This document shows positions 1-64,000 of a DNA stretch of 64,000 bases, one piece after another. The stretch covers positions 1-64,000 of the forward strand of contig NZ_SGWV01000007.1 of assembly GCF_004216565.1 (NCBI RefSeq), written 5' to 3'. Position 1 is the stretch's first letter; each line of letters starts with the position of its first letter. The notes under the pieces are model-generated. The model searched no databases. It was given only the letters and a program-made list of their open reading frames with translations, and had not been told where the DNA came from. Origin of the DNA: Sphaerotilus mobilis (GTDB lineage: Bacteria > Pseudomonadota > Gammaproteobacteria > Burkholderiales > Burkholderiaceae_C). The position numbers were made by a program, and so were the translations under genes.

Positions 1-488
1 CCGCGCACGGCGACTTTCAGCTTGGTCAGGCCATGGTCGCTGGTCTTGAAGTCCGAGGGCATGCCGCCGTGGACCTGGCCGTCCTGCTTGACGCCGCGCC
101 GGAAGGGCACGCCCTGCAGGTCGCCATTGAGGCCGTAGCTCCATTGGTGATAGGGGCAGACGAAGTCCTTCGCCTTGCCGTGGCGCTCGCGGCAGAAGCG
201 CATGCCGCGATGGGCGCAGACGTTCTCGACCACGTGGATCGAGCCGTCCGCATCGCGCACCAGGATGACCGAGCGCTCACCGACCACCGTGCGCTTGTAG
301 TCGCCCGGCTCGGGGATCTCGGCCTCCAGGCCGACGTAGCACCAGTGGCCCTTGTAGAAGAAGCGCTCCAGCTCGCGCTGGTAGATCTGCGCATCGGTGT
401 AGGCCAGGAAGGGGATGCGGTGGGTGCCGTCGCCCTCCCATTGCGGGGTGATCGGGAAGACCTTCGATGCGGTGGAAGGCTCGCTCAT
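1..488 (-). CDS. nagG: Salicylate 5-hydroxylase large (Rieske oxygenase) subunit, 3' part outside window
   Basis: This is the N-terminal 162 residues of a ring-hydroxylating oxygenase alpha subunit; the rest lies beyond position 1. The Rieske [2Fe-2S] site is clear: CAHRG followed by CPYHQW, with the downstream VPFRRGVKQDG stretch I associate with NagG-type salicylate 5-hydroxylases. The enzyme would convert salicylate to gentisate, taking electrons through NagAa and a ferredoxin, with a small subunit (NagH) expected further left. The ATG follows a short gap after the fumarylpyruvate hydrolase gene, and all genes back to nagAa are on the same strand, so this is probably one operon. The catalytic iron-binding domain cannot be seen. 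A hydroxylase for a related hydroxy- or aminobenzoate is possible, but gentisate dioxygenase next door favours salicylate. Confidence 0.85.
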   Translation of the reverse strand, partial: MSEPSTASKVFPITPQWEGDGTHRIPFLAYTDAQIYQRELERFFYKGHWCYVGLEAEIPEPGDYKRTVVGERSVILVRDADGSIHVVENVCAHRGMRFCRERHGKAKDFVCPYHQWSYGLNGDLQGVPFRRGVKQDGQVHGGMPSDFKTSDHGLTKLKVAVR

Positions 489-523
489 GGCTGTCTCCTG
501 CTGTCGTCTTGTAGGGCGTGGTC

Positions 524-1219
524 TCAGGCGGTCACGCGGACCTCGATGGCGCCCAGGCCGTCGATCTGGCCGAGCATCACGTCGCCGGCCACCACCGCGT
601 TCACACCCTCGGGCGTGCCGGTCATGATGATGTCGCCGGGCTCCAGGTCCTCGTACTCGGACAGATACGCGATCGACTCGGCCACCGACCAGATCAGCTT
701 GGCGATGTCCGACGACTGGCGCGGCGCGCCGTTGACGGTCAGCGAGATCGTGGCCGACGCCGGATGACCGATGTCCTCGGCCCGGTGCAGCGCGCCGATG
801 GGTGCGGACAGCGAGAACGACTTGCCGAACTCCCACGGCCGGCCCTTGTCGCGCGCGTCGAGCTGCAGGTCGCGGCGCGTCATGTCCAGGCCCACGGCAT
901 AGCCGTAGACGAGTTCGAGCGCCTGCGCGATCGGGATGTTGCGGCCGCCCTTGCCGAGCGCCACGACCAGCTCGATCTCATGGTGGTAGTTCGCCGTCTT
1001 GGGCGGATAGGGCACGCTCGTCGGCGAGGCGGCATCGACCACGGCCGAGGCCGGCTTCATGAAGAAGAACGGCGGTTCGCGGTCCGGGTCCTTGCCCATC
1101 TCGCGGGCGTGGGCGGCGTAGTTGCGGCCGACGCAGAACACGCGGTTGACGGGAAAGCGCTCGTCGCGCCCGGCGATGGCCAGCGTGTGCTGGCGGGGTG
1201 CCTCGATGGCAAGTTTCAT
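524..1219 (-). CDS. nagK: Fumarylpyruvate hydrolase (fumarylacetoacetate hydrolase family)
   Basis: A 231-residue FAH-family hydrolase. A metal-binding ExE pattern is visible in the FFFMKPASAV and HHEIELVVALG regions, and the C-terminal core has GDIIMTGTPEGV, typical of 2-hydroxyhepta-diene-dioate/fumarylpyruvate hydrolases. It would cleave fumarylpyruvate to fumarate and pyruvate, the last step of gentisate degradation. It lies 39 bp after the gentisate dioxygenase gene and 35 bp before the Rieske oxygenase gene on the same strand. No maleylpyruvate isomerase (NagL) is seen here; it may lie left of the window, or the enzyme may act directly on maleylpyruvate. Confidence 0.88.
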   Translation of the reverse strand: MKLAIEAPRQHTLAIAGRDERFPVNRVFCVGRNYAAHAREMGKDPDREPPFFFMKPASAVVDAASPTSVPYPPKTANYHHEIELVVALGKGGRNIPIAQALELVYGYAVGLDMTRRDLQLDARDKGRPWEFGKSFSLSAPIGALHRAEDIGHPASATISLTVNGAPRQSSDIAKLIWSVAESIAYLSEYEDLEPGDIIMTGTPEGVNAVVAGDVMLGQIDGLGAIEVRVTA

Positions 1220-1258
1220 GGGGTCTCCTTGAAGGTAGATGCTGTTCGACGTCGCGGA

Positions 1259-2308
1259 TCAGAGCCGCTCGTCGCGCCACAGGCCCAGGGCCTGCTGGAC
1301 CGGCCGGTCCGAGAAGCTGAAGAGGATGGACTGACGCCGCGCACGCAGCGTCAGCGTGTGCCACGAGGGCACGACGAACACGTCGTTCTCCTCGAAGGAC
1401 CAGGACTGGTCGCCGACCTGCACCTCACCGCCGCCTTCCAGGCAGACGTGCACGGTGCCGTCGGTGCAGCGATAGGGACAGGTCTCGAAGCCAGCGGGCA
1501 GCAGTTGGGCAAAGGCGCCGATGGTCGGCATCGGCGAGGCGCCGGTGGCCGGGTTCACGTAGCGCAGCTTGTGGCCGTGGTGGGCATCGATCGGGCCGGC
1601 CGCGATGCCGGCCAGAGAGGCCTTGGTGCGCTCGAACGGGTAGACGAACACCTTGGTCGGATCAGCCAGCTTCGGCTGGTAGTCCATCGGCAGCATGTTC
1701 GAGCCGTAGCGCGCCAGCGCATCACCCTCGGGCCGCAGCGCATCCTGCGAGCTCTGCTCGCTGCGCTCGGCGAAGCCGGCATCGAGGAAGCGCACGATGG
1801 GGATGTCCAGCCCGTCCAGCCACACCACCGGCTCATTGCCCAGGTTGCCGTGGTCGTGCCAGGTCCAGGCCGGCGTGATGATGAAGTCGCCGCGTCGCAT
1901 GGTCGTGCGCTCACCGTCCACCGCCGTGTAGGCGCCCTCGCCGTCCATCACCAGCCGCAGCGCGGACTGGGTGTGGCGATGCGCCGGAGCCACCTCGCCC
2001 GGAAGGATCAACTGCAGGCCGGCATAGAGCGACTGCGTGATGCACGACTGGCCGCGCAGCGCCGGGTTCTCGAGGATCAGCACGCGGCGTTCGGCCTGCT
2101 CGGCGGTGATGAGCCGACCGGCTTCGAGCACCTGGTCGCGCAGCTCGGCATAGCGCCAATGGGCGGCCTGGGCGGGCGAACGCGGCTGCGGCGGCACCAG
2201 CGCGCCGAGCACCTCCCACAGCGGGGTCATGTTCTTCTGGCCGATGCGGTCGTAGAAGGCCTGGCGCTGCTGCCGCGCCTCCGGGCTCAGGTTCTGGGGT
2301 GCATGCAT
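1259..2308 (-). CDS. nagI: Gentisate 1,2-dioxygenase
   Basis: A 349-residue bicupin ring-cleavage dioxygenase converting gentisate to maleylpyruvate with O2 and Fe(II). The first cupin carries APAHRHTQSALR, holding the iron-binding histidines, and FIITPAWTWHDHGN. The second cupin carries VCLEGGGEVQVG and VPSWHTLTLRA. The length is normal for the family. The start at 2308 is chosen because a GAGGA stretch lies about 9 nt upstream; the open frame continues upstream only as antisense noise. It sits 11 bp after nagAa and before the fumarylpyruvate hydrolase gene. In the classic Ralstonia U2 order nagI is far from nagAa, so this placement is a rearrangement. Confidence 0.93.
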   Translation of the reverse strand: MHAPQNLSPEARQQRQAFYDRIGQKNMTPLWEVLGALVPPQPRSPAQAAHWRYAELRDQVLEAGRLITAEQAERRVLILENPALRGQSCITQSLYAGLQLILPGEVAPAHRHTQSALRLVMDGEGAYTAVDGERTTMRRGDFIITPAWTWHDHGNLGNEPVVWLDGLDIPIVRFLDAGFAERSEQSSQDALRPEGDALARYGSNMLPMDYQPKLADPTKVFVYPFERTKASLAGIAAGPIDAHHGHKLRYVNPATGASPMPTIGAFAQLLPAGFETCPYRCTDGTVHVCLEGGGEVQVGDQSWSFEENDVFVVPSWHTLTLRARRQSILFSFSDRPVQQALGLWRDERL

Positions 2309-2319
2309 GGTGGGGATCC

Positions 2320-3303
2320 TCAAGTTCCTTGTGCGTAGAAGGCGTCGGCGTAGACGTGGCGCGGGTCGATGCCCTTGCGGCGCGCCAGCACCGTGGCCGC
2401 CTCGACCATCGGCGGCGAGCCGCACAGGTAGGCGCGCCAGCCGGTCAGGTCGGGGAAATCCTGCTCGATCGCGTCGGTGACCATGCCGCAGCGGTGCACG
2501 CGCGGGTCGCCACCGGAGGTGACCACAGCGTGGACCTTCATGGCCGGGTGGTCGCGCTGGAGCTGCTGCAGCCAGTCCAGCCCGTAGATGTCGCGCGGCG
2601 AGCGCACACCGACGTAGATGTGGATCGGGTTGGCCATGCCAGCCGCGATGGCGCCGCGCACGATCGACAGGATGGGCGCGAGCCCCGTGCCACCGGCCAC
2701 GCACAGGATGGGCATCTCGCCCTTGCGGCGCAGGAAGGCCGAACCCAGCGGCCCACTCACCTTGACCGCATCGCCGACCTTGAGCTGCTGGGCGATGTAG
2801 CCGGTGACGCGACCATCGGGCACCAGTCGGACGTGGAACTCGAGCGTGTCATCGCTGTCGAGTCCGGCCATCGAATAGGGCCGGACATGCTCGGCCGTGA
2901 ACTGCAGTTGCGCGTACTGGCCGGGCGAGAACTCGATGCGCTTGGCCGGCTTGAGCACCAGGCGCTTGATGTCGTGGGTCAGGTCCTCGATGGCCAGCAC
3001 GGTGGCCTTGATGATGCGCGCCGGATGCACGACCACCTCGTCCGGTTCGGGGATCTCGATCGTGCAGGGTTCGGTGATGAAGGTGCGACAGGCGAGGATG
3101 TGGTCGCCCTCGCCGAGCGGATGCTGCTGGGCCTGACCGCCTTCGAGCACCTCGCCATCGACCAGCCGGCAGCGGCAGGTGCCGCAGCGCCCAGCCAGGC
3201 AGGAGTACGACATCGGGATCTGGGCCGCACGCAGGACTTCCAGCAGGTTGTCGCCGGCTTCGACCTGGAGGATGCGGTTCAGCGGCTGGATCAGGACTTC
3301 CAT
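2320..3303 (-). CDS. nagAa: Ferredoxin reductase component of salicylate 5-hydroxylase
   Basis: A 327-residue oxygenase reductase. Residues 1-90 form a plant-type [2Fe-2S] ferredoxin domain with cysteines in SCLAGRCGTCRCRL and ACRTF. Then come an FAD-binding domain (RPYSMAG) and an NAD-binding domain (CVAGGTGLAPILS, YLCGSPPMV). It would pass electrons from NAD(P)H to the ferredoxin of the oxygenase. It is the first gene of the leftward operon and is divergent from the LysR gene, an arrangement like nagR-nagAa. NagAa is shared between naphthalene dioxygenase and salicylate 5-hydroxylase in strain U2; no naphthalene dioxygenase is seen here. Confidence 0.88.
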   Translation of the reverse strand: MEVLIQPLNRILQVEAGDNLLEVLRAAQIPMSYSCLAGRCGTCRCRLVDGEVLEGGQAQQHPLGEGDHILACRTFITEPCTIEIPEPDEVVVHPARIIKATVLAIEDLTHDIKRLVLKPAKRIEFSPGQYAQLQFTAEHVRPYSMAGLDSDDTLEFHVRLVPDGRVTGYIAQQLKVGDAVKVSGPLGSAFLRRKGEMPILCVAGGTGLAPILSIVRGAIAAGMANPIHIYVGVRSPRDIYGLDWLQQLQRDHPAMKVHAVVTSGGDPRVHRCGMVTDAIEQDFPDLTGWRAYLCGSPPMVEAATVLARRKGIDPRHVYADAFYAQGT

Positions 3304-3424
3304 GGGGACCTTGGTCTGGCCTGTGCGGCTTGTCTGGGATGGCCCGTATGGTCGTGGGAGGCCGTCATTCAGCCAATAACATCCGCCGTATATTGATCAT
3401 CATGGACAGTGATAGGAGACAGCC
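3304..3424. promoter_or_regulatory. Divergent nagAa/nagR intergenic control region
   Basis: This 121-bp gap separates divergent nagAa and nagR genes and must hold both promoters. It contains an AT-rich core (TATATTGATCATCATGG, 3388-3404) that stands out against the GC-rich flanks, and AGGAG 8 nt before the nagR ATG. NahR/NagR proteins normally bind such divergent regions, but I could not place a convincing NahR consensus site, so the operator position is open. Confidence 0.45.
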
Positions 3425-4336
3425 ATGGAGCTCAAGGACATCGACCTGAATCAGCTGGTCGTCTTCCAGCAGCTGATCGTCGAACGCCGGGTCTCGCGGG
3501 TGGCCGAGACGCTCGGGCTGACGCAGCCGGCGGTGAGCAACACGCTTGCCAAGATGCGGCGCCAGTTCGGCGACGAGCTGTTCCTGCGCACGCCGGCCGG
3601 CATGCTGCCCACGCCGTTTGCCGAGCAGCTGGCCGAGTCGGTGGGCTATGCGCTGGGCATGATCCAGAGCGGCCTGAACCAGCAGACCCGCTTCGACCCG
3701 GCGTCCTACAAGCGCGCCGTGACCATTGGCATGACCGACATCGGCGAGATCGTCTTCCTGCCCGCGCTGATGGACCGCGTTCGACAGGAGGCGCCCGGCG
3801 TCACGCTGAGCACCGTGCGCAATGCGGTGGTCAACCTGCGCGACGAGATGGAGGCCGGCAAGGTCGACTTGGCCATCGGCCTGCTGCCGCAGCTCAAGGC
3901 CGGTTTCTTCCAGCGTCGCCTGTTCCAGCAGCGTTATGTCTGCCTGTTCCGGCGCGGCCATGCGCTGGACAAGGCCCGCATCACGCTGCAGGACTACAGC
4001 CGCGCGGAACACCTGGTCGTGGTGTCGCCGGGCACCGGGCACGGCAAGGTCGACGAGTTGATCAAGCGCGCGGGCGTGGACCGCAGGGTCAGCCTGACGG
4101 TGCCGCACTTCGTCAGCGTCGGCCACATCCTGCAGGGCTCGGACCTCGTGGCCACCGTGCCCGAGCGGCTCGCCAAGCATCTGGTCGAGCCCTTCGGCCT
4201 GCGCTACGTCACCCACCCGGTCAAGCTGCCGGAAATCGCGATCAACCTGTTCTGGCACGCCAAGTCACACCGCTCGGCGGCCAGCCAATGGCTGCGCGGC
4301 GTGGTGGTGGACCTGTTCGCGGACGACGAGGGCTGA
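3425..4336 (+). CDS. nagR: LysR-family regulator, NagR/NahR type
   Basis: A 303-residue LysR-type regulator. The winged HTH is at residues 8-65 (DLNQLVVFQQLIVERRVSRVAE, then LTQPAVSNTLAKMRRQFGDELF). The effector domain reads AVTIGMTDIGEIVFLP, then GFFQRRLFQQRYVCLFRRGH, VPHFVSVGHILQ and LPEIAINLFWHAKSH, closely resembling NahR/NagR/DntR as I recall them. These respond to salicylate. Its position, divergent from nagAa, supports salicylate-induced control of the left operon. The start is supported by AGGAG 8 nt upstream. Confidence 0.9.
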   Translation: MELKDIDLNQLVVFQQLIVERRVSRVAETLGLTQPAVSNTLAKMRRQFGDELFLRTPAGMLPTPFAEQLAESVGYALGMIQSGLNQQTRFDPASYKRAVTIGMTDIGEIVFLPALMDRVRQEAPGVTLSTVRNAVVNLRDEMEAGKVDLAIGLLPQLKAGFFQRRLFQQRYVCLFRRGHALDKARITLQDYSRAEHLVVVSPGTGHGKVDELIKRAGVDRRVSLTVPHFVSVGHILQGSDLVATVPERLAKHLVEPFGLRYVTHPVKLPEIAINLFWHAKSHRSAASQWLRGVVVDLFADDEG

Positions 4337-4358
4337 GGCGCCCGCGAACGTGACGACA

Positions 4359-4384
4359 CCCCGCCACCTGCAGAGGTGACGGGG
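4359..4384. terminator. Hairpin between convergent nagR and aldehyde dehydrogenase genes
   Basis: CCCCG-C-CACCT, loop GCAG, AGGTG-A-CGGGG forms two 5-bp stems around a C/A mismatch. It lies 23 bp after the nagR stop and 38 bp after the stop of the opposing gene. There is no T-tract, so termination is inferred from position and symmetry. Confidence 0.5.
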
Positions 4385-4421
4385 CGTCGGGATGTCCGGT
4401 CAGGCCGGCATCAAACGGTCA

Positions 4422-5873
4422 TCAAACCGGATATTGCTGGACCGACGGCTCGATGGTGATCCACTTCAGCTCGGTGAACTCGTCGATCACCGCACGGCCG
4501 TCAAAGCGGCCGTAACCGCTGTCCTTGGTGCCGCCGTAGGGTGCCTGGGCCTCGTTCTGCACGGTCGCGCCGTTGACGTGGCAGGAACCGGTCTCGATCT
4601 CCATGGCGACGGCCAGTGCGCGGTTGACGTCGCGGCCGAACACGCCGGCCGACAGGCCGTAGGCCGTGTCGTTGGCCACCGCGATCGCCTCATCGACGCC
4701 GCGCACGCGCACGATGGTGGTGATCGGGCCGAAGGTCTCCTCGTCGTAGATCTTCATGCCGGGCTTGACGTGGTCGACGATGGTCGCGGGCATCAGCGCG
4801 CCGTCCGCACGGCCGCCGCAGGCCAACGTGGCGCCCTTGGCCAGCGCGTCGTCGATCATGGCGTTCAGGCGGTTGCCCGATTCCTTGGCCACCATCGGTC
4901 CGATCACGCACATGGCCTCGCGGCGCGGATCACCGGCCGGCAGTTCTTTCGCGCGGGCGGCGAACTTGGCGACGAACTCGTCGGCGATCGACTCGTCGAC
5001 CACCAGACGCTCGGTCGACATGCAGATCTGGCCCTGGTACAGGAAGGAGCCAAACACGGCAGCCTTGACGGCCTCGTCAATGTTGGCGTCGTCGAGCACC
5101 ACCAGCGGCGACTTGCCGCCCAGCTCCAGCAGGCAGCGCTTCAGATGGGTCGCGGCCTTCTGGGCAATGATGCGGCCCACGCGGGTCGAGCCGGTGAAGT
5201 TGATGCGACGCACCGCCTTGTGGGCGATCAGCGCGTCCATCACCTCGGGCGCGTCCTGCGGTGCGTTGGTCAGCACGTTCAGGACACCGGCGGGCAGGCC
5301 AGCCTCGACCAGCGCCTCGGCCACCAGCATGTGTGTGCGGGGGCTGGTCTCGGAGGCGCGGAACACCACGCTGTTGCCGCACACGATCGGGTAGGCGATG
5401 GCACGCGCGGCCAGCACCACCGGGCCGTTCCACGGCACGATGCTCAGCACCACGCCAGCTGGCTGGCGCACCGTCATCGACATCGCGCCGGGCTTGTCGG
5501 TCGGGATGGTCTCGCCCTGGATCTGCGTGGCCAGCGATGCGGCCTCGCGGAACAGGTTGGCGGCGAGGTAGACGTTGAAGCCGGCCCACAGCGCCGAAGC
5601 ACCGACTTCAGCAGCCATCGCCTCGATGAAGGCGGGGGTCTTGGACTCCAGCACGTCGGCGGCCTTGAGCAGCACGCGGCGGCGCTCGGTCGGCCCCGTC
5701 AGACGCCACTTGCGGAAGGCCGCATGGGCCGATTCGACGGCGGCCGTGGCATCGGCGACGCTGGCGGCGGCCGAGCGCGTCACGAGTTCGCCAGTGGCGG
5801 GGTGACGCCGCTCGAAAGTCGCCTGGCCGGTGGCGGCACGCGCCTCGTTGTCGATGAGAAGTTGGGTTTCCAT
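4422..5873 (-). CDS. Salicylaldehyde dehydrogenase-type aldehyde dehydrogenase
   Basis: A 483-residue NAD(P)-dependent aldehyde dehydrogenase of full length. Visible motifs are PWNGPV, FTGSTRVG, the catalytic-Glu motif LELGGKSP, the catalytic-Cys motif GQICMST, EETFGP and the C-terminal YGGTKDSGYG. The overall pattern resembles the NahF/vanillin dehydrogenase group acting on aromatic aldehydes. With salicylate genes on one side and an alcohol-oxidising GMC enzyme on the other, salicylaldehyde is the most likely substrate. GGAG lies about 6 nt before the ATG. The GMC gene starts the same-strand pair and precedes it by 43 bp. Benzaldehyde or vanillin remain alternatives. Confidence 0.82.
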   Translation of the reverse strand: METQLLIDNEARAATGQATFERRHPATGELVTRSAAASVADATAAVESAHAAFRKWRLTGPTERRRVLLKAADVLESKTPAFIEAMAAEVGASALWAGFNVYLAANLFREAASLATQIQGETIPTDKPGAMSMTVRQPAGVVLSIVPWNGPVVLAARAIAYPIVCGNSVVFRASETSPRTHMLVAEALVEAGLPAGVLNVLTNAPQDAPEVMDALIAHKAVRRINFTGSTRVGRIIAQKAATHLKRCLLELGGKSPLVVLDDANIDEAVKAAVFGSFLYQGQICMSTERLVVDESIADEFVAKFAARAKELPAGDPRREAMCVIGPMVAKESGNRLNAMIDDALAKGATLACGGRADGALMPATIVDHVKPGMKIYDEETFGPITTIVRVRGVDEAIAVANDTAYGLSAGVFGRDVNRALAVAMEIETGSCHVNGATVQNEAQAPYGGTKDSGYGRFDGRAVIDEFTELKWITIEPSVQQYPV

Positions 5874-5916
5874 GGTGTGCTCCGTGATCTGGTGTTGATC
5901 GGTGATGCGTTCGGGT

Positions 5917-7680
5917 TCAGGCCTTGACGGGCGCGAGGATGTCGGCCATCTGCTCGCCGATCAGCGCGCAGGTGGCCATGGTCGCGACCGAGGCGATGCG
6001 CGGCATGATCGAGCTGTCGGCGATGCGCAGGCCCTTCACGCCATTGACGCGCAGCTGGGCGTCAACGACCGCCTTGCCGTCCTTGCCCATGCGGCAGGTG
6101 CCGGCCTGGTGGAAGTAGGTGGTGGCGCCGTCGCGCACGAAGTTCTCCATGTCCGCGCCGGTGAGCTTCTTGCCCGGTGCAACCTCGCGCTTGACGAAGT
6201 CGCGCATCGCCGCCGAGTTGCCGATCTCGCGGCTGACCTCGATGCCGTAGGCCAGCGCCTTGACGTCGTCCGGGTGGCTCAGGAAGCGGGCGTCGACGAT
6301 CGGGCGATCGGCCGGATCGGCCGAGCGCAGGCGCACCGCACCGCGGCTCTTGGGGCCGACCAAACCGGCGCACAGGGCCCATGACGTCGGCGGGGGCGCG
6401 TACTGCTTGCCGACCACGTCGCTGGCATAGGGCAGCTCGATCTGCACCAGGTTCACGTCCGGCGTCACCAGCGAGGCGGCGCTCTTGAGGAAGCCGGACG
6501 CGTTGGCCGCGCTGTTGCGATGGGGCATGTGCTCCTTCGGCTCGAAGAGGCAGCCGCCGTGCAGCAGGTGATCCTGGAAGTTCTCGCCGACCTCGGGTGC
6601 GTTCACCCGGGTCTTGATGCCGTGCTGCCGCAGCTGCTCTTCCGGGCCGATGCCGCTGAGCATCAGCAGCTTGGGCGTGTTGATGCCACCGGAGCTGACG
6701 ATCACCTCGGACTTGGCCTGCACCGTGCGGACCTTGCCGCCGATGTTGAGTTCGACGCCGGTGACGCGGTTGCCGTCGAAGGTCAGGCGGTCGACGTGGC
6801 TGCGCACCAGCAGCGTGACGTTCTTGCGCGCCAGCACCGGGTACAGATAGGACCGCGCCATGCTCTGGCGACGACCGTCGCGGATGATCTGGTTCATCAG
6901 CGCGAAGCCGCCCGAGCCCTCTTCACGCGCGCCGTTGAGGTCGTCCAGCACAGGCATGCCCAGGCTGCGGCAGGCCGCCAGCATGGCCGGTGCCATCGGG
7001 TGCGGATTGGCCGCGTGCTGGCACCACACCGGACCGCCCTTGCCGCGATAGCGCGCATCGGGCGTGCCCTGCCAGTTCTCCATGCGGCGGTAGATCGCCA
7101 GGCCCTGCTCGTAGCCCCAGCGGGCGTCACCGGCTTCCTGCGCCCAGTACTCGAGGTCGCCCTTGAAGGGGCGCGCCCAGATGGTCGCGTTGATGCTGCT
7201 GCCACCACCGACGACCTTGCCCATGTGCTCGGGGATCGCGCGGCCATTGGTCGACGGCGAGGCGATGGCGACGTCCTTCCAGTCGCGATCGGAGCCCAGG
7301 TTGGTGAACCACACGCTCGGGTCCAGCACCGACGGCGCGGTGTCCCAGTCACCGGCCTCGATCACGAGGATGCTGGCATCGGTGCGGGCCGCCAGGCGGC
7401 CGACCAATGCCGAGCCGGCGCTGCCGGTGCCGACGACGATGTAGTCGTAGGCACCTTGCAGCTTGGCCGCACGCTCGTCCTGATTGGCGCGCATCGCGTC
7501 GAGTTCATCGGCCAGCGCGCTCAGGCCGGTGGTCGCGAGACCGGCTGCGGTGACCGCCTGAATGAAGCCGCGACGGCTCAGGCGTCCTGCGATCAGGCCC
7601 TGCTCCAGTCGGTCCATCAGACGGTCAGCATCGGGGCTCAGGTCGGCCGAAGGGCCTTGCGGAAGGTACGGGTTCACCAT
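5917..7680 (-). CDS. Tat-exported GMC-family FAD alcohol oxidoreductase
   Basis: A 587-residue GMC oxidoreductase. The N-terminus carries a twin-arginine signal (SRRGFIQAVTAAGLATTG, about residues 36-53), followed by the FAD-binding motif YDYIVVGTGSAGSALV, the GMC signature VVGGGSSINATIWARP, and the C-terminal FHQAGTCRMG and LRIADSSIMPRIAS. It should oxidise an alcohol outside the cytoplasm, probably passing electrons to quinone or cytochrome rather than O2. The start at 7680 is chosen over upstream options because AGGAGA lies just before this ATG. Same strand and 43 bp before the aldehyde dehydrogenase gene suggest a two-step aryl alcohol to acid module. Confidence 0.82.
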   Translation of the reverse strand: MVNPYLPQGPSADLSPDADRLMDRLEQGLIAGRLSRRGFIQAVTAAGLATTGLSALADELDAMRANQDERAAKLQGAYDYIVVGTGSAGSALVGRLAARTDASILVIEAGDWDTAPSVLDPSVWFTNLGSDRDWKDVAIASPSTNGRAIPEHMGKVVGGGSSINATIWARPFKGDLEYWAQEAGDARWGYEQGLAIYRRMENWQGTPDARYRGKGGPVWCQHAANPHPMAPAMLAACRSLGMPVLDDLNGAREEGSGGFALMNQIIRDGRRQSMARSYLYPVLARKNVTLLVRSHVDRLTFDGNRVTGVELNIGGKVRTVQAKSEVIVSSGGINTPKLLMLSGIGPEEQLRQHGIKTRVNAPEVGENFQDHLLHGGCLFEPKEHMPHRNSAANASGFLKSAASLVTPDVNLVQIELPYASDVVGKQYAPPPTSWALCAGLVGPKSRGAVRLRSADPADRPIVDARFLSHPDDVKALAYGIEVSREIGNSAAMRDFVKREVAPGKKLTGADMENFVRDGATTYFHQAGTCRMGKDGKAVVDAQLRVNGVKGLRIADSSIMPRIASVATMATCALIGEQMADILAPVKA

Positions 7681-7817
7681 GTTGAGGTCTCCTGTTGTGG
7701 GCGACGCGAGGTGCGTCTGATTCAGCGTCGAAGCTGTGCGTCGAAGATGTGCGTTGGACGTGACCTTAGGTGCCACATGCCGCTCGCACGCACATCGGGT
7801 TTGCCCCAGGCACTACC

Positions 7818-7834
7818 TGTTCCGATTGAGAACA
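7818..7834. promoter_or_regulatory. Inverted repeat upstream of the GMC gene, candidate operator
   Basis: TGTTC, a 7-bp spacer, GAACA is a perfect 5-bp inverted repeat. It lies 138 bp upstream of the GMC start and just after the regulator gene. This is a plausible binding site for the Fis-type HTH of that regulator. I see no convincing sigma-54 promoter. Confidence 0.35.
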
Positions 7835-7861
7835 ACCGGCCAGGTGCCCAGGGTTGCGAAC

Positions 7862-9106
7862 TCAGTGCGGACCGAGCGGACCGTGGCCCGCAACGTCCTT
7901 GAGGCGGCGATAGATCCAGCCGCGCGAGACCTTCAGCCGGCGAGCCGCCGCCGAGAGGTTGCCGCCGCACTCGCGCAAGACCTGCTGGATCAGCTCGTCA
8001 TTGAGGTCACGCAGCGAGCGGTCCGCGAGGTCGAGCGGCGCGGCCAGGGCGCCCCCCTCCTGGCAGGCGACCGGCTCCACAGCGGCGGCGGATACCTGCA
8101 TGGCCGGCATGACCTCTTCGGTCACGACCGGGGGCACGGCCGCATGCAGCTCACGGCGACCGTCACGGGCCGTCATGTCGGCCCGGGCCCACACCGTCAG
8201 CCCGTTGGGCAGCGGCAGCGGTGCCGCACCGCTGGAAGGCAGCGAGGCCAGTCGATCGAGCGAGAGCGCAAAGGCGTGTTCGGCCAGCGGCATCACCAGA
8301 TCCGGCACCGGCCCGGACGAGAGCCCGAGAATGCGCGCGCCCACGTCGTTGAACCAGGCCACTCGACCGCTGCGATCAACCCCGATCAGCCCCACGGTGA
8401 CCGAATCCAGCAAGGTCGGCGAGACCTGCACGCGGATGACCAGATGATCGTCGGACTGGGCCACCAGCAGCCGGTTCTCTATGGCGCTGGCGAAGTGCGA
8501 CGCCACGGCGGCCGCGTCGAACTGGAAGGGGATGGATTCGCTGGAGATGTCGAACACGCCGGCCACCCGCCCGCGCACGTCGCGGATCGGCGCGGCCGCG
8601 CAGTGCATCTGTCGAACGCCTTCGAAGAAGTGCTCGACACCCTGGACGTTGACGGAACGCCCGGTGCGGATCACCACACCCGGCGCGGTCGTGCCGACCG
8701 CCTCTTCGGACAGGTCCACGCCGATGCGCGTGGCCACCGGCATCAGCGACTCGTGTGGCCGGCCGGCGCAGGTCGCGCCGATGATCACGCCGCTCGCGTC
8801 CGACAGCATCGCCGCGCAACTGGTCGTGCCCAGCAGCATCTGCAGCTGCGCGATCTCCGCATCCCAGGCCTGCGTCAGGGCCCGGTTGCGTTGCAGGGCC
8901 AGATGGGCCCGGCTGACCGTGACGGGCTGGAACTCGACGTCGCCCGAGGGGCTGGCATGCGTGCGCTGGCACCGCGCCCACGACTGGAACACCGCCTCGC
9001 TGATCACGCCGGTCGGCGGCACGCCTTCTTCGAACCAGCGCCGCCTCGCCAGTTCGACGACGGCGTGGCGCGAGGAGAAGAAGGGACTGGCGGCGTAGGG
9101 TGACAT
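7862..9106 (-). CDS. AcoR-like GAF/PAS regulator with Fis-type HTH, no AAA+ domain
   Basis: A 414-residue transcriptional regulator. Residues about 60-215 are a GAF-type sensor with the AcoR-like pattern IGVDLSEEAVGTTAPG and MHCAAAPIRDVRGRVAGVFDIS. Residues about 235-300 are PAS-like (VGLIGVDRSGRVAWFNDVGA). Residues about 365-405 are a Fis/HTH_8 domain (QQVLRECGGNLSAAARRLKVSRGWIYRRLKD). The sigma-54-interacting AAA+ domain that normally lies between PAS and HTH, with GAFTGA and Walker motifs, is absent. It therefore cannot act as a classical sigma-54 activator. It sits directly upstream of, and parallel to, the GMC/aldehyde dehydrogenase pair and probably controls it. Confidence 0.85.
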   Translation of the reverse strand: MSPYAASPFFSSRHAVVELARRRWFEEGVPPTGVISEAVFQSWARCQRTHASPSGDVEFQPVTVSRAHLALQRNRALTQAWDAEIAQLQMLLGTTSCAAMLSDASGVIIGATCAGRPHESLMPVATRIGVDLSEEAVGTTAPGVVIRTGRSVNVQGVEHFFEGVRQMHCAAAPIRDVRGRVAGVFDISSESIPFQFDAAAVASHFASAIENRLLVAQSDDHLVIRVQVSPTLLDSVTVGLIGVDRSGRVAWFNDVGARILGLSSGPVPDLVMPLAEHAFALSLDRLASLPSSGAAPLPLPNGLTVWARADMTARDGRRELHAAVPPVVTEEVMPAMQVSAAAVEPVACQEGGALAAPLDLADRSLRDLNDELIQQVLRECGGNLSAAARRLKVSRGWIYRRLKDVAGHGPLGPH

Positions 9107-9214
9107 GGCGGGACTCCGATGCCATCCGTGCGCGAACCTTCCGCACCGGATGGTCTGCCGTTCGAGGCAGCGGATCGTCCGGTATCGGTCGGCTCGTCAC
9201 AATGCACAAACGGC

Positions 9215-9240
9215 GATGTGGCACATCACCGGTTGTGATG
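9215..9240. promoter_or_regulatory. Two overlapping palindromes upstream of the GAF/Fis regulator gene
   Basis: GATGTG-G-CACATC (9215-9227) overlaps CATCAC-CGGTT-GTGATG (9224-9240). Both are perfect 6-bp inverted repeats, 108 bp or more upstream of the regulator start. They suggest an autoregulatory or promoter-proximal operator. Confidence 0.35.
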
Positions 9241-9271
9241 TTGGCCGACCCTCGCGCGCCGGCCACCCCGT

Positions 9272-9907
9272 TCAATGACAGCCGTAGCTCGCAGCCGCCG
9301 TCACCGCACCGCTGCCCGAATAGGTGATCTTCTTCGGATACACGCACAGCGGCAGCGACACCACGTTGTTCGACGAGCTGACGGTGATGGCGTCGGGCAC
9401 AGTGCCCTGCTCCACCCAGTCCTTCAGCGCCATGAACATCTCATCGCGACCTCGCGCCGACTGCTGGACCGGCTTCGAGCCGGCCGGTGTGCGCGAAGCC
9501 CGGCACGTGGTAGTGGCGGAAGAAGGATTGCGTGAAGTCCACGCGTTCGGAATTGGCTCGGACCAACGCAGCGACGCTCTCGGCGTGACGTCCACCAATT
9601 ACCAAGATCGGCACCTGGGCGAGCAATCCAACAAGGTAGGCCGCACGTGGCAGGCCTGCACTGGGTGCGACCTCGTCCATCCGTCGCACCTCTTCGGCCT
9701 TCATGCGGATTGTCAGTTTGACCGTCCCAGTCGATGCCGCCTACACGTCCGACCGCGCCGCGATGATGCACTCTCCCGCCAGACCCAACTCACGGGCCAC
9801 AGCCGTTCTCAAGAGCACCTACACGGTCATGCGATCAACTTGGGCACGCGCCACCAGTACGGCCTTCAGGCCGCGCATGTCGACGGCGACGAAGTCGAGG
9901 TTCATGG
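9272..9907 (-). pseudogene. Decayed tannase/alpha-beta hydrolase-type gene
   Basis: Pieces of a hydrolase are spread over several minus-strand frames. An N-terminal piece MNLDFVAVDMRGLKAVLVAR (from 9907) ends at stops. A middle piece contains VPILVIGGRHAES and FRHYHVPGFAHTG, the usual end of the alpha/beta fold with the catalytic His. A C-terminal piece in another frame, MFMALKDWVEQGTVPDAI then SLPLCVYPKKITYSGSG and a final GCH, matches the tail style of tannase/feruloyl esterase proteins. At least one frameshift and several stops separate the pieces. The parent probably cleaved an aromatic or ester substrate. Confidence 0.6.
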
Positions 9908-10079
9908 TGGGGATGGACGGATAAGGGACGGATCGAGGGACTTGTGAAATCGGCGGCAGACCGCCTATCTCTGCACTCACCTCCGTCTGAAGTCTGGACC
10001 CGATTCAAGGCCTCAAGACCGATGACGTCCGGTCTCGAATCACCGTTTTCGCGCACCCCGGGACCTGTTGGCGACCCGA

Positions 10080-10200
10080 ATCCGATCCACATCCGAAGCA
10101 AATCCGGAGCAGAACCGGAACAGGACCGAACCGCTTCCGATCCGCATCCGGAACAGATCCGGCGCACAACCGGCACAAAACCGGAACAGATCCGAAACAG
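10080..10200. repeat. Array of eleven 11-bp direct repeats (iteron/centromere-like)
   Basis: Eleven abutting units of exactly 11 bp run from 10080 to 10200, with consensus AWCCGGAACAG. Examples are ATCCGGAGCAG (10102), AACCGGAACAG (10113 and 10179), ATCCGGAACAG (10146) and ATCCGAAACAG (10190). Units at 10124 and 10135 are most diverged but keep the spacing. The CCG core thus recurs about once per helical turn. The array ends 113 bp before the HTH gene of the Stb/Tra-like operon, the position of the StbA-binding repeats in plasmid R388 as I remember them. A role in segregation, oriT binding or autoregulation is inferred. Confidence 0.85.
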
Positions 10201-10312
10201 CCGATCACCACGCGCTTGTCTCAGGTCGTCCCAGGCGGTTCGCGCGACAGATCGGACCCCGAATCCATCGCTCCTCTGGGCCTCGTTCCGGTCGAGATTC
10301 GATGCGTCACCG

Positions 10313-10696
10313 ATGCAGCCCGATCGCATGCACCTGCAACCCACACGCCCGCCAGGCCGTGCCAACCGCAAGGCCCTGGTCCACGCCGCCGAGATCCGGC
10401 GGCTGCGGGCGAGCGGCTACAGCCTGGAGGCCATCCGCCACATGCTGGCGGCCGTCGGCGTGGTGGTCAGCCGCTCCACGGTCCATCGCGAGGTGACACG
10501 GCCCGACGCCCGCGTGCCGACACCGCCTCCAGTCGCGTCGACCGTCGGCCCACCGATCCCGGCGCCCGCTGCGGCGGTGCCGTGGCTCGGTCCGACGCCC
10601 TTTGCCACCGACCCGCGCAGTGGCAAGGAGATCGCCGAGGCCTTCATGAAGGGCCACATCACCAACCCCTTGATGCAAGTGAGGAACCCACGATGA
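10313..10696 (+). CDS. Small HTH protein, StbA/TraK-like, of plasmid stability/transfer module
   Basis: A 127-residue protein with a helix-turn-helix at about residues 25-65 (EIRRLRASGYSLEAIRHML, then VVVSRSTVHREV), a proline/alanine-rich linker and a short C-terminal tail (AEAFMKGHITNPLM). Its stop overlaps the next start by 4 bp (ATGA), so it is translationally coupled to the ATPase gene. By position it corresponds to StbA (R388) or TraK (RP4), DNA-binding proteins encoded before an StbB/TraL ATPase. It would bind the 11-bp array just upstream. The start is uncertain: 10328 is also an ATG, and neither has a good ribosome site. Confidence 0.65.
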   Translation: MQPDRMHLQPTRPPGRANRKALVHAAEIRRLRASGYSLEAIRHMLAAVGVVVSRSTVHREVTRPDARVPTPPPVASTVGPPIPAPAAAVPWLGPTPFATDPRSGKEIAEAFMKGHITNPLMQVRNPR

Positions 10697-11442
10697 AAGT
10701 CGCCGTGATCAGCTTCTCCGGGAACGTGGGCAAGACCACGATCGCCCGCCACCTGCTCGCCCCCCGTCTGCCCGGTGCGTCGCTCGTCTCCATCGAGAGC
10801 ATCAACGCGGGCGAGGGCGAAGACCACGTCATCCGGGGCCGCCAGTTCGCCGAGCTGCAGGAGTTCCTGCAGGTGGTCGACGACGCCGTCGTCGACATCG
10901 GCGCGAGCAACGTCGAGGAGCTGCTGGGCCTGATGCGCCGCTACCGGGGCAGCCACGAGGACTTCGACCACTACGTCGTCCCGACGGTGCCGGCGGCCAA
11001 GCAGCAGCAGGACACCATCGCCACGCTGGCCGAGCTCTCGCGCATCGGCATCCCGCCCGACAAGGTGCGCGTGGTCTTCAACATGGTCGAAGACGAGCGC
11101 GAGCTCGAGCGGGTGTTCGAGCCGGTGCTGGCCTTCGCGCGGATGACGTCACTTGCCCGGGTCACGCCCGAGTGCAGGCTTGGCAGCAACGAGGTCTACG
11201 GGCACGCCAAGGGCAGTGGTGTCGACCTGGCGACCCTGGCCGCCGACCCGACCGACTACAAGGCGCAGATCGCAGCAACGTCCGACAGCACCGAGCGTCT
11301 GGCGCTGGCGCAGCGGCTGGCCATCCGCCGCCTGGCCATCGGCGTCGTGCCCGAGCTCGATGCCTGCTTTGCAGCGCTGCGCCTCGGGGCATCGACCTCG
11401 GACACCTCTCAGCGGCATCACCCGTCGAGGTCCGCACCGTGA
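10693..11442 (+). CDS. StbB/TraL-like ParA-superfamily ATPase
   Basis: A 249-residue ATPase. The N-terminus has a deviant Walker A (ISFSGNVGKTTIARHLL), followed by VDDAVVDIGASN, a Walker B-like element, and VPTVPAAKQQQDT with VRVVFNMVEDE. This matches the StbB/TraL group of plasmid proteins, which act in plasmid positioning and conjugation. It overlaps both neighbours by 4 bp (ATGA and GTGA), so three proteins are made from one tightly coupled mRNA. No partner ParB or relaxase gene is in the window. Confidence 0.75.
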   Translation: MKVAVISFSGNVGKTTIARHLLAPRLPGASLVSIESINAGEGEDHVIRGRQFAELQEFLQVVDDAVVDIGASNVEELLGLMRRYRGSHEDFDHYVVPTVPAAKQQQDTIATLAELSRIGIPPDKVRVVFNMVEDERELERVFEPVLAFARMTSLARVTPECRLGSNEVYGHAKGSGVDLATLAADPTDYKAQIAATSDSTERLALAQRLAIRRLAIGVVPELDACFAALRLGASTSDTSQRHHPSRSAP

Positions 11443-11900
11443 GCCGCCCCAGCACCACCCGCGAGGCCCTGATCGCCGAGGCCATCGGCGACCTGGGTCA
11501 GCTGCTGCAACAGGTCGAGCAGACCCAGGCAGCCTTGCGGGCGTCCGACCTCGCGCTGAAGGAGTCGGCCGCCACGCTGGTGCAGCAGTCCACCAAGTTC
11601 CAGGCTGCCGTGGCCCAGGGCAGCAGCCGCGCCAAGGTCGAGCTCGGGCTTCACATCGCCAAGCAGGCGACGCGCACGCTTGAGGAGATGGTGTCGGTGC
11701 AGACCCAGGCGATGAACGAGACCACGCGCACCTGCTTCGCCCAGCAAATCGAGCCACAGATCCAGCGGCTGGTGCAGCCCCTGAACCGGTTGCACGATCG
11801 ACTGGAACGACCTTGGGAACGGTGGATGCTGCACGCCGCGACGGCGCTGTGCTCGTCGACGATGACCTGGGCCGTGACGGTCTACCTGCTCCGGCGCTGA
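11439..11900 (+). CDS. StbC/TraM-like coiled-coil protein with C-terminal membrane segment
   Basis: A 153-residue protein starting at GTG in a GTGA overlap with the ATPase gene. It is mostly helical and coiled-coil in character (LGQLLQQVEQTQAALRASDL and further heptad-like stretches) and ends in one hydrophobic segment (AATALCSSTMTWAVTVYLL) before RR. Size, architecture and position match the third gene of StbABC/TraKLM modules (RP4 TraM also ends in a membrane segment, from memory). The biochemical role of this family is poorly known. Confidence 0.6.
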   Translation: MSRPSTTREALIAEAIGDLGQLLQQVEQTQAALRASDLALKESAATLVQQSTKFQAAVAQGSSRAKVELGLHIAKQATRTLEEMVSVQTQAMNETTRTCFAQQIEPQIQRLVQPLNRLHDRLERPWERWMLHAATALCSSTMTWAVTVYLLRR

Positions 11901-11970
11901 GGTCTCGGCAAGCCACGGACCTCTGCCCGGCGGCCGACCCTCGACGGGTCGCGGCCGGGCCTCGCGAGCT

Positions 11971-12000
11971 GGCCGCCATGCGGCCGGCGAGCCGCTTTTT
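11971..12000 (+). terminator. Intrinsic terminator after the Stb/Tra-like operon
   Basis: GGCCGC-CAT-GCGGCC is followed by the alternative hairpin GCGGC-CGGCGA-GCCGC and then TTTTT (11996-12000). It lies 71 bp after the third gene's stop, and the T-tract fits rho-independent termination on +. Confidence 0.6.
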
Positions 12001-12093
12001 GGGTGACCCAACCGTCTCGGGCGCGCACGACGACGCGCCGGCCCCTCGTCGGAGCCGGCACGTTCGATGGCATTACCCGTGGGGCGGGGTGGC

Positions 12094-12987
12094 TCAGGCC
12101 TTGAGCCTGCGCATCTCCTCGGCCAGGATCCACAAAGCCCGGTTGATGTTGACGCTGCGGTCGATGCTGCCGACCGGGCGGGTCTCGATGCGGCGACCCT
12201 GGGCGCTGCGGCCAGGCAAGCCTCCGCGCAGGGCGTTTTCCTGCACGCGCTGGAAGGTGTTCCACAGGCTGGAGCCGACGTCCTCGATGCGGCGCGGCAT
12301 CGTCAGCTGCGCGGCGGTGATCGGCGCGGGGCTGAGGCCGTCGACGGTCTCGCCGAAGCGCAGGGCCAGCGCGGCGGTCGCGAAGGCGTGTTCCTCGTCA
12401 TCGTCCAGCGTCAGCGCCTTCATCGCCTGGGTCGACTCGCCGACGGCCTGGAAGTCGTCGAGCACCCGGAAGGCGCCTTCGATGACGTCGTGCTGGACGT
12501 TGCCCTTGTGGGGAATGCGGATGTCGTGGGCGGTCTGGCCGACCACCAGGCCGTTGCAGCAGACGAAACGGAAGACACCCGCGAGCATCTGGTAGGCGCT
12601 GGCCCCGTCATGGCTGTTGATCAGGATGATCTCGTGGGCCTCGCTGCGCGCCTGGACCTGGCCGGCGTGGCGCATGCGGATCATGTGCTTGGTGTACGCG
12701 GTCTTGCCCTCGATCCGGCTCTGGCTCTGCGCGACCATGAAGGGCTCGAAGCCTTCGCGCTTGAGGCCGCGCAGGACATCGATGGTTGGGATGTAGGCGT
12801 AGCGCTCGGAGCGGCTGGCGTGCTTGCCTTCGGCAAAGATCGACGGCGCGGTGCGACGCATCTGGTCGTCGTCCATCGGCGTCTCGCTGCGCACCACCCG
12901 GGTGTTGCGCGCGAAGCGGGTGGCGAGCTGGGCGCGGCCCTGGCTGAACATGGGGATGGGCGCGGGGCTGGTCGTGGTCGTGAACAT
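12094..12987 (-). CDS. DUF932 protein of plasmids/integrative elements
   Basis: A 297-residue protein of the DUF932 type common in the leading regions of plasmids and ICEs. Recognisable stretches are RYAYIPTIDVLRGLKREGFEP, HEIILINSHDGASAYQ, GVFRFVCCNGLVVG and a basic C-terminus. The molecular function is unknown. AAGGAA lies about 6 nt before the ATG. It is on the same strand as, and downstream of, the SSB gene with a 72-bp gap, so both may be co-expressed. Confidence 0.75.
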   Translation of the reverse strand: MFTTTTSPAPIPMFSQGRAQLATRFARNTRVVRSETPMDDDQMRRTAPSIFAEGKHASRSERYAYIPTIDVLRGLKREGFEPFMVAQSQSRIEGKTAYTKHMIRMRHAGQVQARSEAHEIILINSHDGASAYQMLAGVFRFVCCNGLVVGQTAHDIRIPHKGNVQHDVIEGAFRVLDDFQAVGESTQAMKALTLDDDEEHAFATAALALRFGETVDGLSPAPITAAQLTMPRRIEDVGSSLWNTFQRVQENALRGGLPGRSAQGRRIETRPVGSIDRSVNINRALWILAEEMRRLKA

Positions 12988-13059
12988 GGCGGTTCCTTCG
13001 GTGTGCGGTGGAAGGACCGGGCCGGCGATCTCTCAGGGGGCCGACCCGGTCGAGCGGCT

Positions 13060-13578
13060 TCAGGCGGCGGACTGGGCGGGCTGGCGGTCGGCGCGCGGCT
13101 TGTGCGCTCCGCGCGGGGCGCGGGTCTGGTGGGCGCTGGCGGCGGTGGCCGGCGTGCGGGCATCCATGCGGGCATCCGTGCGGGTGTCGGCGTCCTCGTG
13201 CGGCTCCGACTGGCCTTCGCGCTCGCGGCGCGCTTCGGACTCGGCGCGGCTGTCGAGGTAGTCGATCTCGTCGGCCGTGAAGGTCAGCGTGTGCACGGTC
13301 TCTCCGTCCTTCTCGTACCGGTGGTTCCGGACCCGGCCGATGATGTTGACGTGCGAGCCCTTGCCGAGGTAGCGCGCCGCGTTCTCGGCCTGGGCGCCCC
13401 ACAAGGTCCACTGGATCGCGGTAGCTTCCTCGTTGCGGTTGTCGCCGGAGCCGCGGCGGTTGTTGCTGATCGCGGTGAGCACGGCGCGGGCGATCGGGCC
13501 TTCGCGGCCATTGACGGTGTCGAGCTTGACGGCGCCGGCCAGGTGGGCGTGGCGCTGGGTGACGTGGACGTGGGCCAT
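13060..13578 (-). CDS. ssb: Plasmid/ICE-type single-stranded DNA-binding protein
   Basis: A 172-residue SSB-like protein. The OB fold spans about residues 1-110, with ARAVLTAISNNR, IQWTLWGAQAENAARYLGKG, VNIIGRVRNHRYEKDGETV and FTADEIDYLDS. The C-terminal third is a low-complexity, charged and Ala-rich tail lacking the acidic DDDIPF-type tip of chromosomal SSB. This resembles SSB proteins carried by plasmids to protect incoming single-stranded DNA. The start at 13578 (MAHVHVTQRH) is preferred over the longer open frame because the upstream part is non-coding in character. Confidence 0.72.
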   Translation of the reverse strand: MAHVHVTQRHAHLAGAVKLDTVNGREGPIARAVLTAISNNRRGSGDNRNEEATAIQWTLWGAQAENAARYLGKGSHVNIIGRVRNHRYEKDGETVHTLTFTADEIDYLDSRAESEARREREGQSEPHEDADTRTDARMDARTPATAASAHQTRAPRGAHKPRADRQPAQSAA

Positions 13579-13694
13579 GACGGTCTCCAAGGGTGAGCGC
13601 ATCGGCCGGATCCCGATCCGGGAGTCCTGGAAACCGATCCTCTCGCTTGGACCTTCCTCGCACCCGCCCACGGGCGGGCGGGGGGTGGGCAGGG

Positions 13695-13716
13695 CCCCTT
13701 CCCTCACGGGAAGGGG
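13695..13716. repeat. Short perfect hairpin
   Basis: CCCCTTCCC, loop TCAC, GGGAAGGGG: a perfect 9-bp stem with a 4-nt loop. It looks like the short GC-rich intergenic palindromes dispersed in many proteobacterial genomes. There is no T-tract. Confidence 0.55.
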
Positions 13717-13785
13717 TTGGGGATGGGTGGGGTTGTGCCCAGCAGCCGACGCGGTGCGCCAGTCTCCTGGCCCACCGCTGAAAGA

Positions 13786-13833
13786 TCCCCCCACAAGTCC
13801 CCCTCGCCCACAGGACGGGGGCTTGTGGGGGGA
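13786..13833. repeat. Long imperfect hairpin in gene-free DNA
   Basis: TCCCCCCACAAG (13786-13797) pairs perfectly with CTTGTGGGGGGA (13822-13833), and CCCCC (13799-13803) with GGGGG (13817-13821), leaving a single T bulge and a 13-nt loop. It could be a terminator of the SSB region or a small mobile palindrome. Confidence 0.55.
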
Positions 13834-14758
13834 GCGCGGTGGGCCGGTCTGGCGCAGGGCTGCCTCCTGTGTGCGGGCGGCGCAGAGAATCGGAGCCGAC
13901 CGCGATGACCTGAACCCCGGCGGCTCTGCGGCCGACGTGCCCCCGAGGGAGCGACAGCGGACGACTGGCGCGGCGGGCGAGACGGGGCGAGCCGGCTCGG
14001 CTGTTCGGCTGTTGGGGTGGGTGTTCGCGCGGCCCGGGAGTGAGCGTGGCGGGTGATCGGTGATGCCGATCAGCCGCGAGGTAAACGAAGAGCGCCGACC
14101 GGCTGTTCGGCCAGCGGGCCGGCCTGGGCGGCGCAGCTGCTCAGGCGGTTTCCGGCTTCAGGCCAGCGATCACCGGGCACCGGAACAGGCCACGCACCTC
14201 ATGACCGCTGGCACCGCCGGCCTGGCCGAGTTGCGTCAGGGACGGCCGCCCGGGAGGGGCGAGACGCAGGACGCAGTCCGAAGACTCGACGCGAAGCGCA
14301 ACGGCCCGACCGAGCTGAGCGAGGGGACGCCCGGTGTCCATGGTGAAGGACTGCTATGCAGCGGGTGCGGCCGGTCGCGGCCGGCCTGTGAACTCACTCA
14401 GTTCCATCAAGCAGACGTTTGGTTTGGCCGTCAGGGCTGGCCCGAGCGACAGCAATGTGAGGTGCTGCTGACATATCGGGTGCCGGGATCGGGCCGGCAT
14501 CGTCGCAACCAGGTCAATGACCGCCAGGTATCCATGAAACCGGCAGCAGCCCAGTCTTCTCGACAACATACGCGGCAGCGCGGCTACCCTCGGGCGGCTC
14601 GTCAACGACGATTGGGGCTGACGATCCCAGAAGATTCTCCCCATAGTGGCAACCATCTTATGGCAAATAATCACATGACACTGGCCGGCAGCAGCCGTTG
14701 CAAGATTGAGTCCGACCGGCGCGTCTCCATTACTCCGTGCTTAGACCGCGTACGCTCA

Positions 14759-16057
14759 TTAACCTAGGAGCGACCTTGCCTCTGAACTTTGCCCAGTTTC
14801 CGGAAATGTTGCCAAGCGTGCATGTCGCGGGCGATAGCCGGGCAGTGCCAGAATCCTCTGAACAACCGAATCGTCGAGCATTGAATTCTTCGACAACGTC
14901 CGATACGCACCGAGATTCAACCGCAGTCGGTTCTTCCAGACCCAAGCACTTCCTACCTGCACGCGCTCACTCACCAGCTTAGGAAAGACCTCAGCGGGCC
15001 ACCAAACCTTGGTAAGCGAGACGTGGGCCGGCTCGACCCAGGACTGCATCGCCGCAGCGTCGGCCAGAACGGCTTCAACGCTGCCGGGCGCCTCAGCACC
15101 AACTTCTGGCGTGAGGCCGACGCGGATCACACGCTCGAGACGCGCCACGTCGAAAGCCAAGCCATGCAAATGCGCATTAGCCACCATCCAGCAGAAGGCG
15201 ACGCGCCAGAGCGAACCTTGCTCCGGCGGATACCCGCCGCCGACGTCGGCATGTACCCCGGGAAACCAGCGTTCGACCAAGTCTTGCCCAAACTCGGCGG
15301 GCCCGGCGCTGAAGCGGTTCTGCCGGAAGAAGGCACGGCGCTCGTCCAAGGCGATCGCGTGACGCACGATCGCCACACCCGGATTGAACGCGGTGAACGG
15401 CAGGCTCAATGGCTCCCAGAACCAGCCGACCGACTTAACCGTATCCCATACGCCAATGAAGTGAACCGGCAAGCGCCGCTCGGACTGGCCAGGCACGTCG
15501 CGCGCAAAGGCATCGCGCCACGCCGCGCAGAAGTCCCGGTAGGGACCAGAGGGCTCCACGCCGGGCTTGACTGCCCCTTGCGTACCGGCCGCCTTGTACT
15601 CGCGGCTCGACGACATGAACTTGCGCATCAGATAAGGAAGCAGATTCTCGCTGCCCGCAGGCAACAGGCCGAACAAGTGCAGCAACGCGGCAAGCGCGCG
15701 CGCCGTATAAGCGCCACGACTGAAGCCAAAGATGTAGATGTGGTCGCCCGGGCGCCAGTGCTCCATAAGGTAGCGGTAGCCGCCGGTGATCTTTCCGTTG
15801 AGGCCGACCCCGAACGCCAAGCCCGCGATCTCTGAGATCTTCTTGCCAATGCCCGTGAACAGGCCTGGTTCGGGGAGCGTACCTACGCCCGGGTCGTAGT
15901 AGACGAGCTGCCGACGCGGATCTCGCTCGAGCGACTGCACAAGGCGCACGACATTGGTGTTCTCGCTGCCGAACTTGTTGTTAGTGCCGTCGAAGCAGAT
16001 GATCAGGTTGCGCGGCGCGGGCGATCGGTTGTCGTCGGGCGCGGTGTCTAGGGCCAT
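14759..16057 (-). CDS. DUF2235 protein, alpha/beta-hydrolase (Tle1-like) fold
   Basis: A 432-residue protein with the DUF2235 hallmarks: NLIICFDGTNNKFG at the N-terminus, VYYDPGVGT, the nucleophile elbow YIFGFSRGAYTARALA (about residues 107-122), FIGVWDTVKSVG and FPGVHADVGGGY. This family includes the type VI secretion phospholipase effectors Tle1 as well as uncharacterised enzymes. No VgrG, PAAR, immunity or T6SS gene is adjacent, so an effector role is not supported here. It is intact from ATG to stop and is isolated between gene-free DNA and a broken IS5 copy. Confidence 0.8.
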   Translation of the reverse strand: MALDTAPDDNRSPAPRNLIICFDGTNNKFGSENTNVVRLVQSLERDPRRQLVYYDPGVGTLPEPGLFTGIGKKISEIAGLAFGVGLNGKITGGYRYLMEHWRPGDHIYIFGFSRGAYTARALAALLHLFGLLPAGSENLLPYLMRKFMSSSREYKAAGTQGAVKPGVEPSGPYRDFCAAWRDAFARDVPGQSERRLPVHFIGVWDTVKSVGWFWEPLSLPFTAFNPGVAIVRHAIALDERRAFFRQNRFSAGPAEFGQDLVERWFPGVHADVGGGYPPEQGSLWRVAFCWMVANAHLHGLAFDVARLERVIRVGLTPEVGAEAPGSVEAVLADAAAMQSWVEPAHVSLTKVWWPAEVFPKLVSERVQVGSAWVWKNRLRLNLGAYRTLSKNSMLDDSVVQRILALPGYRPRHARLATFPETGQSSEARSLLG

Positions 16058-16363
16058 GGGGCAAAAGCAGAAGTGGCGGGCGTAGCCGATGCTGATCGCG
16101 CCACACGCGCTGTGTCAAGGCGCCCGCCCCCCCTCCCCCCGAACCCGATGACATCGCCGACCTGCGGCGCAATTCTTTCAGCCGAGCGTCAGTCAAGCAC
16201 GCAGGGTGCTCTCACTGCCAAGATCGCATTCACGACAGCCGCATCACTCCGCGGTCGAGACTCCAACATGATTGCTTTCGGTACCTAGGACCCCTCCGTC
16301 ACCCAACAGGGCGCTTCTCTAAACCTCCATGTTCGCCCGCAGCCTGAACCTGCACCATCGGCG

Positions 16364-17456
16364 CCATGATCACGCGACGCATCAAGCCCTCGGGCTTCTT
16401 CCCTGAGGAAGAAGTGTTTCCACGACCTGTTCCTGGCGCGCCAGCGCAGGGCCAAGCTCGAGGGCTACGGGCAGACGCTGGCGGCGATCGATGCGCTGGT
16501 GGACTTCGCGGCGATGGTCGTGGCAGTTGATGTGGCCTGTCCGCGCGCGGATCGCAAGAAGGGCGGGCGGGCGCACGCCGTACCCGCCGACCGGGGTGCT
16601 GGTGCGCATGGTCTTCCCGCAAGGGCTCTACAACCTGTCGGACGAGCAGTGCGAGCACCAGGTGCTCGACCGGCTGAGCTTCTAGCGCTTCTGTCGGCTC
16701 GACGGTGCCTTGAACATCCCCGATGCCCGCACGCTGTGGAGCTTCCGGCAGAGCCTGGCGCAAGGCGGGCTGGGCGGACGGGCGATCTTCGAGACCCTGA
16801 GCCAGCAATTGCAGCAGCACGGCTTCATCCCGCGTGGCGGGCAGATCGTCGACGCCAGCATCGTGGCCGCGCCGATCACCCAGGCCAACACCGCCGAGCG
16901 CGAGGCGCTCAACCGGGACGAGACGCCCGAGGGCTGGAGTAAGAAGCGCATGGCACACACCGACGGCGATGCGCGCTGGACGAAGAAGCACGGCAAGAGC
17001 TACTACGGCTACAAGCTGCATGCCAACGCGGATGCCCGCTACAAGCTCATCCGCACGATCAAGGTCACGGCGGCGAATGCCGATGACGGCCAGCAACTCC
17101 CCGACGTGCTGCAGGCGACCAACACGCGCGACCGCTTGTTGGCTGATCGGGGCTACGACAGCCAGGCCAATCGGCAGGTGCTGGCCCAGCACGGCCTGGT
17201 CGACGGCATCGCTCGGCGGGCCAAGCCGGGGCAGACCGCTAAGACCCGGCTGAAGCGGCGCAACCGCACGATCAACCGGACCCGCTCGCGGGTCGAGCAC
17301 ATCTTCGCCAGCCTGGCCCAGCAAGGCGGCAAGTGCGTGCGGGCGATGACGCTGGCACGCAATGCGCTGGCCATCACGTTGCAGAGCGCGGCGTACAACG
17401 CGCGCAGGCTGGTGTGGCTGGTCAAGAGCACGGGTGCGTCTGCGAGGCCGGTGTGA
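16364..17456 (+). pseudogene. IS5-family transposase gene, frameshifted and with an internal stop
   Basis: Pieces of an IS5-family DDE transposase lie in successive frames. FHDLFLARQRRAKLEG is in one, then in the next GLYNLSDEQCEHQVLDRLSF and, after an in-frame TAG at 16683-16685, RFCRLDGALNIPDARTLWSF. The long 3' part has GGQIVDASIVAAP (first Asp), WTKKHGKSYYGYKLH, LLADRGYDS (second Asp) and RTRSRVEHIFA (Glu region). At least one frameshift plus the TAG make it non-functional. I could not define terminal inverted repeats, so the element ends are not drawn. Confidence 0.85.
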
Positions 17457-17465
17457 GGGCAGAAA

Positions 17466-17493
17466 AGCCCTTCGCGCCCCCGAGCGAAGGGCT
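17466..17493. terminator. Perfect hairpin after the IS5 transposase gene
   Basis: AGCCCTTCGC, loop GCCCCCGA, GCGAAGGGCT: a perfect 10-bp stem starting 10 bp after the transposase stop. It is flanked by A-runs but has no long T-tract. It is probably a terminator carried by the insertion sequence. Confidence 0.5.
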
Positions 17494-17688
17494 GAAAGAC
17501 AGGCCGCAGGGTAGGACTGACCTTCGAATTCGACATGCGATGACACTGTGCAAGCCGTCAAGACGTAGATCACCTGCCAAAAACGGTCGGCGCGATGGTT
17601 TTAGGAACTGCCCAACTGGTCTTGGCGACCTACGGGGCACGCATCAAAACACGGCAGATTGCTTGGCTGCAGGAGCCAGGTCTCGGGA

Positions 17689-18022
17689 TCAACCGAGGTC
17701 GCTTGTGCGCTCCTGCGGATAGATCTCCTGCAGCGACTCGGACAGCAATAGCCTCGCTGGATAGCCCAGCGCCCTGATGGTCGCAGCGATGCAACGGCCG
17801 TGTTCGCGGTAATGCCGAACGACCAGATCCTTGTGCGCCTGCGAGTATCTTGGCTGGCATACGTTGCCGGCAGGCTCGTTAAGGCAATGCTCGTACTCGC
17901 GATGCCAACTCAAGAGCTCGTTCTTCGACGGATAGCCAAGATGAAGAATGATCTAGCCAATGCGCTTGTCCAGCTTGACGTAGAACTGAATGGCTCGAAC
18001 CTCGTCCACGTATGCTATGAAA
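17689..18022 (-). pseudogene. IS3-family orfA remnant
   Basis: Minus-strand reading gives VRAIQFYVKLDKRIG, an in-frame TAG at about 17950-17952, then LGYPSKNELLSWHREYE, QPRYSQAHKDLVVRHY and EHGRCIAATIRALGYP. These are the two successive helix-turn-helix segments of IS3/IS150-type OrfA proteins. The internal stop and the absence of any orfB (DDE) part show it is a relic. Confidence 0.7.
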
Positions 18023-18479
18023 ACTTGAACCTCCCCAATAAGTCCAAGAAATTGTCCGCACCTCCGGGTCTGTTCTAGGTGATCGTCAACACTCGATTTA
18101 ATCCTCGCAACCCAGTCCATCCGCAGACGCCCCAACTTGATCGTGTTAATCGGGGCCGCGGGTAGTTCAGGGCGGACACCTAGCCACGTACAACCACCGC
18201 ATCCCCCAGCCTTTGCTCAATCACCTGTCATCCGTGCAGATGTTAAAGCAATGGCAGGAAATACGACCCAAACAATTCATCAAACGGGAGCATGGGGCGG
18301 CGGCAATTGATGCCTAGCGAAATGCATTAGATACTCCACCTTTGGTCCGCCCGTCGGCTCGACGCTGGATAGAATTGCGATGCATCCTTGCGAGTATTCC
18401 GAGCAAGCAGACTCACCACGACCGGGCCAGTCACCTTTCCGCGGCCCGCATGCTCACCTACTTATCTCGCGTGGAGGCG
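18023..18479. other. Non-coding relic DNA
   Basis: This stretch of about 460 bp between the IS3 fragment and the giant MBL-fold gene has no frame with a recognisable product. It is less GC-rich than the chromosome on the right, like the neighbouring MBL gene. Confidence 0.4.
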
Positions 18480-21400
18480 CTATTCCTCGTCGAGAATTCC
18501 TGCATCGAGGGCAGCCAGCGTCTGAGCCTTAATTTTCCAAGACTTCGCTAGAGCAGTCATCCGCTCCCGAACGATTGCACTCCTCACTTGCACAGCTATC
18601 GATTCAGATATATCACTCGCCAACCCCATCAGCAATCCATCTACGCGCATGGTTGGTAGGTCCAGGGTAGCAGACAACTTGGAGATGCGCGTCGCAGCGG
18701 CGTCTGCAGTAACGGTCTTTGCTTTCAAGCCACGTTCAATATCGAACAGTTCCCGGACGATCGAGTTGAGCCGCCGCCACTGCGCCGGATCGACACCATC
18801 GCCCATCCGAAGTACTTGCGCAAGGAGGATAGTGTCCTGTGACTCGGCTGAAATGTCCTTGCTCGCTTGGATCAATATTGAGGCTGCCTCAACGCGGAAT
18901 CCCCACAGCGCGTAGCTACGCGAAATGTGCAAAGCGTGGTTTATCTCCTTCTGATCGCCGGCCTTCCACTGTTCATCAATAGCAGCCTGGACATGCCGCA
19001 TGTCCAGTTCGACGACCCAGACTCCATCGCCAACCATGCGCATGACAGCGACTTGCGGAGGCGCCTCATCCTTGAAAGTAGCGTGTAGCGCTTCCTTGGC
19101 CGACATGTCCGCCCGCTGAAGGCACCCGGTCTGGCTGTGCTCCTGCGTCTCGCCTGCGGGGCAACTGCGAACAGCCTTCTGTAGGACTGAATCCCCCGTG
19201 CTTGCGTGATAGGCCTCGAGGACTTCCAGACCCGGTCCGACAGGGTCCGCTGCCTTCGCACGTGTTTCCTTGCGAACGATCGAGCCCGCAGCGGTGCTTA
19301 GAGCGATCCGCACTTTTCCCTCATCCGCCCGAATCTCCGTAATCTTGGCGTCGGAGAACACGATACGTTGCGCAACAGCGTGCGCGCCACTGGAAACTGG
19401 AGGAACACTCCAGAACGAGACCTCGCCCGCCTGCCGGCGAAGGAAAAGCGAGCCTGCCGGGGACCACAAAGCAGCTTCAGGTTCAAATGCCTCAGCGAAG
19501 TTGCGCTCTGCCAGCATTGCCAGCAGCACGCCACCGTGAATCTGGGAGGACATTACATGCTGGACCGGTCCGATTGTTGACGTGCCCTCAAATGCGTCGT
19601 CCTCGCCAAGCCCGTCGACAGTCAAGGTTGGGAGAAGGACCCCATTTCCACAACGAGCGACCTTAGACGCGAAAGCCGTCAACCAGTTGGAAATCGCTTC
19701 CGAATCCCTGCTACTCGTGATCTGCCAGGCATCCCCCTCCTTGCGCAAACCCAACGCTCTCCACTCGACATCGACATTGCGCCAAGGCTTCGCGAAGCAC
19801 TCGATGTAGGTTTTCCCATCATCGAAGTGCATGTGAACGGCGTGCGAACTGTTACCCCCTTGCTTGGAGCGCTGCACCTGCACTTGGAAAACGGGCGCCG
19901 AGCGAATGCCTGATGTCCAGGTTGGCACGGCAGCAGATCCGCTCTGCGTTTCGTTCCACTGAATGGCAGGAGTACCGGCCAAGTTTCTTGCCTTCGCCCA
20001 AACCGCGAACGCCTGCATTTGCGACAACTCGCGCAGGCGTTGCAGACTGGCCGAGCCTTGTGCAGTAGTGTTTGCCTCGCGCTGCAGCCTAGCGGCCAGA
20101 CGCTTCTCGCGCTGGCACCAAGTACCCTGTGCGTAGGGCCGCAGATCCCCTGCGACCAATTTCATTGCTTCGGACTTTGCCACAACGGCATCACCAGAAA
20201 ACACGACCCGCTTGCTCGCCGTGTTTAGTACCAGCCTTGGTGATCCACTGGTCCAGTAGAGACGGCACCAGCGGTTGTCCGTACCCACCGCCAAGTCAGC
20301 CTGGACGTTGCCTGCTTCGCCTTCCTCAGCACCCACAGACGCGTAGGCAGCAGACTTGGTGCCTGATTTCGCGTCCACGCCGAGCGCAGCGGACTTGAAT
20401 GCGACGTCGGCGTCCCAGAGAATCATGCCGATCCTCGACCTAGCGATTCCGCCAGCAGTGACAACCTCGTTCATCGCGCCGTCGCTTGCCATCGGAACTC
20501 CGCTTCCGAAGCGCATCCTTCCAGCAGGAATGTCCTTGAACCGCGCCGGATCCTTCAGATATTCATTGCGCGGATTAATGCTGAGATAGAACGCGTCCAC
20601 TCCAACGCTTACCCGGTGCCAGACTTCTTTGAACAGTTGGACGTCGCCAAAAGGCAATTCAAACGAGATCTTCGGCGTGCGCAGACATACGCGCGTGCCG
20701 CATGTGTCCACAGTTGCATCAACCAGACTCGTGTCGTTGCCTACGAGGGTGACTGCACCGCCATTGAGATAGACCATGCCGCCATCTGGCAAGGCATTTT
20801 GCTTGCGGGCGGTCGTCGAGGTGCCCGGGACGCTCCAGTTTGTCGGTACCACCGCACTGTCCAGACCGGTCGGCGAGAGGTATCGCACCGCAGTGTTGGC
20901 AGGGGCCGTAGCGAGCGCAACAGGAGCTCTCGCAGCTTCCTCTGTTGCTACCGAAACATATGCAACCGGTTGGGTAGCTTGGGACGTAGCTGGAGAAAAC
21001 GGCCTGTTCTTCTTCAGGTCCTGCGCCGGCATTCCGCGGGGCGGCAGATAGCCAGCCTCGAAACCTGGCGTCAATATGCTGCCGTGCGATGCCAAACGCG
21101 CATCCAGTATTTCTGTCGCCCCCCCGCCGCCGCTCGAACCGGCACCGCCGGAGGGCCGGTTCGGGCTCGGCGAAGGCGGAATAGGGCTGGTACCTGGACC
21201 GAATGACTCAGGTGGCGCCTTGAACATCATCGTGCGGATCTCGTCAAAGAGCGCAAGCTCCTCGGCCTTAGCTTTGGATGGCGCCTGTTTCTCGACTCGA
21301 GACCGTGCGTGTTCGACAAACAGCGCGTAGCTGTCCCGGTTTGCGGCTGTGTGCATCGAGGGGCGAACACCGCCCTTGTCTATTACGACACTCTCCAGCG

Positions 21401-22301
21401 AGCCCGTGAAAATAACATTCTCTGCACCAAGTCCCTTCATCAGCCGAGCGAGGATGGGCGAGGTTGGGTGGCCGAACCGATTATTCGGGTTCACCGCGAT
21501 TATGGCCTGATGCGGATTTAACTCAAGGATAGGAGATATGTCGTGGTACTTGGACCCATGATGCGGCACAACAAAGACATCGATCTTATTGATTCCTGAC
21601 GCCTTCAACTTGTCCACTGCGGAGCGGATCGCTGCTGAATCCGCGTCATCGAAATCCGCAATCACCGGTCCGTCCTTGAATCTGGTCAGCGTGACGATGG
21701 ATCGTCCGTGCTCCTTGGCCTTGCCTTTACGGTCGTAGGCAACGTTCTCGATCGTCAGCGCCTTCTGTAGATCAGCCAATTGTCGGTATGCATTTCCCGG
21801 GCGGCCCGCCGCATCTGTGACTGCGATCCGCGTGAACTTGATGTCCGTTCTACCGTCAACGGATTTGGCAAAACTCTCGTAAAGCTTCGCCAGCGAGTTG
21901 GACACGCCGTCGTCAATCACAGTGATAGACTTGAACTTCGGCTTGGAAAGATCCCCATCAAAGTAGAAACTGCGCTTGGCATTCTTGAACAGGGCCTCGA
22001 TTCCACCCATATGGTCCGCATGCGGATGCGAGCAGGCGACGACGAAGTTCTCAACTTTTTTTTCGAGAGCCACGAAGTCCACCAAGGGCTTACCATTGAT
22101 CACCACTTGATTGCCATCGCCGCTCTTTCCGAGGTCAACGATGAACGCGGTTCGTGACTGGTCGTCAATCGTGACGCTAGCTTGCCCTTCACGCTGCAAG
22201 GGTAAATGGTACATTTCCTGCGCATTTGCAGGTTCGCAGGCTAACGGCAGCGCCAAAATCAGAACTGCGACAGCGACCCATCGTTGGCAACACTGGAACA
22301 T
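18480..22301 (-). CDS. Giant exported metallo-beta-lactamase-fold protein, unknown role
   Basis: A 1273-residue protein, intact from ATG to stop. Residues 1-28 are a signal peptide (hydrophobic VAVAVLILALPLAC, then ANAQ). Residues about 40-320 are a metallo-beta-lactamase domain with the metal motif SHPHADHMGG (HxHxDH at 92-97), an acidic stretch ADFDDAD near 215-221, VVPHHGSKYHD near 244-254 and NPNNRFGHP. This resembles the ComEC-like or secreted MBL hydrolase group. Residues about 368-396 are a Pro/Ser/Gly linker. The remaining roughly 870 residues match no domain I recognise. They include GMILWDADVAFKSAALGVD, a Cys-rich spot (DTCGTRVCLRTP) and a helical C-terminus. Base use is less GC-rich than the chromosomal genes. 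The flanks are broken IS copies, which suggests acquisition by transfer. The catalytic substrate is unknown. Confidence 0.75.
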   Translation of the reverse strand: MFQCCQRWVAVAVLILALPLACEPANAQEMYHLPLQREGQASVTIDDQSRTAFIVDLGKSGDGNQVVINGKPLVDFVALEKKVENFVVACSHPHADHMGGIEALFKNAKRSFYFDGDLSKPKFKSITVIDDGVSNSLAKLYESFAKSVDGRTDIKFTRIAVTDAAGRPGNAYRQLADLQKALTIENVAYDRKGKAKEHGRSIVTLTRFKDGPVIADFDDADSAAIRSAVDKLKASGINKIDVFVVPHHGSKYHDISPILELNPHQAIIAVNPNNRFGHPTSPILARLMKGLGAENVIFTGSLESVVIDKGGVRPSMHTAANRDSYALFVEHARSRVEKQAPSKAKAEELALFDEIRTMMFKAPPESFGPGTSPIPPSPSPNRPSGGAGSSGGGGATEILDARLASHGSILTPGFEAGYLPPRGMPAQDLKKNRPFSPATSQATQPVAYVSVATEEAARAPVALATAPANTAVRYLSPTGLDSAVVPTNWSVPGTSTTARKQNALPDGGMVYLNGGAVTLVGNDTSLVDATVDTCGTRVCLRTPKISFELPFGDVQLFKEVWHRVSVGVDAFYLSINPRNEYLKDPARFKDIPAGRMRFGSGVPMASDGAMNEVVTAGGIARSRIGMILWDADVAFKSAALGVDAKSGTKSAAYASVGAEEGEAGNVQADLAVGTDNRWCRLYWTSGSPRLVLNTASKRVVFSGDAVVAKSEAMKLVAGDLRPYAQGTWCQREKRLAARLQREANTTAQGSASLQRLRELSQMQAFAVWAKARNLAGTPAIQWNETQSGSAAVPTWTSGIRSAPVFQVQVQRSKQGGNSSHAVHMHFDDGKTYIECFAKPWRNVDVEWRALGLRKEGDAWQITSSRDSEAISNWLTAFASKVARCGNGVLLPTLTVDGLGEDDAFEGTSTIGPVQHVMSSQIHGGVLLAMLAERNFAEAFEPEAALWSPAGSLFLRRQAGEVSFWSVPPVSSGAHAVAQRIVFSDAKITEIRADEGKVRIALSTAAGSIVRKETRAKAADPVGPGLEVLEAYHASTGDSVLQKAVRSCPAGETQEHSQTGCLQRADMSAKEALHATFKDEAPPQVAVMRMVGDGVWVVELDMRHVQAAIDEQWKAGDQKEINHALHISRSYALWGFRVEAASILIQASKDISAESQDTILLAQVLRMGDGVDPAQWRRLNSIVRELFDIERGLKAKTVTADAAATRISKLSATLDLPTMRVDGLLMGLASDISESIAVQVRSAIVRERMTALAKSWKIKAQTLAALDAGILDEE

Positions 22302-22550
22302 TGGACATCCCCGTCTATTGGTTCGCTAGCCTGCGTGTTAGTCCATTGCACGAACACGCCCTTGATCAATGCTGCCTGAAATGACGTTTGACGGCATCCC
22401 CAGTTTAGGGGAAGCGTCTCCGTGGTAGTCGAGGTTTGCAGTTCGTTGTCGGGTGCCGGATGAATGGCTACTTGGCGGCCGGCATGCGATCCTTGAAGGA
22501 CGTGCCATCATGTGAGGTCTGTTGGCACAGTTGAGGCAACGCGGGACGTC

Positions 22551-23280
22551 ATGCTGATCAACCTGCACAAGAATGCGACGACCACGCCAGCCACGCGACT
22601 GGCGATCCAGCATGCGCACGCCTCCGACGTGGAAATCACCCAGCGCTTTGGCGTGGAGCGTGACACCATCCACAAGTGGCGCCTTCGCAGCACAGTCGCA
22701 GACTGCAGCCATACGCCCCACCGCCACAGACCACGCTCAACGCCGGGCAGGAAGAGATCGTCGTCTACCTGCGCAGGCAATTCAGCCTGTCGCTGGACGA
22801 CCTGCAGGTGGTGGTGCGGGAGTTCATTGCGCCGGCCATGACCCGATCGGCGCTGGACCGATTGCTGCGCCGGCGCCGCGTCAATCGTCAGCCCGAGCCG
22901 GAAGTTGCGCCCACAGCGGTCAAGTCCTTTCATGCGTATGAACCGGGCTACGTCCACATCAACGTGAAGTATCTGCCTCAGATGCACGATGAAGATGCCT
23001 AGCGGTACATGTTCCTGGCCATCATCGACCGGACCACGCGCTAGGTGTTCCTCCCAATCAAGGGCAACAAGACTGCCGAGGCGGCGCGCTCCTTCCTCAA
23101 CGCCTTGCACAAGGCCGCCCCGTTCAAGATCCGCACGCTGCTGACGGCCAACGGGCGCGAGTTCACCGACTGGGCCGTCGTTTGTCGGGAGAAGGATGCC
23201 AGTGGGTCGCACGAGTTCGATGAACTCTGCCAGGCGCTGGGCATCGAGCACAGGCTGACGCGCACCGGGCAGGCCGTACC
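22551..23280 (+). pseudogene. IS481-family transposase gene, broken and truncated
   Basis: It begins MLINLHKNATTTPATRLAIQ with an HTH (ITQRFGVERDTIHKWRLRS), then shifts frame near 22715 to TTLNAGQEEIVVYLRRQFSLS and SFHAYEPGYVHINVKYLPQM. Two in-frame TAG codons follow (near 22999 and 23042), then RSFLNALHKAAPFKIRTLLT and the end of a DDE core (HEFDELCQALGIEHRLTRTG). The last third is missing, replaced at about 23281 by IS30 sequence. This is a dead copy. Confidence 0.85.
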
Positions 23281-23282
23281 GT

Positions 23283-24170
23283 GAGGCCCACGCCCAGGCT
23301 GCGGCTGTGCAGCGCCGGGCGACGGCGCGTGCGAAGAGCTGAAAGCTCGGCACTTCGTTCGATACGCCGTTGGGGCGTTGGGTGCGCTTTGAACTTCAGC
23401 GGGCCCTGTCGCCTGAACAGATTGCCGGCAGACTCAAGCGCATGAACCCCACCGACCCGAGCCAGCACGTCAGCCACGAGACCATCTATAGCGGCGTGTA
23501 CATGCTGCCCCGAGGTGAGTTGCGAACACAGATGATCGAGGCACTGCGCCAGGCGCATGCCAAGCGCATGCCCAGAGCGCGTGGCGTCTCGCGCAAGACC
23601 AACATCGCCGACATCGTGCCGCTGGCCGAGCGCCCCCCCGAAGCCGACGACCGTCGCGTACCGGGTCATTGGGAGGGCGACTTCGTCAAGGGCGCGCGCA
23701 ACGCCAGCGCCATCGGAACGGCCATCGAGCGCACCAGCCGCTTCGTGCTGCTCACGCAGATGAACGGCTGCACGGCGTCCCACGCGCTCGCAGGCTTCAG
23801 TCGCCGATTTGCCGGCGTCATCCCTGAACTGCGCCAGAGTCTGACCTATGACCGCGGATCGGAAATGGCCCGTCACAAGGAACTGACTGCGGCCACCGGC
23901 ATGCCGATCTATTTCTGCGACCCGCGCAGCCCTTGGCAGCGCGCGTCCAACGAGAACCTCAACGGCTTGCTGCGCCAGTTCCTTCCGAAGGGCATGGACC
24001 TGTCCACCATCACGCCACAGAAGCTCGCCTATATCGAAGCCATGCTCAACGACCGGCCGCGCAAGGTCCTGGACTTCCGCACGCCTCGTGAGGTTTATAC
24101 CGAGCTGGTCCAAAACAACCTCGCGTCAAGAGTCAAGCAATACCCGACTGGTGTTGCACTTCAGGGTTGA
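23283..24170 (+). pseudogene. IS30-family transposase gene, 5'-truncated with a premature stop
   Basis: The frame opens inside the transposase (EAHAQAAAVQRRATARAKS), hits TGA at 23340-23342, and continues intact for 266 further residues. These hold the IS30 catalytic core: GHWEGDFVKG (Asp), SLTYDRGSEM (Asp), RSPWQRASNENLNGLLRQF (Glu) and the C-terminal LNDRPRKVLDFRTPREV. The N-terminal HTH part is lost at the junction with the IS481 fragment. Confidence 0.85.
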
Positions 24171-24438
24171 AACCGCCGGGCCAGTTCGCGGCCAGCCTGA
24201 GCGGTCATCGGTCGGACGTTGCCGCCGGACAGCTGAGTCCGCTGCGAGGTCTGCCGCCAGCGAAGGTCTGGTTCCAAGGAAGACCTGACAGCCTTCTGGC
24301 AAGCCTGTCAGGGTCAGGTATCGGCGTTCGCCGACATTCGCCAGCCAAATCTGAGCGGCTGCATACAGTCTCAAGCCGCCGATCGCTCCTCCCGAACGCC
24401 AATGGCTTCGTCACGCTCCCTCCCGACCTTCACACCGT

Positions 24439-25725
24439 TCAAGCAGCCTTCAACCGCCGCACCTTCGCCACCATTGCCGCCATCTGATCCATCTTGATCC
24501 ACGCATCCACCATGTCGGACCACGCCTGAAGCATGCCGCGTCGTTGGTCGGCGTACTCGGCCTTGTTGTAGACCGCGCGCACGCCGCCCTGCTCATGGGC
24601 CAGGCACTTCTCGATCCAGTCGCTGTTGAATCCTGACTCGTGCAGCAAGGTGCTGGCGGTGCGGCGCAGGTCATGGACGGTGAAAGGTTCGAAGGCTTGA
24701 CCGTCAGCCTGGATCAGCTCGACCGTGGCGTCGATGACGCGATTGAGCGTCGCGGCGCTGATGGACTTGCGGATCTCGTAGCGGCCGGGGTGCAGGTAGG
24801 TGCTGGCAGCAAAGCACGTCTTGAAGGCGACCAGGATGTCGAGCGCCTGCTGGCTCAGGTAGACGTTGTGCGCCCTGCCCGCCTTCATGCGTTCCTTCGG
24901 AATCGTCCAGGTTTCGGTGTCGAAGTGGATCTCGTCCCAGGTGGCCTGGATGAACTCCGTCTTGCGCACCATCGTCAGGAGGAGGAAGCGCACCGCCAGT
25001 CGAAGCGTCGGCATGGTTGCCGTGCGCTCGAGGGCGTTGAAGAAGATGTGTATCTCCGACGGCGACAGCGCACGGTCACGCGGTTTGAAGGTCGCGATCG
25101 CGCTGGGGCGGATGGCTTCTGCTGGGTTGTCCACGGCGATGCCTCGGGCGGCCATGAACCGGAAGATCTGTTGAACGATCTCACGGGCCTGAACCGCCGG
25201 TGCAGCTGCACCTCGTTCCTTGATCTTCTGGCAGCGCGACAGCAGCAGGCGTGGCGTGATCTCTTCGGGCTTCAAGCGTCCGAATTCAGCGCGCAGGTTG
25301 CGCTGGTAGACCGAGCGACGCATGGCGCGGGTGGAATCCGCGAGCTTGACCTCCGCGAAGTAGAGATCGGCCCACTCGCCAAACGTCTTCGCGGCCACGA
25401 CGTCACCCCGACGCTGAACCTTGGCACGCGAAGGGCTTTCCCCGCGTTCGACCGATCGGTGGGCCTTGGTCAGCAACAGCCGGGCCTCGGCCAGGGTGAT
25501 GGCCATGCCGAAGTCGAGGGTTTCGACCTCCCGGGGCCGACGTGCGCCGAGGTTGGGGTCGTACTTGCCGACCACCAGCGTTTCGCGCCGACCATTGACG
25601 CGGTAGTCGAAACGGAAGCTCACCTGGCCGGACGGCAGCACGGCGGCGTACAGCCCTTGCTGGTCGGCGACCTTGTAGATCTTCCCCGTGGGCTTGAGCG
25701 CTCGGACTTCCAGATCGGTGAGCAT
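24439..25725 (-). CDS. Tyrosine recombinase (P4-type integrase) at guaA
   Basis: A 428-residue phage-integrase-family recombinase. The N-terminal P4-integrase DUF4102-type domain has LTDLEVRALKPTGKIYKVADQ, and the core-binding domain has FGEWADLYFAE. The catalytic domain shows the first Arg in LLLTMVRKTEFIQATW, HDLRRTAST (HxxR), LAHEQGGVRAVY and the terminal Tyr in AVYNKAEYADQRR. All expected residues are present, so it may be active. The ATG at 25725 is preferred because GGGGAGGCAGG lies just before it; a TTG at 25749 extends the frame. It lies 443 bp from the guaA 3' end and points away from it, as integrases beside an attachment site often do. Upstream DNA is full of a repeated decamer. 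Confidence 0.88.
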   Translation of the reverse strand: MLTDLEVRALKPTGKIYKVADQQGLYAAVLPSGQVSFRFDYRVNGRRETLVVGKYDPNLGARRPREVETLDFGMAITLAEARLLLTKAHRSVERGESPSRAKVQRRGDVVAAKTFGEWADLYFAEVKLADSTRAMRRSVYQRNLRAEFGRLKPEEITPRLLLSRCQKIKERGAAAPAVQAREIVQQIFRFMAARGIAVDNPAEAIRPSAIATFKPRDRALSPSEIHIFFNALERTATMPTLRLAVRFLLLTMVRKTEFIQATWDEIHFDTETWTIPKERMKAGRAHNVYLSQQALDILVAFKTCFAASTYLHPGRYEIRKSISAATLNRVIDATVELIQADGQAFEPFTVHDLRRTASTLLHESGFNSDWIEKCLAHEQGGVRAVYNKAEYADQRRGMLQAWSDMVDAWIKMDQMAAMVAKVRRLKAA

Positions 25726-25738
25726 CCTGCCTCCCCGC

Positions 25739-26052
25739 GATACCGTCAAAGATACCGTCAGCTGATTTGACGGTATCGACCTGAATCGCCCAAGTGAGGC
25801 CCTGCCAGATACCGTCAGACCAGCGCTTCATTCGCTGGGATCGTCTAGGACGACCTGAGATACCATCAGACGCTAAGTCCTTGTCGCATCACAACTTTCC
25901 ATTGATTCAACGAGTGATCAAGGGCGTTTTCGATAGCGAAAAGTGACCGAAATGTCCTGTGGACAACTCGCCCCCGATACCGTCAGCGGCTCTGACGGTA
26001 TCGAGACGGGTGATTTCACCCGACTCAGCCGATACCGTCACAGATACCTTCA
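25739..26052. repeat. Nine copies of a GATACCGTCA-type decamer, candidate integrase arm sites
   Basis: Exact copies lie on + at 25739, 25751, 25808, 25976 and 26031, and inverted copies (TGACGGTATC) at 25768 and 25993. Single-mismatch copies are at 25859 (GATACCATCA) and 26043 (GATACCTTCA). All fall between the integrase start and the guaA end, several in back-to-back or inverted pairs. The layout suggests arm-type binding sites of the integrase or its excisionase, or operators of the integrase gene. Otherwise 25726-26167 holds no gene. Confidence 0.8.
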
Positions 26053-26167
26053 GTACCGGTGGGAACCTCTGGAACGCGCTGAGACCTGCCAGGACAGCAA
26101 GTCCTTGTCAGGACTCGCTTTCATCCGTCCATCGGGACGGCTTGGAACGACCTGGAAGCAGATTAGG

Positions 26168-27772
<1,605 letters not shown>

Positions 27773-27825
27773 GGCGTGTCCGCGTGGGGTTCGGGTCGGT
27801 CTGACGGGTCGGTCTGACGGGTGGG

Positions 27826-29112
27826 TCAGAGCGTCGGAGAGGAGCGCCGCGAGGCATCGCGACTGAAATGACGCAGCGCCAGCACCAGGGCGGTGGCCTG
27901 CAACAGGGAACAGAGGAAGAACGGCGCACCGATGCGCCAGTCGCCTTGCGGCAGGTGCGAGACCACGGCCAGCAGGGCCGAGCCGAGCACCGGCGCGAAG
28001 ACCTGGGTGGCGCTGTTGAGTGAGGCCACGGCGCCCATCACCTCGCCCTGCGACTGCGGGTCGGCGGCGCCCGAGACGATGCTCTGCATCACGGCGGCGG
28101 TCATGAAGCCGAAGACGTTCAGGCCGATGACGACGTACATCATCCAGCCCTCGGTGGCGGCGCCCCAGAGGGCGTAACACAGGGTCGACGAGACGAGGCC
28201 CCACAGCGCGATGCGGTGCGGCCGGGCGCGCTTGAGCGCGACTCGGATCAGGCCGCCTTGCACCAGCACCGACATGACGCCGACGGCGAACAGCGACCAG
28301 CCGTTCTCGCGGGGGCCCCAGCCGAACTTGAAGGTGGTGTAGAGCACCCAGGTGGTGTGCAGGATGAACTGCGCCAGGCTGGTCAGCGCAACGACCGCAA
28401 CCAGCGGGCCGATGCCCTGCAGCGCGTTGAGCTTGCGCAGCGCGCTGACCGGGTTGGCGCGGCGCCAGTCCATCGGCTTGCGGCGCTCGGGCGGCAGCGA
28501 CTCGGGCAGCACGCGCCAGCCATACACGCCGTTGACGATGGCCAACGTGCCAGCGACATAGAACGGCAGGTGCAGGTCGATGGCACCGAGCAAGCCGCCC
28601 ATCACCGGTCCCAGGACAAAGCCCAGGCCGAACATGGCGCCCAGCATGCCGAAGCGCTTGGCGCGGTCCTCGGGCGGGGTGATGTCGGCGACGTAGGCGT
28701 TGGCGATCGCCGCATTGGCCTGCATGGCGCCGCTGAACAGGCGCACCACGACCAGCATCCACAGGGCGCTGGCGAGCGCCGTGACGAAGAAGCTCAAGGC
28801 CAGCCCGCTGAAGCCGAGCAGCAGCACCGGACGGCGGCCGTACTGGTCGGACAGGCCGCCCAGGATGGGCGAAGCGACGAAGCTGGCCACGCCAAAGGCG
28901 AAGGTGACCACCCCGTACCAGAACGCATGGTCGGCCTGGCTGCCGGTGAAGGTGCCGACCAGCGGCGCCAGCACCGGGATGATCAGGCCGATCGAGATCA
29001 TGTCGATCAGCACGGTGACCATGATGAAGGGCATGGCCGCCTGGCGCGGGCTGCGGCCGGGTGTCGGCGCCGAAGCGTCGACGGGTTCAGCGGTGCTGAG
29101 GCTGGGAGTCAA
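27826..29112 (-). CDS. MFS transporter, TetA-like (drug:H+ antiporter type)
   Basis: A 428-residue inner-membrane transporter with about 12 hydrophobic segments. Motif A is clear ([16 protein letters not shown], about residues 84-99), and the second half has [20 protein letters not shown]. This pattern is that of the TetA/TCR subfamily. The substrate cannot be told; a multidrug or metabolite exporter is likely. It sits between guaA and guaB on the same strand, 53 bp before guaA, so it may be read through from guaB. Confidence 0.85.
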
Positions 29113-29209
29113 GCGGGCCTTTCGGTCGGGTGCAGGACAAGGATCCGGTCAACGCCAAAACGACCGCGCCCGGCCGAGGCCGGGCGACGGTCTATGGTGC
29201 GAGGCGGGC

Positions 29210-30682
29210 TCACTCCATGCGGTAGTTCGGCGCTTCCTTGGTGATCTGCACGTCGTGCACGTGGCTCTCGCGGATGCCGGCGGCGGTGATCTCGACGAAC
29301 TCGGCGCGGTTGCGCATCTCGTCGGTCGTGGCGCAGCCGCAGTAGCCCATCGAGGCGCGGATGCCACCGGCCATCTGGAACAGGATCGCCACCACCGAGC
29401 CCTTGTAGGGCACACGACCCTCGATGCCTTCGGGCACGAGCTTGTCAGCGTTGGGGTTGGCGTTCTCGTCGTTTTCCTGGAAGTAGCGATCGGCCGAGCC
29501 GGCCTTCATCGCACCGATCGAACCCATGCCGCGATAGCTCTTGTAGCTGCGGCCCTGGTAGAGGATGACCTCGCCCGGGGCTTCCTCGGTGCCAGCGAAC
29601 ATGCCGCCCATCATCACGGTGCTGGCACCTGCGGCAATGGCCTTGGCGATGTCGCCCGAGTAGCGGATGCCGCCGTCGGCGATCAGCGGCACGCCGGTGC
29701 CAAGCAAGGCCGTGGCGACGTTGTCGATCGCGGTTATCTGCGGCACTCCCACGCCAGCGACGATGCGCGTGGTGCAGATCGAGCCCGGGCCGATGCCGAC
29801 CTTGACGCCGTCGGCGCCGGCCTCGACCAGCGCCAGCGCCGCCGCGCCGGTGGCGATGTTGCCGCCGATGACATCGACCTGCGGGAAGTTCTTCTTGACC
29901 CAGCGCACCCGCTCGATGACGCCGGCGCTGTGGCCGTGGGCGGTGTCGACCACGATGGCATCAACGCCGGCACGGGCCAGCAGCTCGACGCGTTCCTCGG
30001 TGCCGTCACCCACACCGACCGCCGCGCCCACGCGCAGCTTGCCGTGCGCATCGCGGGCGGCATTGGGGAAGTTGGTCTGCTTGGTGATGTCCTTGACCGT
30101 GAACAGGCCGCGCAGTTCGCTCTGGTCGTTGAGGACCAGCACACGTTCGAGCTTGTGCTGGTGCATCAGCGCCTTGGCCTCGGCCAACGTGGCGCCTTCG
30201 CGCACGGTGATGAGGCGCTCACGCGGGGTCATGATCTCGCGCACCGGGGCATCGAGGCGGACCTCGAAGCGCAGGTCGCGACCGGTCACGATGCCGACCA
30301 CGCGGCCGTCGTCGACGACCGGGAAGCCGGAGATGCCGTGCTGGCGCGACAGTTCGATCACGTGCCGCACCGGCACGCCCGAAGAGATCGTGATCGGGTC
30401 CTTCAGCAGGCCCGATTCGTAGCGCTTGACGCGGGCCACCTCGGCGGCCTGCTGCTTCGGGCTGAGGTTCTTGTGAACGATGCCGATGCCGCCTTCCTGC
30501 GCAATCGCGATCGCCAGGCGGGCCTCGGTGACGGTGTCCATGGCTGCCGAGACGAGCGGCAGGTTCAAGCGGATGTTGCGGGACAGCGGGGTCGCGAGGC
30601 TGGTGTCGCGCGGCAGCACCTGCGAGTAGGCCGGAACGAGCAGCACATCATCGAAGGTGAGCGCTTTGCCTAGAAGGCGCAT
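29210..30682 (-). CDS. guaB: IMP dehydrogenase
   Basis: A 490-residue IMP dehydrogenase oxidising IMP to XMP with NAD+. The N-terminal part of the barrel ([13 protein letters not shown]) is followed by two CBS domains (about residues 95-200), then [20 protein letters not shown] with the catalytic Cys, [19 protein letters not shown] and the flap region [17 protein letters not shown] hexamer lies 27-32 bp upstream of the start. It is the natural partner of guaA, separated here by a transporter gene. Confidence 0.97.
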
Positions 30683-30708
30683 GAGGAGAGCTCCAGACGC
30701 AAAAGGAG

Positions 30709-30714
30709 ATTATA
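30709..30714 (-). promoter_or_regulatory. Candidate -10 element of guaB
   Basis: A perfect TATAAT on the minus strand, with transcription expected to start near 30702, about 20 bp before the guaB ATG. No good -35 match lies at 17 bp, so it may need an activator. Confidence 0.5.
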
Positions 30715-30750
30715 GAAAGCCCGCCAAGGTGCCGCCGGTACACTCGAACG

Positions 30751-31266
30751 ATGGCTTGCACACACCGCCCCGAGGCGCTCCGCCTGCTGCTCTGCACCCT
30801 CCTGTTCGGCACCTTCGCCAGCCTCGCAACACCGGCGATGGCGCAATGGAAATGGCGTGATGCCGACGGTCGCATCCAGTACAGCGACCGCCCGCCGCCG
30901 CCCGGCATCCCGTCCAGGAACGTGCTGGCCAAGCCGGCCGCACCGGCGCCGATGGTGGCGCGTCCGGCCGCCGTGGCGGCATCGGCCGCAGCACCGGCGG
31001 CGGCGTCTGGCCCGGCCACGGTCGACCCCGAACTGCTGGCCCGCAAGAAGGTGGCCGAGGCGGCCGAACGCAAGGCGGAAGACGAGAAGCTGGCCCGCGA
31101 GCGCCAGGCCAACTGCACGCGGGCCCGCGACTACCTGCGGGTGCTGGAGACCGGCGTGCCGCTGGCGCGTGTCAATGAAAAGGGCGAGCGCGAGAGCGTG
31201 CCCAGTGCCGATCGCGATGCCGAGCTGAGGCGGGCGCGCGAGATCGTCACGTCGGACTGCCGCTGA
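30751..31266 (+). CDS. DUF4124 domain exported protein
   Basis: A 171-residue protein with an N-terminal signal peptide (about residues 1-31, ending TPAMA) and directly after it the DUF4124 motif QWKWRDADGRIQYSDRPPPPG. An Ala/Pro-rich linker follows, then a charged helical region (KKVAEAAERKAEDEKLARER) and a C-terminus with two cysteines. DUF4124 proteins are common periplasmic proteins of Betaproteobacteria without known activity. It is divergent from guaB with a 68-bp gap. Confidence 0.8.
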   Translation: MACTHRPEALRLLLCTLLFGTFASLATPAMAQWKWRDADGRIQYSDRPPPPGIPSRNVLAKPAAPAPMVARPAAVAASAAAPAAASGPATVDPELLARKKVAEAAERKAEDEKLARERQANCTRARDYLRVLETGVPLARVNEKGERESVPSADRDAELRRAREIVTSDCR

Positions 31267-31278
31267 GGCAGCGCCCGG

Positions 31279-31722
31279 TCAGGGCTTGAGCGAGCCAACC
31301 TTGCGCCGGACCCGGCCGCGGTCGCCCTGGACCTCGTAGCGCAGCCGGCGCGCCTCCTTCGGATCGACCTGCAGGCCGCGCACGATCTCGACGCGGTCGC
31401 CGTCGTCCAGCAGACGGTCCGGTGCCGCCGCCCTGCCCCACACCGCCACCGTCAGCGCGCCGATCACGCCGGTCTGGCCCGATGGCTGCGACGCCAGCTC
31501 ACGCAACAGCGGGTGGTCGGCCAGCAGGCCGCTGCGTGAGACCGCGTCGCCAACGGTCGCACCGACGGGCATGCTCAGGGTCACCGACACGGTCTGACGG
31601 GCCGCCGGGCTGGCGACGACGTGGATGGTCAGGCTCACCGCGCCCGAGTCATCAACCGCTTCTTCACCCGAGTCAGCACCGCCTTCAGCACCACCTTCAG
31701 CACCCACGTCAGCGCTTGCCAT
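31279..31722 (-). CDS. rnfH: RnfH family (UPF0125) ubiquitin-like-fold protein
   Basis: A 147-residue protein whose core (TIHVVASPAARQTVSVTLSM, then LTVAVWGRAAAPDRLLDDGD and RVEIVRGLQVDPKEARRLR) is the RnfH beta-grasp family. It starts inside the 3' end of the ratA gene (14-nt overlap, different frame), and that overlap plus what follows encodes a poorly conserved Gly/Glu/Ala-rich leader of about 25 residues. The ratA-rnfH pairing is very common in proteobacteria. The function is not firmly established. Confidence 0.85.
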   Translation of the reverse strand: MASADVGAEGGAEGGADSGEEAVDDSGAVSLTIHVVASPAARQTVSVTLSMPVGATVGDAVSRSGLLADHPLLRELASQPSGQTGVIGALTVAVWGRAAAPDRLLDDGDRVEIVRGLQVDPKEARRLRYEVQGDRGRVRRKVGSLKP

Positions 31723-32176
31723 GGACCTGCTCGGCCCGGGCGACGAAGGCATCGACGAAGGTGTTGGCGATGCGGTCGAACACGGGGCTGACCACCAGTT
31801 CCAGCGGCCGGCTGGAGAAGGCGTAACGCAGCTCGAACTCGACCCGGCAGGCTTGCGCACCCGCACCGGGTGTGGCGGCCGCTGGCGTGCCAATCGGCAC
31901 GAAGCGCCAGGCGCCTTCCAGGCTGGAGAAGGGCCCGTCGACCAGCGCCATCGACACCTGCGCACCGTCGACATGGCTGTTGCGGGTGGTGAAGGCGTGC
32001 CGCACGCCGCCATAGGACAGGTGCAGCCGCGCGGTGACGTCGTGATCAGACTGCGCGAGCAGTTCCGCCTTCTGGCACCAGGGCAGGAATTGCGGGTAGG
32101 CCGGGACATCGACGACCAGGTCGTACATCTCGCGCGGCGAGTACCAGAGGAGGACGGACTTCTTGACGTGCTTCAT
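31709..32176 (-). CDS. ratA: RatA/COQ10 family START-domain protein
   Basis: A 155-residue protein of the polyketide cyclase/COQ10 (SRPBCC) fold: MKHVKKSVLLWYSPREMYDL, VPAYPQFLPWCQKAEL, then FELRYAFSSRPLELVVSPVFDRIANTFVDAF. E. coli RatA has been described as a ribosome-subunit association inhibitor, while the family also fits a ubiquinone-binding role. It is divergent from smpB, the standard neighbour. Confidence 0.9.
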   Translation of the reverse strand: MKHVKKSVLLWYSPREMYDLVVDVPAYPQFLPWCQKAELLAQSDHDVTARLHLSYGGVRHAFTTRNSHVDGAQVSMALVDGPFSSLEGAWRFVPIGTPAAATPGAGAQACRVEFELRYAFSSRPLELVVSPVFDRIANTFVDAFVARAEQVHGKR

Positions 32177-32233
32177 ACAATCCGATCATTCTAAGAACGA
32201 CCCGACCAGCGCCGACGCATCGGCAGGAACGCC

Positions 32234-32701
32234 ATGAGCATCGCCGAGAACAAGAAGGCCTTTTTTAACTACCACATCGAGGAACGCTTCGAGGCCGGCA
32301 TCGTGCTGAGCGGCTGGGAGATCAAGGCGATCCGCTCGGGCCAGGTCCAGCTGACCGATGGTTATGTGGTGATCAAGGACGGCGAGCTGTTCCTGATCGG
32401 CGCGCGCATCAACGCGCTGCGCAGCGCGTCGACCCACGTCAAGCCCGAGCCGGACCGGACCAAGAAGCTGCTGATGCACAAGGCCGAGATCCGCCGGCTG
32501 ATCGGCAAGGTCGAGCAAAAGGGCCACACCCTCGTGCCGCTGAACCTGCACTACAAGGGCGGTCGCGTGAAGGTCGATGTGGCGCTGGCCAAGGGCAAGG
32601 CCGAACACGACAAGCGCAACACCATCAAGGACCGCGAGTGGGAACGCGAGAAGGGCCGGATGATGCGCACCAAGGTCTCGTCCTCGGGCCACAAGGACTG
32701 A
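32234..32701 (+). CDS. smpB: SsrA-binding protein SmpB (trans-translation)
   Basis: A 155-residue SmpB. It has the conserved [64 protein letters not shown] and the basic tail needed in the ribosomal decoding site. It binds tmRNA to rescue stalled ribosomes. No tmRNA gene is adjacent. Confidence 0.97.
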
Positions 32702-32716
32702 GCGACCTTCAGCGGT

Positions 32717-33994
32717 TCAGCGGTTCAGCGCCGCCAGCGCCTGCGTCAGGTCGGCGATCAGCTCGTCGACGTTCTCCAGGCCGATGCACAGCCGCACCAG
32801 CTGGCCCTTGTAGAGACTCGGACGTTGCCGCAGCGTGGCCGGGTTGTAGGGCGCCACCAGGCTGACCGGACCGGCCCAGGACCAGCCGATGCGGAACAGC
32901 CGCAGGGCATCGACGAAGGCATCGACCTGAGCCGGGGCGATCGCCGGGTCCACCTCCACCGTCACCAGTCCCGCCGCCTGCGTGCACAGGGCCGCCCAGT
33001 GGGCATGGCCGGGCGACGTCGGCAGGCTCGGATGCAGCACCCGCACGAAGGCCGGCTGCGCCTGCGCCCAGGCCGCGATGCGGCGGGCGGCCAGGTCCTG
33101 CGCCTGGTAACGCAGCTCGATCGTCGGCAGGCCGCGCAGCACGGCCGCGACATCGTCAGACCCCACGCCCATGCCCAGCCGGCTGTGGGTCCAGGCCAGT
33201 TGGTCGTGCAGGCGCACGTCGCGGCAAGCGACCGAGCCCATCAGCACGTCGCCGCCGCCGGACGGGAACTTGGTCAGCGCATGCACGGCGATGTCGACCC
33301 CGAAGTCCTCGGCATCGACGCCCGGCTCACCGAGCTGGAAGGGGTTGAAGGCCAGGCCTGCGCCCCAGGTGTGGTCGATGGCGATGCGGGCCTGCGGCGC
33401 CTGTGCGCGGGCGGTGCGGATCAGGCCGCGCAGGTCGGGAAATTCCATCGTGACCGAGCCGGCCGCTTCCAGCCAGATCAGCGCCGTGGCCGGCGTGATG
33501 GCCTGCGCCAGCGAAGCCGCGTCCAGCGGGTCGTAGAAACGGTGCGTGATGCCCCAGCGCGCCAGCTCATGCTGGGCCAGCGACAGGCTGGGACCGTAGA
33601 CGTTGTCGGGCAGCAGCAGCTCGTCACCGGCCTTCAGCAGCGTCAGGTCAACGAGGGTGATCGCCGCCAGCCCGCTGGGCACCAGGATGACGTGCTCGGC
33701 GCCTTCGAGCGTCGCCAGCCGGGCCTCGAGCGTGAAGCTGGTCGGCGTGCCCTTGAGACCGTAGGTGTAGGCGCTCTTGTCGATCCAGCGCCGCTCGCGC
33801 AGCGCCTTCACATTCGGGAAGAAAACCGTCGAGGCCTTGTGCACGCCCACGGCGATCGCGTCCCACTCGGGCGGTGCGCGGTAGGCGTGGTGGATCAGCG
33901 CGGTGCTGAGCGGCGTGGTGCCGTCGGGAGGGCCGTTGCGGCTGTTGCGGCCGTTGCGGCCGTTGCGGCCATTTTCATCGTGTGGATCGGTCAT
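32717..33994 (-). CDS. metC: Cystathionine beta-lyase-like PLP enzyme
   Basis: A 425-residue Cys/Met-metabolism PLP enzyme. The phosphate-binding LKGTPTSFTLEARLATLEGAEHV, the Asp region IAIDHTWGAGLAFNPF and the PLP lysine motif VHALTKFPSGGGDVLMG are visible, and the C-terminus SLYKGQLVRLCIGLENVDELI is typical of MetC. It would cleave cystathionine to homocysteine, pyruvate and ammonia. The first 26 residues are a low-complexity NGR-repeat tail encoded by a 9-bp tandem repeat; the conserved enzyme begins after it, so translation might start later. Confidence 0.85.
   Translation of the reverse strand: MTDPHDENGRNGRNGRNSRNGPPDGTTPLSTALIHHAYRAPPEWDAIAVGVHKASTVFFPNVKALRERRWIDKSAYTYGLKGTPTSFTLEARLATLEGAEHVILVPSGLAAITLVDLTLLKAGDELLLPDNVYGPSLSLAQHELARWGITHRFYDPLDAASLAQAITPATALIWLEAAGSVTMEFPDLRGLIRTARAQAPQARIAIDHTWGAGLAFNPFQLGEPGVDAEDFGVDIAVHALTKFPSGGGDVLMGSVACRDVRLHDQLAWTHSRLGMGVGSDDVAAVLRGLPTIELRYQAQDLAARRIAAWAQAQPAFVRVLHPSLPTSPGHAHWAALCTQAAGLVTVEVDPAIAPAQVDAFVDALRLFRIGWSWAGPVSLVAPYNPATLRQRPSLYKGQLVRLCIGLENVDELIADLTQALAALNR
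33932..33976. repeat. 9-bp tandem repeat inside the metC-like gene
   Basis: GCCGTTGCG occurs at 33932, 33950 and 33959, with GCTGTTGCG at 33941 and a diverged unit at 33968. The unit length keeps the frame and encodes repeated Asn-Gly-Arg near the protein N-terminus, so copy number could vary without frameshift. Confidence 0.8.
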
Positions 33995-34013
33995 CGCGCC
34001 CGCCCTGCCCTGG

Positions 34014-35399
34014 TCAGACCAGCTCGCCGATCAGGTCATGACCGGACGTGCCAACGACGCGAACACGGGCGAACTCGCCGACCTTCATCGTCTTCGACGC
34101 CTTGCTCGGCGGCTGGATCAACACGGTGCCGTCGATCTCCGGCGCGTCCGCATAGCTTCGTCCGACACCGCCCTTGCGGCCCATCGCCGGGGCACGGTCG
34201 ACCAGCACCTGCAGGGTCGCACCCACCCGGCGCGTCAGACGCGCGGTCGACACCGCTTCGGCGGCGGCCATGAAGCGGGCGCGGCGCTCTTCGCGGACCT
34301 CGTCGGGCAAGGCGCCCGGCAGGTCGTTGGCGGTCGCGCCTTCGACCGGCGAATAGGCGAAGCAGCCGGCGCGGTCGATCTGCGCCTCTTGCACGAAGTC
34401 CAGCAGCATCTGGAACTCGGCCTCGGTCTCGCCGGGGAAGCCGGCGATGAAGGTCGACCGCACCACCAGCTCCGGACAGGCCGCCCGCCAGGCCTGGATG
34501 CGTTCGAGGTTGCGCTCGCCGCTGGCCGGACGCTTCATGCGCCTGAGCACGTCCGGATGGGCGTGCTGGAAGGGCACGTCCAGGTAGGGCAGCACGAGCC
34601 CTTCGGCCATCAGCGGCAGGATCTCGTCGACGTGCGGGTAGGGATAGACATAGTGCAGCCGCACCCAGGCACCGAAGGGCTTGGCGATTTCGCCGAGCTT
34701 GGCCACGAGGTCAAGCATGCGCGTCTTGACCGGTGCGCCGTTCCAGAAGCCGGTGCGGTACTTGACGTCCACGCCGTAGGCGGAGGTGTCCTGGCTGACG
34801 ACCAGCAGCTCCTTGACGCCGCCCTCGAACAGCCGCTGCGCCTCGGTCAGCACGTCACCGATCGGCCGCGACACCAGATCGCCACGCATGCTGGGGATGA
34901 TGCAGAAGGTGCAGCGGTGGTTGCAGCCCTCGCTGATCTTCAGGTAGGCGTAGTGGCGCGGCGTGAGCTTGATGCCGGCCGGCGGCACCAGATCGATGAA
35001 GGGGTCGTGCGGCTTGGGCACGTGCAGGTGGACCGCGTCCATGACCTCCTGCGTCGCATGCGGCCCGGTCACGGCCAGCACCTTCGGGTGGACCTGGCGC
35101 ACGAGGTTGCCGCCGTCCTCGCCAGCCTTCGCGCCCAAACAGCCGGTGACGATCACCCGGCCGTTCTCCGCCAGCGCCTCGCCGATGGTGTCGAGGCTTT
35201 CCTTGACGGCATCGTCGATGAAGCCGCAGGTGTTGACGATCACCAGGTCGGCGCCCTGGAAGGTCTTGCTGGTCGCATAACCCTCGGCGCTGAGCTGGGT
35301 CAGGATCAGCTCGGAGTCCGTCAAGGCCTTGGGACAACCCAGGCTGACAAAGCCGATCTTCGGTGCGGCGAGGGGGGTGGGCGTGGCGGTATCACTCAT
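34014..35399 (-). CDS. rimO: Ribosomal protein S12 methylthiotransferase RimO
   Basis: A 461-residue radical SAM methylthiotransferase. The N-terminal UPF0004 domain has three cluster cysteines ([32 protein letters not shown]). The radical SAM CxxxCxxC is in [19 protein letters not shown], followed by a TRAM domain at the C-terminus. It modifies the conserved Asp of S12. The start ([10 protein letters not shown]) is chosen because the upstream frame is low quality and the family begins near [11 protein letters not shown]. Confidence 0.95.
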
Positions 35400-35458
35400 G
35401 GCGTGAATTGTCCGTGATCGGCGCGACCGGCCGCACATGCCAAGGACAATGCCGGCCC

Positions 35459-37330
35459 ATGAGTCGCTCCACGCCCCGCCCGACGGCTTGCTCCGGGACC
35501 TCGACGGCAACGCGCCCATCCCTCGCCGCACCCCTCGCCACACCCCCACACCCCTGGACGGGGCAACCTCGTCACGTTGTGCTGGCGACCAGCTTCGGGC
35601 AAGGGCATGACTTCCTGGCGACGTGGCAGGCGTGGCGCGAGGATGCGCAGCGTTGTGATCGCCTGATCTGGGTGGCGCTGGCGGCGCATCCGCTGGCCGC
35701 CGCCGAGCTGGCGCGCTCGCATCAAGCTGGGCCTCACGCCGCACTGGCAGAACGGTTGATCACGGCCTGGCCGCCAGCCACGCCGGGATCACATGGCATC
35801 GACCTGGAAGACGGCCGGGTTCAGCTGCTGCTGGGCTGGGGTGAGCCCACCCAGGTGCTGGACGGGCTGCAACTCACGTTCGACACGCTCGCGCTCGACG
35901 AGGGCGCGCACCCGTGGGACGACGACGCTTGCCGCCGCCTGGCGCGGCTCGCCGCACCTGGGGCGCGGTTGGTGAGCGAGGGCGTGAGCCCTGCCCTGCG
36001 CGCGTCGCTGGCGCGGCACGGCTTCGTCGACGACCGCTACGCGCCGCGCTTCCACCCGGTTGCCGCGCGCGGCTGGGCCCGCCCGACGAGCCCGGCGCGG
36101 CGCGAGGCGCTGGTCATCGGTGCCGGTCTGGCCGGCGCGGCTGCGGCCTGGGGACTGGCGCGTGCGGGCTGGCAGGCCAGCGTGCTGGATCGCCATGCGC
36201 AGCCCGCGCAAGAGGCCTCGGGCAATGCGGGTGGCCTGGTGCACATGATCTTCAACGCGCCCGACAGCCTGCACGCACGCTGGTTCCGCGCCGCCGCACT
36301 CGCCACCGCCCAGGCCGCCGCCGGGCCCTTGTCGACCGGCGAGGTGGCCGGTGCGCTCGATGGCTTCCTGCGGCTGGAACCACGCCTGGATGCGGGCAAG
36401 GCCCAGTCGCAGCGTGCAGGGGTCGGCCTGCCGCAGGCGCTGGTCGATTGGCGCGAACCGGCCGACGCCGCCGCGCTCGCCGGTTTGCCGCTGACGACCG
36501 GCGCGTGGCTGTTCGAACGTGCCGCCGGCTGGCTGGACCCGGCCGGCTGGACGCGCTGGATGCTGGCCCAGGCCGGCGTCGACGCGGTCAGCGGCCGGGG
36601 CTGGATCGGCGGCTGCGCGGTCGCGCGCCTGTTGCCGCCACGCGGCGACATGGACGGCTGGACCGCGCTCGATGCGCAAGGCCATGTCATCGCCCAGGCA
36701 CCGGTGGTCGTGCTGGCCAATGCGCTGGACGCGAACCGGCTCCTGCCGGACGGCTCGGTCGCACCGCAGATCTCGTCGGTGCGCGGCCAGGTCACGCGTC
36801 TGCCAGCCGACCTGCCGGGCCTGCTGCGACCCACGCTGCCGCTGTCCGGGCAGGGCTATGGCCTGAGCCTGCCGAGCGGCGAGGTGCTGATCGGCGCGAC
36901 GACGCAGCACGAGGCGCCTGATGCGTCCGGCCGCGCCCTGCGGCTGGACGACCAGCGCCACAACCTGCGCCGCGCCGCCGCGCTGGGCATCGTGCCGGCG
37001 GGTCTGGACGCGTCTGACGCCCTGCTGCCCGGCCGTGCCGGTTGGCGGGCGGTGACGCCGGACCGGCTGCCGCTGGTCGGTCCGGTGGTCGACGCGATGG
37101 CCCGGGCGGCCTTGCTGGCGACCGGCCGGGCCCGCCTGGATGGCCCGCGCCAGCAGCCCCGCAGGGTCGGGCCCGGCCATGGGCTCTACCTGTGCACGGG
37201 CCTGGGCTCGCGCGGCATCACCTCGGCCTTGCTGGCCGGGCGCTTGTTGGCGGCTTGGGTGAGCGGTGACCCGATGCCGGTCGACACGGCCCTGCGCGAC
37301 GCGCTCGACCCGGCCCGCGACCTGGGCTGA
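35459..37330 (+). CDS. mnmC: MnmC-like protein with degenerate methyltransferase half and intact-looking FAD oxidoreductase
   Basis: A 623-residue protein. The C-terminal about 420 residues are an MnmC-type FAD-dependent oxidoreductase: [62 protein letters not shown] and [20 protein letters not shown]. This half removes the carboxymethyl group of cmnm5(s2)U34 in tRNA. The N-terminal about 200 residues align in order with MnmD, but the SAM loop reads [17 protein letters not shown] where family members have FGxGLNFL. The catalytic DGFAP..NPxMW motif is replaced by [14 protein letters not shown]. Methyltransferase activity is therefore doubtful. The start at 35459 is a choice; the frame is open upstream into rimO. 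Confidence 0.8.
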
Positions 37331-37340
37331 GGGGCCTCGA

Positions 37341-38735
37341 TCAGGCGGACGGCCGGTGCGGCGCCAGCCGCTGCGGCAACCACGCACCGACCCACAGGAG
37401 CACGGCCATGGCGCGGAACAGCAGCGCCGGCCCGAGCGCCCCGCCCAGCAGGCCGAAGACCAGCGGCAGGACGGCACTGGACAGGTTGATCACGGCCGAA
37501 CGCAGGGCGATCACCTCGCCCTGCTGGTCCGGGGGCGCGAGCTGGTGCAGCGTGCTCAGGATCATCGGCTGCACGATGCCCTGGGCCAGACCCAGCACCA
37601 GCGCGCAGACCACCATGGTCCCGAGCGTGGTCGCCCAGGGATAGACCAGGAAGACCGCGCCGATGACCAGCATGGCGCCGCTCATGACATGGCGCTCGGT
37701 CAAGCGCTCGGCCAGCAGCGGCACCAGCAGCCGGATCGCCGTCACGGCCAGCGCAAACACACCCAGCACCGTGCCGATGGCCGAGGCGCTCAAGCCGTTC
37801 TGATGGCCCATCAGCGGGATCAGGAAGGTGTGCAGGTCCCAGGCGGTCGAGAAAAACCAGTTGGCCAGCAAGATGCCGCCGACGCCCGGCAGGGCAAGCA
37901 GCGCCAGCACGCCTTGGCGCGGCGCCACCGCACGCTGACCGGCTGAGGCGGCAGCTGTCGCACTCGCCTTCGTTGAAGCCGTTTGCGAGCCCGGCGCCAG
38001 TCCGACCGGCACCCGGGCCGCACACAGCAGGGTGCCCAGCGGCAACAGCGCCATGGCCGCGCAGGCGCCGGGAAAGCCGATGGCGTCGATCAGGAAGCCC
38101 GCCAGCATCGGACCGATCACATTGCTCAGGGATGGTGCGATGCCCAGCCAGCTGAACACCTTCTTCAGCTCGGACCGGGTCGCCTCGTCGCGGTCGGTCG
38201 CACCGGATGAAGCCACGTCCCGGCCATGGCTGGCGAGCCGGCCGGCGCTGCGCTGGATCGCGATCAGGCCCAAGTTGCTGCCGGTGCCCGCCAGGGATGC
38301 CGCCAGACCCAGCAACAGCAGCTGAACCAGCCCGAGGCCGCCTTGTGAGGCGACGGGTGTGGCGACGGGTGAGCCGTCCAGTGAGCCGACCTCCGGCCAC
38401 AGCAGCGACCAGGCGGCGGCTGGCACGGCCACCAGGCCGGCCGCCACGACGATGACGACGGCACTGCGCACCGGCCGGTGGTAGCCGCGCCGGTCGGTCC
38501 AGCGGCCGGCGCGCACGGCGGTCACCACCGGCACCATCGAGAACAGGCCCAGCAGCAGGCCGGCCGCCACCTCGCCGCCCAGCCAGCCCAGCCCGCCCTG
38601 GCGCAGCAACATCAGCGGCAAGGCCATGCGCAGGCCCGCCATGGCGGCATGCAAGCAGATCTGGCCAATCACCAGCGCCAACAGGATCTGGTGGCGGGCC
38701 AGGGGTGCGTCCGGCGGCGGGGCGTTCAAGCTCAT
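37341..38735 (-). CDS. MFS transporter, unknown substrate
   Basis: A 464-residue inner-membrane protein with about 12 hydrophobic segments and an MFS motif-A-like loop (RAGRWTDRRGYHRP, about residues 77-90). The central cytoplasmic loop is long and Ala-rich. The start overlaps the rmuC stop by 4 bp (ATGA), so it is coupled to rmuC. It is convergent with mnmC, with a 10-bp gap. No substrate can be assigned. Confidence 0.75.
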   Translation of the reverse strand: MSLNAPPPDAPLARHQILLALVIGQICLHAAMAGLRMALPLMLLRQGGLGWLGGEVAAGLLLGLFSMVPVVTAVRAGRWTDRRGYHRPVRSAVVIVVAAGLVAVPAAAWSLLWPEVGSLDGSPVATPVASQGGLGLVQLLLLGLAASLAGTGSNLGLIAIQRSAGRLASHGRDVASSGATDRDEATRSELKKVFSWLGIAPSLSNVIGPMLAGFLIDAIGFPGACAAMALLPLGTLLCAARVPVGLAPGSQTASTKASATAAASAGQRAVAPRQGVLALLALPGVGGILLANWFFSTAWDLHTFLIPLMGHQNGLSASAIGTVLGVFALAVTAIRLLVPLLAERLTERHVMSGAMLVIGAVFLVYPWATTLGTMVVCALVLGLAQGIVQPMILSTLHQLAPPDQQGEVIALRSAVINLSSAVLPLVFGLLGGALGPALLFRAMAVLLWVGAWLPQRLAPHRPSA

Positions 38736-40063
38736 CCGGGCGGATTCTCCGGTGTGCGGTTGTTGTCGTTGTCGTTGTCGTCGCCGTTGACGTTGTCGTT
38801 GTCGCTGGCCAGCCCATCGACCCCGTCAAGCCCGGCCTCGCCGATCAAGCGGCGTGCAGCGGGCTCGGGCAAGGCCTCGACGCCCTTGAGGCGCCGGCCC
38901 ATGGCGCGTGTGCGGACCTCCGCCTGGTCCAGCGTGTGGTGGGCTTCTTCGAGCTTCTTGCGGGCTTTGGCGAGCACATCGCCGAACTTGCCGAACTCGG
39001 TCTTGACGGCACCCAGCACGGTCCAGACCTCGGCACTTCGACGTTCGATGGCCAGGGTGCGAAAGCCCATCTGCAGGCTGTTGAGCAGGGCCAGCAGTGT
39101 GGTCGGACCGGCCAGCGTGACCTGGTGTTCGCGCATCAGCGCCTCGCTCAGGCCGGGCCGGCGCAGCAGCTCGGCGTAGAGGCCTTCGGTGGGCACGAAC
39201 AGCAGCGCGAAGTCGGTCGTGTGCGGGGGGCTGACGTACTTGGCGCGGATGCTGCGGGCCTCGTCACGGATGCGGCCTTCGAGCGCACGCGACGCGGCCT
39301 CGGCGCCTTCGCGATCGGCCCGGTCCTGGGCGTCGAGCAGGCGTTCGTAGTCCTCGCGCGGGAACTTGGCGTCGATGGGCAACCAGACCGGTGCGGTCTC
39401 GCCGGCCGCACCGGTCGGGGCCTGCAAGCGCCCGGGCAGGCGCAGCGCGAACTCGACCCGCTCGCTGCTGCCCGGCACCGTGGCCACGTTGAGCGCGTAT
39501 TGCTCGGGCGTGAAGACCTGCTCGAGCAGGGCCGCCAGCTGCAGCTCACCGTAGACGCCACGCGTCTTGACGTTGCCCAGCACACGCTTGAGGTCGCCCA
39601 CGCCTTGGGCCAGCGTCTGCATCTCGCCCAGGCCGCGGTGGACCTGTTCCAGCCGCTCGGCGACCTGGCGGAAGCTCTCGCCCAGGCGCTGTTCCAGCGT
39701 GGCGTGCAGCTTCTCGTCGACCGTCACCCGCATCTGTTCGAGCTTGCGCTCGTTGTCGGCCTGCAGCGCTGCCAGCCTTTGTTCGACGCCCGCCTGCATC
39801 GCCGAGACGCGCCGGTCCAGACTGGCCCGCAACTCGCCCAGGCTGGCCACCAGTTCAAGTCGGGTGTCGCGGGCCGAGCCCTGCACGGCATCGCGCAGGC
39901 CACGCTCCAGGCGCTCCAGCTCGCCTTCCAGGCGGCGGGCCCAGTCGCTGTCGGACGGGTCGGTCGGTGGTCGCAGCGCCAGCAGCAGCACCACGATCAG
40001 CACGAGCAGATTGGCAACCCCGAGGGCTGCGTACCACCAAGGCAGGTTCAGGGCATCGGTCAT
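38732..40063 (-). CDS. rmuC: DNA recombination protein RmuC homologue
   Basis: A 443-residue protein with one N-terminal membrane segment (ALGVANLLVLIVVLLLAL), a long coiled coil (about residues 45-160) and the RmuC nuclease-like domain (VYGELQLAALLEQVFTPEQYA, LPIDAKFPREDYERLLDAQD, FALLFVPTEGLYAELLR, TTLLALLNSLQMGFRTLAIE). RmuC limits inversions at short repeats in E. coli. The last about 25 residues are an Asp/Asn-rich tail encoded by hexamer repeats. Confidence 0.9.
   Translation of the reverse strand: MTDALNLPWWYAALGVANLLVLIVVLLLALRPPTDPSDSDWARRLEGELERLERGLRDAVQGSARDTRLELVASLGELRASLDRRVSAMQAGVEQRLAALQADNERKLEQMRVTVDEKLHATLEQRLGESFRQVAERLEQVHRGLGEMQTLAQGVGDLKRVLGNVKTRGVYGELQLAALLEQVFTPEQYALNVATVPGSSERVEFALRLPGRLQAPTGAAGETAPVWLPIDAKFPREDYERLLDAQDRADREGAEAASRALEGRIRDEARSIRAKYVSPPHTTDFALLFVPTEGLYAELLRRPGLSEALMREHQVTLAGPTTLLALLNSLQMGFRTLAIERRSAEVWTVLGAVKTEFGKFGDVLAKARKKLEEAHHTLDQAEVRTRAMGRRLKGVEALPEPAARRLIGEAGLDGVDGLASDNDNVNGDDNDNDNNRTPENPPG
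38762..38803. repeat. GTTGTC hexamer repeat in the rmuC 3' end
   Basis: GTTGTC is repeated at 38762, 38768, 38774, 38792 and 38798, with variants GTCGCC and GTTGAC between. On the coding strand it encodes alternating Asp-Asn. Length change would alter only the disordered C-terminal tail. Confidence 0.8.
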
Positions 40064-40150
40064 GGTCGTCCTTGCAAGCTCGCGAAGTCTGCGAGCCTGC
40101 CAGCCCTGTGGCTCAGGCGATGAGCCAGCGCGTCTCCACGCCCGCAGCCA

Positions 40151-40576
40151 TCAGCCCGGCACCGCCAATGCGCGCAGCGCATCGGGCAGCGGCACCGACT
40201 TGCGCAGCCGCTGATCGACCCAGACGATCAAGGCGCCGCCACTGGCATAGACCACGCCGGGCTCGTCGAGCCTTTCCATCGTCGTGTAGGTCTCGATGCT
40301 GCTGCGTCCGGGCCGGCGCACGTACATGCGAGCCAGCACCTCGGCGGGGAACGCCAGCTGCAGGTGGAAGTTGCAGAAGGCGTTGACGATCACTGGCCCG
40401 ATGCCATGCGGCTCCACCTGCAGGCCGGTCGAGGCCAGCCAGTCCAGGCGTGCGATCTCGAGGTAGCGGAAATAGACGCTGTTGTTGACATGGCCCATCG
40501 CGTCCATGTCGCCCCAGCGAACGGGAAACTGGCTGGTGTGAACGAGGACCTTGTCCTCGGGCAGGTCGAAGCGCAT
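40151..40576 (-). CDS. Acyl-CoA thioesterase, 4-hydroxybenzoyl-CoA thioesterase family
   Basis: A 141-residue hotdog-fold thioesterase. VRWGDMDAMGHVNNSVYFRYLE carries the family Asp/Asn active-site pattern, followed by FHLQLAFPAEVLARMYV and SIETYTTMERLDE. It would hydrolyse a short-chain or aromatic acyl-CoA; the true substrate is unknown. It lies between rmuC and yceH on the same strand. Confidence 0.85.
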   Translation of the reverse strand: MRFDLPEDKVLVHTSQFPVRWGDMDAMGHVNNSVYFRYLEIARLDWLASTGLQVEPHGIGPVIVNAFCNFHLQLAFPAEVLARMYVRRPGRSSIETYTTMERLDEPGVVYASGGALIVWVDQRLRKSVPLPDALRALAVPG

Positions 40577-40617
40577 CGGTGTGCAGGCCCGGGGTGGGAC
40601 CGGTGGAGGTGAAAGGT

Positions 40618-40672
40618 CAGGTGCCGCTCAGGCGTTGCTCAGGTGTCGCTGAGGTGCCGCTCAGGTGTCATC
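40618..40672. repeat. Five 11-bp tandem repeats at the end of yceH
   Basis: Units CAGGTGCCGCT (40618), CAGGCGTTGCT (40629), CAGGTGTCGCT (40640), GAGGTGCCGCT (40651) and CAGGTGTCATC (40662) abut exactly. The array fills the gap before the thioesterase gene and runs into the last codons of yceH. Confidence 0.75.
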
Positions 40673-41365
40673 CAGCGACACGCCCAGCTCGCCGGCCAGC
40701 TTGGCGACCTGCGTGCGCAGACGAGCCAGCTCGGCCTGCATCTGGCGCTGTTCGGCGCGCAGCAGGGCGAGTTCCTCGTCGCTGGACGACCCGTGGCTGG
40801 TGTTGGACGTGCCGGCGCTCTGGACCAGCAAGGCCGGATCGACCGGGCCGCACAGCAGGTGGGTCCAGCGCGACTCGCGCGCGCCCGGCGCACGGGCCAG
40901 CTTGATGACGCGGGGCGGCGTCTTCTCGGCCAGCTCTTCAAGGAAGCCCTCGACCGAGGACACGTCGGCAAAGCGGTGCAGGCGCTCGGCGTTGGCGCGC
41001 AGCTCGGCGGCGGTCTGCGGGCCCCGCAGCATCAGCGTGGCCAGCAGCGCACCGGCCGCGCCGGGCACGCCCAGGCCGCGCGGCAGGTTGTGGTCGTAGC
41101 GGACGACGCGGCTGCCGCTGACCTCGCCCACCAGACTGAGCGACTTCAGCTCGTCCAGCGCGGCCAGGATCTGCGGCTCGGTCAGCGCCATCACCGGATC
41201 GCGTGCGGTCTTCTGGTTGCAGCCCGACTGCAGCGCGTTGAGCGACATCGGGTAGGTGTCGGGCACCGTCGCCTGCTTCTCGACCAGCACGGCCAGCACG
41301 CGGGCTTCGACGGGGGTCAGGTCACGCAGCTGACGACCCGCCGGGCTTGCGACGCCCTCGCTCAC
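40661..41365 (-). CDS. YceH family (DUF480) protein
   Basis: A 234-residue protein with the two winged-helix repeats of the YceH/UPF0502 family: LTPVEARVLAVLVEKQATVPDTYPMSL-type N-terminal sequence, then CNQKTARDPVM, VVRYDHNLPRGLG and AALLATLMLRGPQTAAELR. The C-terminus is a coiled coil (LALLRAEQRQMQAELARLRT). The function is unknown. The start overlaps the SDR gene stop by 4 bp. Confidence 0.87.
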   Translation of the reverse strand: MSEGVASPAGRQLRDLTPVEARVLAVLVEKQATVPDTYPMSLNALQSGCNQKTARDPVMALTEPQILAALDELKSLSLVGEVSGSRVVRYDHNLPRGLGVPGAAGALLATLMLRGPQTAAELRANAERLHRFADVSSVEGFLEELAEKTPPRVIKLARAPGARESRWTHLLCGPVDPALLVQSAGTSNTSHGSSSDEELALLRAEQRQMQAELARLRTQVAKLAGELGVSLDDT

Positions 41366-42144
41366 AGCCCGAACCCGTCGTCGGCCTGGATGACCGCGCC
41401 GTTGACGAAATGGCTCTCATTGGCGCAGAGCATGAGCAAGCTGGTGTCGAGGTCGGCCGGCTTGCCCAGGCGCTTGCGCGGCAGCATGTTGACCAGCTTC
41501 TGGCCACCCTCGGTCTCCCAATGGTGGTGGTTGATCTCGGTGTCGATGTAGCCGGGGCAAATGGCATTGACGTTGACGCCGTACTTGCCCCATTCCAGCG
41601 CCATCGCGCGGGTCATGTGGATGACGGCGGCCTTGCTCATGGCATAGACGCCGATCTGGCTGATGACGCGCAACCCGGCCATCGACGCGATGTTGACGAT
41701 GCGCCCGCCGGTGTAGGTGCCCGGTGCCGCGCCGCGTGCCCGCGCGACCATGCGCCGGCCAACTTCCTGGGCCACGAAGAAGGCGCCGCGCACATTGGTG
41801 TCGAAGACGAAGTCGAAGTCCTCGGGGCCGACGTCCAGCAGCTTCTGGGTCGTGCTCACGCCGGAGTTGTTGATCAGGATGTCGAGCGTGCCGACCTCGG
41901 TCTCGGCATGGGCCACGGCCGAGGCGATGCTCTCGGTGTCGGTCACATCCAGCTCGACCACGTGGGCATCGCCACCCTGCCCTTCGATCTCGGCGCGCAG
42001 GGTCTTGAGCCGCTCGGTGCGGCGGCCGGCCAGGACGACGGCCGCGCCGGCCTTGGCGAGGGTGCGGGCGAACTGTTCGCCCAGGCCGCTGGACGCGCCG
42101 GTGACAAGGGCGACGCGGCCCGACAGGTCGATGCTGTAGCTCAT
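41362..42144 (-). CDS. Short-chain dehydrogenase/reductase
   Basis: A 260-residue SDR enzyme with ALVTGASSGLGEQFARTLAKAG (cofactor binding), VVELDVTD, ILINNSGVS and the catalytic Ser-Tyr-Lys (INIASMAG-like stretch, then YAMSKAAVIHMTRAMA). ICPGYIDTEINHH and a normal C-terminus complete the fold. The substrate is unknown; fatty acyl or hydroxyacyl compounds are common for this group. It overlaps yceH. Confidence 0.85.
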   Translation of the reverse strand: MSYSIDLSGRVALVTGASSGLGEQFARTLAKAGAAVVLAGRRTERLKTLRAEIEGQGGDAHVVELDVTDTESIASAVAHAETEVGTLDILINNSGVSTTQKLLDVGPEDFDFVFDTNVRGAFFVAQEVGRRMVARARGAAPGTYTGGRIVNIASMAGLRVISQIGVYAMSKAAVIHMTRAMALEWGKYGVNVNAICPGYIDTEINHHHWETEGGQKLVNMLPRKRLGKPADLDTSLLMLCANESHFVNGAVIQADDGFGL

Positions 42145-42268
42145 GGTGTGGGTCGGTGTGGGACGACGGGAAAACGATCGAGAAGCTGCTCGCCGAATGG
42201 CCTTTCAGCCCCCCGGGAGGGATCGCATCACGATAGCAGAAGGCCCCCCGCGCGAGGCCTGATCCGGC

Positions 42269-44503
42269 TCAGGGAGACGGGCTGCCGGCGCGCTCCCGGG
42301 CCTCGTCCTCGAGCCGCAGCAGCCACTGGTCGATCGGCATCGGGCGAGCGAAGTGATAGCCCTGGAACTCCTGCACGCCCAGGTCGCGCAAGGCCTCGAA
42401 CTGGGCCTGTGTCTCGACCCCTTCGGCCACCGTCGACATGCCCAGCGCGGCACAGAGCTGGACCATGTGGGCCAGCAGCTTGGCGGCGCGGCTGTCGTGG
42501 TCGATGTCCATCACGAAGCTGCGGTCGATCTTGATCTTGTTGAACGGCAGGTGACGCAGGTAGCTCAGCGACGAATAGCCGGTGCCGAAATCGTCCAGCG
42601 CCAGCGTGTAGCCGATCTCGCGCAGGCGCCGCAGCAGGGGCTCGACCACCGCCATGTTGTCGACCTGGGCCGACTCGGTGATCTCCAGCTCGATCTGGTC
42701 GGGCCTGATGCCGGCGCGCTGGCAGGCCACCATCAGCTGCTGTTCCAGGCCCCGCTGCAACAGCTGCTTGGGCGAGAGGTTGACGGCCACCGTGAAGGGG
42801 TGACCGGCATCCTGGCCGCGCCGCACCAGCTGGGCAGCGGCGTGCAGGGCATGCCGGCCCATCAGGCCGATCAGGCCGGTCTTCTCGGCCATCGGGATGA
42901 ACTCGACCGGCGAGACGTTGCCAAAGGCCGGCGTGGACCAGCGCATCAACAGCTCGACGCCCACGGCGTGGCCGTCACGGTCCACCTTGGGCTGGGCGAC
43001 GAAGGTGAAGCCGTTGCGTTCGGCATCGGTGCGCAGCAGCGACTGCATGCGCACGCGGCGCTGCACATCGGTGTCCAGCTCGGGGTCGTAGAAGGCCAGC
43101 CCGTTGCGACCGCGTTCCTTGGCGACGTACATCGCCGCATCGGCCTTGCGCAACAGGGTGCCCGGGTCGTTGCCGTCGCGCGGTGCCAGCGTGGCGCCGA
43201 TGCTGGGCGTGACCGTGACCTCGTGGGCCTCCAGCATGACCGGCTGGTTCAAGGCCGCCAGCACGACCTGGGCGACGGAGCGAACCTCGTTGTCGCCCGA
43301 GCCTGGGCCCAGCACGATGACGAACTCGTCACCGCCCCAACGGCCGACCAGCGCATCGGCGGGCAAGAGTGCGGTCAGGCGTCGCGCCACCGAGCGCAGC
43401 AACTGGTCGCCGACCTCATGACCGTAGGAGTCGTTGACTTCCTTGAAGCCGTCCAGGTCGATGAAGATGACCGCAAACGGTGATGGCGTCACCTCGCCCA
43501 GGCGGGCTGCCAGGTGTTGCTCGATCGCCGAGCGGTTGGGCAGGTCGGTCAGCGCATCGGCCAGCGCCATGCGGGCCATCCGTGCTTCGGCGCGCATCTG
43601 CTCGCGCAGGTCGGTCAGCGAGACGATGTAGCCGCGCCCGCCTTCGGTGAAATGCGACAGCGGCGTGATGTTGACGTCGACCGGAATCGACTCGCCCTGA
43701 AGCGTGGCGAGTTCGGACGCGCCGGCCCAGCCACCGCGCTCGACCAGCTCGACCTCGATGTCGGCAGGCAGCGACAGCCGCAGCGCCAGCGACTGGCCGG
43801 ACAGCTCATCGGCGCTCAGGCCACACAAGGTGCTGTAGGCCTGGTTGGTCTCCTGGATGCACCAGTTGCCGTCGGTGACCGCGATCGCATCGCGGGTGCT
43901 GGTGAAGGCCTGGGCCATCAGCCGCAGCGACTCCTCGGCCTCGCGTTGTTCGGTGATGTCCTTGACCGTGCCGCTGACCAGCAGCGCATGGTTCTGCGGA
44001 TCACGTTCAACCGCCCGTCCACGCGCACGAACCCAGCGCAGACCCTGTGGCAGGTTCAGTCGGAAGGCCACGTCCAGGTCGTGGCGCAGCCCGCTGGCGT
44101 GCATGCGCCAGGTCAGGCGAAAGGTCTCGATGTCCTCGGCATGGACCCGCGCGATCAGCTCGGACTTGGTCAGCGCCGGAACGGCCACACGCTGGCCGTG
44201 CTCGTTGACGAAGGGCTCGACGCGGAAGTGCTGGTCGTCGGCCGACCAGGACCAGACGGCCTCACCGCTGGCCCACAGCGCGCGTTGCAAGCGCTGCTCC
44301 GCGTCGCGGCTGCGTTCGAGGTCGAGGCGCGCCGCGTCCAGCGCCTGATGCGCCGCGCTCAGCTGCGCGGCCAGCAGGTCCGCGTGTTCCTGGCTCACGC
44401 TCACCGGCTCGCTCCCACGTTCGTGGAGCGGCCTGTTCTGCGGGTGGCAGGGCTCGGCAACAGGTGGAATCCAGCGGGCATGGAGAACTTGGGATCGATG
44501 CAA
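42269..44503 (-). CDS. PAS-GGDEF-EAL cyclic-di-GMP signalling protein
   Basis: A 744-residue cytoplasmic protein. Two PAS-like regions (about residues 75-185 and 200-310) precede a GGDEF domain whose active-site motif RWGGDEFVIVLG is intact. An EAL-type domain follows with VGVELLMRW (ELL in place of EAL), VNLSPKQL, LEITES and LALDDFGTGYSSLSYLRHLPF. It could therefore both make and degrade cyclic-di-GMP. No membrane segment is visible. A GTG at 44404 (VSVSQEHAD) is an alternative start. A BcsA with PilZ domain is encoded about 12 kb away, so cellulose synthesis is a possible output. Confidence 0.9.
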   Translation of the reverse strand: MHRSQVLHARWIPPVAEPCHPQNRPLHERGSEPVSVSQEHADLLAAQLSAAHQALDAARLDLERSRDAEQRLQRALWASGEAVWSWSADDQHFRVEPFVNEHGQRVAVPALTKSELIARVHAEDIETFRLTWRMHASGLRHDLDVAFRLNLPQGLRWVRARGRAVERDPQNHALLVSGTVKDITEQREAEESLRLMAQAFTSTRDAIAVTDGNWCIQETNQAYSTLCGLSADELSGQSLALRLSLPADIEVELVERGGWAGASELATLQGESIPVDVNITPLSHFTEGGRGYIVSLTDLREQMRAEARMARMALADALTDLPNRSAIEQHLAARLGEVTPSPFAVIFIDLDGFKEVNDSYGHEVGDQLLRSVARRLTALLPADALVGRWGGDEFVIVLGPGSGDNEVRSVAQVVLAALNQPVMLEAHEVTVTPSIGATLAPRDGNDPGTLLRKADAAMYVAKERGRNGLAFYDPELDTDVQRRVRMQSLLRTDAERNGFTFVAQPKVDRDGHAVGVELLMRWSTPAFGNVSPVEFIPMAEKTGLIGLMGRHALHAAAQLVRRGQDAGHPFTVAVNLSPKQLLQRGLEQQLMVACQRAGIRPDQIELEITESAQVDNMAVVEPLLRRLREIGYTLALDDFGTGYSSLSYLRHLPFNKIKIDRSFVMDIDHDSRAAKLLAHMVQLCAALGMSTVAEGVETQAQFEALRDLGVQEFQGYHFARPMPIDQWLLRLEDEARERAGSPSP

Positions 44504-44662
44504 AGAGGCGACAAGTGACGGAAAGCGGACCAGCCGAGCAAGCTGTCCGTTTCATGCAAGGTTAGCCCGAGGCAGGTCAGTCGATCGCCAGAAATACCCA
44601 AGGAAGCCCAGCTTGACCGGACGGAGCGCACGTTTCGGTTCAGGCTGTCAGCGTTTCATCAA

Positions 44663-44682
44663 AAAAGCACGACCGTGCTTTT
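44663..44682. promoter_or_regulatory. Perfect 9-bp palindrome upstream of ETF-QO gene
   Basis: AAAAGCACG, AC, CGTGCTTTT lies between the divergent GGDEF-EAL and ETF-QO genes. With a 2-nt spacer it fits an operator better than a terminator, but a terminator facing either way is possible. Confidence 0.45.
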
Positions 44683-44793
44683 GCTGCGGTGCGGCTGATT
44701 AGAATCGCGCCGCCCCGGCGTCGCCGCCGGACCGCTGCCCGCCTGTCCCAGGGCATGCCCACCCGCTCGATCATCAGCAAGACAAGGAACACC

Positions 44794-46464
44794 ATGCGTC
44801 CCGAGGAGATCCTGGCCCAGTTCGGCCCGCGCGAATCGATGGCCTACGACGTCGTGATCGTCGGCGCCGGGCCCGCCGGCCTGGCAGCGGCGATCCGGCT
44901 CAAGCAGCGCAACGCCGAGCTGTCGGTGGTGGTGCTGGAGAAGGGCTCGGAGCCTGGCGCCCACATCCTGTCGGGTGCCGTGATGGACCCGATCGCGCTC
45001 AACGAGCTGATGCCCGACTGGAAGGCACGGGGCGCGCCGCTGAACCAGCCGGTGACCGGCGACGAGGTTCTGTTCCTCAACGAGACCAGCGCCACCACGA
45101 CGCCGCAGGCGCTGATCCCTGACTGCTTCCACAACGACGGCAACTACGTCGTCAGCCTGGCCAATGTCGTGCGCTGGCTGGCCACACAGGCCGAGGGCCT
45201 GGGCGTGGAGATCTTCCCCGGCTTCACCGCCGCCGAGATCCTGTACGACGAGGCCGGCGCGGTGCGTGGCGTGGCCACCGGCAACATGGGCGTGGGCAAG
45301 GACGGCGAGCCGACCGACAGCTTCCAGCTCGGCATGGAGCTGCTGGGCGCCTACACCTTCTTCGCCGAGGGCGCGCGCGGTCACCTGGGCAAGCAGCTGA
45401 TCGCCAAGTTCGGACTCGACGAAGGCCGCGACCCGCAGAGCTACGGCCTGGGCATCAAGGAACTCTGGGAAGTGCCGGCCGACAAGGCCCAGCCCGGCAA
45501 GGTGGTGCACACCGCCGGCTGGCCGATGAACGAACAGACCTACGGCGGCGGCTTTCTCTACCACCTCGAAGGCAACCTGGTGACGCTGGGCTTCGTGGTC
45601 GGCCTGGACTACCAGAACCCCTGGCTCAGTCCCTTCGAGGAGATGCAGCGCTGGAAGACCCACCCGGCCATCCGCGCCCACATCGAGGGCGGCAAGCGCA
45701 TCGGCTATGGCGCCCGCGCGATCGTCGCCGGCGGCCTGCTGAGCCTGCCCAAGCTGGCCTTTCCCGGCGGTGCGCTGCTCGGCTGTGACGCGGGCACGCT
45801 CAACGCCGCGCGCATCAAGGGCAGTCACGCGGCCATCAAGACCGGCATGCTGGCCGCCGACGCCGCCGCCGACGCGCTGGCCGCCGGCCGCCGCGCCGAC
45901 GAACTCGCCGCCTACCCGGCCGCCTTCGAATCGAGCTGGCTGCACGCCGAACTGGACCGCAGCCGCAACTTCAAGCAGTGGTTCAAGAAGGGCAACACCG
46001 TGGGCGCGGTGATGACCGGCATCGAGCAATGGCTGCTGCCCAAGCTCGGCGTCAAGCGCCCGCCGTGGACGATCCATCGCCATGGCCCGGACCATGCCCG
46101 CATGCACGCCGCATCCGCCTGCGAGCCCATCCGCTATCCCCGACCCGACGGCAAGCTGACCTTCGACCGCCTGAGCAGCGTCTTCATCAGCAACACCAAC
46201 CACGAGGAAAACCAGCCCGCCCACCTGACCCTGAAGGATGCCTCGGTGCCGGTTTCCGTGAACCTGGCGAAATACGCCGGACCGGAGAGCCGATATTGCC
46301 CGGCGGGCGTCTATGAGTTTGTCAACAAGGACGGCGCCGACCAGCTGGTGATCAATGCGCAGAACTGCGTGCATTGCAAGACCTGCGACATCAAGGATCC
46401 GACCCAGAACATCGTCTGGGTCACGCCAGAAGGTGGCGGCGGACCCAACTACGGCGGGATGTAA
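44794..46464 (+). CDS. Electron transfer flavoprotein-ubiquinone oxidoreductase
   Basis: A 556-residue ETF-QO. Visible are the FAD-binding YDVVIVGAGPAGLAAAIRLKQ, GSEPGAHILSGAVMDP, YGGGFLYHLEGNLVTLGFVVG and the C-terminal [4Fe-4S] cysteines (ESRYCPAGVYEFV and INAQNCVHCKTCDIKDPTQN). It passes electrons from acyl-CoA dehydrogenases through ETF to ubiquinone at the inner membrane. It is the family's usual length, with a strong terminator 65 bp after the stop. A fatty-acid activation and hydration pair lies about 12 kb to the right. Confidence 0.96.
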   Translation: MRPEEILAQFGPRESMAYDVVIVGAGPAGLAAAIRLKQRNAELSVVVLEKGSEPGAHILSGAVMDPIALNELMPDWKARGAPLNQPVTGDEVLFLNETSATTTPQALIPDCFHNDGNYVVSLANVVRWLATQAEGLGVEIFPGFTAAEILYDEAGAVRGVATGNMGVGKDGEPTDSFQLGMELLGAYTFFAEGARGHLGKQLIAKFGLDEGRDPQSYGLGIKELWEVPADKAQPGKVVHTAGWPMNEQTYGGGFLYHLEGNLVTLGFVVGLDYQNPWLSPFEEMQRWKTHPAIRAHIEGGKRIGYGARAIVAGGLLSLPKLAFPGGALLGCDAGTLNAARIKGSHAAIKTGMLAADAAADALAAGRRADELAAYPAAFESSWLHAELDRSRNFKQWFKKGNTVGAVMTGIEQWLLPKLGVKRPPWTIHRHGPDHARMHAASACEPIRYPRPDGKLTFDRLSSVFISNTNHEENQPAHLTLKDASVPVSVNLAKYAGPESRYCPAGVYEFVNKDGADQLVINAQNCVHCKTCDIKDPTQNIVWVTPEGGGGPNYGGM

Positions 46465-46529
46465 CACCGCTGGGATATCTCCGGCGCCGCCGCAGGCCGA
46501 CCTGCGCAAGTGTCGGGACACGCCCATGA

Positions 46530-46570
46530 CAAGGGGGACGAAGCTGTGGCTTGGTCCCCCTTGGTGTTTT
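46530..46570 (+). terminator. Intrinsic terminator of the ETF-QO gene
   Basis: CAAGGGGGAC (46530-46539) and GTCCCCCTTG (46554-46563) form a perfect 10-bp stem with a 14-nt loop, followed by GTGTTTT. Confidence 0.85.
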
Positions 46571-46786
46571 GCGGTGACGGTCACTGAGGCGATTGACACA
46601 TCCGCCACGAAACCCCTTCATTCAAGTGCGTGAATTTGTCATTTTCGGGACGGTTTTTCGTCTAATACATATCCCAAGCACGAAGGTATCATCTTGTTAC
46701 GCCACGGACATTTTGTGGCGCGCCCGCAAGGTCCGGATTTTCAGTTCCGCGTGACAGACTCGTTCAACCTCGTTGCAGCGCCATCC
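46571..46786 (+). promoter_or_regulatory. bcsB upstream control region
   Basis: About 215 bp between the ETF-QO terminator and bcsB, AT-richer than the surroundings. It holds a TTGACA (46593), an inverted repeat ATTCA-AGTGCG-TGAAT (46620-46635) and TAATAC (46663). Spacings do not give a textbook promoter, so assignments are tentative. Confidence 0.35.
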
Positions 46787-49153
46787 ATGCCCGACCTTCG
46801 TTCCACTTCCCGAGTCCGTCCCCGGCAACTGGCCGTGTTGCTGGCTGCGCTCGGAGCCAGTCTGGCGCCCTTGCAGTCGACCCCGGCCGCCGGCACCACC
46901 GGCCCCGCGCCGATGGTGGGCAACGCATCGCTGAGCCTGGCGCAAGCCTCCAGCGTGGCCGACCACGTGATCGACCAGGCCCTGGCCACGCCGACCGGCG
47001 CCGGGCCGGCCGACACCTCCGTGCGGACCCAGCAGTTCCTCTTGCGTGACCTGGGCCTGCAGACCCCGATCGAGCTGCGTGGCATCGACCAGAGCGTCTA
47101 CCTGCCGCTGTCGGTGCGGCTCGACGAGACCGTGCAGAAGGCGCGGCTGCGCCTGAACTACACCTTCTCGCCGGGCCTGCTGCCCGATCTCTCTCAGATC
47201 AAGGTCTTCATCAACGACGAGGTGCTCGGCACGGTGCCGGCGGTCAAGGGCAAGCTGGGCAGTCCGCAGACCCTCGACATCGACCTCGACCCGCGCTACT
47301 TCACCGAATACGCCAAGCTGCGGCTGCAGTTCATCGGGCACTACACGATGGACTGCGAATACCCCTTCCACACGTCGCTGTGGGCCCAGGTCAGCAACCA
47401 GAGCGTGCTGGAGCTGACGACCCGCCGGCTGCCGCTGCGCAACGACCTGTCGCTGCTGCCGACGCCCTTCTTCGACGTGCGCGACGCTTCGCGCGTGCGC
47501 CTGCCCTTCGTCATGGCCGGCACACCGCCGCTGGATGTCGTGCGCAGCGCCGGTGTGCTGAGCAGCTGGTTCGGCGCGATGGCTAGCTACCGCGGTGCCG
47601 ACTTCCCGGTCTCGGACAAGCTGCCGGCCGGCCATTCGATCGTGCTGGCGACCAATGAACACCGCCCGACCGGGGTCGAGATCCCGCAGGTCGAAGCGCC
47701 CACGCTGAAGATGGTCGACCACCCGAGCGACCCGGGCGCCAAGGTGCTGCTGGTGATGGGCCGTGACGCCGCCCAGCTGTCGCAGGCGGTCGACGCGCTG
47801 GTGCTGGGTCAGGCGGCGCTGAGTGGCGAACAGGCCAGCGTTGGCAAGGTCGAGTTGCCGGCCCGGCTGGCCGCCCATGACGCGCCCAACATCGTCAAGA
47901 CCGGCACGGTGCTCAAGCTCGGCCAGTTGGTGGGCAATGCGCAGGCACTGCAGGTCACCGGCACGACCCTGCCGGTGATCCGCATGCCGCTGCGCCTGCC
48001 GGCAGACACCTTTGCCTGGCGCACCGAGGGCGTGCCCATCGAGCTGCGCTACCGCTACACGCCGCCGGCCCAGCTCGGCACGGCGCGGCTGGCGGTGCAG
48101 ATCAATGACCAGCTGGTCGAGTCCTTCTTGCTGCGCCCGGCAGGGGCAACGAACTCGCAGTCGCAGCGCATGCTGCTGCCCTTCCTGGAGATCGGCGGCA
48201 CCTTCGACCGGCAGGCGCTGATCGTGCCGGCCTTCCAGCTCGGCAGCACCAATGAGCTGCAGTTCCGCTTCGAGATCCCGCCCGTTGAGAGCTCGCGCTG
48301 CCGCGACACCGTGCTGGTCTCGCAGGCCAGCATCGACGCCGACTCGACCATCGACCTGCGCAACCTCGAGCACTACGCGACGCTGCCCAACCTGGCGATG
48401 TACGCCAACAGCGGCTTCCCCTTCACCAAGTTCGCCGATCTGGCCGAGACCGCGCTGGTGCTGCCCGATGTGCCGGGCACCCAGGTGATCGAGACCGCGC
48501 TGGGCCTGCTGGGTCAGATGGGCGCGGCGACCGGCGTGGCCGGCACGCGGGTCCAGGTGATCGGCGCCAGCCAGGTCAAGACCGTCGCGGACCGTGACCT
48601 GCTGGTCATCGCCACCGGCGACGCGCCGGCGCCGCTGGACGGCTGGCGTCAGGCCCTGCCCAGCCACCTCGACGGCGACGCCCGTGGCAATGCCCCGCTG
48701 ACACGCTTCAGCGACACCGCCTCCGAATGGTTCACCGGCGCCCTGCCTCGCAAATACCCCGGCACGGCCTGGGCGGAGTGGAAGTCCGAAGGCCCGCTGG
48801 CCGCGCTGATGGCCTTCGAGTCGCCGCTGTCGGCCGGGCGCAGCGTCGTCGCGCTGCAGGCGACCGATCCGGCGGTGCTGGGCGCGATGCGCGCGGCGAT
48901 GCTCGATCCCGGCAAGGTCGCCGGCATGCAGGGCGACCTGGTGCTGCTGCGTGGCGCCCAGATGGAAGCCTTCCGCGTCGGCGACGTCTACCAGGTCGGC
49001 GACCTGCGCTGGTGGCGCTGGATGTGGTTCCAGATGCGCGGTCATCCGCTGCTGCTGGTGGCGCTGGTGGGGCTGATCTCGCTGCTGCTCGCGCTGACGA
49101 TCTACCGCGCCCTGCGCGCCCGCGCCGAACGTCGCGTCCAAGGTGAATCCTGA
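46787..49153 (+). CDS. bcsB: Cellulose synthase periplasmic subunit BcsB
   Basis: A 788-residue BcsB. It has an N-terminal signal peptide (RQLAVLLAALGASLAPL), a large periplasmic part with carbohydrate-binding-like and flavodoxin-like domains (VYLPLSVRLDETVQKARLRL, GHYTMDCEYPFHTSLWAQV, LEHYATLPNLAMYANSGFPFT) and a C-terminal membrane anchor (PLLLVALVGLISLLLALTIY). BcsB contacts BcsA and guides the glucan through the periplasm. The start at 46787 is chosen because a signal peptide begins there; the frame is open to 46694. It leads the bcsB-bcsZ-bcsC operon and is not next to bcsA. Confidence 0.95.
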   Translation: MPDLRSTSRVRPRQLAVLLAALGASLAPLQSTPAAGTTGPAPMVGNASLSLAQASSVADHVIDQALATPTGAGPADTSVRTQQFLLRDLGLQTPIELRGIDQSVYLPLSVRLDETVQKARLRLNYTFSPGLLPDLSQIKVFINDEVLGTVPAVKGKLGSPQTLDIDLDPRYFTEYAKLRLQFIGHYTMDCEYPFHTSLWAQVSNQSVLELTTRRLPLRNDLSLLPTPFFDVRDASRVRLPFVMAGTPPLDVVRSAGVLSSWFGAMASYRGADFPVSDKLPAGHSIVLATNEHRPTGVEIPQVEAPTLKMVDHPSDPGAKVLLVMGRDAAQLSQAVDALVLGQAALSGEQASVGKVELPARLAAHDAPNIVKTGTVLKLGQLVGNAQALQVTGTTLPVIRMPLRLPADTFAWRTEGVPIELRYRYTPPAQLGTARLAVQINDQLVESFLLRPAGATNSQSQRMLLPFLEIGGTFDRQALIVPAFQLGSTNELQFRFEIPPVESSRCRDTVLVSQASIDADSTIDLRNLEHYATLPNLAMYANSGFPFTKFADLAETALVLPDVPGTQVIETALGLLGQMGAATGVAGTRVQVIGASQVKTVADRDLLVIATGDAPAPLDGWRQALPSHLDGDARGNAPLTRFSDTASEWFTGALPRKYPGTAWAEWKSEGPLAALMAFESPLSAGRSVVALQATDPAVLGAMRAAMLDPGKVAGMQGDLVLLRGAQMEAFRVGDVYQVGDLRWWRWMWFQMRGHPLLLVALVGLISLLLALTIYRALRARAERRVQGES

Positions 49154-49156
49154 GCC

Positions 49157-50314
49157 GTGATCCCGAGACGTGAACTGCTGGCCGCGCTGGCCTTCGGGCT
49201 GCCGTTGGCCGCCTGTGCCAAGGCTCCCGCCGGCTGTGTGTCCGGTGACAGCGGGGAATGGACCGACTGGGAGGTCTTCCGCCGCGCCCTGGTCAGCGAG
49301 GACGGCCGGGTCATCGACCCGATGAGCAAGGACACGACCACGTCCGAAGGCCAGTCCTACGCGCTGTTCTTCGCGCTCGTGGCCGGACAGCAGGCGGTGT
49401 TCGATCGCCTGCTGCGCTGGACCGAGGACAACCTCTGCGGCGGCGACATGGCCACCCGGCTGCCGGCCTGGCAATGGGGCCGGCGCGAGGATGGTCGTTG
49501 GGACGTGATCGACGCCAACGCCGCGAGCGACGCCGACCTGTGGATCGCCTACACGCTCGCCCAGGCCGGCCGGCTGTGGAAGAACCGCCGCTACGAGGCG
49601 CTGTCGCAGGTGCTGGGTCGGCGCATCCTGGCCGACGAGGTGGTCGAGCTGGCCGGGCTGGGTCCGACGCTGCTGCCCGGCCCCAAGGGCTTCCGCCTCG
49701 ACGAGGACAGCCACCGGCTCAACCCGAGCTACCTGCCGCCGCCTGTGCTGGCGTGGTTCGCGGCGCACCGGCCTGAGGCCGTCTGGAAGGGCTTGCGCAG
49801 CTCGTCCATGCAGGTGCTGTCGGGCAGCGCGCCGCGTGGCCTGGCACCCGAATGGACGGTGCATGTGCGCGATCGCGGCTTTGTCGCCGACCGGCTGACG
49901 GTCGAAGACCGGGTCGGCAGCTACAACGCCATCCGGGTCTACCTGTGGCTGGGCCTGACCCATCCGGACGACCCGGCCCTGCCCGCGCTGCTGCGCCAGT
50001 ACGCCGCCATGGCGCGGCTGAGTGGCCAGCGTGGCGCCGTGCCCGAGGTGGTCGACCCGGCGGCGGGTGACGCGCTGGCCACCAGCCCGGACGGCCCGGC
50101 CGGCTTTCAGGCCGCCTTGCTGCCCCTGCTCGCGCGCCTGGGCGACCGCAGCATCAGCGAGAAGCTCAAGACCCGCATGGCCGCCCGGCCAATCCAGCCA
50201 CGGCATTACTACGACCAAGTGCTGAACCTGTTCGCCTCGGGCTACCTGTCCGGGCGCTACCAGTTCAGCGCCAACGGCACGCTGCAGACGAGCTGGGCGC
50301 CATGCGACGCCTGA
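49157..50314 (+). CDS. bcsZ: Periplasmic endo-beta-1,4-glucanase BcsZ (GH8)
   Basis: A 385-residue GH8 enzyme with a GTG start, 3 bp after bcsB. Residues 1-20 form a signal ending LPLAAC, so it may be a lipoprotein; two arginines precede the hydrophobic part. The GH8 motif TTTSEGQSYALFFALVAGQ carries the proposed catalytic Glu, with LPAWQWG and VIDANAASDADLWIAYTLAQ following. It trims nascent cellulose in the periplasm and is needed for normal export in related systems. It overlaps bcsC by 13 bp. Confidence 0.93.
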   Translation: MIPRRELLAALAFGLPLAACAKAPAGCVSGDSGEWTDWEVFRRALVSEDGRVIDPMSKDTTTSEGQSYALFFALVAGQQAVFDRLLRWTEDNLCGGDMATRLPAWQWGRREDGRWDVIDANAASDADLWIAYTLAQAGRLWKNRRYEALSQVLGRRILADEVVELAGLGPTLLPGPKGFRLDEDSHRLNPSYLPPPVLAWFAAHRPEAVWKGLRSSSMQVLSGSAPRGLAPEWTVHVRDRGFVADRLTVEDRVGSYNAIRVYLWLGLTHPDDPALPALLRQYAAMARLSGQRGAVPEVVDPAAGDALATSPDGPAGFQAALLPLLARLGDRSISEKLKTRMAARPIQPRHYYDQVLNLFASGYLSGRYQFSANGTLQTSWAPCDA

Positions 50315-53300
50315 GCGGGCTGCTGCTGGCGCTGGCGTCGTCGCTGGCGCTGCCGGGTGTGGCGGCACCCGCGCCACCGCCCAGCAGCGATCCTGCCCGT
50401 CGCAGCCTGGACGCGCTGATCGACAGCGCCCAGCTCTGGCAGGCCCGCAAGCGCCCCGACCTCGCCCGCAGCGTGCTGCAGAAGGTCCTGGCGGTGCAGG
50501 CCGACGAGCCCCGCGCGCTGCTGATGATGGGCGAGCTGGACCTGCGCGCCGGCCGCCGCAATGCCGCCCTGGCCGAGCTGACGCAGCTGCAGGCCCGCCA
50601 TCCGGACAGCCCGGAGCTGCGCCAGCTGCAGCAGCTTGCGCAGCTGCACAACACCGACCTCCTGCGCCTGAACCGGCTGCAGCAGCTGCGCGAGCTGGGC
50701 AAGCTCGACGAGGCCAGCAAGCTGGCACGCCAGATGTTCCCGACCGGCGAGGCGCCCGGGCTGCTGGGCGCGGAAATGGCCGGCCTGATCGCCGCCACGC
50801 CGGGCGGCTGGGAGATCAGCCGCCGCCAGGTCGAACGCCGGGTTGACCGCAGCGGCACCGCGCTGGACCGACTGGCGCTGGCCGAGGTGCTGGCCCTCTC
50901 GCCAGCGACCCGCAAACAGGCTTGGGTGCGCCTGCACGCGCTGGTGGCCGAGGGCGTGCTGCCACGCGAGGTCATCGCCGGCGCCTGGCGCCGGGCCATC
51001 CGGCTGCAGCCAGACGACGTCGCCGTCGGCCCCTTGTGGGACGACTACCGCCGCGCGCTCGGCGACGACGCCGGCCCGAACAGCAATGGCCGGGCGGCCG
51101 TGGCCGGGGCTGCGACCACCGCACCGGCTGCAGCACCTCCTGCAGCCTCCCTCGCCACACCGCCCGCCGCTCGATCGGTCGCGCCCCCCAGCACACCGAC
51201 CGGGCCAGCCGTGGCGGCAAGGGCAAGGACCCCGTCGCCCACCGCTGCGCCACGGGCAGAGGCTGCGAAGGCGGCGGCCGTCGCCGCACGCGCGGCAGCT
51301 GCCAAACCGACGGCACCGGCGGCATCGACCGCACCGGCCGCAGCCGATCCCACCCCGACGGCGGCTGAACTGGCCATGGCCAGCGTGCGGGAAACGGCCG
51401 ATCGCCTGCTGCAACAGGGCACCGCGAGCGCAGACGCAGAAGCCGCAGCCCTGCTGGCTGCCGCGCTGGTCCAGCACGGCGACGATGCGCGCGCCTGGGG
51501 CTACTACGGCATCGCCCGCTTGCGCCAAGGCGACCATGCCGCCGCCGTGCCGGCCTTCGACCGGGCCCTGGCCGGCGACCCGAGCGACACGGACCGCTGG
51601 CGCAGCCTGGCTCTGACCGCACGTTACTGGGCCGGCGTCACCGAGGCCCGCCGTGCAGCCGATGCGGGTGACGACGTGAGCGTCATCGCCCTGCTCGAAG
51701 CACTGATCGAGACCCAACCCGATGCCATCGAAGGCCCCTTGCTGCTGGCCGGCGCGCGGGCCCGGCAAGGCGACGAGGCGGCGGCGCGACGGCTCTACGA
51801 ACGCGTGCTGGTCCGCGCCCCCAGCGAAGCCCGGGCCTGGCGCGGCCTGACCGCCCTGGCCATGCGCCAAGACCCGGAGGCCGCCCTGGCGATGCTGGCG
51901 CAGCGCTACGGCATCGACACATCGGCGGCCGCCGGCAACGGGACACCGCCCCGCTCGGACGCCGATGCCCCAACAGCCCTGACAACCGCCACGCCCCTGG
52001 CGATCGATCCCGCCGACGCGGTTGACGTCGCGGCGGTCCGCCGGGTCGCCGATCAACGCCGCGCCGAAGGCCGCCACGGTGCCGCCCTGCGTCTGCTGGA
52101 GCAGGCCCTGGCGCTGGCGCCCAGCGACACCTGGTTGCGCTACGACACCGCCCGGGTCTATGCCGACTTCCGTCTGCCCGGACTGGCGCTGGCGGTGATG
52201 GACGAGGGCATGGCCCGACAGGCCAGCGACCCCGAGTTGCTGCAGGCCGCCGCCCTGATCGCGCTGGCCGGCGACGCGCCCCAGCGCGCCGTCGAGATCC
52301 TTGACGGCCTTCCCTCGGCCGTCGCCGACGGGCCGCAGCGCGACCTTGTCCAGCGGGCCCGACGCGAGCGGGCGCTGGCCGGTGCCCGCGCCGCCTTGCT
52401 GGCGCAGGACATGGGGCGCACCCGCGCATGGCTGGACGAAGCCGAACAGGTCATCGACCAGCGTGCGGTCGTGCTGGCCAGCCGCGACGGCGGCAGCGCC
52501 ATGGCCTCGTCCAACCCGGCCGGCGCCGAACCCTGGCCCGACCTGGCCATCGCCCGCATGCGGCTGGCGACCCAGCAAGGCCGCGCGGCCCGCGACCGGC
52601 TTGGCCTGTTGCCGCCACTGGCGCTGGCCTCGCAGGTCCAGGCCCTGCTGGAGTGGGCGCGCCTGAATGCCGATGCCGGCCAAGCCGAGACCGCCCTCGA
52701 CGGCCTGCAACAGGCGCTGGCCGCCGAGCCCGCCAGCGTCGGCTGGACGCCGCCCGAACGGGCCGAGGTGCTGCTGGCCCATGGCCGGCTGGCGCTCGAT
52801 CTGGACCTGCCCGGCACGGCCCGCATCGACGCCGACCAGATCGACGCGCTCCTGCCTGACGACGCCATCGAGCCGCGCCTGTCGCTGCTGCGCCTGCAGC
52901 GCCGGATGGGCAACGACGCGGCCGCACGCGACACGCTGGGCCGTCTGCTGACGCAGGCGCCCACTGAGCCACTGGTGCGCATCGAGGCGGCCCGCCAAGC
53001 CCGTCTGGACGACGACGAGGCCAGCGCCCTGCGGCACCTGGACGTCGCCCGGCGGCGTGTCCTGCCCGGCAGCGAGACCGCGCTGGAGGTCGAGCGGGTG
53101 CAAGACGCGATCGAGGCCGACAACCAGCCCATCGTCGACATGGCGCTGCACAGCGGCAGCAATGCCGGCAGCGCTGGCCGGTCGGATCTCGACAGCCGCG
53201 AGGCCACCGCCCGGCTGACCTGGCCCATGATCGGCCGCGGCGAGTTCTTCGCACAGGTCGACCAGATCGCGCTGGACGCCGGCACCCTGGGTGCGGCGGC

Positions 53301-54234
53301 CGGCAGTTCGACGCTGCTGGGCCGCACGCTGCTGAGTTCGCCCGGTGGCCTCGCGAACGGCTCGCCGCAATCCAGCCAAGGCCTGGCCCTCGGCCTGGGC
53401 TGGCGCGGTGGCAAGCAGGAAGTCGACCTGGGCGTGGTCGACCTGCGGGTGCGCAACTGGCTGGGCGGCTGGCGCCTGAGTGGCGGCGACGACGCACTGG
53501 GCTGGCGCATCGGCATCGACCGGCGTCTGGTCACCGGCAGCCTGCTGGCCTGGGGCGGTGCGCGCGATCCGGTCGACGGGCATGTCTGGGGCGGCGTCAC
53601 GCTGACGGCACTGAGCGCCCGCATCACGTCCACCCTGGGTGACGTCCACACCCTGTCGGGCAGCTGGCGGGCCGGCCTGTTGCGGGGTCAGGGCGTGGCC
53701 GACAACTGGACGGTGCAGACCGGCTTCTCCTACCGCCGCGTGCTGCGTGAGAGCATGACCCAACGCCAGACCCTCGGCGCGACCGTCGACATCCAGACCT
53801 ACGGCAACAACCAGAACTTCCACACCGACGGCCACGGCGGCTACTACAGCCCCCAGCTCTACCACGCGGTCAGCATGCCCTGGGTGCACGAAGGCATGAG
53901 CGGTCGGCTGGCCTGGCAGTTGCGGCTGGCCGTCAGCCACAGCGTGACGCATGAAAACGATGCGCCGTACTACCCGAACGATCCGCAAGCACAGGCAAGC
54001 TCTGGCAATCCGCTGCACATCGGCGGACCCGGCGGCGGCTTCGGCGCGTCCGCCCGTCTGGTGACGGAATGGCGCGCCGCGCCCAGTTGGGCGATCGGCA
54101 CGGCGCTGTCGCTGGAACGTTCGAGCGACTACGCGCCCAACCGCGCCAGCATCTACCTGCGCCACTGGATGGGCCGGGTGCCACCGCCGCTGGGCTGGCC
54201 GCCGGAGATGCTGGAACCCTACATCCGGCGCTGA
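50302..54234 (+). CDS. bcsC: Cellulose export protein BcsC (TPR and outer-membrane barrel)
   Basis: A 1310-residue protein with a signal peptide (LLLALASSLALPGVAA). A long TPR region (about residues 35-930) is broken by an Ala/Thr/Pro-rich low-complexity linker near 250-355. The C-terminal about 330 residues are a BCSC_C beta-barrel (STLLGRTLLSSPGGLAN, FHTDGHGGYYSPQLYHAVSM, LRLAVSHSVTHENDAPYYP). It forms the outer-membrane exit for cellulose with a periplasmic TPR scaffold. It is the last gene of the rightward operon and ends 34 bp before the stop of convergent bcsG. Confidence 0.95.
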   Translation: MRRLSGLLLALASSLALPGVAAPAPPPSSDPARRSLDALIDSAQLWQARKRPDLARSVLQKVLAVQADEPRALLMMGELDLRAGRRNAALAELTQLQARHPDSPELRQLQQLAQLHNTDLLRLNRLQQLRELGKLDEASKLARQMFPTGEAPGLLGAEMAGLIAATPGGWEISRRQVERRVDRSGTALDRLALAEVLALSPATRKQAWVRLHALVAEGVLPREVIAGAWRRAIRLQPDDVAVGPLWDDYRRALGDDAGPNSNGRAAVAGAATTAPAAAPPAASLATPPAARSVAPPSTPTGPAVAARARTPSPTAAPRAEAAKAAAVAARAAAAKPTAPAASTAPAAADPTPTAAELAMASVRETADRLLQQGTASADAEAAALLAAALVQHGDDARAWGYYGIARLRQGDHAAAVPAFDRALAGDPSDTDRWRSLALTARYWAGVTEARRAADAGDDVSVIALLEALIETQPDAIEGPLLLAGARARQGDEAAARRLYERVLVRAPSEARAWRGLTALAMRQDPEAALAMLAQRYGIDTSAAAGNGTPPRSDADAPTALTTATPLAIDPADAVDVAAVRRVADQRRAEGRHGAALRLLEQALALAPSDTWLRYDTARVYADFRLPGLALAVMDEGMARQASDPELLQAAALIALAGDAPQRAVEILDGLPSAVADGPQRDLVQRARRERALAGARAALLAQDMGRTRAWLDEAEQVIDQRAVVLASRDGGSAMASSNPAGAEPWPDLAIARMRLATQQGRAARDRLGLLPPLALASQVQALLEWARLNADAGQAETALDGLQQALAAEPASVGWTPPERAEVLLAHGRLALDLDLPGTARIDADQIDALLPDDAIEPRLSLLRLQRRMGNDAAARDTLGRLLTQAPTEPLVRIEAARQARLDDDEASALRHLDVARRRVLPGSETALEVERVQDAIEADNQPIVDMALHSGSNAGSAGRSDLDSREATARLTWPMIGRGEFFAQVDQIALDAGTLGAAAGSSTLLGRTLLSSPGGLANGSPQSSQGLALGLGWRGGKQEVDLGVVDLRVRNWLGGWRLSGGDDALGWRIGIDRRLVTGSLLAWGGARDPVDGHVWGGVTLTALSARITSTLGDVHTLSGSWRAGLLRGQGVADNWTVQTGFSYRRVLRESMTQRQTLGATVDIQTYGNNQNFHTDGHGGYYSPQLYHAVSMPWVHEGMSGRLAWQLRLAVSHSVTHENDAPYYPNDPQAQASSGNPLHIGGPGGGFGASARLVTEWRAAPSWAIGTALSLERSSDYAPNRASIYLRHWMGRVPPPLGWPPEMLEPYIRR

Positions 54235-54247
54235 ACGCCGCCGCGTG

Positions 54248-54268
54248 GCCGGCGCCACGCGCGCCGGC
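54248..54268. terminator. Hairpin between convergent bcsC and bcsG
   Basis: GCCGGCGC, loop CACGC, GCGCCGGC forms a perfect 8-bp stem in the 34-bp gap between the two stop codons. There is no T-tract; bidirectional termination is inferred. Confidence 0.5.
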
Positions 54269-55834
54269 TCAGGGCTGGGCCGTCATCAGGCTCCAGCGAC
54301 CTTCGGGCGTGCGCAGGTAGCCGTAGGGGCCCCGCTGCAGGTAGATGTGGCGGTCGTTCTCGGACACCCATTCGATCGGCGGCAGGGCCATGCCCAGCTC
54401 GACCAGCCGTTCGGGCTGGGTGACCTCCGGCCCGCCATGCAGCAGACCGGCAACGACCGCAAACAGCGACTGGTAGCTGGCGTTCTGCGTCACATGGACC
54501 GGCGGCGCATCGGCGGCCCGCTTGACGCCGAAGTTCAGCAGCATCACGCCAGCGGGCACATGCGTGATCACCCGCGTGGGCAGTTCGCGCAAGCCGGCCA
54601 CCTGCTGGGCATCGCCCCGGACCGCCGCGCCGTGTTCGGGCGCCAGCACGACCACGGTCGGACGCCCGCTGCGTTCGATGCCGTCGACGAAACGCTCCAG
54701 ATCGGCGAAGAGCTTGCGGGCGCGCGGCGCGTAGGTGTCCAGGCTGGAGATCGACGCGATGCCGGGCACCCGGTTGCCGTCGTGCAGGCTGATCGTGTTG
54801 TAGAGCAGAGCCAGACGGCCCGGCCCAGCCGCCTCGGCGCGGGCGCGCCACCAGCGGCCGAGCACCTCGCCGTCGTCGCGGATGGCGCTGCCGTCAAAGC
54901 CGTTCATCGCCACCGGCGCATCCAGCACCTGTTCGGGCAAGGACGGCAAGGCGCTGTCGCGCTTGAGCGTGTCGGCAAAGCCGTCGAAGCGCCCATCGTG
55001 GTTGAGCAGCACGGCGGGCTGGTAGCCGGCCTGTTCCAGGCTGCGCATCAGCAGGCATTCACCCCGCGCGCCGCCGTAGAGCTCGGACTGCGGCACCTGG
55101 CCACAGTTGGCGTGCAGCAGGCGCAGAACGGCCGGTCCGCTGTAGGTCGCGCCGCTGTTGAAGCGGTCGAAGACCACGTCGAAGCGGCGCATGAAGGGTG
55201 CGTCGGTCAGCTTGGCGTGGTCGAGGTCGTCCCAGGACAGCGAACAGACGCTGAGGATCACCAGGTCGAACGGCGGCGGTCCAGCGTCGACCGGGAATTT
55301 CAGGGTCTTGGCACGCTCGCCATCGTGGAAGGCCTGCAGCGTGAGGTCGAGCCGTTCAAGGTCGATCGGCCCCATGCCAGCGCCGTCGACGCTGACGGCC
55401 TGGGCCAACTGCTCGTCACGCGCACGCTGGGCCGGCGACGGCAGCAAGGCAAAGACCGCCAGCCCCACAAAAACCCAGGTCGACAGACGCAGGCGGGTCG
55501 CGAGGCCGCTAAGCACCACCCCGGCCACCAGCAGCGCCGCCAGCATCGGCGCGTTGACAAAGCGGGTGCCCAGCTCGAACAGGTAGGCGAGGCTGAAGTC
55601 GCTGACCGCCTGCCAGTTGTCCCACAGCCGCGACAGCGGTGGCCATGGCGATTCGCGGTAGAGCAAGGCGGCGCCGGCCGGCACGGCCAGCCAGCGCAGC
55701 AGGCGGTGCAGGCCACCCGGCCAGGGCCAGGACAGCAGCAGCGCCAGCGCCACGTTGGCCAGCAGCGCCAGCTCGATCAGGCCGCTCAGGTGCAGGCCGA
55801 ACTTCAGCAGGAAATAGATCGACCAGGCACCCAT
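54269..55834 (-). CDS. bcsG: Cellulose phosphoethanolamine transferase BcsG
   Basis: A 521-residue inner-membrane protein. The N-terminal about 150 residues have several membrane segments (LIELALLANVALALLLSWPW, MLAALLVAGVVLSGLA). The periplasmic alkaline-phosphatase-like domain has VILSVCSLSWDDLDHA, whose Ser corresponds to the nucleophile of E. coli BcsG, then VLLNHDGRFDGFA and VVVLAPEHGAAVRGD. It would add phosphoethanolamine to cellulose. It starts 2 bp after bcsA (TGA-CC-ATG). The usual partners BcsE and BcsF are not visible. Confidence 0.92.
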   Translation of the reverse strand: MGAWSIYFLLKFGLHLSGLIELALLANVALALLLSWPWPGGLHRLLRWLAVPAGAALLYRESPWPPLSRLWDNWQAVSDFSLAYLFELGTRFVNAPMLAALLVAGVVLSGLATRLRLSTWVFVGLAVFALLPSPAQRARDEQLAQAVSVDGAGMGPIDLERLDLTLQAFHDGERAKTLKFPVDAGPPPFDLVILSVCSLSWDDLDHAKLTDAPFMRRFDVVFDRFNSGATYSGPAVLRLLHANCGQVPQSELYGGARGECLLMRSLEQAGYQPAVLLNHDGRFDGFADTLKRDSALPSLPEQVLDAPVAMNGFDGSAIRDDGEVLGRWWRARAEAAGPGRLALLYNTISLHDGNRVPGIASISSLDTYAPRARKLFADLERFVDGIERSGRPTVVVLAPEHGAAVRGDAQQVAGLRELPTRVITHVPAGVMLLNFGVKRAADAPPVHVTQNASYQSLFAVVAGLLHGGPEVTQPERLVELGMALPPIEWVSENDRHIYLQRGPYGYLRTPEGRWSLMTAQP

Positions 55835-55836
55835 GG

Positions 55837-58542
55837 TCAGCTCCGCTCCAGGGCCCGGCGCATGCGCGCGGCGCGGTCGCCGAGCCACGCGCCGGCATCG
55901 CTGCGCCAGCCGGCGGCGCCGTCGCGCACATGGCCCAGCGCGTTGCGGATCAGCAGCGCGTAGCTGCTCCAGCCCAGCCGGGCGATCTCGATCAGACCGT
56001 GCATCGCGCGGTCACTCTCGGGCGCGAGCTGCCAGTTGACCCAGGCGTCCTTGCGGGTGAAGGTGCAGCGGATCAGGGCGGCCTGCTGGTCCAGGTTGAG
56101 ACGACCGAACTTGAGCGCCAGCCGGTCACCCCGGTGGCTGACCACCTGCACCGGCAGCAGCTGCGGTCGGCCCTCGTCGAACAGGCGCAGGCCCAGGGTC
56201 TGGCCGGACGGCAGTGCCAGATCGGCCGGCACGCCACGCAGACCGACACCGGCCAGCGCGTAGTCCTCGGTCTCGCAGGGCAGCAGTTCGCCGTCGGGTG
56301 TCATCAGCTCGGCACGCAGCCGGCTGGTGACGCGGGTGTTGCGGCGCACCTGGCGGCGCTCCCGCGCCACGCCGATCGCCGCGCCCAGCGCGAGCAGGTT
56401 GTAGACCGTCCACGCCAGGTTTAAGGTGATCGTGCCCCACTCGGTCGGGTAGACCACCAGCCGGCCCAGGCCAAACAGCACGCCCGCCGCGTTGAGCACC
56501 ACCAGCGCGAAATATGGTCGGGCGATGTGCCAGTCGACGTGGGTCTGCTCGATCAGCCCGCCCTTGGCGGTGACATCGAAGTTGCCGCCACGCGGGTTGA
56601 ACAGCGCGGCGGTCGTGGGCACGGCCACATACCAGGCCAGCACCGTCTCGTAGAGCTCTGACCAGAAGGTGTGGCGGTGCGGGCCGGCGATGTGGGCGTT
56701 GGCGATGTGCGGCAGCACCAGGTGCGGCAGCAGGTAGAGCAGCAGCGTGCCGACCTGGGCGTGGATGATGTGGAACTCGAAGAACAGGTAGCCCAGCGGA
56801 GCGGTCAGGAAGACCAGCCGGGGCAGCCCGTAGAAGAAGTGCAGCATCGCGTTGGAGTAGCACAGCCGCTGCATCGGCGTGAGGCCCGGTCCCAGCAAGG
56901 GGCAGTCGACCCGGAAGATCTGCGCCATGCCACGGGCCCAGCGGATGCGCTGGCGCACATGGCCGGCCAGGCTCTCGGTGGCCAGACCAGCGGCCAGCGT
57001 CTCGTTGAGGTAGGCCGTGCGCCAGCCGCGCCGGTGCAGCTTCAGGGCGGTGTGGGCATCCTCGGTGACGGTCTCCACGGCGATGCCGTCGATCTCCTCC
57101 AGCGCCGAGCGGCGCAGCACCGCACAGGAACCGCAGAAAAAGCTCGCGTTCCAGACGTCGTTGCCGTCCTGCACCAGGCCATAGAACAGCACGCCCTCGT
57201 TGGGCACGCGCCGGAAGGTGTCGAGGTTGCGCTCGAAGGGATCGGGCGAGAAGAAGTGGTGCGGCGTCTGCACCAGCGCACAGCGCTCGTCGCGCAGCAG
57301 CCAGCCCATCGTGTTGACCAGGAAGCCGCGCACCGGCATGTGGTCGCAGTCGAAGATGGCGATGTACTCGCCGTCGGTCACCTTCATCGCCGCATTCAGG
57401 TTGCCGGCCTTGGCATGGCGGTTGTCGCTGCGGGTCAGGTAGTGCACGCCGGCCTCGTCGGCGAAGGCGCGCATCTCCGGGCGACGCCCATCGTCCAGCA
57501 GATGGATGCGCAGCCGGTCGGCCGGCCAGTCCATGTCGCGCGCGGCCAGCACCGTCGGGCCCACGACGCTGAGCGGCTCGTTGTAGGTGGGGATGTAGAC
57601 GTCCACCGTCGGCCACTGGTCGCGCGGCAGCTCGATCGGCACGATCGGCCGCTTGAGCGGTCGCGAGGTCTGCAGGAAACCCAGCACCATCACCAGCCAG
57701 GCGTACAGCTCGGCCAGCAGCAGGCCGTAGCCCAGCACCGACTCCCAGGCCGAGTCGAAGTCCAGCGACTCGGTCACCCGCCACCAGCCATAGCGGCACG
57801 ACGCCAGCAAGGCCAGCGAGACCAGCGCCAGCGTCGGCAGGTTGCCGGGGATGCGCCGCACCAGCAGCACCAGCAGCAGCATGGCGATGAAGAACATGAA
57901 CTGGCTGAACGGACTCATCGGCGTGCTGGCGGCCAGCCAGAACGCCAGCACGCTCACCAGCCCGAGGCCGATGCGCACCGGGCGGCGGCGCCACAGCGGC
58001 AGGTCCGACCAGCGTTCGAGCACCCGGCTCACCGGCGCGAAGTCGATGGCGCGCCAGTGTTCGAGGTAACGATCCCAGAGCCGTCCCGGCGACACGGCGG
58101 CCAGCACGCGGCGCCAGGCCGGCAGCGGCCCCGTGGGTGCGGCGGATGTGGCGACCGGGGCCAGCGGCGGCAAGCCCGGCATCGGCGGCACCGCAGGACC
58201 GGTCTGGCCAAAGGCCATCCGCCGCGTCCCGGCATCCTGCCTGCCATTGCCGCGCCGCAACACGCCGATGCGCTGACGCCGGATCGGCGCCCCGGACGCA
58301 CCCAGCGGCCCCGGTGCCGTCGTCGGACCGGCACCGTTTGCCGAGCGGTCGCGCCGCCACGACGCGGCGCCGCCGGCGACCTCGTCAGGGCGAGGCTGTG
58401 GCGCCGTCCGGTGGGTCGGCGCCAGACGGATGCGGCGCCGCTGCGGCGGCAGCACGAACAGCCGGGTCAGCCAGCAACGCCAGTCGTCGGGGCGCTCGAC
58501 CTGCAGCGCGCGCGCCCATCGTTTCAAGACTCCGACCGTCAT
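55837..58542 (-). CDS. bcsA: Cellulose synthase catalytic subunit BcsA with PilZ domain
   Basis: A 901-residue family-2 glycosyltransferase making beta-1,4-glucan from UDP-glucose. After an N-terminal Pro/Ala-rich extension of about 150 residues come membrane segments and the catalytic motifs VDVYIPTYNEP, HLLDDGRRPEM, IAIFDCDHMP, ETVTEDAHTALKL (TED) and QRIRWARGMAQIF (QxxRW). The C-terminal PilZ domain has RRNTR (RRxxR) for cyclic-di-GMP, while the second motif reads DYALAG with Ala where DxSxxG has Ser. The ATG at 58542 is preferred; the longer frame needs a TTG. It is transcribed toward bcsG and away from the enoyl-CoA hydratase gene's promoter. Confidence 0.95.
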   Translation of the reverse strand: MTVGVLKRWARALQVERPDDWRCWLTRLFVLPPQRRRIRLAPTHRTAPQPRPDEVAGGAASWRRDRSANGAGPTTAPGPLGASGAPIRRQRIGVLRRGNGRQDAGTRRMAFGQTGPAVPPMPGLPPLAPVATSAAPTGPLPAWRRVLAAVSPGRLWDRYLEHWRAIDFAPVSRVLERWSDLPLWRRRPVRIGLGLVSVLAFWLAASTPMSPFSQFMFFIAMLLLVLLVRRIPGNLPTLALVSLALLASCRYGWWRVTESLDFDSAWESVLGYGLLLAELYAWLVMVLGFLQTSRPLKRPIVPIELPRDQWPTVDVYIPTYNEPLSVVGPTVLAARDMDWPADRLRIHLLDDGRRPEMRAFADEAGVHYLTRSDNRHAKAGNLNAAMKVTDGEYIAIFDCDHMPVRGFLVNTMGWLLRDERCALVQTPHHFFSPDPFERNLDTFRRVPNEGVLFYGLVQDGNDVWNASFFCGSCAVLRRSALEEIDGIAVETVTEDAHTALKLHRRGWRTAYLNETLAAGLATESLAGHVRQRIRWARGMAQIFRVDCPLLGPGLTPMQRLCYSNAMLHFFYGLPRLVFLTAPLGYLFFEFHIIHAQVGTLLLYLLPHLVLPHIANAHIAGPHRHTFWSELYETVLAWYVAVPTTAALFNPRGGNFDVTAKGGLIEQTHVDWHIARPYFALVVLNAAGVLFGLGRLVVYPTEWGTITLNLAWTVYNLLALGAAIGVARERRQVRRNTRVTSRLRAELMTPDGELLPCETEDYALAGVGLRGVPADLALPSGQTLGLRLFDEGRPQLLPVQVVSHRGDRLALKFGRLNLDQQAALIRCTFTRKDAWVNWQLAPESDRAMHGLIEIARLGWSSYALLIRNALGHVRDGAAGWRSDAGAWLGDRAARMRRALERS

Positions 58543-58722
58543 CCGCTGTGCCTGGCTCGTCCGTGGTGGAAACAAATTGTCACCGAACGCCGAACCCAAG
58601 GGACGACGTGTCCGCCGATCCTGCCTTCGCGCAGACCCGGACTGGCCGATTTCAAGACATTTTCAAGGCGGACGCCACAGAACCCAAGCGGATCTCACAC
58701 GCACCCGGGCACGCCGGGCCGT

Positions 58723-59505
58723 TCACCACTTCGGCGCGCGCTTGTCGATGAAGGCCTGCACGCCTTCGAGCGCCGCCGCATCCATCATGTTGCAGGCCAT
58801 CGCCTGGCCAGCCAGCTGGTAGGCGCTGGCGATGCCCATTTCCAGCTGGCGGTAGAACTGGTCCTTGCCCATCGCCAGTGCGACGCGCGGCTTGGCGACG
58901 ATGCGCGCGACCAGCCGTTCGACCTCGGCGTCCAGCGCCTCCATCGGCACGACCCGGTTGACGAGGCCTTGTTCACGCGCCTCTTCGGCACCGATGAAGT
59001 CGCCGGTGACCAGCATCTCGAACGCCTGCTTGCGCCCGACGTTGCGTCCCAGCGCGACGCTGGGCGTGGCGCAGAACAGGCCCAGGTTGACGCCACTGAC
59101 CGCGAAGCGCGCGGTGTCGGCGGCCACGGCCAGATCGCACTGCGCAACCAGTTGACAGCCCGCCGCCGTGGCGATGCCCTGGACCCGCGCGATCACCGGC
59201 ACCGGCAGCGACTGGATCGCCAACATGACCTTGGTGCAGCGCGCGAACAGCTGCTGGTAGTACGCCAGCGAAGGCTCGGCACGCATCTCCTTCAGGTCAT
59301 GCCCGGCACAGAAGGCCTTGCCTTGCGCTGCCAGCACGAGCACCCGCACCCGCTCATCGCGGGCGATGGCATCCAGCTCGGCCTGCAGCGCCGCCAGCAT
59401 GGCCTCGCTCAACGCATTGAAGGCCTGCGGCCGGTTGAGCGTCAGCGTCAGCACGCCACGGTCGTCGAGGTGGCGCAGCAGCAGGGGGTCGTCGAGGGTC
59501 AGCAT
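58723..59505 (-). CDS. Enoyl-CoA hydratase/isomerase family protein
   Basis: A 260-residue crotonase-fold enzyme. GVLTLTLNRPQAFNALSE, the oxyanion-hole loop KAFCAGHDLKEM and VQGIATAAGCQLVAQCDLAV with VNLGLFCATPSVALGRNVG are present. It would hydrate or isomerise an enoyl-CoA in fatty acid or branched acid degradation. It follows the acyl-CoA synthetase gene on the same strand with a 78-bp gap made mostly of an 8-bp repeat. Confidence 0.9.
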   Translation of the reverse strand: MLTLDDPLLLRHLDDRGVLTLTLNRPQAFNALSEAMLAALQAELDAIARDERVRVLVLAAQGKAFCAGHDLKEMRAEPSLAYYQQLFARCTKVMLAIQSLPVPVIARVQGIATAAGCQLVAQCDLAVAADTARFAVSGVNLGLFCATPSVALGRNVGRKQAFEMLVTGDFIGAEEAREQGLVNRVVPMEALDAEVERLVARIVAKPRVALAMGKDQFYRQLEMGIASAYQLAGQAMACNMMDAAALEGVQAFIDKRAPKW

Positions 59506-59545
59506 GGCTATTTCCTGGGGGACCGAATCGGTGGGTCAGTGGGGC

Positions 59546-59585
59546 GGCGAGTTGGCGAATTGGCGAGTCGGCGAGTCGGCGAGTC
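59546..59585. repeat. Five 8-bp tandem repeats between the two acyl-CoA genes
   Basis: GGCGAGTT (59546), GGCGAATT (59554) and GGCGAGTC (59562, 59570, 59578) abut exactly and reach the stop codon of the acyl-CoA synthetase gene. As the unit is not a multiple of three and lies between genes, copy change would alter spacing only. Confidence 0.8.
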
Positions 59586-61260
59586 ACTCGATCGCTGCGT
59601 TCGACCGCGCCCGCTCGCGCAGCTGGAACTTCTGGATCTTGCCGGTCGACGTCTTCGGGATGGCCTCGAAGCGGATCTCGCGCGGCACCTTGTAGCCCGC
59701 CAGCAGGGTCTTGCAATGGGCGATCAGCGTGGCCGCATCGACCAGCGCACCCGGTGCCAGCTCGACGAAGGCCAGTGGCGTCTCGCCCCACTTGGGATCG
59801 GGCTTGGCGACCACCGCAGCGGCCATCACGGCGGGGTGGCGGTAGAGGGCGTCCTCGACCTCGATGGAGCTGATGTTCTCGCCGCCGGAGATGATGATGT
59901 CCTTGCTGCGGTCCTTGATCTTGACGTAGCGGTCGGGCTCCATCACCGCCAGGTCGCCGGTGTGGAACCAGCCGCCCTCGAAGGCCTGCAGCGTCGCCTT
60001 GGGGTTCTTCAGGTAGCCCTTCATGACGATGTTGCCGCGGAACATGATCTCGCCCATGGTCGTGCCGTCGGCCGGCAGCTCGGACAGCGTCTCCGGGTCG
60101 AACACCGCCATGCCTTCTTGCAGTTCATAGCGCACGCCCTGACGGCCGTTCAGACGGGTCTGCTCGGACAGGTCGGCCTGAGCCCATTCAGGCGCCTTGA
60201 CCGCGACGGCGGCCGGGCCGTAGACCTCGGTCAGGCCGTAGACATGGGTGATGTCAAAGCCGAGCCGGGCCATGCCCTCGATCATCGCGGCCGGCGGCGC
60301 GGCACCGGCCACCAGGCCGCGCACCCGGCCCAGCCCCGCGCGTTGCTCGGCAGGCGCGTTGATCAGCAGGCTGTGCACGATGGGTGCGGCGCAGTAGTGG
60401 TCGACGGCGTGCTCGCGCATCGCGGCAAGGATCGCGCTGGCGTCGACCTTGCGCAGGCAAACGTGGGTGCCGCCCAGCAGCGCCACGGTCCACGGGAAGC
60501 ACCAGCCGTTGCAATGGAACATCGGCAACGTCCACAGATAGACCGGGAAGTGCGGCATGGTCCAGGTCACGCTGTTGCTGACCGCATTCAGGTAGGCGCC
60601 GCGGTGGTGCGTGACCACGCCCTTCGGGTCGCCGGTGGTGCCGCTGGTGTAGCTGACCGCGATGGCGTCCCACTCGTCGGCCGGCCCTTCCAGACGGTCC
60701 AGCGGGGCGTGGCCGGCCAGCAGCGATTCGTACTCGTGCGCACCCAGGCGTTCGTGCGGCGTGGTGGACTCGCTGTCACAGACGTCGATGACGACGATCT
60801 CGCGGCCATGCGTGGCCTTGAGCAGCGCCAGCGTCTTGTCCATCAGAGGGGCGAACTCGCTGTCGGTGATCAGCACCATCGCCTCGCAGTGGTTCATCTG
60901 CCATGCGAGCAAGGGCGCGTCCAGACGGGTGTTGAGCGTGTTGAGCACAGCGCCCAGGGCGGGCACGGCGTAGTGGGCCTCGACCATCTCCGGCGTGTTG
61001 GGCAGCATGGCGCTGACGGTGCATCCCTTGCCGACGCCCAGGGCACGCAGCGCTGCCGCCAGCCGGGCGCTGCGCTCTCGCACCTGGCCCCAGGTGTAGC
61101 GCCGCGCCCCGTGGATCACGGCTGTGCGGTCGCGGTAGACCTCGGCGCTGCGCTCGATGAAGCTGACGGGGCTCAGCGGCACATGGTTGGCGGCGTTGCG
61201 CGGCAGGTCCTGGTCGTAGATGCCGGGCGTGGTCACGAAGGGTGGCGGTGCGGGGTTCAA
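59584..61260 (-). CDS. Acyl-CoA synthetase (AMP-forming)
   Basis: A protein of about 558 residues of the ANL superfamily. The AMP-binding motif SYTSGTTGDPKGVVTHHRGA, FHCNGWCFPWTV, YGLTEVYGPA, the hinge HTGDLAVMEPDRYVKIKDRSKD and the C-terminal VPREIRFEAIPKTSTGKIQKF with the catalytic Lys are all present. It activates a carboxylic acid, probably medium-chain fatty or aromatic, to its CoA ester. CCAGGAG sits just before a TTG at 61260, which I take as the start; an ATG at 61302 lacks a ribosome site. It is paired with the enoyl-CoA hydratase. Confidence 0.9.
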   Translation of the reverse strand: MNPAPPPFVTTPGIYDQDLPRNAANHVPLSPVSFIERSAEVYRDRTAVIHGARRYTWGQVRERSARLAAALRALGVGKGCTVSAMLPNTPEMVEAHYAVPALGAVLNTLNTRLDAPLLAWQMNHCEAMVLITDSEFAPLMDKTLALLKATHGREIVVIDVCDSESTTPHERLGAHEYESLLAGHAPLDRLEGPADEWDAIAVSYTSGTTGDPKGVVTHHRGAYLNAVSNSVTWTMPHFPVYLWTLPMFHCNGWCFPWTVALLGGTHVCLRKVDASAILAAMREHAVDHYCAAPIVHSLLINAPAEQRAGLGRVRGLVAGAAPPAAMIEGMARLGFDITHVYGLTEVYGPAAVAVKAPEWAQADLSEQTRLNGRQGVRYELQEGMAVFDPETLSELPADGTTMGEIMFRGNIVMKGYLKNPKATLQAFEGGWFHTGDLAVMEPDRYVKIKDRSKDIIISGGENISSIEVEDALYRHPAVMAAAVVAKPDPKWGETPLAFVELAPGALVDAATLIAHCKTLLAGYKVPREIRFEAIPKTSTGKIQKFQLRERARSNAAIE

Positions 61261-61407
61261 CGGTGGCTCCTGGAGCGAAAGCGTCGACTCTACCGAAGGC
61301 ATCGGTCCCGTGGCTTGCCAGCCGCTGGCCAGGCGCCTGCCACGTACACTGCCGCGCCGTTTGCGTTGTCGGTTCCCGGCACGCGCCCCACCCTGCCGTT
61401 CCTGCCG

Positions 61408-62502
61408 ATGTCCGTCTTCCCTGCCGCGTCCAAGCCCGCCTGGGCGCTGGCCCTGCTCCTGGGCCTGAGCGCCCTGCTGCCACAGCCGGCCGACGCCGCT
61501 GAGACGTCCCGCGCCAAGGCCCGCAAGCCCGCCCGCGTCGCCGTTGTCGACACGCCGCCCTACGGCCTGCGCGAAGACGTGCAGTCATGGATCCGCGAGC
61601 AGCAGGCGGCCCACCCGGAATGGCCGGCCGAATGGGTCGCCCGCACCATCGGCGGCGCTCGCCACATCCCGCAGGTCACCCAACTGATCATGCCGCCGCC
61701 GGTCGGCACGGCCAAGAACTGGGCCGTCTACCGTGACCGCTTCGTCGAGCCCCGCCGCATCGCCGCCGGGGTCGCCTTCTGGCGCGAACACGCCCAAGCG
61801 CTGGCTGGCGCCGAGGCCCGCTGGGGCGTGCCGGCCGAGGTCATCGTCGGCATCATCGGCGTGGAGACGCTCTACGGTCGCCACACCGGCCGGCTGAAGA
61901 CGGTCGACGCACTGGCCACGCTGGCCTTCGACTTCCCCGCCGGCCGCAGCGACCGCAGCGCCTTTTTCCGCAGCGAACTGGCCGCCCTGCTCGAACTCGC
62001 GATGCGCGACGGCATTGAGCTCGACACGCTGCGCGGCAGCTATGCCGGTGCATTGGGCTGGCCGCAGTTCATGCCCAGTTCCTGGCTGCGCCACGCGGTC
62101 GACTTCGACGGCGATGGCCGCATCGCGCTGCACACCAGCCCGGTCGACGCGATCGGCAGCGTCGCCAACTTCCTGGCCGCCCATGGCTGGCAGACCGGCC
62201 TGCCCAGCACCTACAGCGTCACGCCGCCCAGCCAGGCAGATGCGCTGGCCACGCTGCTGGCGCCCGACATCAAGCCCAGCTTCGCGCCGATCGTGATGGC
62301 GCAGCTCGGCGCGGCGCTCGACGAGGCCGCGATCAACCACGACGGCCCGCTCGCGCTGGTGCGGCTCGAAAACGGTGACAGCGCCGAACCCACCTACGTC
62401 GCCGGCACCCAGAACTTCTGGGTCCTGACCCGCTACAACTGGTCGGCCTACTACGCCAGCGCCGTGCTCGAACTGGGCCGCGCTGTGGCCCAGGCCCGCT
62501 GA
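61408..62502 (+). CDS. mltB: Lytic murein transglycosylase B-like protein
   Basis: A 364-residue exported enzyme with a signal peptide (AWALALLLGLSALLPQPADA). The MltB/SLT_2 domain has VIVGIIGVETLYGRHTGRLK with the catalytic Glu, LDTLRGSYAGALGWPQFMPSSW, VDFDGDGRIALHTSPVDAIGS and NFWVLTRYNWSAYYASAVLEL. It cleaves peptidoglycan, giving anhydromuropeptides. The signal lacks a lipobox Cys, so it is probably soluble in the periplasm. The start at 61408 is the ATG at the signal peptide; the frame is open far upstream only by chance. Confidence 0.92.
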   Translation: MSVFPAASKPAWALALLLGLSALLPQPADAAETSRAKARKPARVAVVDTPPYGLREDVQSWIREQQAAHPEWPAEWVARTIGGARHIPQVTQLIMPPPVGTAKNWAVYRDRFVEPRRIAAGVAFWREHAQALAGAEARWGVPAEVIVGIIGVETLYGRHTGRLKTVDALATLAFDFPAGRSDRSAFFRSELAALLELAMRDGIELDTLRGSYAGALGWPQFMPSSWLRHAVDFDGDGRIALHTSPVDAIGSVANFLAAHGWQTGLPSTYSVTPPSQADALATLLAPDIKPSFAPIVMAQLGAALDEAAINHDGPLALVRLENGDSAEPTYVAGTQNFWVLTRYNWSAYYASAVLELGRAVAQAR

Positions 62503-62533
62503 GCGCACGACCTTCCCTTCCTTCCCGGTCCCC

Positions 62534-64000
<1,467 letters not shown>

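Follow-up and report, generated by a model that had tools for sequence, protein, structure and literature searches.

A run of eleven abutting 11-bp repeats in Sphaerotilus mobilis is best explained, given a local anatomy like that of plasmid R388, as an stbDR-type site to which StbA would bind, and which would control the stb operon and balance stability against transfer. We put the probability of this reading at about 0.77. The array lies near the start of the 64,000-nt stretch of DNA that was analysed (hereafter, the window). What we observe is the array itself, conservation of its period in related loci, a shared gene order, a hairpin followed by a nic-like core, and a set of transfer genes that goes undetected in this genome. 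The features are collected in Table 1.

Table 1. Positions of the array and of adjoining features in the window.
Feature	Position	Strand	Basis and remarks
Remnant of NikA-like ribbon-helix-helix (RHH) relaxosome accessory gene	9545..9905	-	Pseudogene with two in-frame stops; left edge approximate, by eye
Inverted repeat GGCGG-CAGA-CCGCC of predicted oriT	9952..9965	+	17 aligned loci
Predicted nic core TATCTCTG/C (slash, nic)	9966..9974	+	Single-copy 20-bp block; nic-like core in relatives; likeness to pBS228
Proposed StbA-binding array (stbDR-like)	10080..10200	+	Eleven abutting 11-bp units, core WCCGRNNCR
stbA-like HTH gene, 127 aa	10313..10696	+	Relatives suggest start at 10328; Pfam HTH_32 below cut-off
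stbB, ParA/MinD-like ATPase	10693..11442	+	NCBIfam StbB, 289.8 bits (cut-off 200)
stbC-like gene, 153 aa	11439..11900	+	tblastn matches in 32/43 sequences (window included)
DUF932 gene, conserved ICE-family neighbour	12094..12987	-	Pfam DUF932, 3.6e-49; 27/43 sequences (window included)
Single-strand DNA-binding protein (SSB) gene, conserved ICE-family neighbour	13060..13794	-	Pfam SSB; 25/43 sequences (window included)

Structure of the array

The array is 121 bp long, and its units keep phase throughout, unbroken by insertions or deletions, which bears out the eleven abutting units described in the initial annotation. The “perfectly phased” repeats of that annotation are thus correct as to phase, but the units are not identical: in order, they match ATCCGGAACAG at 7, 8, 10, 10, 5, 5, 11, 8, 8, 10 and 10 of 11 positions. 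CCG at unit positions 3–5 and C at position 9 (read by eye) are invariant in all eleven. Tandem Repeats Finder reports a period of 11 at 10091–10200 and also a period of 55 at 10080–10195, a five-unit higher-order repeat that reads as a duplicated block of five units. With a helical repeat of ~10.5 bp, the units move round the helix by about half a turn in ten steps of 11 bp, so the proposal that they share one DNA face holds only approximately along the full array. The distance of 113 bp from the end of the array to the HTH gene agrees with the earlier description if that gene starts at 10313; alignment with relatives favors 10328.

The array stands out within the window and is the only one of its kind found in the genome. 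Based on the best ungapped segment for each period from 6 to 40, it scores 58.0, as compared with 32.0 for the next best period in the window and a maximum of 20.8 at periods 10–12 in 20 copies drawn from a first-order Markov model of the window. The window has 10 occurrences of the pair pattern WCCGRNNCR..WCCGRNNCR (0.17 expected), every one of them inside the array. Across the 4.65-Mb genome, a three-unit pattern has 12 forward and 0 reverse matches, nine of the 12 being inside the array, and this search finds no second run of the motif. The three isolated matches elsewhere equal the reversed-pattern control (2 + 1), and were rejected as secondary array sites. A known RNA element was likewise rejected as the identity of the array, the window having no Rfam match at gathering thresholds. 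Another 11-bp tandem repeat, TCAGGTGTCGC (4.8 copies at 40617–40669, close to where two minus-strand ORFs meet), has letters unrelated to those of the array.

The stb operon

The three genes that follow the array overlap by 4 bp and so are taken as one operon, stbA-stbB-stbC, with the gene of the StbB-family ATPase in the middle. The claim that the HTH gene is coupled to an StbB-like ATPase is supported by an NCBIfam StbB match above cut-off and by 48% identity to R388 StbB. The stbC-like product has a hydrophobic C-terminal segment (by eye), and the gene shows a short match to R388 stbC (30 residues, 50%, E 9e-5). No sigma-70-like promoter was found at 9900–12100.

The HTH protein is less readily placed. 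Its structural model has confident helices in residues 17–62, with a mean pLDDT of 66.7 overall. The protein has no match to NCBIfam StbA, and its hhalign probability against R388 StbA is 19%. The DNA-binding domain of StbA is reportedly the subject of a 2022 paper; superposed on the solved R388 StbA domain (7pc1), the model gives a Z of 5.0 over 59 residues at 3.9 Å, a result tied with unrelated HTH chains. Judged by sequence, the StbA of the window thus appears too diverged for a confident homology call to that of R388, or for placement, which is one difference between the two systems. Relative to the Leptothrix discophora locus (L002), dN/dS values (NG86) are 0.23 for stbB, 0.47 for stbA, 0.38 for DUF932, 0.34 for SSB and 0.94 for stbC, values that cannot tell selection before the loss of transfer genes from selection after it.

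Conservation of the period in related loci

The period of the array is kept in many relatives while its letters change. For each of 71 loci we took the best ungapped tandem segment (periods 6–30) within 390 bp of sequence, beginning 720 bp and ending 330 bp ahead of stbB. The best period is 11 in 28 loci and 22 in 14 (42/71 together), and with near-copies removed it is 11 or 22 in 33/60 loci, as compared with 13/300 control stretches from the same sequences. That homologous operons should be preceded by an array of 11-bp period had been set beforehand as a check on the proposal, and the 33/60 non-redundant loci pass it. By StbB identity (window included), such loci make up 28/42 at 55% or above, 3/9 at 45–55%, and 2/9 below that. 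The remaining 27 of the 60 have another best period, which may reflect decay, divergence between units or true absence. Pooled autocorrelation over 44 nic-anchored loci is 0.090 at lag 11, 0.056 at 22, 0.048 at 33 and 0.022 at 44, with a standard deviation of 0.0086 for the other lags and a lesser value of 0.024 at lag 53. The window ranks second of the 71 loci by array score; only L006 is higher (83.4). R388, put through the same test, also has 11 as its best period.

These results bear on a neutral tandem repeat or coding low complexity as the origin of the array. An open frame (9944–10696) does happen to cross it, but 11 is no multiple of 3, and both position and period recur across many loci while the letters change. 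With the Markov copies reaching no more than 20.8 and the period kept in 33 of 60 loci, a chance or coding repeat was rejected, and we regard it as having virtually no likelihood.

The unit letters are CCGGAACA in the window and L002, CGGACC in L006, CTGCATAG in L012 and L016, and TCGAACCAG in L017 and L030. Over 24 loci, the similarity of array letters is correlated with that of StbB (r 0.63) and with that of the HTH protein (r 0.55); the partial correlations are weak for the HTH protein (0.20, P 0.014) and stronger for StbB (0.40). Because the letters track StbB more closely than the HTH protein, co-divergence over these 24 loci fails to single out the HTH protein as the binder, and was set aside as a means of identifying it.

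A predicted origin of transfer

Upstream of the array, the segment 9952–9974 consists of a hairpin and, after it, TATCTCTGC. Over 17 loci, 91.8% of the cells of the hairpin alignment are paired, a value that none of 500 shuffles reaches and that falls to 34–59% in slid versions; the rows of L006 and L022, counted as unpaired at the inner pairs, look shifted by one column. At one of the five pairs, 6/17 loci have C-G in place of G-C, both members having changed; as a count, pairs with such two-sided changes do not exceed those in shuffles. The folding energy of the region is unremarkable (z -0.93). The pairing across loci is more telling than the folding energy, though it rests on one covarying pair.

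In oriTs of the IncP/MOBP type, the nic consensus is YATCCTG/Y, with an inverted repeat directly 5′ of the core. The window has this arrangement, except that its core carries one extra base relative to the YATCCTG/Y-like form (TATCTCTG/C). The 20-bp block that holds it is present in a single copy in the genome, allowing up to 2 mismatches. In non-redundant loci, CTATC-N(0-2)-TGC is found upstream of stbB in 37/42 at 55% StbB identity or above (window included), 4/9 at 45–55%, and 0/9 below; the background is 49/1135 when the same sequences are cut into 450-bp tiles, true sites included. With a wider pattern, six loci read TATCYTGC. A core resembling that of the window is also matched at the oriT of the IncP plasmid pBS228. 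The hairpin, the conserved nic-like core and the likeness to pBS228 therefore predict an IncP-like, MOBP-like oriT with nic at 9973/9974.

The array starts ~106 bp after the predicted nic, which is upstream of it on the same strand, so that the array sits on the leading side of the predicted oriT. In relatives too, wherever a nic-like core is found it is upstream of the best 11-bp segment, and array and oriT thus go together in those loci. Several loci (L061, L033, L034 and others) have the 11-bp period without the CTATC-N(0-2)-TGC core, and other loci have the core without a clear array.

A family of Burkholderiales ICEs

A search for related loci gave 36. StbB is present in 29/299 genomes at the family level (that of the window included) and in 0/3 of the same-genus genomes listed, a distribution which suggests that the module came horizontally. 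Further counts are from tblastn against 43 sequences (42 loci and the window), many of them cut by contig ends: a MobP1-like relaxase beside the module is matched in 21, accessory protein in 24 and StbA in 32, with the other genes as given in Table 1. The gene order in relatives is relaxase-accessory-oriT-array-stbABC. Three relaxases scanned, from chromosomal loci, match Pfam Relaxase and, below NCBIfam's cut-off, also MobP1, and both accessory proteins scanned are barely above the cut-off of Pfam NikA-like.

The ICE context comes from two loci that were fetched at length. The first (G012:C14) has tRNA-Ala, integrase, VirB4, VirB9-like (CagX), VirB11-like and VirD4-like genes, then the accessory gene, nic, array and stbABC; its adjacent relaxase is truncated, with a match only to residue 118. 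In the second (G005:C1), integrase, VirB4 and relaxase share a 57-kb contig with the stb operon. Since integrase and VirB4 genes accompany the stb genes in these loci, some members of the family are integrated conjugative elements (ICEs); the module has plasmid relatives too. A relative ICE that looks intact is that of Ideonella azotifigens DSM 21438 (L008), with a MobP1-like relaxase. VirB4 is found in 12/16 genomes tested, that of the window being among the four without it, and relaxase in 11/11 other genomes tested. In a Hydrogenophaga MAG (L011), the stb end of the element has a tRNA-Pro gene (10311–10387) ~1.7 kb past SSB, a possible integration site.

With an SSB gene fairly close by, the direct repeats might also be the iterons of a replication origin used by the excised element. 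Iterons are usually ~17–22 bp long, however, and no replication initiator was found among the nearby window genes scanned with Pfam and NCBIfam, so this identity is very improbable.

The copy in the window

The module in the window appears to be the leftover of an ICE, spanning ~9.5–14.4 kb, without relaxase, T4CP or T4SS. The genome is rated 100% complete, and relaxase (PF03432), T4CP (PF02534) and VirB4 (PF03135) were not detected anywhere in it; nor was an element found there that combines integrase, relaxase, T4CP and T4SS. No relaxase gene was detected in the window or genome to go with the predicted oriT, as compared with 21/43 sequences in the related set, several of which are cut by contig ends. 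The accessory gene is broken: it matches the accessory protein of L011 (tblastn, 48% over 132 columns, E 1e-26) and runs into a C-terminal tannase fragment (9272–9598), which probably marks the deletion junction of the remnant. On the other side, the window is colinear with L002 from 10226 to 14378 (79% identity), and the limits of the remnant are drawn from this colinearity and the broken gene. In L002, too, neither a relaxase in the 6 kb next to the oriT nor a VirB4 anywhere in the genome was found; a relaxase gene is present on another contig.

The integrase at 24439–25749 was considered as part of the same element and rejected, being 24–29% identical to the integrases of related loci and lying past the end of the L002 colinearity at 14378; it likelier belongs to a separate island. 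The initial annotation had placed the site on a chromosomal island, which we can refine to a Burkholderiales ICE family and to a place beside a predicted oriT, a feature that annotation does not name; self-transfer is not upheld, with relaxase, VirB4 and T4CP undetected. Three other features of the region were recorded. Palindromic direct repeats (GATACCGTCA...TGACGGTATC, at 25751–25779 and 25976–26004) lie just upstream of the integrase gene and are possible attachment or recombinase sites. A gene just past the remnant, at 14759–16057, encodes a protein with a Tle1-like phospholipase effector domain (Pfam 4.5e-75). A 1273-aa protein of unusual base composition (18480–22301) has weak matches to LmuA (Lamassu-type) and metallo-beta-lactamase.

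The state of this copy is relevant to whether the array is bound, as part of oriT, by the NikA-like RHH accessory protein or the relaxase rather than by StbA. Repeats at oriT are targets of RHH accessory proteins in other systems, and the array does start ~106 bp past the predicted nic. Yet here, with a broken accessory gene and no relaxase detected, the array keeps a score of 58.0, second of 71 loci; in R388, moreover, it is StbA that binds the corresponding repeats (PMC3098194). We therefore consider binding by these proteins unlikely.

Comparison with known systems

A close parallel in anatomy is R388 (IncW), as described in PMC3098194. There, the targets of StbA are 9-bp repeats in two sets of five, with 2-nt spacers, i.e., a pitch of 11 bp, in agreement with the initial annotation, which gave 9-bp repeats of similar spacing upstream of stbA. 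The window shares with R388 the 11-bp-spaced direct repeats upstream of stbA, the three-gene stb operon, the StbB similarity noted above and an oriT-proximal position in the leading region. It differs in having 11 contiguous units with a CCG...C core, a predicted oriT that is MOBP-like and a chromosomal location, where R388 has two sets of five units, the consensus TTGCATCAT and a MobF relaxase. The suggestion of a new kind of site is thus not sustained; the array is stbDR-like, with other letters.

IncP-1 plasmids (RP4 type, pBS228) are similar in gene order and orientation around nic, and have the core CTATCCTGC. The pBS228 order, traI-traJ-oriT-traK-traL-traM, parallels relaxase-accessory-oriT-array-stbABC in the relatives, with TraK in the place of StbA. 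However, pBS228 has no 11-bp period upstream of traK in the period test, and IncP TraL is only 24% identical to the StbB of the window. Two further plasmids also resemble the window, though in them the module is plasmid-borne. The Achromobacter plasmid pKUN4507_1 (typed MOBP/MPF_T) has the nic-like core and the mobC-stbABC order, with weak periodicity (11.4). Paracidovorax citrulli pACM6 (non-mobilizable by PLSDB type) has a nic-like core and stbABC; its stretch of 11-bp periodicity scores 24.8, its relaxase is related (38%), and its StbB is 51% identical.

Proposed function

By analogy with R388, the array, lying on the leading side of oriT, would serve an R388-type StbA as its cis site. Cooperative binding of the units by the HTH protein that the next gene encodes is most likely, one every 11 bp, and this protein may wrap or stiffen the DNA between nic and stbA while repressing its own operon. 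In an intact element, StbA would keep the excised circle segregating and StbB would free it for transfer. Binding, repression, segregation and the balance of stability and transfer are all modeled on R388, in which deletion of stbA raises transfer 50-fold and destabilizes the plasmid, deletion of stbB abolishes transfer, and the effects of StbA run mainly via the repeats (PMC3098194). In S. mobilis itself, autorepression would be the sole function still able to operate unaided.

The array might instead be an operator and nothing else, used by StbA or some other regulator to repress the stb operon, with no part in segregation or transfer. It does lie upstream of that operon, R388 StbA lowers its own promoter PstbA 50-fold (PMC3937220), and self-transfer looks impossible in the window. 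Against this, 121 bp would seem to exceed the need of a simple operator, and the array and oriT occur together wherever the nic-like core is found. We regard a purely regulatory site as a realistic but improbable alternative to the StbA site with roles in stability and transfer.

Significance

The Stb system itself is of a known kind: a partition system, with an ATPase that is dispensable for stability, described from plasmids. The words “integrative” and “ICE” appear 0 times in the main text of the R388 paper (PMC3098194), and the titles and abstract beginnings of the literature matches listed contain no description of StbA arrays on ICEs. Set against these matches, the new points are that the system is found on Burkholderiales ICEs and that its pitch is constant while its letters drift, together with the oriT prediction and the stranded copy.

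More broadly, and tentatively, since we hold it at rather less than even odds, StbA arrays may be widespread, plasmid-independent centromere or transfer-gate sites on Burkholderiales ICEs, in which the 11-bp pitch is selected while the letters drift with the cognate protein, and of which a stranded oriT-stb unit could outlive its ICE and be mobilised in trans by an incoming relative. If so, the pitch would be read by spacing, via a protein filament or a wrapped complex. Some thirty natural arrays (the 33/60 non-redundant loci) with one pitch and different letters allow the way in which StbA reads DNA to be tested by comparison. The predicted oriT gives this ICE family a specific, testable nick site, and ICEs that carry Stb bear on how excised elements persist through cell division.
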